From a virus, in IMG/VR virus record IMGVR_UViG_3300025921_000058, positions 1-30,879 of that record: DNA of 30,879 bases. One strand, given 5' to 3'. Made by a program: the position numbers and the translations under genes. Of the stretch, positions 1 to 30,879 are shown one piece after another. The stretch's first letter is position 1. The number at the start of each line of letters is the position of its first letter. A model generated the notes under the pieces. That model saw only the letters and a list, made by a program, of their open reading frames with translations. It had not been told where the DNA came from and searched no databases.

Positions 1-1
1 G

Positions 2-130
2 ATTCGGATAGATGAGCGCACGATGCGGCGATATATCGCTGGTGATCTTCCAATACCTGGCGTGGTAGAGCTTGCTGTGACCTGCGTGCTCAATCACCCA
101 CCGGTCAACCAAGAAGACACGCATGAGTGA
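2..130 (+). CDS. Partial CDS: C-terminal end of a helix-turn-helix protein
   Basis: A reading frame is open from the left edge of the window and stops with TGA at 128-130, so the start lies outside. The visible 42 residues include DERTMRRYIAGDLPIPGVV followed by a short hydrophobic helix. This resembles the recognition-helix end of small XRE/YdaS-type regulators, where an RRxxxGxxPIP segment is common. The next gene starts inside its last codons (ATG at 123, 8-nt overlap), which is typical of a tightly packed phage operon. Its DNA target is unknown. It could also be an unrelated short phage protein, because only the tail is visible. Confidence 0.5.
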   Translation: MRIDERTMRRYIAGDLPIPGVVELAVTCVLNHPPVNQEDTHE

Positions 131-395
131 TCCTGAGAAGCAACGGATGCGCGCAGCTTTGCAACTGATTGCTGCGCGGTCCTGCGAACGTCTTACCAGT
201 GGCCCCGGATCTTGCTGGAATCAACCAATATGGTATCCAGAAGCGCCATATACCGCAGACCGATGGTGTGATGGCTGTATTGCCCTTGCGGCGCTACTGC
301 CCCTGGTAGACAAAGAGCATCCGGGTGTGCAGCGAGCATCGTTTATGCAGCAACTGACAACACCCGACGCCACTGACAACCAAACAGGTAATTAA
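123..395 (+). CDS. Small conserved-type phage protein of unknown function
   Basis: This 90-residue protein has an N-terminal helix (residues 5-20), a segment SGPGSCWNQP and then DRWCDGCIALAAL. The pair of cysteines in WCDGC and the upstream cysteines C21 and C31 could bind a metal. I recognise the general pattern (ARSC...GSCW...DRWCDxCIA) as one seen in small early proteins of proteobacterial phages, but no function is known to me. It is the second gene of a run of eight closely spaced rightward genes, overlapping the preceding one by 8 nt and leaving 2 nt before the next. Confidence 0.7.
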   Translation: MSDPEKQRMRAALQLIAARSCERLTSGPGSCWNQPIWYPEAPYTADRWCDGCIALAALLPLVDKEHPGVQRASFMQQLTTPDATDNQTGN

Positions 396-397
396 TT

Positions 398-640
398 ATG
401 AAGTCACTCGCTATTGCGGACACTGTCGCCCGGAACGTTCATGGAATGACTATCCGCTATAACGCTAGTGATATCGCTTCTGTGTATCGGAAGGGCCGAA
501 ATATTGGCTGCCTCTATTTCACTCGTGACTCCGGCACCGGCGAGATGGTTCCCACGTCTTACCACGGTTCGGAGTTGTGGTTGCTTCGGGATGATATTAT
601 AGAGAGCATGCTTCAACTCGGGTTAGCAACAGCCGCATGA
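398..640 (+). CDS. Hypothetical small protein
   Basis: An 80-residue protein with no domain I can name. It starts at ATG 398, two bases after the preceding stop, with a modest AGGTAA ribosome-binding site upstream. The middle is compatible with a small beta-rich fold (SVYRKGRNIGCLYFTR), and the C-terminus is a helix (DDIIESMLQLGLATAA). Its stop overlaps the next start (ATGA at 637-640), so the two are probably translationally coupled. An antisense frame at 404-616 is a shadow and was not called. Confidence 0.6.
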   Translation: MKSLAIADTVARNVHGMTIRYNASDIASVYRKGRNIGCLYFTRDSGTGEMVPTSYHGSELWLLRDDIIESMLQLGLATAA

Positions 641-855
641 GCATGAGCGAACTCCGATCTACGATAGATGCGCTACGGAAATTAAAGCGTAAGGCTATTT
701 CGCATAATGATTTCAACGGCGGAATGAGGCTTGGGTCTGGGCAGGTATTGACTCTCGTCGATGCTGCACTAGCTCTACTAAACCTCCAAGATTCGAATGT
801 CGCAAAGACTCAGATCCTAGAAACCTTCCGCGGTGAATTACCCGACCAACTATGA
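637..855 (+). CDS. Hypothetical small helical protein
   Basis: A 72-residue protein that begins at the ATGA overlap with the preceding gene; a second ATG lies two codons further in. The sequence is mostly helical (ELRSTIDALRKLKRK, then LVDAALALLNL) and basic in its first half. There are no catalytic motifs. It belongs to the same rightward run and its stop again overlaps the next start (ATGA at 852-855). Unknown function. Confidence 0.6.
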   Translation: MSMSELRSTIDALRKLKRKAISHNDFNGGMRLGSGQVLTLVDAALALLNLQDSNVAKTQILETFRGELPDQL

Positions 856-1028
856 GAACTACGTTTTGTGTCTTTCCACGATCTGGTCGCTTGGACGGTC
901 TAATTCCAGAGACTTTCATAGAGAGCGCTCATCTATGGTGGCTAACCTTGATAAAGCCGCTTAGGTATCGTCAGGGGAAGGTTAATGGTGAATGGTGCGT
1001 ATGGAAACAACCGGATCAACCAACATGA
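852..1028 (+). CDS. Hypothetical 58-residue protein
   Basis: The frame starts at ATG 852, overlapping the TGA of the previous gene as ATGA, and ends at TGA 1026-1028, which itself overlaps the next ATG at 1025. That double coupling is the main evidence that it is a gene. The protein contains an aromatic stretch (SAHLWWLTLIKPLRYR) and ends GEWCVWKQPDQPT. It is not a convincing membrane protein. It fills what would otherwise be the only gap in this operon. Function unknown. Confidence 0.6.
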   Translation: MRTTFCVFPRSGRLDGLIPETFIESAHLWWLTLIKPLRYRQGKVNGEWCVWKQPDQPT

Positions 1029-1243
1029 TGTCTCCCGACGAGTGCCAGTTCAATGGCGGTCACCGGTACGACGGGCGCGTGACACGACTTCCCGTGCGTT
1101 TTCAATCGGTGTTCGACCCATTCGAGCCGCGAGACTGTACGAAGCCGGAACCGATACGATGCTGGGAAGTGCAGTATTGCACGCGATGCGGATACGAAAA
1201 GAAGATTGCTCGCGGATTCGATCCTGCAAAGCTCACCGGCTAA
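1025..1243 (+). CDS. Small Cys-containing protein, possible zinc knuckle
   Basis: A 72-residue protein started at ATG 1025 (ATGATG; the ATG at 1028 is an alternative). An upstream in-frame ATG at 992 is less likely because it lies inside the previous gene, while 1025 gives the usual ATGA overlap. The C-terminal half contains CWEVQYCTRCGYEKK, a Cys-x2-Cys arrangement with further cysteines upstream (C7, C49, C57), consistent with a small zinc-binding module. A competing frame at 985-1329 has no such features and was rejected. Confidence 0.6.
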   Translation: MMSPDECQFNGGHRYDGRVTRLPVRFQSVFDPFEPRDCTKPEPIRCWEVQYCTRCGYEKKIARGFDPAKLTG

Positions 1244-1249
1244 CTCAAC

Positions 1250-1429
1250 ATGAATCCGGATTGCACCAAGTGCCACGGCGAAGGCTGGCTCTGCGAGCAA
1301 CATCCGGACCAGCCGTTCCCGCACGATAACTGCGCTGGTCCGGGTGACCCCTGCGAGTGCAATCCTAAGAAGGCAATGCCGCCTGGCACAAAGATCCGCT
1401 GCGACAGTGATCACGGGTACCGACATTAG
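1250..1429 (+). CDS. Cys-rich small phage protein, zinc-binding type
   Basis: A 59-residue protein starting at ATG 1250. It begins MNPDCTKCHGEGWLCEQHPD and later has DNCAGPGDPCECN, giving C5-x2-C8, C15 and a second cluster C28, C35, C37, with several histidines. The CxxCxGxGWxCxxHPDxP pattern recurs in small early proteins of many proteobacterial phages and is DnaJ-zinc-finger-like; the biological role is unknown to me. It sits 6 nt after the previous gene and 8 nt before the next. Confidence 0.65.
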   Translation: MNPDCTKCHGEGWLCEQHPDQPFPHDNCAGPGDPCECNPKKAMPPGTKIRCDSDHGYRH

Positions 1430-1437
1430 GAGAAGTC

Positions 1438-1737
1438 ATGAACTCCGACGAAGCCCGAATCAAGCGCTATTTTGCGGAATTCTTCCGGGAGAACCGCCAG
1501 TGGATGGCTCGCCAGCGTCTCGTTGAGAAACGCCGCGAACTGACCGCGGAAGCGAAGCGGCTTTACGACGCTGGGAAACTGAAACAGGCTGAGGTAAAGC
1601 TGAGGCAGGCTGAGCGCATTCACGCGAAACTACTGAATCAGTTACTGTCGCCCACTGCTCGCAAAGCTCCGCGAGCTCGAGGTGATACCGCCTCGTCTCC
1701 TCGAAATGTGAAGCGGAAGACGTCCCGGCGCGTCTGA
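1438..1737 (+). CDS. Basic coiled-coil protein, end of rightward operon
   Basis: A 99-residue, strongly charged protein. It starts at ATG 1438 behind a clear AGGAG site (1429-1433). Residues 1-70 form one long amphipathic helix rich in Arg, Lys and Glu (KRRELTAEAKRLYDAGKLKQ), followed by a basic Ser/Pro tail ending KRKTSRRV. Such proteins can bind nucleic acid or act as small assembly factors, but nothing specific can be claimed. It is the last rightward gene here; the late operon converges on it and stops at 1768. No obvious intrinsic terminator lies in the 30 bp between them. Confidence 0.65.
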   Translation: MNSDEARIKRYFAEFFRENRQWMARQRLVEKRRELTAEAKRLYDAGKLKQAEVKLRQAERIHAKLLNQLLSPTARKAPRARGDTASSPRNVKRKTSRRV

Positions 1738-1767
1738 TCAGCTGGGTGTTCCAGTGACAAATCGCGG

Positions 1768-2325
1768 CTAGCTCTTGGCGAGCTCGGCGAGAGTAGCGTC
1801 CTTTGCCTGGCTACCGGAGCTCGATCCAAACCAGAACGCCTCCGTCTGTGATGCGCTCTTTGCTAGGTATCCGAACACGGTCCCGAGAGTGGCCCATGCA
1901 GTAGCGGGAACCTTCGCGACTTGATCCGGCCATACGATTGAAGCCACGATCAGAAATGCGGTCAGTAGCAGGAATCCGCCGACGTTCAGCCAGGATAGCT
2001 GGCGCACCGTGGGATCTTTCGTTGAGACCTGCATCGCTCGTGCGTTTGCGAGGTCGTCAAAGGTCAGCTTTTCCTCTGAGATGCCAAGCTGCTTCATTTG
2101 CACCTGGAAGTCCTGGTTGGCTTTTTGAAGAGCTAGAAGCTGGTCAGGCGTGGCATTCAGGAGCGCCGCCTCGGCCCCCTTGGAATCGCCTGGAGCGGTT
2201 CCGAGTGCTGCGGATATCGCCGCACCTGCCAGGGGCCCGAACGGCCCACCGACCGCAGTAGCGAGCATGGGAGCCACGGTCTTAAGGACCTGGAGGGCTT
2301 TAGAGCCTATGTCACTAAGATTCAT
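1768..2325 (-). CDS. Holin-like membrane protein (GTA_holin_3TM type)
   Basis: A 185-residue protein. Residues 10-42 are hydrophobic and Gly/Ala-rich (APMLATAVGGPFGPLAGAAI), followed by a polar helix (PDQLLALQKANQDFQVQMKQ) and two further hydrophobic segments at about 113-131 and 138-157. This order matches the three-transmembrane holins of the GTA_holin_3TM family. A holin lets the endolysin reach the cell wall at lysis. The start (ATG 2325) overlaps the stop of the endolysin gene upstream (ATGA), so the two form a lysis cassette. It is the last gene of the leftward late operon. Family assignment is by pattern, not search. Confidence 0.75.
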   Translation of the reverse strand: MNLSDIGSKALQVLKTVAPMLATAVGGPFGPLAGAAISAALGTAPGDSKGAEAALLNATPDQLLALQKANQDFQVQMKQLGISEEKLTFDDLANARAMQVSTKDPTVRQLSWLNVGGFLLLTAFLIVASIVWPDQVAKVPATAWATLGTVFGYLAKSASQTEAFWFGSSSGSQAKDATLAELAKS

Positions 2326-2666
2326 GCTCGCACCCCGTCTGGACTGATACTGAAGTGGTTCCCATCTGGTAGATGCGTGAAGTCACCGCCCCAGCGGTAT
2401 CGGCCACCAAGGGTTTTCCACCATTCGCCGATGTCCTTGAGCTTCGAACCATCGGTCACCAGAGCTCCGTTCTGAAAGAAGTTTAGGTCGATCGCGAGTC
2501 GCTCCATATGGAGACTATGCTCGATACCGACATGGTGATCAGCGTTCCACTGTGATTGCTCCGGCGTGCGCCACGCCTCCCCAAGTGTGACGGTGTATCC
2601 CATCTCGAAAGCCTTCTGAATCAGTTTCGCGATAGATTGCGCGAATTCTTCTTGTAGAGCGCTCAC
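2322..2666 (-). CDS. Endolysin: M15-family peptidase (L-Ala-D-Glu / VanY-like)
   Basis: A 114-residue, single-domain peptidase expected to cut peptidoglycan cross-links at the end of infection. Visible zinc-site motifs are EHSLHMERLAIDLNFF (H52 with an Asp seven residues later) and DGNHFSI near the C-terminus, in the order found in short phage M15 endolysins, which carry SxHxxRLAxDLN and GNHF. The length fits the family. The start codon is GTG (2664-2666), overlapping the upstream stop as GTGA and preceded by a purine-rich GGGGTAG. No signal peptide is present, consistent with release through the holin encoded next. Confidence 0.85.
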   Translation of the reverse strand: MSALQEEFAQSIAKLIQKAFEMGYTVTLGEAWRTPEQSQWNADHHVGIEHSLHMERLAIDLNFFQNGALVTDGSKLKDIGEWWKTLGGRYRWGGDFTHLPDGNHFSISPDGVRA

Positions 2667-3025
2667 CGGCTACCCCGCTTAAAGTTCCCTGTGTCGTCCT
2701 TCAAGGGATCATCACCCATCCGATCACGGATCACGGCAATCTGCGTACGAATGTGAGCGATTGAGTCGCCCATCCACTGGCGATGCATGAGGGTATTTTC
2801 CGTCTGCTTCTCGAGTAGTACCTGTTGTTTCTCCTGCATAGCGATGATCTTGCCTAACTGGTCGGTTAGCTCTGCATTGCGGTCTTCACAGATCTCCCGA
2901 TGCTCAGTGCGTGTGAGACGTGCGTTCAAGCGTCGCTCCAGTCTGACAAACCACGCGACAATAGCGCCAAAAGAACCTATTCCTGCATACACAGCCGGAT
3001 CCGGTATGTTCACTTCGCTAGTCAT
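2663..3025 (-). CDS. One-TM coiled-coil protein in lysis cassette
   Basis: A 120-residue protein with one hydrophobic segment near the N-terminus (VYAGIGSFGAIVAWFV, about residues 12-27), then a long charged, Gln/Glu-rich helix (residues 30-105) likely to form a coiled coil. The layout resembles small phage membrane proteins found beside endolysins, where they may act as an accessory holin or anti-holin, but no specific family is recognised. It overlaps the endolysin gene by GTGA and follows the next upstream gene after 2 nt. Identity as a lysis factor is inferred from position only. Confidence 0.65.
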   Translation of the reverse strand: MTSEVNIPDPAVYAGIGSFGAIVAWFVRLERRLNARLTRTEHREICEDRNAELTDQLGKIIAMQEKQQVLLEKQTENTLMHRQWMGDSIAHIRTQIAVIRDRMGDDPLKDDTGNFKRGSR

Positions 3026-3027
3026 CT

Positions 3028-3465
3028 CTAAGAAATCACCGGGACCTTAACCCCGTTTTCGAATTGCCATCCTAGCTTGTGCTGCCGGCCAAATAACTCA
3101 AACTCAACCAGCGGTCCTCTCTTCCACTTGAAGACGTACTTGAGGCCATCCGCGCTATTTCGCCAGGCGCTCCAGAGATACGCTCGCCATGGCGCCCATG
3201 TATCAAGTCGGTAATGTGACAGTGATCCGTTCACCCATATCAGTGCGGTCTGTCCACTAACGCCGTCTTCTCGATCACCATATATCGAATTGAGCGGTTT
3301 CCACCGCCAGCGATCAATTGGACGACCGTCCTTAATCGAGGTGGCGTCCACAACCCAGGCTTGTGCAAGGCAAAATGGAATTAGGACAACAAATCCAAAG
3401 ACCATCGCAATAAGACAAATTATCTGAACGATCGTAAACCACGCCCATGCTGCGAGGGAGGTCAT
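3028..3465 (-). CDS. Membrane protein, DUF7338-like
   Basis: A 145-residue protein with a long N-terminal hydrophobic segment (residues 8-38, FTIVQIICLIAMVFGFVVLI) followed by a soluble part rich in Trp. The soluble part has an NSIYGDREDGVSG segment and a YLWSAWRNSADGLKYV segment. The combination of (N)xxDGVSG and WSxxRNxxxxLxY is what I associate with phage membrane proteins of the DUF7338 type. Function is unknown; in late operons they sit near lysis or tail genes as here. Start at ATG 3465. The opposite-strand gene beginning at 3513 lies immediately upstream. Confidence 0.65.
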   Translation of the reverse strand: MTSLAAWAWFTIVQIICLIAMVFGFVVLIPFCLAQAWVVDATSIKDGRPIDRWRWKPLNSIYGDREDGVSGQTALIWVNGSLSHYRLDTWAPWRAYLWSAWRNSADGLKYVFKWKRGPLVEFELFGRQHKLGWQFENGVKVPVIS

Positions 3466-3512
3466 ATTCTTACCGTATCGAACGCGATAGACTGCCAGTA
3501 AGGAGGGCGGCT

Positions 3513-3845
3513 ATGCGTACCTTGGTTATGTCTTGTGTTCTGTTGGGCCTGATGGGTTGTTCCTCTCTGGCTGAGCAACAGAGAGCACAGCAAGAAGTCT
3601 GGGATGCGATGACACCTGAGCAACAACTGGTAGAGCTGGAGCGACGGCGAGTCGCCATCGAGCAGCAGCGAGCGAACACGGAGCAGATAGAAGCGGGATT
3701 GCGTATGATGCGCAGCGCACAGCCACAGTTTATTCCTGTGCCGCCAAATCCATTTCAACCGGCCGCGCCAATACAAGTGGGAAAACCCACAGTAATCTGT
3801 AATAGCTATCCAGGAGGCGGAAGCGTGATGACCGTCTGTAACTAG
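3513..3845 (+). CDS. Small secreted lipoprotein (moron-like)
   Basis: A 110-residue protein with a classical lipoprotein signal: MRTLVMSCVLLGLMGCSSLA, with lipobox LMGC (Cys16). The mature part is a Gln/Glu/Arg-rich helix (about residues 20-65) and a Pro-rich tail with two cysteines near the end. The start at ATG 3513 is supported by a strong AAGGAGG at 3500-3506; in-frame upstream codons lack this. It is transcribed against the surrounding late operon, so it must have its own promoter. It could alter the lysogen surface or act like an outer-membrane spanin, but no inner-membrane partner is adjacent on the same strand. Confidence 0.7.
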   Translation: MRTLVMSCVLLGLMGCSSLAEQQRAQQEVWDAMTPEQQLVELERRRVAIEQQRANTEQIEAGLRMMRSAQPQFIPVPPNPFQPAAPIQVGKPTVICNSYPGGGSVMTVCN

Positions 3846-3852
3846 ATCGCGT

Positions 3853-4077
3853 ATGAAAGCGGCGCATGCGTACTTCGCCCTTTGCACAGTCGCGAGTATT
3901 ATCATTTCCATTACCGTAGGGTTAATGGTCCATTGGCTCATTGGGTTGGTAGTGGCATGGATATGCCTATTGGGGATTGGGGTGAAGTGGAATCAGCTCC
4001 GGCAACCGTGCCAACCCCATGACTCAATGCCCATATCCGAATTACCTCAGAAAACTTCTGAACGCTTCCCGGAGTAG
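3853..4077 (+). CDS. Small membrane protein, possible second moron gene
   Basis: A 74-residue protein with one long or two close hydrophobic segments (residues 5-45, including ASIIISITVGLMVHWLIGLVV) and a short polar C-terminus. It starts 7 nt after the lipoprotein gene, so the two probably form a unit. The ribosome-binding site is weak. Its last 140 nt overlap the 3' end of the leftward gene 3938-5821 in antisense, which is unusual and lowers confidence. The hydrophobic pattern argues for a real protein. Confidence 0.45.
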   Translation: MKAAHAYFALCTVASIIISITVGLMVHWLIGLVVAWICLLGIGVKWNQLRQPCQPHDSMPISELPQKTSERFPE

Positions 4078-5821
4078 CGCGCCTAAGCATCGCCGCCCCT
4101 AGTTTAGGGTCAAGCATGGCCTCTGTCAGGATATCGTTGATCTTCTGATCCGAGCCGGCCGCCTTATAAAGCCACTGGAGCGGCTTTGAGAGCGCCTGTA
4201 GTGCTGGATGAGCACTGGTCGCGCCCGAGCCGATTACTTGGGCGATGGAGAGATTCTGAAAGGTATCCGATCCCGGCGCCTTGACGAGCGGACTGTTGAT
4301 AGCCTGCCCGTATTGAAGGTCGGTACGAATAGCATTCAGTCTCTGCATCTGATTAGGGGTTAGCTTCGCGCCGTTCTTTTGAATCGCCGCATCAAGTGCG
4401 CGACTGAAATTCGCATTCCCTAGGAAATTCTGACCGGTCGTGACATCCGCGCTGGTGAGTTGCGCGCGCTTCTGAATTTCCTGAATGATCTTCATCTGGT
4501 CGATTGGCTTGGACATATCCGCATAGCGCTGTAGATACGCCTTAAACCCTGGAGCGGCTGTCTCGATAGCATCATCGAGTGAATCAACTACTTGTCCTAA
4601 TTGGCCGCGAGCGAGTGATAATGTCGAGGCATTCGGCGCATTCGGAGAACTCGGCTGAAGTTTCCCACGCTGGGCCAACTGCAGATCCTTGCGGATCTCA
4701 TATAGAGCAACGGGATCCGTGGTGTCACCAATCTGCCCCTTGGCCCACTCCAAGGACTTTGCGACGGTTTCTCGCTTGCCTACAGGGGAAGCCAGAATCC
4801 GATCAATGGTGTCATGTACATCGCTGATCGGTGCCTGTCCAGATTTGCCAAATGCCGCTTGCCTCATTGGGGCAGTAGCCGCGTCTCGCGCAGCCTGCGC
4901 AGCGGCCACGTCTGCTGGCGTCCCGGCCACTGCGGTCAATTCAGCTTGTCGGGCAGCGTTCTGCTCTGATAGACGTTGACCGAAAGGCGCGGAATTCTTT
5001 CCCCGCACGCCTTTCTCAAGCGCCATCAATCCGATGTCTTGCGATGCCTCGCCTGTAGTGCGGGCGGAGTTCGGGATCACGGGGGCAGCCGTCTCTAGAT
5101 TTGTCGCAGCTTGCTGTGGGTTGGTCGCCTGTCGCGCTAGGATATTAGCGGCGATTTGTTGTTGGCCGCCCCGAGTGAGCGGTCTCACCACATTGGGTGC
5201 GACGCTCGCAACACCTTCAACTATTCCAGGTATTGTTCCACCCGCCAAACCGGCTGCGGCTTGCGCCCACCAAGGCAAGTCGGCCTGGCGCGCGGTTTCA
5301 GCAGCTCCCGCTCCAGTGGCACCAGATACTCCCGCACGAATAACATTAGGAACTGTCGCCGGTAGTGCCCCGGCAGCCGATAGAGCACCGGCCCCGGTCA
5401 GCGCGCCGGCGACACCTCGAATCCCTGCCGAGGCATATTGTTCACCAGTCGTTTGAGGTGTATATGCACCAGACTCGTCTAGAGCTTGTGAGAGTTTCGC
5501 CGCTTCAGTCTGCTGCGGCTGCAAATTCGTGCCAAAGACTGCATTAACTCCTCGACGCATTAGATTCTGCATGCCGACGCCGATATCATGCGGGGCCGCC
5601 AACGCGCTAACAACCCCTTCTCCCACTGCTCGTGCGCCGAGACCGATCTGACGTAACCAGTCAGTGCCATTGTTTTGCACGGCCTGAGTTGCTGTAGTAT
5701 GTGCGGTATCGAAATCGCGCAACGCTTGCATGGCGGTATCACGAGCCGCCCCAGTGATCTGGCCAGACTGGATGAGTCGAGCCACCGAACGTGCTTCATC
5801 TGCGTTATCAATCTGTGGCAT
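3938..5821 (-). CDS. Large internal virion / DNA-ejection protein candidate
   Basis: A 627-residue protein. The start is ATG 5821, sharing bases with the upstream stop (TAATG); the in-frame GTG at 5833 is less likely. The N-terminal 120 residues are helical, residues 130-230 are Ala/Gly/Pro-rich and weakly hydrophobic (AGALTGAGALSAAGALPAT), and the rest is helical with many Gln and Asn. There is no enzyme motif. Size, composition and place (last of three long adjacent virion genes, before lysis) resemble ejection proteins of P22-like phages, which form a conduit for DNA across the envelope. That role is inferred. The 3' end is overlapped in antisense by the small rightward gene at 3853-4077. 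Confidence 0.7.
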   Translation of the reverse strand: MPQIDNADEARSVARLIQSGQITGAARDTAMQALRDFDTAHTTATQAVQNNGTDWLRQIGLGARAVGEGVVSALAAPHDIGVGMQNLMRRGVNAVFGTNLQPQQTEAAKLSQALDESGAYTPQTTGEQYASAGIRGVAGALTGAGALSAAGALPATVPNVIRAGVSGATGAGAAETARQADLPWWAQAAAGLAGGTIPGIVEGVASVAPNVVRPLTRGGQQQIAANILARQATNPQQAATNLETAAPVIPNSARTTGEASQDIGLMALEKGVRGKNSAPFGQRLSEQNAARQAELTAVAGTPADVAAAQAARDAATAPMRQAAFGKSGQAPISDVHDTIDRILASPVGKRETVAKSLEWAKGQIGDTTDPVALYEIRKDLQLAQRGKLQPSSPNAPNASTLSLARGQLGQVVDSLDDAIETAAPGFKAYLQRYADMSKPIDQMKIIQEIQKRAQLTSADVTTGQNFLGNANFSRALDAAIQKNGAKLTPNQMQRLNAIRTDLQYGQAINSPLVKAPGSDTFQNLSIAQVIGSGATSAHPALQALSKPLQWLYKAAGSDQKINDILTEAMLDPKLGAAMLRRATPGSVQKFSEVIRIWALSHGVGTVAGADSTSPQSPIGISMPLPTQ

Positions 5822-7284
5822 TAGGTGCCCCACTTCTTGAGAAGGGCTGCGTCATCTAGTGAGTTTGTTTTTCCTTCCAACTGAGTCTTCGTTCCATCCA
5901 TCAAGAATCGGTCAAAATCCTGCTTGCCCGTGGACTGCTCATACTGGTGTCGCAATCCTTCAAGCTGACCACCCATAAGTTGCTTATAGGTAGCGATGAC
6001 TGCCTTCAGCTGAGCGGGTGACTGCGCTGCATTGATCGTTTTTGCTGCCTCCTCTCGATCCGCTACTCCACCTCCACTACCGACGATTGCTTTTACTACC
6101 TCATCAGCGACGATCTTCTTAGCCGCTTCGAACGTTGCCGGTGCAGTCTGCCCGGTCTGACTCTTCCAGGTGTTCGCTACCCTGTTGAGTAGCGGTAGAT
6201 TTCCGTTACCTAATGCATCCGTGAGCGTGTCAAGCGTGCCAAGGTGCTGCACAGCAACGTTCAAAGAACGTACGGTATTACCGGCTTTGCCAGTTGTGAA
6301 ATCCATCGACGCCTTTTTGTTACCAGAAAAGTCGATCTGATTGTTCCCTATCAGAGTCGCAATCTCGTCAGGAGACTTATCTGGAAACTTCGCGCGTAGG
6401 CCTTCGAGAGTTGCAGCCATCTGTTGCTTGGAGCGTAGTCCAGCCGGCAAAGAGACGCCATGAGACGCTAGCGCCGCAAGTAACTCCGAATTATCACCCC
6501 CAAAGTTACTATTGGGCTTTGGTATCGGCGCGAGTCCTGGAACCCGTTGTCCCGTCACGTTATTTACCGGGATCAACTGTGTTCCATCGTCCTTCCACTC
6601 GACAGTGCTCTTCGGAGCGGCTGAGGCTATCGGCGGCGCAGACGGATTGTTCGGATCAAGCAGCATATCGCCGGCTGATAGCTTGATAGGCGCTGGAGGA
6701 GGCGCAGCCGATGCCGCGGTAGTGAGCTGCTGGCGGAACTGATCGAGATTCCCAGGCTGCGCTAATGGTCCGACGTAGGGCGCCTGAATCCCGAGCGTCT
6801 GGAACGCATCCTTTACATCGGGATCGTTCTGGATGAGTCCTAGGTAGGAGCTTGGATCTTGCGCCGTGCTCAACCCCTTCAGAACACGTTGCGCAACCGT
6901 GGCAGCCTGGGTGCGATCGGCGCGCTCAGCCTGTTTGAGCCCGAGAGCCGCTTCCTTACCCTGAATCTCACGCTGCGATAACTGGAACTCTCGATCCTGC
7001 GCCTGTTGATCGAGTTGGCGCTTAATGAGCGTGTGCTTGAACGCATTGTCCATCGCGTTCTGATAGTTCTGCTGCGATCCTTGGAAAGCGTCGAGCAGTC
7101 CTGAGCCGAGTCCGGTCATGCTATAGGGCGCGCGCATGATGCCGAGACCCAAGGAAATCAGCGCATTATTACGTGCTGCCGCACTGGAGGCCGGATCGAC
7201 GTACGGCGCTACGTTGGGATCAGTCGGAAATAGCCCGTTGCCGAGTGCGGTCGCTCCACCATTGATGGCGTCGAGAATGCTCAT
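5821..7284 (-). CDS. Internal virion / ejection-type structural protein
   Basis: A 487-residue protein starting at ATG 7284, separated from the upstream stop by 1 nt and coupled to the next gene by TAATG. Residues 80-140 form a Gln/Glu-rich helix (HTLIKRQLDQQAQDREFQLS) likely to be a coiled coil. The middle (about 190-260) is Pro/Ala-rich. The C-terminal third is helical and ends with a domain containing VVKAIVGSGGGVADREEAAK followed by TINAAQSPAQLKAVI. This last stretch is a pattern I associate with internal proteins of short-tailed phages. No catalytic motif is visible. Role inferred from position between two other long virion genes. Confidence 0.7.
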   Translation of the reverse strand: MSILDAINGGATALGNGLFPTDPNVAPYVDPASSAAARNNALISLGLGIMRAPYSMTGLGSGLLDAFQGSQQNYQNAMDNAFKHTLIKRQLDQQAQDREFQLSQREIQGKEAALGLKQAERADRTQAATVAQRVLKGLSTAQDPSSYLGLIQNDPDVKDAFQTLGIQAPYVGPLAQPGNLDQFRQQLTTAASAAPPPAPIKLSAGDMLLDPNNPSAPPIASAAPKSTVEWKDDGTQLIPVNNVTGQRVPGLAPIPKPNSNFGGDNSELLAALASHGVSLPAGLRSKQQMAATLEGLRAKFPDKSPDEIATLIGNNQIDFSGNKKASMDFTTGKAGNTVRSLNVAVQHLGTLDTLTDALGNGNLPLLNRVANTWKSQTGQTAPATFEAAKKIVADEVVKAIVGSGGGVADREEAAKTINAAQSPAQLKAVIATYKQLMGGQLEGLRHQYEQSTGKQDFDRFLMDGTKTQLEGKTNSLDDAALLKKWGT

Positions 7285-7285
7285 A

Positions 7286-8764
7286 TCATGCTCTCAGGCG
7301 TGAGACATTGGGTCCCGTTCCGCCCCTACCCCAATAGGCGCTAATCGGAGTGTTTCCTAAGGACCTCATTTGGGCCGCTGCCTGGTAAAGGCCTGGATAC
7401 TGAGCTACTAGATAGTCTGGAGGGATATCACCCTGATTGATTCCGTTGGCAAGCTGTAGGAAGTTCTGCGTATAGTTCCCATCCGTTCCATATGATCCAG
7501 TCGGGTTCTTGAACTTCTGCCAGTACGCATCCCCTAGCTGAACGCCGTGAGTGTGCATGGCGAGCTCGGCCGTGATCGCTAATGGTAGTAAGGCGACTGC
7601 AGCTCCAGCACCTGAACTAAGTCCACCAGACGGGGCAGCTGCTGCTGTGGAAGCGCCCTCCGCAGCTGGTGCTGCTACCGCCGGGGCAGCTTCAGCCGCC
7701 GCCGGTGCCGCGGCAGCTGAGGCCGCCGGCGCAGAGGCGGTTAGCGCACTATACGCTTTGGGAGCTACAGTAGCGGCTATCCCAACAGCGCTACCTGCTC
7801 CACCACCACCGCCACCACCTCCGCTGTCGCTTGTGCCATCATTTCCTAGAGAATCTAACCACTGTTGGTTACTCGCTGTGGCGAGGTCTCCTGCATCCGT
7901 ATTACCTGCGGCCCAGCCTGATGCAATATTAGCTGCGTCTTGTGCTCCTGCTGTACCCGTAGTGGGGTCATTACTAAAGAATCTACCAATGGTCCCAATC
8001 AAGCCACCCGTCGATGGATTAGCGCCGGTTAACTGATTGAGAAGTCCGGTGCCAGCAGTTAGTCCACCGATGATATTGGCCGCGGTTCCAGCGGCGCCCG
8101 GATCCATACTAAGTGATCCGGAGCCGAACTTACCGCCAGTACCTGAGATGAGACTGGCGTAGTCCGCAAGGTTCTGCTGTGGCATCTGCGCGATCGAGGG
8201 AAAAAGCGATGCGCCCTGAAGGCTCTGAGCGCCCGCAGTCTGGGCAATATTCGCCCCAAGCCCCGCAGCAGAAGCCTGTCGAGCGAGAGCATCGTTGTAC
8301 TGACCCAAATACGCCTGTTGGGCGTTTAGGTTCATGTTATTGCCGATCTGTGACGTCGCCCAGTTCAGATCCTTGATAGCGCCCGATGGATTCCCGAGAA
8401 AGCTCGCGCGCTGGTTGAGCTGCGGAATCTCCGTGTTATTGAACGAGTTCCAGGTCTGCTGGTTCGCCGCATCCAGTGCCTTATTAACCGCCGTGTAATC
8501 CGGCGTACCGGAAAGCTCGCTCGAGATAGCGGAGCCGACCGCTGGATTCAGGGAATTCGAGAGACTCCCGATTCCATTAGTACCGTTGATGGCGCCGCCT
8601 AGGGCTCCAGTCACTTGGCCATAGCCGAAGTTACTCGCGGGATTAGCGTATTGAGGGCTTGTGGTGTTATAGAGCCCCTGCGCCTTTCCCATGGCGTCGA
8701 GCAGGTAGGGCTGCGCCTGTGACCAGGGATTGGAACTAGTAACTTCGCTGCCGCCGCCGCTCAT
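7286..8764 (-). CDS. Virion protein with poly-Gly/Ala linker, ejection-cluster
   Basis: A 492-residue protein started at ATG 8764. The first 250 residues are Asn/Gln/Ala-rich and helical (SNPWSQAQPYLLDAMGKAQG). Around residues 310-390 is a low-complexity stretch: a run of glycines, then repeated Ala/Pro/Ser (PAAAEAAPAVAAPAAEGAST). The C-terminal 90 residues look folded (HTHGVQLGDAYWQKFKN). Similar N-terminal segments are common in proteins encoded beside ejection genes of P22-like podoviruses, so a virion role is likely. An antisense frame at 7551-8036 is a shadow created by the Ala-rich codons. Confidence 0.7.
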   Translation of the reverse strand: MSGGGSEVTSSNPWSQAQPYLLDAMGKAQGLYNTTSPQYANPASNFGYGQVTGALGGAINGTNGIGSLSNSLNPAVGSAISSELSGTPDYTAVNKALDAANQQTWNSFNNTEIPQLNQRASFLGNPSGAIKDLNWATSQIGNNMNLNAQQAYLGQYNDALARQASAAGLGANIAQTAGAQSLQGASLFPSIAQMPQQNLADYASLISGTGGKFGSGSLSMDPGAAGTAANIIGGLTAGTGLLNQLTGANPSTGGLIGTIGRFFSNDPTTGTAGAQDAANIASGWAAGNTDAGDLATASNQQWLDSLGNDGTSDSGGGGGGGGAGSAVGIAATVAPKAYSALTASAPAASAAAAPAAAEAAPAVAAPAAEGASTAAAAPSGGLSSGAGAAVALLPLAITAELAMHTHGVQLGDAYWQKFKNPTGSYGTDGNYTQNFLQLANGINQGDIPPDYLVAQYPGLYQAAAQMRSLGNTPISAYWGRGGTGPNVSRLRA

Positions 8765-8767
8765 GGC

Positions 8768-9010
8768 TTACCTCAACGAGTAGGCGCCGGATACAATCGG
8801 CTGAGTGCCGAACCGACCTAACCCGTAAGGAGACTGCTGAATCGGGACACCGCCTAAGCCAGTCCCTTGAAGCTGCTGAAGTCGTGCCAGGAAGGCAGGA
8901 TTCTGCATGAGCTGCTGGAGCATCGGAGACATCTGCTGTCCCAGTGCCTGCGGCCCTACTTGCGGCTGCGCGCCGAGATACGGCCCGATCTGCGGTTTAG
9001 TTGCGAACAT
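8768..9010 (-). CDS. Small Gln/Gly/Pro-rich protein
   Basis: An 80-residue protein rich in Gln, Gly, Pro and Leu (PQVGPQALGQQMSPMLQQLM), without predicted membrane segments or motifs. It begins at ATG 9010, overlapping the end of the preceding gene by 14 nt, and ends 3 nt before the next start. Small proteins of this composition are frequent beside internal virion genes and may be minor virion components or linkers. Function unknown. Confidence 0.6.
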   Translation of the reverse strand: MFATKPQIGPYLGAQPQVGPQALGQQMSPMLQQLMQNPAFLARLQQLQGTGLGGVPIQQSPYGLGRFGTQPIVSGAYSLR

Positions 9011-9425
9011 GGGGGCGAAGCTCCTTCCAGGCGACCAGGGAAGGCTGCGTATGCCACCCGTGCCGCGATAAGAACGTGCTCCACCCCGCCCGACCGAGCA
9101 TGGATAGCGTACTCAGATTACGCTTAAGGCACCACTCTTCCAGGTACTTTTCTATGCGGTCGCCATGTTTTGCCAGTGATCCAACATCACCGGCCGCAGC
9201 TACGATATTCCCAACCATTTCGCTTGGATATCTGACGCTCTCCATGACGATACCCGCCACGATGGTCTCTTCGATGACGAGAATCAGCTCCGCACGTCCA
9301 GTCAGTAGAAGGTGTTTCAGGCCATCGATATCCAGATGAGGGTGAGGGTCGAGCGCCTTATCGAACATCGTATCGACCAGCGGCCAGAACTCCGGTACGA
9401 GATAGGGAGGAATCTCGCGGATCAT
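8997..9425 (-). CDS. Acetyltransferase-fold internal virion protein (T7 gp13-like)
   Basis: A 142-residue protein with a degenerate GNAT layout: an N-terminal helix-rich segment (PEFWPLVDTMFDKALD), two beta strands (RAELILVIEETIVAGIVMES), and a C-terminal part with LEEWCLKRNLSTLSMLGRAG and RHGWH. The GRAGWxxxLxxxGW motif is characteristic of the small acetyltransferase-like proteins of podoviruses related to T7 internal virion protein gp13. The usual acetyl-CoA loop (RxxGxG/A) is not evident, so enzyme activity is doubtful. It overlaps both neighbours (4 nt upstream, 14 nt downstream). Confidence 0.7.
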   Translation of the reverse strand: MIREIPPYLVPEFWPLVDTMFDKALDPHPHLDIDGLKHLLLTGRAELILVIEETIVAGIVMESVRYPSEMVGNIVAAAGDVGSLAKHGDRIEKYLEEWCLKRNLSTLSMLGRAGWSTFLSRHGWHTQPSLVAWKELRPHVRN

Positions 9426-9862
9426 GTCTTAGCGATCCCTCGCCAGCGCGCCGCGAACGGATCGCGCCAGAGAATCGCGGCCGCGTTCTTCGAGAGCTGA
9501 TAGTCCGTCACCAGTGCCAGGCGGTTACTCGCGCTCGACTCTGCGGCTTCGCTCTTGAGTACCGCGACGCCCGTCCCGACGTTCAGGAAGACCACTTCCC
9601 GCATCGCATCGAGAGCGCCGCGCTGGAGTCCGGTGAAGGTCTGCGTGACCGAGGTCGAGACGAGCAGCACGTTACCGGCAACCTTCCAGTTAGCCGACGA
9701 TCCATTAGAGACCGACAACGAAATAGCCTGAGTCGGCGCCGCACGGTAGAACACCACATCCGCATTATCGGCAAGTCCCGCGGCTATGCGTCGAAGCTCG
9801 TTCTGCAGGAATCGAGGGATCTCCTTGACGTCAAACGGGACAGTACCGGCAACGTAGCTCAT
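9422..9862 (-). CDS. Hypothetical virion-assembly protein
   Basis: A 146-residue protein with an N-terminal helix (VPFDVKEIPRFLQNELRRIA) and a beta-rich second half (AGNVLLVSTSVTQTFTGLQ). It overlaps the preceding and following genes by ATGA-type junctions, placing it firmly in the tail/connector block. I recognise the opening segment as recurrent in podovirus structural clusters, between the stopper-like and internal virion genes, but no function is known to me. The antisense and shifted frames here lack such structure. Confidence 0.65.
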   Translation of the reverse strand: MSYVAGTVPFDVKEIPRFLQNELRRIAAGLADNADVVFYRAAPTQAISLSVSNGSSANWKVAGNVLLVSTSVTQTFTGLQRGALDAMREVVFLNVGTGVAVLKSEAAESSASNRLALVTDYQLSKNAAAILWRDPFAARWRGIAKT

Positions 9863-11394
9863 CGGTAGCCGTCATGGTCGAATTCAACGTCGAATCCGGC
9901 GAAGCGAATCGTATTCGTGCCAGAATAGGCAAACTTCAGGGTGATCCATCGACCCGACACGCGGCAGTCGATCTTATAACTCGTCCCAACAGTAAGATTG
10001 AATGGGCCGCTAAAGGTTGTCGTTCCGTCCGGAGTGGACTTCGAGCCGACGTATACCGCAAAGGTATCTCCGGCTGTACCGATGACCTTCGGAAACACGC
10101 GCTTGACGCGCTTGATACTGTTCAAGTCACGCGTAAGCCCGATATTCGAACGCGTCGCGTAACAGTTCATCGTCGTACCGTTGAACGTCTCGCCTGACTC
10201 AGCCTGATATGCCGCGGGAGCGGCGCCATTGAATAGCACGAGACGCGTACTGAAAGGCGTGAACGTCGATTCGTCGAAGGTCGTCGTCAGGCTATCGAAA
10301 GAGCCGCTCTGACCATCGAATGTAAGGTCTGAACCGATGACTATTCCTGTCGCCCCGTGCGACACATTCACGCCGAGCTCCCGAACGAACCAGGAGTTAT
10401 TCGCCCAATCCCAGCATAGAGCCAGATTTGGGAAGTCATTACCCGTCTGGCAGAAACAGACCCACATCGTTTGATTCAAGAAGTCAGGAACGACGAACGT
10501 GCGCTGATAACGGGATGAGTTCAGCGTACTAAAGAACCATCGCTTGGTCCGCTTATCCGCGATCGACTGAAGGTTCGAGCCGTCGTGGATAACAATATCG
10601 TCAGCACTTACTACGAAGTGCTGCGCTCCAAAGGCTGCTGCGCAGTTCTCAGAGAGTAGCCCCGACTGCGAAAAGAGCTGCTGAAACTCAAACGAATCGT
10701 TCGTCTGAATCGGCTGCATCAGGTAGGTCGAGAACTGCTTATAGACGATATTGACGTTACGAAGCGCCAGGCAGTCAACGAGATAATCCTGTGTCTCGCC
10801 CAGTTCCGTGCGGCCGGCAAAGTTGGTCGGGTCCGTATAGTCCCAAGATCCCGGTAGAGCACCAACGCCTGCAATATCTGACCAGCGGATGATGCGCGGG
10901 TTATAGACGCTACCTTCTGTGAGCCGCAAGGCAATAAGCTGATCGCGAAACGGACGAATGACCTTGCATGTTGTGGAAGCTGGCCAGGTCGTGAGCGCCT
11001 GAACCTTGTTCGATAGGCTTGGCTGCCAGCTTTGCGGAGCTAGCACACCATCATTCAGGATCTGGTATCCGTGGAACTGGCCTCCGGTATACCCGATGTC
11101 CGGACCGGCGTTATAGCTGGCGCTCGACACGTTTGAGTGAGTCGTTCCATCTGTAGCATAGAGAATGGCCTCGTTTCCATAGATCCAGTATGAAGTCGTG
11201 CCATCGCCAATCGCTGCGGCCCACATGGGTGTGACGGATAGAGAGCCGAAGACAGCGGCCTGCCCTTTACACTTCTCGACTGCTGTATCCCGAAAGCGAA
11301 AGTTGCGCGTGTCCGTGAAGAATCCATCCGGCAACTGCAGGTCTACCGGATCTGGCGCAAACCCCTGAGTAACACTGTCAATGGGAACGCGCAT
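9859..11394 (-). CDS. Tail stabilisation / nozzle-like structural protein
   Basis: A 511-residue, almost entirely beta-strand-rich protein with many aromatic and Asn/Thr/Ser residues and no catalytic motif. Repeated short blocks such as TSYWIYGNEAILYATDGT, QFHGYQILNDGVL and FSTYLMQPI suggest a beta-propeller-like fold. Propeller-shaped tail proteins of this length, such as P22 gp10 and T7 gp12, close the DNA channel below the connector. I prefer ATG 11394, which has GAGG six bases upstream, over GTG 11406. It overlaps the upstream JAMM-like gene by 17 nt and the next gene by 4 nt. The family call rests on composition and position. Confidence 0.7.
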   Translation of the reverse strand: MRVPIDSVTQGFAPDPVDLQLPDGFFTDTRNFRFRDTAVEKCKGQAAVFGSLSVTPMWAAAIGDGTTSYWIYGNEAILYATDGTTHSNVSSASYNAGPDIGYTGGQFHGYQILNDGVLAPQSWQPSLSNKVQALTTWPASTTCKVIRPFRDQLIALRLTEGSVYNPRIIRWSDIAGVGALPGSWDYTDPTNFAGRTELGETQDYLVDCLALRNVNIVYKQFSTYLMQPIQTNDSFEFQQLFSQSGLLSENCAAAFGAQHFVVSADDIVIHDGSNLQSIADKRTKRWFFSTLNSSRYQRTFVVPDFLNQTMWVCFCQTGNDFPNLALCWDWANNSWFVRELGVNVSHGATGIVIGSDLTFDGQSGSFDSLTTTFDESTFTPFSTRLVLFNGAAPAAYQAESGETFNGTTMNCYATRSNIGLTRDLNSIKRVKRVFPKVIGTAGDTFAVYVGSKSTPDGTTTFSGPFNLTVGTSYKIDCRVSGRWITLKFAYSGTNTIRFAGFDVEFDHDGYR

Positions 11395-11935
11395 TATCCG
11401 CCTCACCGTACATCTGCGCTGGAAGAGCGACTACGGGATCACCACGAGACACTTTGACGTTATCGTACTTTCCAGTTCCCTTATTGACCGAGGTCGTCGC
11501 ACTCTTCCCTGGTGTGTACCGCCGGACTGCGCCCTCCTTATTAAAGCGGATGTACGATGGGAGGTTGAGTTTGTTGGCGATATTAAGGTCCTGCGGGCTG
11601 AAATACCCAGCGAGATCGTCTTCGCCCGGGTGTGAGTGCCATATCGCTGCTAGCGTGTGTCCTTTCGCGACCTGTGCTCGTAGCGCAAAGTCGTCCTGGC
11701 GCGCGCTCGTTAGCGGAATCGAGTAGGCGTAGTGTCCATCGGAGTTTTTGAAAATCACGCCAGACTGCTCGTTATTCGCAACGCTACCTGAGCGCTTAAT
11801 AGCTTCCATCACAGCGGTATCCAGATCAGGCAACCATGGTGAAGTGGGATCCAGAGCGGCGGTAGGCGTTTTAGAACGAGTAGCCGCGGCTATCATCTGC
11901 TCACGTAACGCGTCTGGCTGTATAGGATCCGCCAT
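11378..11935 (-). CDS. JAMM/DUF4329-like putative metallopeptidase in tail cluster
   Basis: A 185-residue protein. Residues 98-116 read AIWHSHPGEDDLAGYFSPQ, followed by Asp116. This gives a H-x-H, then Ser, then Asp arrangement (H100, H102, S113, D116) as in JAB/JAMM zinc peptidases, with Glu56 as a possible catalytic acid. The surroundings (SGVIFKNSDGHYAYSIPLT, then IRFNKEGAVRRYTPG) look like the DUF4329 family, which shares this fold. It lies between the tail-fibre-like gene and the nozzle-like gene, with TAG directly followed by ATG at the junction. It may process a virion protein or be a virion-associated enzyme; activity is unproven. Confidence 0.7.
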   Translation of the reverse strand: MADPIQPDALREQMIAAATRSKTPTAALDPTSPWLPDLDTAVMEAIKRSGSVANNEQSGVIFKNSDGHYAYSIPLTSARQDDFALRAQVAKGHTLAAIWHSHPGEDDLAGYFSPQDLNIANKLNLPSYIRFNKEGAVRRYTPGKSATTSVNKGTGKYDNVKVSRGDPVVALPAQMYGEADNARSH

Positions 11936-13270
11936 CTAGTTCAGGAGATATGAAATAGTGGCTCCGGAACTGAAGCCCTTGGTGCTCGAGCTAGTCCAGC
12001 CAGAAGCGCTGCCATTGTGCAGAAATGTCACCGTTCCGCTTGCAGCGGTCACCGTGGCACTCACCGTCGTGTCGACGAGTCCACCGTTTTGAAGAGGGCC
12101 AATAGGCAACGGGACTGTCTGAGTCAATCCCGCAGGTTGTATTGCACTTGGAAGGCCTGTCATCGTGAAGGATGTCGCGTTACTCGTCCCGGTAGCCGCA
12201 CAGAAGAACAATGTGACGAGCTTTCCTACTCTCGACCATGTCGCCGTGCAGGTCACTCCGGCCGTAAATCCTGTATAGGTGGCAGTGAACGTGCTCGTAT
12301 CGGGAGACATGTCCACGAGAGCAGCGGCGGTCGCTCCATAGCCTGAAATCGCACCACCACTGGTTATCTGGAGACGTTCCGTGTTGTTGGTATAGAAGTG
12401 CGACGCGGCATTCGCGCGGAGCACGTAGAAGGCATCACTAGAGCCGTTCTGAAATATATCTAGGGATCCTGTACCAGCAGTTGCTCCGTTTCCAGCAATG
12501 ATCATCTGGGCGATTGATCCACTGCTAGCTGTGACGAGAACGCCGCCAATTCCACCTGCGCCCAATGTCCCCTGCGCAACAGTCATCGTGCTACCGCTAG
12601 TGGGAGCGTTGACCGTTACATTTCCGGCGCCTGCAATAGATATACGCGTGTTGCCGTTTGTGCCTAACCCAAGGGTCGAATTCGCGCGCTGAGTGACCAG
12701 AGCTGCGCCTGCGGCATCCTGTCCGACAGCTAACGATGCGGTGCCGGGAGTTCCCCCGTTACCGGCAATCTCTATCAGAGCTGAGTTTGACGCTGATGAC
12801 TTGAAGACAGACGCGGTACCCGAGGCGCCTTCATCAACCGTAAAAGGCGATCCACTGGTAGGTGCAACGAGCACCCAGTTACCCGCTGAATTGACGGATC
12901 CCCACTTTGTGCTATTACTGGCGAATCCGAGCGTATTGGCAGCCGGCAAATAGATACCGTTAGTCGGTATCGTGGAAGACGTCGGTATGAACGAGTTTCC
13001 GGTGACGGCCGAGGTGAACGTGTTCGATGTGAGCTGGTTAAGCTGAGTTGGTGTCGCATTGACGGCCGCGTTGATATTCGGGAAGTCGGTCTTAAGAGCC
13101 GACTTGATATTCCGGATGTGATCATCCGAGGTTGACGCCAGGTCTGATCCAAGGGGCCATGAGGCATTCAGATCGGAGATGTGCGTAACGGTCTCGAGAC
13201 CCGCTAGCGCAACCGCGCCAAGACCTAAGCCAATGACAAGAGCCGCAACGCGGCGAATGATCTGCTTCAT
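11936..13270 (-). CDS. Tail-fibre-like protein with hydrophobic N-terminus and tandem repeats
   Basis: A 444-residue protein. After a basic/hydrophobic N-terminus (MKQIIRRVAALVIGLGLGAV, resembling a signal peptide), residues about 24-70 read like the virion-attachment head of phage fibres: DLNASWPLGSDLASTSDDHI followed by a KSALKTDFPNI segment. Then come two tandem modules of about 86-90 residues sharing GNxxxxAPTSGSxxTV, IAGNGxTxGTxSL and RAN motifs (about 130-216 and 216-306). A beta-rich C-terminal domain of about 125 residues is the likely receptor-binding tip. I chose ATG 13270; GTG 13273 just upstream would give a GTGA overlap with the connector gene. Confidence 0.75.
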   Translation of the reverse strand: MKQIIRRVAALVIGLGLGAVALAGLETVTHISDLNASWPLGSDLASTSDDHIRNIKSALKTDFPNINAAVNATPTQLNQLTSNTFTSAVTGNSFIPTSSTIPTNGIYLPAANTLGFASNSTKWGSVNSAGNWVLVAPTSGSPFTVDEGASGTASVFKSSASNSALIEIAGNGGTPGTASLAVGQDAAGAALVTQRANSTLGLGTNGNTRISIAGAGNVTVNAPTSGSTMTVAQGTLGAGGIGGVLVTASSGSIAQMIIAGNGATAGTGSLDIFQNGSSDAFYVLRANAASHFYTNNTERLQITSGGAISGYGATAAALVDMSPDTSTFTATYTGFTAGVTCTATWSRVGKLVTLFFCAATGTSNATSFTMTGLPSAIQPAGLTQTVPLPIGPLQNGGLVDTTVSATVTAASGTVTFLHNGSASGWTSSSTKGFSSGATISYLLN

Positions 13271-13896
13271 CACATCGACCCCTTGATATTGCCGCCTGAC
13301 TGCTCGAGGTTGGCGCGTCGCTTCAATTCCCGTTCGGCTTCCTGTTCGCGAAGCCTTAGCCGATCGGCTTTGGCTGTGGCCTCAGGTCCGTCGATATACA
13401 TCTCGAGCATTTCGATCGTCGCGTGTGTACGGATCAGCTCGTATCCCTCATCGAACCAGGCATTGCTTGTCGTAGTGTCCGAGGTCGAGAGCGAGATATC
13501 GGCCAGGTCGTAGAGGTACGACAGCTGGACGCTATAGCTCTGGTCCGGTGGCGGATTAACGCGGAGCTGGCGGTTCTGGACGGCGTAGTACAGAGGCTCA
13601 GCCGAGAGGCTCGCGTCGTGTAGTCGGTCATCGATCCACGTATAGGTGCGCTTCACCAGTGGCTTCAGGCGCGCGCCGACTTCGAGCTTGGCGTAGTCCA
13701 GACCGACAAACACTGAAGTCAGCGAGGTGAACTCACGTGTTATCAGGAGCGTTTCGCGGCGCGTATTGAAGCCATACCGGCGCGCGCGATAGAACTTGAT
13801 CGCGTTGATGAGTGCCTGCTGGATCCGCGTGTCGAAGGTCGAGTCGCGGTTCAGGTCGCCTCGTATATCCGCGATCGCACCGCCAAGCGTCGTCAC
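13270..13896 (-). CDS. Head-to-tail connector / adaptor protein (gp4-like)
   Basis: A 208-residue protein. The N-terminal helix pair (AIADIRGDLNRDSTFDTRIQ, then NAIKFYRARRYGFN) followed by a central beta-rich segment is typical of podovirus adaptor proteins that attach beneath the portal (P22 gp4-like functional class). The C-terminal third is a long charged helix (KADRLRLREQEAERELKRRA). The start is GTG 13896, overlapping the upstream TGA as GTGA, with GAGG six bases upstream. It lies between head and tail genes, as expected for a connector. Confidence 0.75.
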   Translation of the reverse strand: MTTLGGAIADIRGDLNRDSTFDTRIQQALINAIKFYRARRYGFNTRRETLLITREFTSLTSVFVGLDYAKLEVGARLKPLVKRTYTWIDDRLHDASLSAEPLYYAVQNRQLRVNPPPDQSYSVQLSYLYDLADISLSTSDTTTSNAWFDEGYELIRTHATIEMLEMYIDGPEATAKADRLRLREQEAERELKRRANLEQSGGNIKGSM

Positions 13897-14093
13897 GATC
13901 GCCTCGGGTTACGGCGCCGGCCGGTAGGCGTCATAGAGCGATCTACGGCACCGTTGGCCTCGCGGATCGCCTGACCTTCGTTACCGGTCTTGGCTAGAAC
14001 GGCGTTAGCGACATCAGTCCATTGACGCTCTCGCTTCGGACTCTTTGCCGCTCGCTTGTTATGGCGGACGACATCCGATGGATTCCATGGCAT
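13893..14093 (-). CDS. Small basic phage protein
   Basis: A 66-residue basic protein starting MPWNPSDVVRHNKRAAKSPK. The pattern W-x-P-x-D-x-x-R/K-H-x-K-x-A, then RQWxxVANxxLxxxGNEGxAIRxANG, recurs in many small phage proteins next to structural genes. It looks like a compact helical nucleic-acid-binding or virion-internal protein; no function is established to my knowledge. Its start overlaps the preceding stop (TAATG at 14091-14095), and its stop overlaps the connector start. Confidence 0.7.
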   Translation of the reverse strand: MPWNPSDVVRHNKRAAKSPKRERQWTDVANAVLAKTGNEGQAIREANGAVDRSMTPTGRRRNPRRS

Positions 14094-14266
14094 TACGAGC
14101 CCCTACGCCCACGGGCGGACATTTTGGCCATGCGTTTTTCGCCATACTTGGCGCGACCGATGGCGGCGGCAACTGCGGCGGGATTTCTTACGCCGCCACG
14201 TCGCGCGAGCTCGTGCTCGAGACTCTTGAAACGGGCGCCAGAACCGAGGGGCGGTTTTTGAGCCAT
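14093..14266 (-). CDS. Small basic phage protein
   Basis: A 57-residue protein, MAQKPPLGSGARFKSLEHEL and onward, ending in Lys/Arg-rich sequence (RMAKMSARGRRGS). I recognise the opening PPLGxGxRFxxLxxxL and the VRxPxAxAAxIGRxKYG core as a recurrent small phage protein placed between head and tail genes. ATG 14266 is chosen because AGGAG lies at a good distance (14273-14277); the in-frame codon at 14284 is not needed. It overlaps the end of the upstream glycosyltransferase gene by 79 nt in a different frame. Function unknown. Confidence 0.7.
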   Translation of the reverse strand: MAQKPPLGSGARFKSLEHELARRGGVRNPAAVAAAIGRAKYGEKRMAKMSARGRRGS

Positions 14267-14955
14267 GATTGCTCCTGATACCAAAGTGCATCGTGGTCAG
14301 CGCCTTGCCACCCAACCGTAAACGGTCCGCCCAGGGTGAAATGCGCGATCTTCGGGTTAGTCGGCTTCATCTCGACATTCACGAGCCAGTTCCATTCCGC
14401 AGGCAGCGCGCCGATTTCGCTGTCCGCGAGCCAGTAGAACTGGTGTAGATCAAACCCGCGACGCTCCTGCACGTCCGAGAGTGACAAACGACGGTTGGCC
14501 GGGTGATCACAGTTCCAGAGCACCACGCTCGACCAGTTCTTGCGTGGGTATGCGGTCTGCGCCTGGCCGTCCATCTTGTGCGCCGAGCCGATCTGCGCGC
14601 CATGCTTGACGCACATCACTGCGTACTGCGGATCGGCCTGTGAGAAAAGCTCTGCTACGTCGTCGAGGAAGATAACATCGCAATCGACGAAGAGTGCCCA
14701 GCCGGTCTGAGACAGCATCGGGACCAGAAAGCGCGAGATCGCGAATTCCGTCGAAGCCGGAGCATTGCTCGGCAGATCGTAGCGCTGGCCTCTGAGGTCA
14801 GTGGGACGGCGTAGCAGGCCGAACGCCTCGAGCCTACGGATATCGAGCGGCGTCACCGTGACTGGCGCCGACGAGCGCCGTACGAGGCTACTCACCGCTA
14901 CGTCATAGGCCTCTTTCTCTCGCGCGTCATAGCCGATATAGACCTTGAGACTCAC
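14188..14955 (-). CDS. GT-A glycosyltransferase (GT8-like)
   Basis: A 255-residue protein opening MSLKVYIGYDAREKEAYDVA, a common start for GT8-type and related nucleotide-sugar transferases. It has the metal-binding DxD motif in ALFVDCDVIFLDDV (D91, D93) and a later segment YPRKNWSSVVLWNCDHPANR typical of the acceptor/donor region. It probably transfers a sugar from a nucleotide donor in the cytoplasm. The start is GTG 14955 with GGAGG just upstream, overlapping the previous transferase gene as GTGA. It is the last gene of a four-gene cassette. Acceptor unknown: virion protein and cell-surface glycan are both possible. Confidence 0.8.
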   Translation of the reverse strand: MSLKVYIGYDAREKEAYDVAVSSLVRRSSAPVTVTPLDIRRLEAFGLLRRPTDLRGQRYDLPSNAPASTEFAISRFLVPMLSQTGWALFVDCDVIFLDDVAELFSQADPQYAVMCVKHGAQIGSAHKMDGQAQTAYPRKNWSSVVLWNCDHPANRRLSLSDVQERRGFDLHQFYWLADSEIGALPAEWNWLVNVEMKPTNPKIAHFTLGGPFTVGWQGADHDALWYQEQSWLKNRPSVLAPVSRVSSTSSRDVAA

Positions 14956-15665
14956 GCTGCCTCCGCGAAGTGCTGCATCAGGTCCTTACGATCGCCCTTC
15001 ATATGTAGAATGGCCTTCCCGCTCACGTCCTCATCCGCTGAGTCAGGCGAATAGTTGAACGTCTCGCATGGAAGCTGACGCACCGTCATGAACGTTCCAC
15101 GGTCATTGAGTGACCAGCGTATACGGATATCCTTGTCCGTCTGACCTTCCTTGGGAGCCTTACCGACGAGCTCGGCAAGCGCCAACTGATTTCCGTACCA
15201 CGCCTGATTTCTCGCGTTCATGGCCATAATACGGGCGCGTAGCCAGTAAAACGCCTCAATCGTCTGCGGTCGGACGTGGCATCCCACGACGCCGTAGTTG
15301 TATGGCTGCAACTTCGCTGCCTCGACGTCGCCGTTCACACGGTCGCGCCACGTCACATAGAGGTCAGGCACGAGCGACCACGGAAACCTCTGACGCATGA
15401 GCACGTCGGCGTCCAGGAATAGCACCTGATCGCCGCGCTGTAGATAGTTGAGCGCTGCGATCTGCGCATCGAGGTTCGCCACCATCGCAGGCCGTCCCGG
15501 CTCGAGCGTCTGCCACGTCACGCCGGAGATACGCGGCGTCGTGCTGGGCTCGTCCGTCCACACGAATACCTTTGCGGCAGGATCCACTTTGCGCACGCTA
15601 GCGATCGAGAGCCGCGCGAGGTCGACGAACTGCTCACCGCGGAGCCAGTAGACGTACGCGGTCAT
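14952..15665 (-). CDS. GT-A glycosyltransferase (DxD type)
   Basis: A 237-residue protein, MTAYVYWLRGEQFVDLARLS, with a Rossmann-like first half and the DxD motif in QVLFLDADVLMRQRF (D85, D87). The order strand-helix-strand (VFVWTDEP) then DxD fits a GT-A fold acting on a nucleotide sugar. The second half contains paired aromatic segments (NYGVVGCHVRPQTIEAFYWL), which may form the acceptor site. ATG 15665 is chosen because it overlaps the methyltransferase stop (ATGA); the frame extends to 15710 without a better start. It differs clearly from the following transferase, so the two are probably not recent duplicates. Confidence 0.8.
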   Translation of the reverse strand: MTAYVYWLRGEQFVDLARLSIASVRKVDPAAKVFVWTDEPSTTPRISGVTWQTLEPGRPAMVANLDAQIAALNYLQRGDQVLFLDADVLMRQRFPWSLVPDLYVTWRDRVNGDVEAAKLQPYNYGVVGCHVRPQTIEAFYWLRARIMAMNARNQAWYGNQLALAELVGKAPKEGQTDKDIRIRWSLNDRGTFMTVRQLPCETFNYSPDSADEDVSGKAILHMKGDRKDLMQHFAEAA

Positions 15666-16234
15666 GCGGCCACCTTTAGCTGCATATCGGATTCTTTCTG
15701 GACGACCCACACCGAGTCAGGACAGACAGCGACGCGTAGAAGCGGGAACGACTCGGCAACGGCGCGCATGACGCCCGGGAACTTGTGCTGGTAGTCGTGG
15801 CCACAGAGATAGCCGCCCTCGCGAACGAGTGGCCACCATGCCTTAATATCCGCGAGACAGCTCTCGTAGTCATGGCCAGCGTCGATGAAGACGATATCGG
15901 ATTGAACCGGAGGATTATTGCGCGCATAGTCGGCCGCAACCTCAAGTGAGGTCATGCGAAAGAAAGTGCAGCGTACTTCGTTCTCTCCTAGGTTCTCGTC
16001 GAAAGTGCGCTTGATTGCCTCAAAATCCCAATCTTTGTAATCCTCGGCTGCGTTGGGGATTGGTTCCCATGGGTCAATGGCAATCGCGTACAACTCGGGC
16101 AGGTTCGCGAGCATGAATCCCGTCGTCCTTCCTTCCTTACATCCGACTTCCACGAATGTCTTAGCGCTCATTTGTTGAGCAAGGCCGGCGAGCACTTCCC
16201 AGCGGCGCAGGGGGGATTGGTAGGCGTGGCCCAT
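15662..16234 (-). CDS. Class I SAM-dependent methyltransferase
   Basis: A 190-residue protein with the SAM-binding motif I in TFVEVGCKEGRTTGFML (residues about 27-41), an acidic residue at the end of strand 2 (AIDPW, D54), and SDIVFIDAGHDYESCLADIK around residues 112-130. The GHDY and CGHDYQH segments resemble Methyltransferase_24-type enzymes often found with sugar-modifying genes. ATG 16234 overlaps the stop of the TPR-glycosyltransferase (TAATG). In this context it may methylate a sugar, or cap a glycan made by the adjacent transferases. That substrate is inference. Confidence 0.8.
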   Translation of the reverse strand: MGHAYQSPLRRWEVLAGLAQQMSAKTFVEVGCKEGRTTGFMLANLPELYAIAIDPWEPIPNAAEDYKDWDFEAIKRTFDENLGENEVRCTFFRMTSLEVAADYARNNPPVQSDIVFIDAGHDYESCLADIKAWWPLVREGGYLCGHDYQHKFPGVMRAVAESFPLLRVAVCPDSVWVVQKESDMQLKVAA

Positions 16235-17676
16235 TAGGCAGCCTCCTCTGCAAAGAAACGCGCCCGCAGTGCGTTCGCGAGTGCTAGAGAGGGCGGTCCC
16301 CAGTCCTCGTTTACTTGCCGCAGCAGGCGCGCATTCGGGTGTGCGTACCACATCCAGGACTCACCACGGAGTCCATAGCGCCACGCAGGTTTGGAAGGCG
16401 TCATGACATAGGTTGGATGGCCCATCGCGGCGGACAGATGCGCCACGCTTTGGCAGACGGTCACGACAGCGTCAGTCGCGCGGATAAGAGCCGCCGTATG
16501 TGCGTAGTCCCAGGCCCACGATACGGACGGATACCAGAGGAAGCGGTTCGGTCCGTACGTTTGCGTCATGTACTCGCCGAACTTCGTCACATCCTCATAG
16601 TCGAGCGACACGAATAGGTAACGCGGATCGCTCAACACTTCGGCGATCGCCTGTGGCGGTAACATGCGATACGTGCGCGCGGTCGACATCGTGCCGCCAC
16701 GCAGAGCCAACCCAACAATCTTCCGGCCCGCGGCGATCTTCTCCAGATGTGCGCGCATTTCGCGCGCCTCTTTGGGGTTAGCTGAGTATACCGGCCCGTT
16801 CCACGTGAAACTTTCCGCTGAGCGACGATAGAAGCGCCCGAGGTTACCTATCGGCATCTTCGCCGCGGCATCCGACGACCATTCCAACTTGTCAGCCTGG
16901 GTCTTGCGTGTCGCGTGCAGAGTGATCGGAAATCCTGGCGCCTTCATCCACGAGGCATGGCGGTACAGAGACTCTAGCCGCGCATGGCAGTCGAAGATGA
17001 TTTCGTAGTCCTTCTTCGCATCACGGAGTATGGTCGAGAACATCATCTCGTCGCCGATACCCTGCTCACCATAGACGATCAGGCGCTTTCCCTGGCCTTT
17101 GAACTTCTCATGAAGTTCCGGCGTCAGTAGCGGCGGATCCGGCTCGTAATGCTTCTCGAGGCGATGCTTGTGCGCGCCATCGGCGTATAGGTCGAACCCT
17201 CGGGCGTAGTTACCTGACTCGAGGTGCAGAAGCGCGAGATTGAACATCACGCCGCCGTGATTGGGTTTGATCGCTAACGCACGCTCTCCATACTCGATAC
17301 CGGTCTGAGGGTTCCCCTCGTTTACGTAGGATCCCGCGAGATTGCCGAGAATATCGGGATCATCGCCGACCTGATCTAGCCCACGTAGGAGCACTGAGCG
17401 GGACTCCTGCACGCGCCCCATCGTGCGCAACACGCCGCCTAGATTTGACCAGTTCGCCGGGTGAGGCTCCAACTGCTGGCTCTTCTTGAAACACTCGACG
17501 GCAACGGCCTGACGGCCTTGCATTGACTGGAGAATTCCCGCGTAGAACCAGAGCGGTCCTACATCGGGCTTTTGATCGAGTGCCGGCCACAGAAGGCCAT
17601 CCGCGAGGTCGAAATTCTCCTCGCGAATGGCTTCCGAGATCCGTTCAATAACTGCAGGTAGACCGAGTTCTTGCAT
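16234..17676 (-). CDS. TPR protein fused to GT9/GT41-like glycosyltransferase
   Basis: A 480-residue fusion. Residues 1-170 hold about four tetratricopeptide repeats (PLWFYAGILQSMQGRQAVAV; NWSNLGGVLRTMGRVQESRS; VMFNLALLHLESGNYARGF). Residues 190-470 form a GT-B domain with VYGEQGIGDEMMFSTIL, GLALRGG and AHLSAAMGHPTYVMTPSKP, as in heptosyltransferase-like (GT9) domains of TPR transferases. Such fusions glycosylate proteins or flagellin/surface structures in bacteria. It has a good ribosome-binding site (GGAGGGG before ATG 17676) and starts the four-gene cassette, 31 nt after the head protein gene. The TPR domain would suit recognition of a protein acceptor, but this is not shown. Confidence 0.8.
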   Translation of the reverse strand: MQELGLPAVIERISEAIREENFDLADGLLWPALDQKPDVGPLWFYAGILQSMQGRQAVAVECFKKSQQLEPHPANWSNLGGVLRTMGRVQESRSVLLRGLDQVGDDPDILGNLAGSYVNEGNPQTGIEYGERALAIKPNHGGVMFNLALLHLESGNYARGFDLYADGAHKHRLEKHYEPDPPLLTPELHEKFKGQGKRLIVYGEQGIGDEMMFSTILRDAKKDYEIIFDCHARLESLYRHASWMKAPGFPITLHATRKTQADKLEWSSDAAAKMPIGNLGRFYRRSAESFTWNGPVYSANPKEAREMRAHLEKIAAGRKIVGLALRGGTMSTARTYRMLPPQAIAEVLSDPRYLFVSLDYEDVTKFGEYMTQTYGPNRFLWYPSVSWAWDYAHTAALIRATDAVVTVCQSVAHLSAAMGHPTYVMTPSKPAWRYGLRGESWMWYAHPNARLLRQVNEDWGPPSLALANALRARFFAEEAA

Positions 17677-17707
17677 GTGCCCCTCCGCCCAGAGGTCAGT
17701 TGAGAAG

Positions 17708-18145
17708 TTAGAGAGTCTGCCCCGGCATCTTGTAGTACACGATCAGGTCGCCGACGAATCCCACCGACAGGCCAGCCGTACCCACCAGCGTAAGTGCTTC
17801 GAAACGCGGCATCTTGTCGTCCGACAGGGAAATCTGCTGAGCCGTGCCCAGAGGACGTGTCGTGCGATACGTAGAACCCGCAAAGGAGTACGTCGCGCTG
17901 GCGAAGAACAGATCGTTGGATGCCGAGGTGCCGAGCTTCAGGATGCTGGCGTTGGCCGCCAGTGCTGAACCAGCATAGAACACGGCATCCAGCGGGATCG
18001 CTCCATGGGGGATTTTGCCGATACGGTGCACATCTCCCACGGACAAGGTGACCGACAGAGAGATCCGGCAGATCGCGACGTTATCGCCGACCTGAACCGC
18101 TTCTGCCTGGTTCTTTGTGTAGGCGTCGAGGTCAACAGTTGCCAT
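17708..18145 (-). CDS. Head decoration-type protein downstream of capsid gene
   Basis: A 145-residue, beta-rich protein with short Ala/Gly/Ser/Thr-rich segments (PLDAVFYAGSALAANASILK) and no catalytic motif. It begins 10 nt after the capsid stop, with a strong AAGGAG site before ATG 18145. Small beta-rich proteins directly after the major capsid gene are commonly head decoration or stabilising proteins, which bind the outer capsid surface. Because the glycan cassette follows directly, it is also a possible glycosylation target. Both roles are inferred from position. Confidence 0.65.
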   Translation of the reverse strand: MATVDLDAYTKNQAEAVQVGDNVAICRISLSVTLSVGDVHRIGKIPHGAIPLDAVFYAGSALAANASILKLGTSASNDLFFASATYSFAGSTYRTTRPLGTAQQISLSDDKMPRFEALTLVGTAGLSVGFVGDLIVYYKMPGQTL

Positions 18146-18155
18146 GGTGTTCTCC

Positions 18156-19217
18156 TTAGCTCGCCACTTCGTAGGAGGACATCGTGACTACCGCGAAGTC
18201 CGAACCGTTGAAACGCGTCTTGACCAGACCACCGATACAACCGGCTGCTACGCCGAGCTGGTTCTCGTAGTCGAAGAGTTCCTCTTTCCACGAGAAGGTG
18301 TTCTTTCCATAGCCGCGGCCGAAGGCGAGACATGCCGCCTGAGCGCCGCAGACTACTGCTCGTGCGACGTCAGCCGTACCTGCTGTGGCACCCACAACGA
18401 GCGGTACACGAGTGCTCTCGTGCATGATCACATTGTTATAGACGCCGAGCGCGCCGGTGAAGATGGGGTTATCGGTGATCTCGCCACCCTGTATCGCTGC
18501 TTTCTGGATGTCGGACCACTGGGTGCTACCAGTCCCCTGACGCAGGCTAGTAACCTGGTAGGGATGCAAGAAGGCAACCAGGTAATCCTTGCCACCGATC
18601 CTCACCGGTCGGAGCCGGTTGACGGCGAGCTTGCCCCTCTCTACCGCCTTATCGATAAGAGCCAGGCTGAACCGATTGGCCGTAGTGGCAGACAGCGAGG
18701 CTTCCGCAGCTTCGGATCCCGGGAAGACCTGATGTCCAGAATCCGGCGAAGTCACGGTCTGCATACCCGTGTACTTCGTGTCGGCCTGTCCCGTATTTCC
18801 CGTGATCTGGTTGAAGAACCAGCGATCGATACGGTCGGCCCACCAGTCGGCGAGACCGTCGCGGGCTTCGTCGCGCACCGTGAACGGGACGCGCTGCTCG
18901 CTCATCTTGCCGCTTGAGCGGACTGCGTGGCGCAGCTGGTCGATGGTGACCGACTGCGAGTAAGTGATGAGGGCTTCTTCGTTACCCTCGAGCGTGCCAT
19001 CGCCTGAAACGCCGCCACCCGACAGCTGCTGCCGCAAGCCGAAGGTGACCTTGTCGCCGGGACCCTTGGAGAGCTCCGTCTTGATCTGGATGAGCGAATT
19101 GGCATCAGTGCCCATGAACTGGAGCGCGAAGGTCTGCTTCAGCGCTTCCTTCATGAGTTCGTTAGACCATCGTTTGACGGCTAACGGCGAATTGACTGGA
19201 TAGTCGGTAGTTGCCAC
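18156..19217 (-). CDS. Major capsid protein (DUF4043 / N4-gp56 type)
   Basis: A 353-residue protein starting ATTDYPVNSPLAVKRWSNEL after the initiator. It has GPGDKVTFGLRQQLSGGG, TLEGNEEALITYSQSVTIDQ, RHAVRSSGKMSEQRVPF and ADRIDRWFFNQITGNTG. This sequence of motifs is characteristic of the DUF4043 capsid family, which includes phage N4 gp56-type major capsid proteins. The start is GTG 19217 with AGGAG about 12 nt upstream; codon GCA follows. It sits between scaffold and decoration-type genes. Several hundred copies should build the head. Preceded by a 196-bp non-coding leader with a hairpin. Confidence 0.9.
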   Translation of the reverse strand: MATTDYPVNSPLAVKRWSNELMKEALKQTFALQFMGTDANSLIQIKTELSKGPGDKVTFGLRQQLSGGGVSGDGTLEGNEEALITYSQSVTIDQLRHAVRSSGKMSEQRVPFTVRDEARDGLADWWADRIDRWFFNQITGNTGQADTKYTGMQTVTSPDSGHQVFPGSEAAEASLSATTANRFSLALIDKAVERGKLAVNRLRPVRIGGKDYLVAFLHPYQVTSLRQGTGSTQWSDIQKAAIQGGEITDNPIFTGALGVYNNVIMHESTRVPLVVGATAGTADVARAVVCGAQAACLAFGRGYGKNTFSWKEELFDYENQLGVAAGCIGGLVKTRFNGSDFAVVTMSSYEVAS

Positions 19218-19413
19218 GAGTGGCGGTCTCCTGCGTACAACGAACCCTGACCGAAGTCAGACCTTGTTGCCGCGGATCACCGTGGCCAGTACGCCCTTTG
19301 AAGGCAGGCGGCGCCCTTGAGCCTATGACGCACAGCTCGCGCGAATGCCGGGAGTGTTGCTCAGCTTCCCTGCTGATACAACAGGCATTTTGCGCGTGAG
19401 TTAGAGAAGTGGC
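19218..19413 (-). other. Non-coding leader before capsid gene, with UUCG hairpin
   Basis: The 196 bp between the scaffold stop and the capsid start carry no supported gene. On the transcribed (minus) strand, 19247-19260 form CTGAC-TTCG-GTCAG, a 5-bp stem capped by a stable UUCG tetraloop, about 30 nt upstream of the capsid start and just before its AGGAG site. No T-run follows, so it is not a terminator. It could stabilise the capsid mRNA or mark a processing site. No convincing promoter was identified. Confidence 0.45.
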
Positions 19414-20361
19414 CTACCTACGCTTTCTCACCCCGAACCGCTCCGCGAGTGCCGACTTCATCGCCGATCCAAGTTCGTCATCGGCTGGTTCCTCGGCGTT
19501 ATCCGCCCCTCCCCCATTACCGAGTGTGCGAACCGCGTCCTTATCCGGTGGCGTCGCTCCATTGGCGGCTTGGTTTGAAGGCGTGGCCTGCTTGGGCGTG
19601 TATCCCATCGTCTTGGCGTAGTTGTACGCGTACTCGGCCGGATTTCCCCCGGATCGAAGGATCTGGGCTGCGGCGGCGACCTCTTCCGTCGTGATATGGC
19701 GCGAAATCTGTTCGGGAGTCGCCTGCGGATACAGCATCTGTAACTGCGAGCTACGAACCGCACGGATATGATCGACAGCGGCCGTGTAATCAGGCGTCGC
19801 CTTCATAAACGCCGCTTCGTGCTGCTGTACGCCGCTAAGGATCTGGTTGAGTTGCTGTTGCTGCTCCTGCTGTTGGGCCTGCTTCTGAGTGGCCTCATCG
19901 AGCTTTTTGACCGCGTCCTGAGTCTTCTTCAGAGCGGAGTCAACGTATCCCTTCGGATCCTCCAGGAAGTCCGGATCCTTTTGGGTTACCGCCGTCTCTT
20001 GTGCATTCAGCTTGTCGAGCTGTGCCTGTTGCTGCGGAGTGAGCGACGGTTTCGCCTCTAGTTCGGCGATCTTGGTCCGGAGAGCTCTAAGTTCGCTTCG
20101 AGCCTCGTGAAGCGCCGAGAGAGGAACTAGCTTGTCTTTGCCATCTGCACTACTTCCAGCCGTAGGTTGAGCGTCACCTCCTGCCCCGCCTGAAGTAATT
20201 CCCGTATCCGCGCCTCCTGCTGCTTGAGTGCTTCCTCCAGCTGTGTCCGGAAGTGTGCCTTGATCCGGTTGACGTGCTGTGTCAGCTCCACCCGCTGGAG
20301 TGGCGTTAGGTGATCCACCGAGATCCTCCCCGCTATCGACTGATTCAAGTACTGCGCTCAT
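19414..20361 (-). CDS. Scaffolding protein
   Basis: A 315-residue protein between portal and capsid genes, where scaffolds are normally encoded. Residues 1-75 are acidic and Gly/Ala/Ser/Thr-rich (disordered). Residues 78-175 are a long, Gln-rich helical stretch (KKLDEATQKQAQQQEQQQQ). The C-terminus is acidic, then basic (KSALAERFGVRKRR). A basic C-terminal helix that binds coat protein is known from P22 scaffold. There are no transmembrane segments or enzyme motifs. It starts at ATG 20361, 3 nt after the portal stop. Confidence 0.8.
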   Translation of the reverse strand: MSAVLESVDSGEDLGGSPNATPAGGADTARQPDQGTLPDTAGGSTQAAGGADTGITSGGAGGDAQPTAGSSADGKDKLVPLSALHEARSELRALRTKIAELEAKPSLTPQQQAQLDKLNAQETAVTQKDPDFLEDPKGYVDSALKKTQDAVKKLDEATQKQAQQQEQQQQLNQILSGVQQHEAAFMKATPDYTAAVDHIRAVRSSQLQMLYPQATPEQISRHITTEEVAAAAQILRSGGNPAEYAYNYAKTMGYTPKQATPSNQAANGATPPDKDAVRTLGNGGGADNAEEPADDELGSAMKSALAERFGVRKRR

Positions 20362-20364
20362 GAA

Positions 20365-22380
20365 TTAACCTCCGCCCGCTGCTAATGCCCCGGCCTCTGC
20401 CGCCTTTCGTATGGTTTCGACGTGTGTGAGCGCCGCGTTGGCTGGCGCTTCCCAAATTCCTGTTTGTGCCTTGACCGTATTCAATTGCGCCGTCGCGTTG
20501 GATGCGTTCGCGGCGGCTTCGTCCTTCGCAATCTTGGCGAGAGCGCCCTTCTGTGCAATGGACTGAGCTTGCGCGGCCGCTGCCTGCGCCTGTGGTGAGG
20601 GCTGAATAGACTGCTTCCACTTCTGCTGGAGGTCATCGGGCAATGGCGCGTAGTCCAGAACCTCCTTTGGGATCTGGATACCGGCCTGTAACGCCATCGG
20701 AATGACATCTCGGAGCACGGCCCATGTGCGCTCCTGCATATTCACGCTGGTGGGCGCCTCATCGACGATGATGTCGAAGGTCATCGTGAGCTTATCGCGT
20801 ATCAACGGGATGTATTGAGCGCCGTTGGGACCAACGATGCGGATCAAACGGCCATCCGCCATGAAGTCACGGATCATGCCGAGCATCACACGCCCTGATT
20901 CCTGGTAGTAACGGCGCATCGCGTCGAAATACCACGCGACAATGGCCAACGCGCCCTGCTTGCGCTGCGCCTCAACGATGCCAGGCTGCTGCCGGTCGGT
21001 GAGTCCGAGGAGTTCCGCATTGATACCTGACACGCCAGGTAGCGCTTCGAGCGAGAAGTTCATTAGGCGGTCCATGCCTTCGGGATAGCTACTAGCCGGT
21101 TTTGGCTCGATCTTTCCAGCGACTAGCGCTCCTGACCGTACGAACGTAGGCTTCGACGGATCCGCCCACGAGTCCTCAAATTGCGCCTGGTCCTCGACGG
21201 CGTCGTCCTCCACCATCACGCCGCCCTTCGGGTTCACCATGAGCTGCCAGATGATCGAAGAAAAGAACGCGTTCACCCAGCGTTGCGGATCCTTGAGGTT
21301 CCGGCCGAGGCCGTACCATAGATTTTTATTTCGATCGCGCTTACCGGTGATCGCGTGAAAAGTGAATGATGGAATCGACTTAATCCCGCCCATGATCCCT
21401 TCGGAAGTGATCCAGCAGCGGTAGAACTTGCGGACTTTCTGCGTCTCGGCCCGATGCGGGATATTCGCGGCCTGCAACTGGGGCTGGGTCTGCTTCCATT
21501 CATCCGCCGAGAACTGCTGCTGTGCGGGTGGAGCTCCGGGGAACTGCGCGGTGACCGTTACGATCGGATGGAGCGAGACGAACTGATAATCGGCGATCAG
21601 GTACTTACCGCGGGCCTCACTCGGCACATCCTGACCGTCGTAGTCCTGAGGCTTGGTGATCGTCTGGAGACCGGAGTCCAGATCCTCTGGCGCTATACCA
21701 ATGACCGATACGGAGCCGGTGGGCTCTGAGTCGAATAGCTCCATGTACTCATCGAACGTGACGCGCTTCAGTCGGATCTGCCAGCGGCGATCCGTGAGGT
21801 TCTTTTTACGCGCCATCGGATCCCAGATCATCTCGAGTGGATCGCGTCGCTCCTGTGCGATCGCGCCGCCCGGGTCGGTCTGGTCGTCGTAGAAGTCCTC
21901 GATCCAGCCCATACCGCTAAGTAGGCAGTCCTGCCCCGCATCCGTCTCTTCGTACTCCGCCGAGCACTGGTCGCGGCACCACTCGAGAGCACCCGTTGCG
22001 ACTTCATTCACAGCAGCGGCCCCAGGCTGCCGCGGATAGCACTTGATCTGCTGGCGGTTGTTGATCTGTAGGCCCGTCACCACGTCAATGAACTTCGACA
22101 TCATGTTGAAGGTGATCATGGGCCGATTGGCCTCGCGCATACGGGCTTCGTCGTCGGTATCCCACTGACGGCCCGCTACGAAGTCGTACAGATCCTTCGT
22201 CTCGTCGCGCCAGTCCTTTGAGTGCGTAATGCCCGAGGCCGACCGGCGTTGGAAGTCGTTCATCACGTTCGTAGCGTCGAGAGCCGGAATGACCGGATGC
22301 GTCGGCGCAGGCACCACCACAGACTGCTGCATCTGGGATGAATCGGGCGCGAAAGAGTCTGCGGGCGTGTCGTAAGCCAT
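20365..22380 (-). CDS. Portal protein (P22-like)
   Basis: A 671-residue protein starting MAYDTPADSFAPDSSQMQQS. It contains DLYDFVAGRQWDTDDEARMR, REANRPMITFNMMSKFIDVV, TGLQINNRQQIKCYPRQPGA and AGQDCLLSGMGWIEDFYDD. These are the recognisable blocks of P22-type portal proteins: a wing region followed by a channel core. The C-terminal 90 residues form an Ala/Gln-rich helix like the portal barrel. Twelve copies should form the DNA entry ring. ATG 22380 has GGAG six nt upstream. Length fits the family. Confidence 0.9.
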   Translation of the reverse strand: MAYDTPADSFAPDSSQMQQSVVVPAPTHPVIPALDATNVMNDFQRRSASGITHSKDWRDETKDLYDFVAGRQWDTDDEARMREANRPMITFNMMSKFIDVVTGLQINNRQQIKCYPRQPGAAAVNEVATGALEWCRDQCSAEYEETDAGQDCLLSGMGWIEDFYDDQTDPGGAIAQERRDPLEMIWDPMARKKNLTDRRWQIRLKRVTFDEYMELFDSEPTGSVSVIGIAPEDLDSGLQTITKPQDYDGQDVPSEARGKYLIADYQFVSLHPIVTVTAQFPGAPPAQQQFSADEWKQTQPQLQAANIPHRAETQKVRKFYRCWITSEGIMGGIKSIPSFTFHAITGKRDRNKNLWYGLGRNLKDPQRWVNAFFSSIIWQLMVNPKGGVMVEDDAVEDQAQFEDSWADPSKPTFVRSGALVAGKIEPKPASSYPEGMDRLMNFSLEALPGVSGINAELLGLTDRQQPGIVEAQRKQGALAIVAWYFDAMRRYYQESGRVMLGMIRDFMADGRLIRIVGPNGAQYIPLIRDKLTMTFDIIVDEAPTSVNMQERTWAVLRDVIPMALQAGIQIPKEVLDYAPLPDDLQQKWKQSIQPSPQAQAAAAQAQSIAQKGALAKIAKDEAAANASNATAQLNTVKAQTGIWEAPANAALTHVETIRKAAEAGALAAGGG

Positions 22381-22433
22381 TTAGGGCTCCAGGATCGCGC
22401 CGCCGCCCGCAAGCGCTATCCGGTGTGGGTCAG

Positions 22434-22643
22434 TCACCGTTGATTAAGCTTCATTACCGGAAGGTCAACCGCACTGAAACAAAACCCCATAGACGCGTAT
22501 TGGTACATCGGTTCCGGTGGTCCGTAGTACACAGGCTGCTGGGATTCAGGCGTTGGATCACTCACGGCGTTAGCGATCGCCTTTGCTGCTAAAGGAGCAG
22601 CTGGCGCCATTCCAAGGAACTTCAGAAAGCCTCGACGTTGCAT
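22434..22643 (-). CDS. Small protein with Tat-like signal, between TerL and portal
   Basis: A 69-residue protein started at ATG 22643, supported by a strong AGGAGGG (22648-22654); the in-frame codon at 22733 lies inside the terminase gene and is not needed. The N-terminus is MQRRGFLKFLGMAPAAPLAA, which fits the twin-arginine motif RRxFLK followed by a hydrophobic Ala-rich stretch. The rest is Pro/Tyr-rich (ESQQPVYYGPPEPMYQYASM). Similar small annotated Tat-signal proteins occur near phage terminase genes. Whether it is exported is unknown; the signal could instead be a coincidence of a basic-hydrophobic membrane anchor. Confidence 0.65.
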   Translation of the reverse strand: MQRRGFLKFLGMAPAAPLAAKAIANAVSDPTPESQQPVYYGPPEPMYQYASMGFCFSAVDLPVMKLNQR

Positions 22644-22651
22644 TCGCCCTC

Positions 22652-24202
22652 CTATCTGCTCATCCAGGTTCCACGCCCTCGGCGCGTCTGCGCATATCGA
22701 TCGCGTGGACCCTGTAAAGGTAACTTCGGCCAAGGAACGTTTACATCGAAGATCCGTGCAATGACATCGAGACCGTCATCGTGAACCGGAACCGGCCATG
22801 CCGTGAACTCTTCCTCGATCAGCGTATGAATCAGGTCGAGCGTCTTTCCGTCGTACTGTGTGTAATCCAACCGATACGGCATATAGAACCGGCCGGCTGC
22901 GAAGATAGGCATGAGCCTGTTAATCCGGTCGATCTTCGAGAGTGAGCCGCCGATCTCCTCGATATCGAAGCGGTAGTTCTCATCGGCCTGCACGCTGCGG
23001 ATATGATCGATATCGGCATCCTTACCGTACTTCTCGTACCCCACTTTTAGAGGCTTGTCCCATTTCTGGTGGAGGTCTATGAACTTACGCGCGCGCTCTT
23101 TCAAACTCAGGCGATCGCGTACGAAATCGAGCAGATAGTAGTTCTCGTCCGGCCCTAATCCGATGACGACCATAGTCGTGTAGTCGGATGTCTTCTTCTT
23201 CGAGTTGGCCGGATCGCACAGAAGCGCCCGGTTCATCGAGCGCCAGTTCTTCACATCGTCGTAGTAGCGCAACCAGTCACGCGAGAACGACTGCTTGCTA
23301 TCGACCGTGGGATTCTGGAGTAACTGCGCGCTAGCCACGTACGGCCCCATGTCCCGCGCCTTCTTCTGGAACTGCTCCGGTGTAAGGAAAACAGGCGTCC
23401 CAGTGAGCGTGCCATCGTGGGTTGCAGGGCGAATACGGGGCTTGACCGCGCCGCGTTCGAGCATGGTCCGGTACGTATCGGCATGGTGATAGCGCGTACC
23501 GATGACGCGTAATCGGGTGTCGGTAGTTCCGAGGTTGAGATGTAACGACCATGCCTCAGTTGTCTTTGCGATCATCTCGGGCGAGCCAATGCTACCCAAG
23601 GTGACGATGTCGTCATCGACGAGCACGTCGAAGTGTTTTGCGGTCGGCTGACCGTCGACAACGCCCCAAGCCTCCACGGTCGCTTCCTTGGGGTTAGTCT
23701 TCCGCCGGACGACCAACCCATCGTCCTGACTCCAGGTCGGCGCCTCGCGCTCTGCATTGGCCCAGAGAACATCGGGGAAGAGCATCTTGAGGTCGTCGTT
23801 CGATTCAAGCTCGTGCTTGATCTGACGGAGAAACGACTTCGCGATCGGGCGCGTATGGCTGAAGATCCCGAACGTCGGCTCGCGTCCGCCCCATGCTGGT
23901 AGTGGATCGTCTCCGTGCGAGGCGAGAATGTCTTGGAGTGTCTTACCGAACGTAATGACGGTCGACTTGCGGTGGTCGCGGCCCCATAGATCGAGATAGC
24001 CATCCGGCTCATTCTGAACTTCCCTGATCCTGGCTAGGAGCCACGGGTGTTCCATGTCCGTTCGCATCAGAACGTACCGTAGTAGGTAGTACAGATCCGT
24101 TCGGATGAGGTGCCGAGTCTTCTCCAGGCGATCCGATGGTGGTAGCTCGAGTAAGCAGCTCGCCAACTCGCTGTAGTGCTGCCGCACTTGCGTGAGTGAC
24201 AT
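22652..24202 (-). CDS. terL: Terminase large subunit
   Basis: A 516-residue motor-nuclease that packages DNA through the portal. The ATPase part has a variant Walker A, DLWGRDHRKSTVITFG (K79 S80 T81), and a Walker B in FDVLVDDDIV (D196-D198). The RNase H-like nuclease part has LLCDPANSKKKTSDYTTMVV (D330, D340) and VHDDGLDVIARIF (D475, D479). Order and length match phage large terminases whose Walker A is W(A/G)RxHxKST. The ATG at 24202 lies inside the small-subunit gene, giving a 194-nt out-of-frame overlap. The conserved N-terminal block (residues 40-82) supports this start. Confidence 0.92.
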   Translation of the reverse strand: MSLTQVRQHYSELASCLLELPPSDRLEKTRHLIRTDLYYLLRYVLMRTDMEHPWLLARIREVQNEPDGYLDLWGRDHRKSTVITFGKTLQDILASHGDDPLPAWGGREPTFGIFSHTRPIAKSFLRQIKHELESNDDLKMLFPDVLWANAEREAPTWSQDDGLVVRRKTNPKEATVEAWGVVDGQPTAKHFDVLVDDDIVTLGSIGSPEMIAKTTEAWSLHLNLGTTDTRLRVIGTRYHHADTYRTMLERGAVKPRIRPATHDGTLTGTPVFLTPEQFQKKARDMGPYVASAQLLQNPTVDSKQSFSRDWLRYYDDVKNWRSMNRALLCDPANSKKKTSDYTTMVVIGLGPDENYYLLDFVRDRLSLKERARKFIDLHQKWDKPLKVGYEKYGKDADIDHIRSVQADENYRFDIEEIGGSLSKIDRINRLMPIFAAGRFYMPYRLDYTQYDGKTLDLIHTLIEEEFTAWPVPVHDDGLDVIARIFDVNVPWPKLPLQGPRDRYAQTRRGRGTWMSR

Positions 24203-24611
24203 GGCTATTTACTTTGATTGGATCGTCGCCGCCACCGATAGCCAATTTCTCGCCGTACTTCTTCGGCTTGAGTTTCGCGGCAATCCACTTACGAGCGTCA
24301 ATCTGCAGGCGCCGATGTCCCAGCATATCCTCCTCTGTGACCTCGACGCCGTCATCCGTAATCTTACGAACGACTCCGATCTGTGGAGTATCAGCAATGT
24401 GGGTAATTTCATCCGCCAAAGTGTCCGCTTGCGCTTCCCTCGCGCGCGCGTATTGGCTGCGAAATTCCTCATAGGTCTCGAGCCATCGGAAGACAGTCCC
24501 ACGGTCCGGCATATCCTCGCTGAGGCAAATAGCGCGCAGCGACTCTCCGTCCACGAGTCGAGTGCAGATGGCGAGAGCGACTTCGCTTGTATAGCTGGAG
24601 GGACGACCCAT
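24009..24611 (-). CDS. terS: Terminase small subunit
   Basis: A 200-residue protein starting MGRPSSYTSEVALAICTRLV. An N-terminal helix-turn-helix is visible (ESLRAICLSEDMPDRGTVFR, then WLETYEEFRSQYARAREAQA), followed by a helical oligomerisation part (ADTLADEITHIADTPQ; RRLQIDARKWIAAKLKPKKY). This is the usual small-terminase layout: DNA recognition, then ring assembly. The last 64 residues are Ser/Pro/Gly-rich and overlap terL out of frame. It starts at TAATG with the upstream gene. A recognition site cannot be located by eye. Confidence 0.85.
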   Translation of the reverse strand: MGRPSSYTSEVALAICTRLVDGESLRAICLSEDMPDRGTVFRWLETYEEFRSQYARAREAQADTLADEITHIADTPQIGVVRKITDDGVEVTEEDMLGHRRLQIDARKWIAAKLKPKKYGEKLAIGGGDDPIKVNSHVTHASAAALQRVGELLTRATTIGSPGEDSAPHPNGSVLPTTVRSDANGHGTPVAPSQDQGSSE

Positions 24612-24859
24612 TAGTCATTTTGCTCTGGAGTTTTTGCGCTACGACGTGCGCGTGCCCGCTGGAGCGCCTGGCGTAAGGTAGAGCGCGACACATTATGGGC
24701 TGTACACAGCGCCTTATCAGTGAGCATTTTGCGCGCCTCTTTCTTGGCGAGGATGTCGTCCTCCGCGGCTTCGGTGAGACGGTAGTGGTAAGCGTGAGTA
24801 CGGGTGCTCACGATTCGCAGCTCCAGGTTTGTGTCTGACGCTTGAGCCATTTGGGCCAT
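24611..24859 (-). CDS. Small helix-turn-helix protein
   Basis: An 82-residue protein. The C-terminal half has LTDKALCTAHNVSRSTLRQA, a helix-turn-helix of the type LxxKxLxxxxxVSxxTLRxA, in a basic context (QRARARRSAKTPEQND). The N-terminal half is acidic-helical. It could regulate the adjacent packaging genes or assist the small terminase; this is inferred from position only. ATG 24859 has a weak GAAAG site; ATG 24850 is an alternative. It overlaps the preceding gene by 52 nt and the small terminase by 1 nt (TAATG). Confidence 0.6.
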   Translation of the reverse strand: MAQMAQASDTNLELRIVSTRTHAYHYRLTEAAEDDILAKKEARKMLTDKALCTAHNVSRSTLRQALQRARARRSAKTPEQND

Positions 24860-25356
24860 TCGATCTTTCGTGTGAAGCTCTTGTCCTCGAACAGCGTTCG
24901 GTCGGTCGGCTGTGCGGTGTACCGGCCGTTATCCAACGCGATCAGCGTGAACTCCTTGCCCTGGTCAGGGTGCGCTGACCACGGGTCGCCGATCGGGACA
25001 ATGGTGCAGATATACTGGCCGGCCTGCTCAGATCCATCACGAAGCCGAGTCGTCACCTTTCTTCCCGCCAGGAAGGTGTACTCGAGGACAGAGAACTCGC
25101 GGCCGTAGCAGTCCCACGTCTGTGCGTGCTGGGGTTCCCATCCTTGGTCGGTCGGACGGCTCGCGAGCTGATGGAGTGGCACATTGCGGTAGATGGCGCC
25201 GCACTCAAGCAGTACGTGACATCCCCACACCCGGCCGGGATAGCTCGATAGGCCGAACCAGGCTACGGGAAGCCAGCCGTGCTCACCGATCGCGTTGGGC
25301 TGGAGGTAGCAGTACTGGTGAGTCAGGAGCGAGCCTGATCCGGTGCAAAGGGTCAC
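24808..25356 (-). CDS. Hypothetical protein
   Basis: A 182-residue protein with no internal methionine. GTG 25356 is the only sensible start and has AGGAG about 10-11 nt upstream. Trp, Tyr and Cys are abundant in the first 100 residues (GEHGWLPVAWFGLSSYPGRV; GWEPQHAQTWDCYGREFSV), followed by a beta-strand-rich half. I recognise no family. Position between RusA-like and terminase genes suggests an early or accessory function. The end overlaps the next gene by 52 nt. Confidence 0.6.
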   Translation of the reverse strand: MTLCTGSGSLLTHQYCYLQPNAIGEHGWLPVAWFGLSSYPGRVWGCHVLLECGAIYRNVPLHQLASRPTDQGWEPQHAQTWDCYGREFSVLEYTFLAGRKVTTRLRDGSEQAGQYICTIVPIGDPWSAHPDQGKEFTLIALDNGRYTAQPTDRTLFEDKSFTRKIEWPKWLKRQTQTWSCES

Positions 25357-25431
25357 AGCGGCCGCTCTCCTAGCAGCCGCAACGATGACAGAATTGGCAG
25401 TTTCGCCTGAGCCATGCTGGGAGTCTGCAGG

Positions 25432-25806
25432 TCAGGCGACACCAAAACCCGTGGGCGGAGTCGGCACCGGCGGCGGCACGGGCAACGTGAAGGTGACTTC
25501 CGTACTCCAGGCCGAGTTGATGGGATTGTTGTTGCTATCCACGGATCCCGTGTCGGTCCGGATAGCCGCAGCAAGCGGTACGCCGGTCGGCAGAGCTGGC
25601 TGTAAGGCCGTGAACGGCTCGAAGGTTGCGGACGGCGGCGCCTTGATACCAAACGGATAGGTTCCGGCGACGGATCCCGCGGCCGTGGTATCGCGCACTC
25701 CGATCTCGTAGGCGGTTACCTCATCAGCAGCGATCGGAGACCCGTCGACATTGGTGGTCGGGTCGACCCATACAAACTTGGTCGGAATCGGATTCGGCGT
25801 AGACAT
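25432..25806 (-). CDS. Fibronectin-III-like small protein
   Basis: A 124-residue protein chosen from ATG 25806, third of three consecutive ATG codons, because AAGGAG (25813-25818) sits six bases upstream. The sequence is beta-rich with FVWVDPTTNVDGSPI, DEVTAYEIGVRDTTAAGSV and WSTEVTFTLP, resembling a single fibronectin type III domain, and a Pro-rich C-terminus. Such domains occur on phage virions and may help surface binding. No signal peptide is present. The gene is 11 nt downstream of the RusA-like gene, and 75 bp separate it from the next gene, with no convincing coding potential in that gap. Confidence 0.6.
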   Translation of the reverse strand: MSTPNPIPTKFVWVDPTTNVDGSPIAADEVTAYEIGVRDTTAAGSVAGTYPFGIKAPPSATFEPFTALQPALPTGVPLAAAIRTDTGSVDSNNNPINSAWSTEVTFTLPVPPPVPTPPTGFGVA

Positions 25807-25817
25807 CATCATCTCCT

Positions 25818-26162
25818 TCACACGGGTTGAATTTCGATACGGGTCAAAGGGGCGCCGCGGCTTTGCGTTACGTCCAGCTGTATATGATCTTCGGTGTCAT
25901 TCACGATAATGGCTGCATGTCTGAGCGCATCCACCACCGGCTTAACCGATCCATATAGGTTATCTTTATCGAGTTTGCCACGTGAGCGGCGATGTATAGT
26001 TACCTGGGCGCGCTGGTAGGGAGCGCTAGGCTTGTCGCGGGTCTGCAGGATGGCAATGCCTACTTCCTCGTTCCACAACTTCGATTCGCGCCATCTCACA
26101 CGCCAGTGCTTACCGCGCAAGTAGTTTGGGCTCGATGGTACGCGAGGGATTTCGAGGATCAT
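25818..26162 (-). CDS. RusA-family Holliday junction resolvase
   Basis: A 114-residue protein of typical RusA length. The diagnostic block is RGKLDKDNLYGSVKPVVDAL followed by RHAAIIVNDTEDHIQ. This matches the DxDN...DAL...(V)xDD arrangement of the acidic catalytic residues (D65, D67, D89 here; D70, D72 and D91 in E. coli RusA). It resolves branched DNA during replication and recombination. ATG 26162 has GAAGGA upstream and overlaps the preceding stop (ATGA); the longer frame to 26267 has no such support. Confidence 0.85.
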   Translation of the reverse strand: MILEIPRVPSSPNYLRGKHWRVRWRESKLWNEEVGIAILQTRDKPSAPYQRAQVTIHRRSRGKLDKDNLYGSVKPVVDALRHAAIIVNDTEDHIQLDVTQSRGAPLTRIEIQPV

Positions 26163-26320
26163 CCGCGCTTCCTTCGTCGCATATCGTGCTGGGCCAGTAA
26201 CGAACGAAACTCTTGAATCCCTTCGCGTAGGTGCATATTCGGGGCGGCATTCAGTCGCTTGAGCCATCTACGCCACATGGCAGGCGTAAAGCGCACGTGA
26301 TGGTGGCCTACGGCTCTCAC
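26159..26320 (-). CDS. Small basic protein, coupled GTG-start gene
   Basis: A 53-residue frame, VRAVGHHHVRFTPAMWRRWL and onward to MRRRKRG. It starts at GTG 26320, exactly overlapping the stop of the upstream gene (GTGA at 26317-26320), with GAGGAAGAG a few bases upstream. It ends at TGA 26159-26161, overlapping the RusA-like start (ATGA). Both junctions are the pattern used throughout this operon, which is the main argument that it is translated. It is basic, with a short Trp-containing helix. Function unknown. Confidence 0.6.
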   Translation of the reverse strand: MRAVGHHHVRFTPAMWRRWLKRLNAAPNMHLREGIQEFRSLLAQHDMRRRKRG

Positions 26321-26529
26321 GCGCTCTTCCTCGAATGTCCGGCCAACATGTTCTCGTGTTGCTCACACAGCGCCCGCGCCTTCTCATCAGTGGGTTCAAC
26401 GCCTAGATCACGACTGGTACCAAAAGGCGTCAGCTCGTAACCGATCCAATTCTCTTCCGTGGCCTGCACGACGCAATATCGCTTGTCAGTGGTGTGCTGG
26501 ACAGCGCCGTTAGGTTTGTCCCATTTCAT
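26317..26529 (-). CDS. Hypothetical small protein
   Basis: A 70-residue protein (MKWDKPNGAVQHTTDKRYCV). Predominantly a small alpha/beta sequence: two strands around residues 15-35 (YCVVQATEENWIGYELTPFG) and a C-terminal helix (DEKARALCEQHENMLAGHS). No known motif. It overlaps the end of the P-like gene by ATGA (26526-26529) and the following gene by GTGA, so it is coupled on both sides. Confidence 0.65.
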   Translation of the reverse strand: MKWDKPNGAVQHTTDKRYCVVQATEENWIGYELTPFGTSRDLGVEPTDEKARALCEQHENMLAGHSRKSA

Positions 26530-27125
26530 GCCGCTTTACCCCGCAGTAACACGACGATGTCGTCTTCGGCCCGCTTCATACAGTCGGCAAACTGCCGGGC
26601 CTGTTCATCCTCGGACAGCCTAACGATTTCACCGGTAGAGGTGTCTACCGTTTGAGACTCCCTCATGTCCTGCGCCCAGGCGTTTTTGTATGCAACAGCA
26701 ATCCTTGTCGCTTCGGCATGTTGAGTTGAGCCAGGCGCGCCCCATGGACGGTGAAAGTCCATGAGTCGATGCGAAATGTACTTCCAGAATCGCATATTTC
26801 CCGAAACATCCCAGCCGTCGAACTGCGGTCCTTCTATCGCCGGCACTGGGACATGCTCCGAAGGTCCCTCGTCAGGCGCGCTATCCCCGATTGCGATGCA
26901 GAAACGCACGAAGTCAGGGAGATTCGGTACCCCGCCCTTCCATCCGTAGCGCAAGCGCTTGAAGCCGCGCCGGATCTGAAAATCGTTGAGCTCGGCGATA
27001 GCCTCGACCCATTCCTCGGGAGGTTCGGAATCGAACTTCCGCAGAAGTCCGTCACCGAAGTAGCCCAGCAGTCTGTCCCAAACTGCCTTCGCTCGATCCT
27101 GATTGTTCGCTGACCACTCGCCCAT
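26526..27125 (-). CDS. Replication protein P-like (helicase loader candidate)
   Basis: A 199-residue protein directly after the O-like initiator, where lambda and many relatives encode the helicase loader P. The N-terminal helix ends in WDRLLGYFGDGLLRKFDS, followed by EWVEAIAELNDFQIRRGFKR, then LRYGWKGGVPNLPDFVRFCI. The pattern (helix, LxDFQIRRGxxxL, then PxLPDFVxxC) recurs in P-type loaders. No Walker motifs are present, consistent with lambda P type rather than DnaC type. ATG 27125 overlaps the O-like gene by 74 nt out of frame. Role inferred from position and pattern. Confidence 0.65.
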   Translation of the reverse strand: MGEWSANNQDRAKAVWDRLLGYFGDGLLRKFDSEPPEEWVEAIAELNDFQIRRGFKRLRYGWKGGVPNLPDFVRFCIAIGDSAPDEGPSEHVPVPAIEGPQFDGWDVSGNMRFWKYISHRLMDFHRPWGAPGSTQHAEATRIAVAYKNAWAQDMRESQTVDTSTGEIVRLSEDEQARQFADCMKRAEDDIVVLLRGKAA

Positions 27126-27942
27126 TGCCGTTCACCGATTGCCGTAGTTTCTGACGCGCTTGCGCCACCGCAGACAGAGCGGGCGCAGGAGGTCCGCGAG
27201 CGAACCTCAATCCGTTCTCGATGCGAGTCGCGTCGCGCAGGAATAGCGAGATGTCGTCGTAAACCGTGCGCTGGTCGTTCTCGCCCATGTGGTGCGGCGA
27301 GTTACGGTATCCGGAGATCGACTGGCGCAGCGTTTCCTCGTCGTGCAGCTTGAGCGCCGCCTGAATCACGCGCCGACGTTTGGGATCTAGGACAGCCTTT
27401 CGGTGTCCGAACTCCGATCGCCAGTGCTCAAAGACCCTCTCCACCGGCCCGGTGTCGAGCTTTTGCTCGACAGGGTTCGAAGAACCCTCTTCTTTCTTTT
27501 CTTCTCTGGAGTCAGGAGTCAGGAGTCCGGAGTCAGGAGTCAGAGAAGAGGGAGTCAGACGGGCTCGCCCTTGCCTAGGTTGTGGCTCGTCTGGTGCTTG
27601 CACCGTGCTTGCACCGTGCTCGCATGGTGCTGGTATGGTGCTAGCACCTTCCTTTATGTGAGGGTGCTGGTGCTTCTTCCAGGCGAGTATCTGAATGTAC
27701 CGGACCGTTCCATGGCTATACCTCTGGATGAACCCGCGATCGTGTAGAGCCTGCAGTCCAGCGTCGACATCGACGTTATCGCCGGGGAACACGTTCAGCT
27801 TGATCTTCTTCGGACGGTCCTCTAGCCGCCCTTCCCTGTCGGCCAAGCACCATAGACCAGCGAACAAGAGCCGGTACTCGAAGGGCAGCTCGATGAGGTC
27901 CTCGTTGTGGAAGAATCCTGGCTTGAGACCCCGCGCTCTCAA
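27052..27942 (-). CDS. Replication initiator O-like protein
   Basis: A 296-residue protein. The N-terminal domain (residues 1-95) reads RGLKPGFFHNEDLIELPFEY, RLLFAGLWCLADREGRLEDR, then PKKIKLNVFPGDNVDVD and RYIQILAWKKHQHPH, a common phage winged-helix initiator pattern. Residues 96-160 are a flexible linker. Residues 165-250 form a second helical domain (EHWRSEFGHRKAVLDPKRRR). This mirrors lambda O: DNA-binding head, linker, and P-binding tail. The start is TTG 27942 (TTGA overlap with the upstream gene); no internal ATG exists in the conserved N-terminus. Its linker-coding DNA carries the repeats described as the candidate origin. Confidence 0.75.
   Translation of the reverse strand: MRARGLKPGFFHNEDLIELPFEYRLLFAGLWCLADREGRLEDRPKKIKLNVFPGDNVDVDAGLQALHDRGFIQRYSHGTVRYIQILAWKKHQHPHIKEGASTIPAPCEHGASTVQAPDEPQPRQGRARLTPSSLTPDSGLLTPDSREEKKEEGSSNPVEQKLDTGPVERVFEHWRSEFGHRKAVLDPKRRRVIQAALKLHDEETLRQSISGYRNSPHHMGENDQRTVYDDISLFLRDATRIENGLRFARGPPAPALSAVAQARQKLRQSVNGNGRVVSEQSGSSEGSLGQTAGLLR
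27508..27557 (+). repeat. 7-bp tandem repeats (GGAGTCA)
   Basis: Five back-to-back heptamers at 27508-27542 (GGAGTCA, GGAGTCA, GGAGTCC, GGAGTCA, GGAGTCA) and a sixth GGAGTCA at 27551-27557 after an 8-bp purine spacer. They lie between the 11-bp iterons and the homopyrimidine tract. They could be a second protein-binding array or part of a melting region. The array encodes a Leu/Thr/Pro/Asp/Ser-rich part of the O-like linker. Confidence 0.85.
27594..27648 (+). repeat. Five tandem 11-bp iterons
   Basis: Five consecutive 11-bp units: GTGCTTGCACC, GTGCTTGCACC, GTGCTCGCATG, GTGCTGGTATG and GTGCTAGCACC. The first two are identical; units three and four differ at three or four positions. Units one, two and five contain GTGC-TN-GCAC, an interrupted palindrome. 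One unit per helical turn would place bound initiator molecules on one face of the DNA. They encode residues about 98-116 of the O-like protein. Confidence 0.85.
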
Positions 27943-28091
27943 GGCAGAGGATTCCCGCTGACTAAGGCCAACACGCCGAACACGACCCCGAGAAGCGCTA
28001 TCAGCGATCCGATCACGATCAGCGGATTGGGCGTGTCGTGATCCGGCTCGTCAGGCTGGTGCCACTTCGAGTACTTCACGGGACTACGCAT
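27939..28091 (-). CDS. Small single-pass membrane protein
   Basis: A 50-residue protein, MRSPVKYSKWHQPDEPDHDT, followed by a hydrophobic helix (PLIVIGSLIALLGVVFGVLA). It starts at ATG 28091 with AAGGTGA upstream and ends overlapping the TTG start of the O-like gene (TTGA at 27939-27942). The clean hydrophobic segment and both junctions support translation. Function unknown; it may anchor early replication complexes or be an unrelated early membrane protein. Confidence 0.6.
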   Translation of the reverse strand: MRSPVKYSKWHQPDEPDHDTPNPLIVIGSLIALLGVVFGVLALVSGNPLP

Positions 28092-28094
28092 TCG

Positions 28095-28370
28095 TCACCT
28101 TTGACCCTGGAACAATGAGGCCAATGAATTTATGTTGGCCTGCTGCTGTATAGCGGCCTGGCTCAGTAGCTGGTTCTGATACGCGCTTTGGTAAGGCTCC
28201 AGCGGGGACGGCTTCTTAATATGCCGACGCATCGCCTGCTGCCTTTCCCACCACTCGCGATCAACAGCACGGCGCACGTCGACATACTTCTGCCCACTCT
28301 CCCGCCTATCGATCCAGGCGTTAAGGAGCTGAAGGTTTGTGGGTGACAGGTGCTCGTCGATGTACTTCAT
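28095..28370 (-). CDS. Hypothetical helical protein, first gene of replication block
   Basis: A 91-residue protein, MKYIDEHLSPTNLQLLNAWI. It is rich in Arg and Gln with a helical centre (RRAVDREWWERQQAMRRHIK) and a Gln/Asn-rich tail (QNQLLSQAAIQQQANINSLA). A clear TGGAGG site precedes ATG 28370. It follows a 229-bp untranslated stretch with terminator-like structures, so it is probably expressed only when transcription from the Cro promoter reads through, or from a local promoter. No family recognised. Confidence 0.65.
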   Translation of the reverse strand: MKYIDEHLSPTNLQLLNAWIDRRESGQKYVDVRRAVDREWWERQQAMRRHIKKPSPLEPYQSAYQNQLLSQAAIQQQANINSLASLFQGQR

Positions 28371-28451
28371 CGATTTAGCCTCCAGCCGCAGCGCAACAAG
28401 GCACCGCGTTTGCTGGGATGAGGGGTTCGGCTTGCTCTACAGAGCGCAGCC

Positions 28452-28507
28452 AAAAAAAACCAACTATGTACGGCAGCGCACCGAACAGACTTCCTACATG
28501 CCGTACA
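28452..28507 (-). other. Inverted repeat followed by T8 (attenuator or operator pair)
   Basis: Two 9-bp arms, TGTACGGCA (28467-28475) and TGCCGTACA (28499-28507), are perfect inverses with a 23-nt spacer. On the minus strand the second arm is followed after 7 nt by eight T residues (28452-28459), as in an attenuator. The arms also resemble the GTACAGCAT half-sites of the control region (GTACGGCA versus GTACAGCA), with nearly the same pair span (39 versus 37-38 bp), but no -35 box lies between them. A third related site, ATGCTGTGA, is at 28526-28534. Either reading is possible. Confidence 0.45.
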
Positions 28508-28548
28508 CCCTCGCTGGGGGACTGCATGCTGTGACGTATCCCTCGCCC

Positions 28549-28577
28549 AAAAAAAGGGGCGGCGGTTAAGCTGCCCC
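28549..28577 (-). terminator. Intrinsic terminator (leftward)
   Basis: On the minus strand GGGGCAGC (28577-28570) pairs with GCCGCCCC (28563-28556) across a 6-nt loop, giving an 8-bp GC-rich stem with one G-U pair, followed directly by seven T residues (28555-28549). It lies between the Cro-like gene and the replication genes. It also lies just upstream of the rightward lipoprotein gene's ribosome-binding site. Confidence 0.7.
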
Positions 28578-28599
28578 GAGTCTTGGGAGGATCGATACG

Positions 28600-28917
28600 A
28601 TGAAAATCGCTATTTTCGCTGCGGTTACGCTGCTGTTGAGCGGATGTATGGAAGAAATCAACAAGCCATTTGCACAGCTGACTATCGCGGATCTGCTGCG
28701 GCTTATGGGTCAGCTCGCAGGAATCGCCATTACAGTATGGCTGGCATGGAAACTGTTCGAGTGGCTGAGAGAGCAGCTTCCACGAAGGCTGGCTGCGTGG
28801 CGCGTTGAATCTCAGTACATCAGCACACCCGTACGCCGGGGATTTATTCTCATAGTTATTATGGTGTTGACAGCTATTGGAGTTTCGGTCTGTACGCTGA
28901 TTGCTAATAAGCAATAA
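28600..28917 (+). CDS. Lipoprotein with membrane segments (moron candidate)
   Basis: A 105-residue protein starting MKIAIFAAVTLLLSGCMEEI, with lipobox LSGC (Cys16). Two further hydrophobic segments follow: LMGQLAGIAITVWLAWKLFE (about 35-54) and GFILIVIMVLTAIGVSVCTL (about 80-100). ATG 28600 is preceded by GGGAGGA at a good distance. It is transcribed against its surroundings, between the leftward terminator at 28549 and the one at 29241. Small lipoproteins encoded in phage immunity regions can block superinfection or alter receptors, which is a possible role here. An antisense frame of 293 codons (28375-29256) has no recognisable content and was rejected. Confidence 0.65.
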   Translation: MKIAIFAAVTLLLSGCMEEINKPFAQLTIADLLRLMGQLAGIAITVWLAWKLFEWLREQLPRRLAAWRVESQYISTPVRRGFILIVIMVLTAIGVSVCTLIANKQ

Positions 28918-29240
28918 ACTTAGAACGCCTAACTTCTCAATACGCTTACTGTCGTTCGCGCTCGGATATCTCACAAGAAATCTGGAGAATTGCAGCGCGT
29001 GCGTGAAACTGTGAAACGCTACACAGCGTAGCGAATTTCCCCTATGACACCCCTGTCGTTGCGTTGCGACGTTGGACCTAGGGGTGTACGGTGACCGTCC
29101 TGAACGCTGCATAAGAACAGCGAAAAATGAGGACGCTCGACCCATTAAGTGAAGAAACTGTATGGCTATTGTCGAATCGCGGGACATTCCGTAAAGCCTT
29201 AGATCATGTTGTTCTGAAGTTAAGTTGAACCAACGGCCCC
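28918..29240. other. Gene-free region with nested inverted repeats
   Basis: The 323 bp between the lipoprotein stop and the Cro terminator contain no supported gene. They do contain ACACCCCT (29047-29054) and AGGGGTGT (29080-29087), a perfect 8-bp inverted repeat enclosing GTCG (29055-29058) and CGAC (29067-29070). A second hairpin, CGCTAC-ACAGC-GTAGCG, lies at 29018-29034. The region could encode a structured RNA, be an early leader with antitermination signals, or be an attachment site. The sequence alone does not decide. Confidence 0.4.
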
Positions 29241-29262
29241 AAAAAAACCTGCGCAAGGCAGG
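29241..29262 (-). terminator. Intrinsic terminator after the Cro-like gene
   Basis: On the minus strand CCTGC and GCAGG form a 5-bp stem around a 5-nt loop (29262-29248), followed by seven T residues (29247-29241). It begins 19 bp after the Cro-like stop. Its position corresponds to lambda tR1, just downstream of cro. Confidence 0.7.
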
Positions 29263-29280
29263 CTGACGAACAACAAAAAC

Positions 29281-29514
29281 TTAGGCTCGGAGCTGCTGAT
29301 TCGCGCCGATTTCGTTACGCACGGAGAGATCAGACACTTCGTAAGCGGCCAGATCCACGGGGAGATCCCCGTTGGTCACGGCCTGAAGACGGAGGGCCTG
29401 CCTCAACGGTACGAGCTCCGGCCACTGGTTTACCGCGCTCCGGGTGATACCTAGAGCGCGTGCGACCTTGACTGGAGAATTATCGAAATGCGCGATTACG
29501 GCAGCCTTCTGCAT
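29281..29514 (-). CDS. Cro-like transcriptional regulator
   Basis: A 77-residue protein with a helix-turn-helix: VKVARALGITRSAVNQWPEL (residues about 15-34). LRLQAVTNGDLPVDLAAYEV follows. This is the pattern of short P22-Cro/YdaS-type regulators (AxALGIxxxAVxQW, then P, then LQxxTxGxL), and the length is typical of Cro. It should bind the operators between itself and the CI-like gene and repress early promoters late in the switch to lytic growth. The predicted -10 box ends 7 nt before the start codon, so the mRNA is probably leaderless. A terminator follows. Confidence 0.8.
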   Translation of the reverse strand: MQKAAVIAHFDNSPVKVARALGITRSAVNQWPELVPLRQALRLQAVTNGDLPVDLAAYEVSDLSVRNEIGANQQLRA

Positions 29515-29521
29515 GGCGCCA

Positions 29522-29551
29522 AAAGTACAGCATGTTAAACCCCGAGGTCAA
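29522..29551 (-). promoter_or_regulatory. Leftward early promoter (PR-like) for the Cro-like gene
   Basis: On the minus strand a -35 box TTGACC (29551-29546) and a -10 box TACTTT (29527-29522) are 18 bp apart. A GTACAGCAT half-site starts 11 bp upstream of the -35 box (29562-29554), and its inverted partner covers the -10 box (29533-29525). Expected transcription start is at or next to the Cro-like ATG (29514). Boxes were found by eye. Confidence 0.65.
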
Positions 29552-29583
29552 GGATGCTGTACCAGCCGTTTCCTATGCTGTCC
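29525..29583. promoter_or_regulatory. OR-like operator cluster (three half-sites)
   Basis: Three copies of GTACAGCAT/ATGCTGTAC: GTACAGCAT at 29525-29533, ATGCTGTAC at 29554-29562, and a variant ATGCTGTCC at 29575-29583. Centres are 29 and 21 bp apart. The first covers the -10 box of the leftward promoter, the second lies just upstream of its -35 box, and the third overlaps the possible -10 box and start of the CI-like gene. Three sites in a divergent promoter region follow the lambda OR plan. Confidence 0.65.
29574..29579 (+). promoter_or_regulatory. Possible -10 box of the CI-like gene (PRM-like)
   Basis: TATGCT at 29574-29579 is a fair -10 box, with 6 nt (GTCCCT) between it and the ATG at 29586; the mRNA would then be leaderless. 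No good -35 box lies 16-18 bp upstream, which would fit a weak promoter needing activation, as for lambda PRM. The box overlaps the third operator half-site. Confidence 0.4.
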
Positions 29584-29585
29584 CT

Positions 29586-29855
29586 ATGGAAACGATGGGC
29601 GATCGACTAAAACGTTTACGCGTGGCTAGGGGACTCACCCAGCCAGAGTTCGCTAAGCAGGTAGGAGTTACCAAGAGCGCCGTCTCTCAATGGGAAGACG
29701 GTAGTACCAAAAATCTCAAGCTCGAGGTGCTCGCGCGCGTTTTGGACGTCTTGAATACGGATCTGCAGTACCTTGTCTGGGGGGAAGATCGGGCGCCAGC
29801 CGGCGCCGCCCCAGCCAATAGGGCTTTACGCCGTCGCGCCGGCGGGGGAATCTGA
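29586..29855 (+). CDS. CI-like repressor, single HTH domain
   Basis: An 89-residue protein with a typical XRE helix-turn-helix: GDRLKRLRVARGLTQPEFAK (5-24), QVGVTKSAVSQWEDGS (25-40) and VLARVLDVLNTDLQYLVWGE (48-67). This matches the N-terminal domain of lambda-type repressors. The remaining 20 residues are Ala/Arg/Gly-rich and there is no C-terminal S24 peptidase domain, so it cannot self-cleave like lambda CI. Start choice: ATG 29586, or ATG 29595; neither has a Shine-Dalgarno site, which fits a leaderless message. The frame extends upstream to 29532, but that part covers operator DNA. It is divergent from the Cro-like gene. Confidence 0.75.
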   Translation: METMGDRLKRLRVARGLTQPEFAKQVGVTKSAVSQWEDGSTKNLKLEVLARVLDVLNTDLQYLVWGEDRAPAGAAPANRALRRRAGGGI

Positions 29856-30061
29856 TCCAGGTCACATTCTCGACACTGAACGTTTCCACTCTCGCTCCCA
29901 TACAAGCCCTCACTTGACCTGATTCCTAGCTTTTAGTTTTGCGGCCTTTATGCCGTAAAGCCCATCGTCGCGCTTTTCTGGTACAGCATGCTTGACTGCT
30001 CGTTTAGCTTGCTGTACTGTCTCTTCATCGCACGACGGCCTAGAGCCGATGGAAAGCCAAG
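29856..30061 (+). other. Intergenic region: hairpin and rightward promoter
   Basis: The 206 bp between the repressor gene and the next rightward gene hold no supported gene. An imperfect hairpin (GGCCTTTA at 29943-29950 with TAAAGCCC at 29956-29963, one mismatch) lies in the first half without a T-run on either strand, so it is not a clear terminator. The second half holds the promoter and operators at 29981-30020 described separately. Confidence 0.5.
29981..30020 (+). promoter_or_regulatory. Rightward early promoter (PL-like) with OL-like operators
   Basis: A -35 box TTGACT (29992-29997) and -10 box TACTGT (30015-30020) are 17 bp apart. GTACAGCAT (29981-29989) starts 11 bp upstream of the -35 box, and an inverted copy TTGCTGTAC (30009-30017) covers the -10 box. 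This is the same geometry as at the Cro promoter. A repressor bound at these sites would block the promoter, so transcription of the rightward genes from 30062 is probably under CI/Cro control. Confidence 0.7.
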
Positions 30062-30178
30062 ATGTTCTTCACCGCAACCGACCTTCTGTACGTCGCTGGC
30101 TTCTGCCTGATGGCCGGGGCGTCGCTGGGAATCCTCTCCCTGCACTTCTACGAGTGGCTCACGGAGAAGGCGTCGTGA
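30062..30178 (+). CDS. Small membrane protein, first gene of rightward early operon
   Basis: A 38-residue protein, MFFTATDLLYVAGFCLMAGA, then SLGILSLHFYEWLTEKAS: one hydrophobic helix (residues 7-28) and a short polar end. It starts at ATG 30062 with GGAAAG upstream, about 40 nt after the predicted -10 box, and ends at TGA 30176-30178, overlapping the next GTG (GTGA). A competing in-frame extension of the next gene through this region (from 29992 or 30049) is possible but has no hydrophobic or recognisable pattern. Confidence 0.5.
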   Translation: MFFTATDLLYVAGFCLMAGASLGILSLHFYEWLTEKAS

Positions 30179-30429
30179 GAGCCGTACTTCCACTCATCAC
30201 GGTCGCACCGATCCAGCGCCCGGCCTTCGATAACTCCTGTATCGCGAGCCAGCGGCAGTGGATCGACGCCAACGCTGATCTGCTCGCACGGTACTGGCAC
30301 GACCAGGGAAACATTCTCGGGCTGTGCCCGGACGACGATACCGATTTCGACTTCTGGCTCCGCGTGCAGTGGGACATCGAGCGCGAGAACCGGACGACTG
30401 CGCGGCTACCACACGGGGACACGTTATGA
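30175..30429 (+). CDS. Hypothetical acidic protein
   Basis: An 84-residue protein, starting at GTG 30175 (GTGA overlap, AGAAGG upstream). It reads VRAVLPLITVAPIQRPAFDN at the start, then a helix (QRQWIDANADLLARYWHDQG), and an acidic centre (PDDDTDFDFWLRVQWDIERE). It has no family I can name. The cluster of four Asp residues is notable but does not fit a known metal site. Its stop overlaps the next ATG (30426-30429). Confidence 0.6.
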   Translation: MRAVLPLITVAPIQRPAFDNSCIASQRQWIDANADLLARYWHDQGNILGLCPDDDTDFDFWLRVQWDIERENRTTARLPHGDTL

Positions 30430-30707
30430 GCATGAACCTTCTGATGGAAGACACTGTGCGCGCCGTGAGCCGTACGCTGAGCGAGTCAGGCGAGGCCATG
30501 CGTCTGGGCGTACTGCGTATCCACGAGCTAGAGACCGCTCTCAACCGTATGGTGTTGGCGCACGAGAACCTGCGTAACAACACTGATGGACGCTACCCCG
30601 AACAGGACTCGGGCTGCATTCACTGCACCGTTGGCACCGTACCCGACCGGTACAACACTGGACCGTGCGCCTATCACACGGCACTTAAACTTTTGGGGCG
30701 GCTATGA
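30426..30707 (+). CDS. Small protein with C-terminal Cys/His motif
   Basis: A 93-residue protein started at ATG 30426 (ATGA overlap); ATG 30432 two codons in is an alternative. The first 60 residues are helical (VRAVSRTLSESGEAMRLGVL; HELETALNRMVLAHENLRNN). The C-terminal part has SGCIHCTVGTVPDRYNTGPC and then AYHTAL, giving Cys-x2-Cys, a later Cys and a His, compatible with zinc binding. Function unknown. Confidence 0.6.
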   Translation: MSMNLLMEDTVRAVSRTLSESGEAMRLGVLRIHELETALNRMVLAHENLRNNTDGRYPEQDSGCIHCTVGTVPDRYNTGPCAYHTALKLLGRL

Positions 30708-30823
30708 CATGGCAAATCCTATTCGCCTTCGTGGCGGGAGCTCTACTAGGCCTGTCGATCGGCGCCATGATGACTCGACGGATGAGACGGGAGCTGGAAG
30801 AGCTCGTGAGAGTGCTGCAGTAG
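30704..30823 (+). CDS. Small single-pass membrane protein
   Basis: A 39-residue protein, MTWQILFAFVAGALLGLSIG, followed by a basic helix (AMMTRRMRRELEELVRVLQ). It starts at ATG 30704, overlapping the previous TGA (ATGA), and ends at TAG 30821-30823 with the next ATG immediately after. It has a clear N-terminal hydrophobic segment with a positively charged cytoplasmic-type tail. Function unknown. Confidence 0.55.
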   Translation: MTWQILFAFVAGALLGLSIGAMMTRRMRRELEELVRVLQ

Positions 30824-30879
30824 ATGGACAACTTACGTCAGATGGCCGATTTCGTTGGAGCGCTGTTGGGGCGTCTGGG
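30824..30879 (+). CDS. Partial CDS at right edge
   Basis: The frame opens at ATG 30824, directly after the TAG of the previous gene, and is still open at the window edge. The visible 18 codons read MDNLRQMADFVGALLGRL. Too little is present to say more than that the rightward operon continues. Confidence 0.45.
   Translation, partial: MDNLRQMADFVGALLGRL

What the first reader, a model, noticed from the sequence alone, without database searches (positions are those of the whole stretch)
27455..27648. Compact candidate replication origin inside the O-like initiator gene
Seen: five tandem 11-bp near-palindromic repeats, six 7-bp repeats (five in tandem), a homopyrimidine tract and two perfect hairpins (7-bp stem with 3-nt loop; 6-bp stem with TTTT loop), all within 194 bp. 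Because 11 and 7 are not multiples of three, coding for a repeated peptide cannot explain them, so the DNA itself is probably under selection. Known: lambda has its origin in the same part of gene O, with palindromic iterons beside a strand-biased tract. Inferred: this is the phage origin, with a two-array design (11-mer plus 7-mer) that I do not recognise from well-studied lambdoid phages.
Basis: partly seen in the sequence, partly recalled or inferred. Interest (0 to 1): 0.75.

Follow-up and report, generated by a model that had tools for sequence, protein, structure and literature searches.

The report
Two-array phage origin inside initiator gene
A stretch of DNA inside a phage's replication-start gene carries two sets of short repeats that recur, in the same order, in related initiator genes of viruses and prophages from many bacterial phyla, and comparison across them says it is very probably the place where these viruses begin copying their DNA.

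Summary
Window 27453-27648 holds five 11-mers, six 7-mers, the window's only purine/pyrimidine run of 14 or more bases, and two perfect hairpins, all inside a PHROG-16167 'replication initiation protein' gene (27052-27942, minus strand). Protein-preserving codon shuffles almost never reproduce the periods (1 and 4 of 10,000; never both). In 119 non-redundant homologous genes from many phyla the main excess periods are 7/14/15/21/28 and 11/22/33. The 7-mer (CTGATTC; CTGACTC here) appears at least three times in 89 of 122 genes. A pure tandem would put TGA stops in frame; the arrays avoid this with 7+8 spacing or a TGA->GGA copy, exactly as the window does at 27523-27529. In another lineage the array is non-coding and perfect, with the same initiator 2-4 kb away. 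Actinophages keep the design with a different 8-mer (GGAACAGG). Best explanation: the phage origin, with 11-mers as duplex sites for the initiator's winged-helix domain and 7-mers plus purine tract as the opening element. The initiator does not match lambda O by profile; its layout resembles pSK41 RepA (ori-encoded linker between DNA-binding and C-terminal domains). Binding and replication are untested. New variant of a known kind.

The parts
27052..27942 (-). Initiator gene (296 aa from TTG at 27942): winged-helix N-domain (res 1-100), ori-encoded disordered linker, helical C-domain
   Evidence: PHROG 16167 E=2.3e-67, 12556, 1408 'replication initiation protein'; AF2 model pLDDT>90 over most of res 20-90, <60 over 111-160, helical C part
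27593..27648 (-). Array of five 11-bp near-palindromic repeats (GGTGCNAGCAC type); proposed initiator binding sites on duplex DNA, one per helical turn
   Evidence: family consensus AAGCACNGTGC; spacing fixed at 11
27509..27543 (-). Five tandem 7-bp repeats CTGACTC; the third (27523-27529) is CGGACTC, the one whose perfect form would be an in-frame TGA stop
27552..27558 (-). Sixth 7-mer CTGACTC, 15 bp from the tandem block
27485..27507 (-). 23-nt homopurine tract (coding strand); with the 7-mers, a stretch of low duplex stability (60-bp windows z about +2)
27472..27488 (-). Hairpin A, 7-bp stem, TTC loop; seen in the close relative L003/L292 (AGAGTTC/GAACTCT) and in L004 with a different stem
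27453..27472 (-). Hairpin B, 8-bp stem, AAAA loop; 7-bp core kept in all 9 C-domain sequences aligned, with changes on both sides of 3 pairs
26526..27125 (-). Overlapping downstream gene, probably a P-like helicase loader
   Evidence: 39-42% identical to L004/L005 proteins that match PHROG 109 'P-like helicase loader' E=1.5e-6 and 6e-9; the window protein itself has no direct match

Best explanation
The element is the phage's origin of replication, embedded in the disordered-linker segment of its own initiator gene. Proposed mechanism: (1) the N-terminal winged-helix domain binds the 11-mer array, near-palindromic sites exactly one helical turn apart, so the bound units line up on one face of the DNA; (2) the strain of this assembly opens the adjacent 7-mer array and purine tract, and the 7-mers are probably read as single strands, because spacings of 7 and 8 are tolerated about equally while the 11-mers are fixed at 11; (3) the C-domain and the overlapping P-like gene product load the helicase; in some lineages a hairpin just past the 7-mers may help helicase or primase entry. 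Shown here: the repeats, their selection as DNA, their conservation, order and linkage to the initiator. Inferred: binding, opening, ssDNA reading, loading.
For: Gene identity: PHROG replication initiation families. Period spectrum in 119 non-redundant homologues against synonymous shuffles: 7/14/15/21/28 and 11/22/33 stand out in the linker, nothing in the N-domain. At least three CTGATTC slots in 89 of 122 genes; phase-gap rule, and the 25 slots that would be stops read GGA 19, CGA 4, AGA 1, CTA 1. An exact 21-base array pattern hits at least 120 viral loci: 93 of 96 coding hits sit in an ORF with this N-domain; 24 are non-coding with near-constant spacing and 99% exact copies, and 12 of these have the initiator gene 2-4 kb away or, in L215, just upstream. 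11-mers precede 7-mers in 36 of 37 genes and their spacing is 11 in 14 of 15 free extensions. A different 8-mer, GGAACAGG, in actinophages: 98 of 120 loci in a homologous initiator ORF, with an 11-bp period upstream in 47. Named phages (HK639, Louie, LESphi2, Fyn8, IFTN4, JBD44 and others) carry the array in the same gene, several next to annotated helicase-loader or DnaB genes. Precedent: pSK41 ori lies centrally in rep and encodes a dispensable linker (PMC5703833).
Against: No binding or replication data for any family member were found. GC skew does not point anywhere clearly. The 7-mer of this GC-rich phage is not AT-rich (43% A+T). Which protein reads the 7-mer is unknown. 11-mer sequence co-varies only weakly with N-domain sequence (rho 0.16, p 0.03), so N-domain to 11-mer recognition is poorly supported by covariation. 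Some non-coding hits (L184, L203, L211, L269) have no initiator in the DNA held.
Confidence: 0.88

Rival explanations
1. The repeats exist for the protein: a repetitive, disordered linker peptide (L-I/T-P-D-S) is selected and the DNA repeats are a by-product.
For: The 7-mers do encode LTPDS/LIPDS repeats, the linker is predicted disordered, and disordered linkers tolerate repeats.
Against: Codon shuffles that keep the protein destroy the periods. Non-coding copies of the array are even more regular. In phase-2 copies almost only the stop-forming triplet departs from the 7-mer. 11-mers run through all three frames.
Confidence: 0.03
2. The arrays are a control or segregation site (operator for auto-repression, copy-number control or a centromere-like site) rather than the start of replication.
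For: wHTH proteins with tandem palindromic sites also serve as repressors and centromere binders; wHTH fold hits include TubR and other centromere binders. A non-coding array in one lineage lies near a CI-like repressor gene.
Against: The gene family is replication initiation, next to helicase loader or DnaB genes in named phages. No promoter-like site in 26900-28600. A second element of low duplex stability is typical of origins. Dual use (origin plus auto-repression) is possible.
Confidence: 0.08
3. Slippage-born microsatellites with no function.
For: Tandem short repeats with varying copy number arise by slippage (general knowledge; copy number does vary).
Against: Same 7-mer sequence, same place and same order across phyla; near-exclusive linkage to one initiator family.
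Confidence: 0.01

Closest known systems
pSK41 RepA (RepA_N plasmid family) with ori inside rep
   Same: N-terminal winged-helix domain, central linker encoded by the ori, C-terminal helical domain; iterons centrally in the initiator gene; modules swap (pPR9 keeps the CTD but has a different NTD and ori), as L002-L005 do here (PMC5703833)
   Different: No Pfam RepA_N match; fold match to pSK41-type RepA is not above other winged helices (Z 6.5-7.7); pSK41 has four Rep boxes and no 7-mer array in the text read; here 11-mers plus 7-mers plus purine tract
Phage lambda ori in gene O
   Same: Iterons and a strand-asymmetric purine tract inside the initiator gene, loader gene P-like downstream (PMC5043065)
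   Different: Protein does not match lambda O families by profile; from memory lambda has four 18-bp iterons and an AT-rich tract, no 7-mer array
Iteron plasmids with repeated opening elements (RK2 13-mers, P1 oriR)
   Same: One array binds the initiator on duplex DNA, a second repeat set is the opening element; in RK2 and F the initiator also binds the single-stranded opening element (PMC5043065). P1 heptamers: from memory.
   Different: Initiator unrelated by profile; 7-mers here are not AT-rich or GATC-type and lie in a coding frame

Membership tests
PHROG 16167-type phage replication initiation proteins | Profile match over most of the protein | tested here: met
   E=2.3e-67 over residues 1-255
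Lambda O family (Pfam Phage_rep_O / PHROG 277) | Profile match of the initiator | tested here: not met
   No Pfam match at E<=0.01 (no Phage_rep_O among 39 relatives either) and no PHROG 277 in the window's list
Lambda-type in-gene iteron origin (what it works like) | Tandem palindromic iterons inside the initiator gene beside a purine-asymmetric tract | tested here: met
Lambda-type in-gene iteron origin (what it works like) | P-like helicase loader overlapping or next to the initiator | tested here: inconclusive
   Only through relatives: L004/L005 match PHROG 109; window protein 39-42% identical to them
Lambda-type in-gene iteron origin (what it works like) | Initiator binds the iterons and the fragment supports replication | not testable with these tools
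   needs purified protein and a replication assay
RepA_N plasmid initiators (PF06970) | Pfam RepA_N match | tested here: not met
   No Pfam match
RepA_N plasmid initiators (PF06970) | NTD fold like pSK41/pTZ2162 RepA | tested here: inconclusive
   Hits 4pql Z 7.7, 4pt7 Z 7.2, 5kbj Z 6.7 with about 85 residues aligned, but tied with Fur and other winged helices
RepA_N plasmid initiators (PF06970) | Ori inside the gene, encoding the linker between NTD and CTD | tested here: inconclusive
   Arrays encode about residues 99-153 and the model is disordered over 111-160, so the layout fits; that the arrays are the ori is inferred

The most novel reading that the evidence does not exclude
The 7-mer (CTGATTC, or GGAACAG in actinophages) is a general phage origin-opening code, read as single-stranded DNA with 7- or 8-nt steps by the initiator or a conserved host factor, kept across bacterial phyla even though it collides with the reading frame; the family's stop-codon evasion is the footprint of that constraint.
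Probability: 0.4. Interest if true: 0.85.

Novelty: new variant of a known kind. Interest (0 to 1): 0.72.

Why it matters
It gives a sequence-defined origin for a very large group of phages and prophages (529 viral loci matched one N-domain search) in which the records fetched here annotate no origin. It offers a candidate opening element for wHTH/DnaD-like initiators, for which, in the case of RepA_N proteins, the way they start replication was stated to be unknown (PMC7145576). It is also a clean natural case of DNA function and reading frame in conflict, with two recurrent solutions and a non-coding control.

Tried and rejected
GC skew of the window: too weak to locate an origin. Near-identical phages by megablast: none. 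Pfam for the initiator: nothing. PDB sequence search with the N-domain profile: nothing credible. Rfam: nothing. Promoter scan: none; the two 'terminator-like' hits are on + and are hairpin A and part of the 11-mer palindromes. Covariation of N-domain with 11-mer sequence: weak (rho 0.16, p 0.03), no association with the C-domain. Literature: searches for 11-bp/7-bp phage origins, CTGATTC, Phage_rep_org_N, Tuc2009/TP901-1 and RepA_N showed no paper on this array among the hits listed; subscription papers are not held, so a prior description cannot be excluded. From memory, lactococcal replisome-organiser phages also have origins in the gene; I could not check their repeats. Considered and rejected: packaging site (the arrays recur with one initiator family, not with terminase genes) and a purely protein-level repeat.

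Full report
What is there. The window is a 30.9-kb viral contig with a P22-like portal and an Sf6-type small terminase. The finding lies in a gene on the minus strand, 27052-27942 (TTG start), that matches PHROG replication-initiation families, best 16167 at 2.3e-67. The protein has a confident winged-helix N-domain, a disordered linker (about 111-160) and a helical C-part; the arrays encode about residues 99-153, that is, mostly the linker.

Is it more than chance or coding? I shuffled synonymous codons within the gene, which keeps protein and codon usage. Only 1 of 10,000 shuffles reached the 7-bp periodicity, 4 the 11-bp periodicity, none both.

Relatives. Using the N-domain I fetched 65 loci from bacterial genomes and 80 from viral contigs; 122 genes remained after removing near-copies. 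In 119 of them long enough to test, the linker shows excess periodicity at 7, 14, 15, 21, 28 and at 11, 22, 33 and hardly elsewhere; the N-domain shows none. The 7-mer has one dominant sequence, CTGATTC, through most lineages; the window's CTGACTC is a variant. The 11-mers centre on AAGCACNGTGC with lineage variants. 11-mers come first in 36 of 37 genes and their spacing is fixed at 11. Genes that tandem-repeat software missed, including L075 (70% identical N-domain, the closest found in the viral search), mostly still contain several copies on inspection.

Stop-codon evasion. CTGATTC in perfect tandem puts TGA into any reading frame once every 21 bp. In coding arrays a copy in frame phase 0 is followed at 7 bp in 156 of 165 cases; a copy in phase 1 is followed at 8 bp (97), by a skipped copy at 14-15 bp (58), or at 7 bp (21). 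Of the 25 copies in the stop phase, 19 read GGA, 4 CGA, 1 AGA and 1 CTA in place of TGA, and the other positions stay almost fully consensus. The window follows the rule: its one imperfect tandem copy, CGGACTC at 27523-27529, is the one that would be a stop. That reading frames avoid stops is necessary; what is informative is that the 7-mer is otherwise kept.

A natural control. By my estimate well under one match is expected by chance in tens of gigabases (collection size not stated). 96 are coding, 93 of them in an ORF with this N-domain; the other three show no N-domain in the DNA held (L206 starts at a contig edge). 24 have no coding frame on the array strand: there spacing is constant (all 7 or all 8, except L159) and 99% of copies are exact, against 88% in coding arrays. 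In 11 of these the same initiator is encoded 2-4 kb away, without an array in the two proteins read (L166, L175), and in L215 the array follows an ORF that ends after the N-domain. One lineage dominates the non-coding set, so this counts as a few events. In L175 and the main non-coding lineage 11-bp-spaced palindromes precede the 7-mers, modestly above shuffles.

Second version of the design. Distant actinophage homologues (Bernal13, Butters, PFR1) have 11-mers of another sequence (TCGCGA-centred) followed by an 8-mer, GGAACAGG. A blind pattern search for it gave 120 loci, 98 inside an ORF with a homologous N-domain, and an 11-bp period upstream in 47 of them, far above neighbouring periods.

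Other elements. The purine tract 27485-27507 is the only such run in the window, and 60-bp windows over it and the 7-mers are about 2 sd less stable than average. Hairpin B is kept in all nine C-domain sequences aligned, with three pairs changed on both sides (five distinct sequences only). Across 96 genes, stems of 7 bp or more in the 130 nt after the 7-mers occur 18 times against 3.5 expected, with no excess in an upstream control. A possible entry site for helicase or primase is inference.

How it works. The layout, order, and the fixed 11-bp versus flexible 7/8-bp steps suggest duplex binding at the 11-mers and opening, perhaps single-strand reading, at the 7-mers; the downstream overlapping gene is probably a P-like loader. 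No step of this mechanism was tested. The closest described architecture is pSK41 RepA, with ori in the centre of rep encoding a dispensable linker and exchangeable N-domain/ori modules (PMC5703833); lambda is the second (PMC5043065). Membership in lambda O or RepA_N families is not met by profile; the fold comparison is inconclusive.

Verdict. Origin inside the initiator gene: very probable (0.88). The two-array design is a widespread, apparently undescribed variant of in-gene iteron origins; a prior description in papers not held cannot be excluded.

Noticed in passing
window 26526-27125 (-): Gene overlapping the initiator; no family match itself, but relatives (L004, L005) match PHROG 109 P-like helicase loader.
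   Followed up: yes
L002-L005 against window 27052-27500: The same C-domain is joined to quite different N-domains, each with its own repeats (10-mer CTCGCGAATC plus 6-mers, ACCAG repeats, GCTAGCA 11-mers plus AGAGG); initiator modules are swapped at the linker.
   Followed up: partly
L159 around the array: The CTGATTC array lies antisense to an ORF that looks like a different winged-helix initiator, with 11-bp repeats on the other flank: the same 7-mer, reversed, may serve another initiator type.
   Followed up: partly
L009 and L004 initiator genes: What looks like an HNH endonuclease domain sits between the N-domain and the arrays.
   Followed up: no
L203 near 4683: Perfect 8-bp CTGATTCT repeats among what look like phage baseplate/tail genes with no initiator found in the DNA held.
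   Followed up: no
window 24808-25356 (-): PHROG 3704 match, labelled ferredoxin / auxiliary gene.
   Followed up: no
L283, L284, L285 (actinophages), about 170-210 of the initiator gene: Extra 11-mers of the same type (TCGCGAGACAG, CGCGAGACCCT, TCTCGCGAGGG) inside the N-domain coding region.
   Followed up: no
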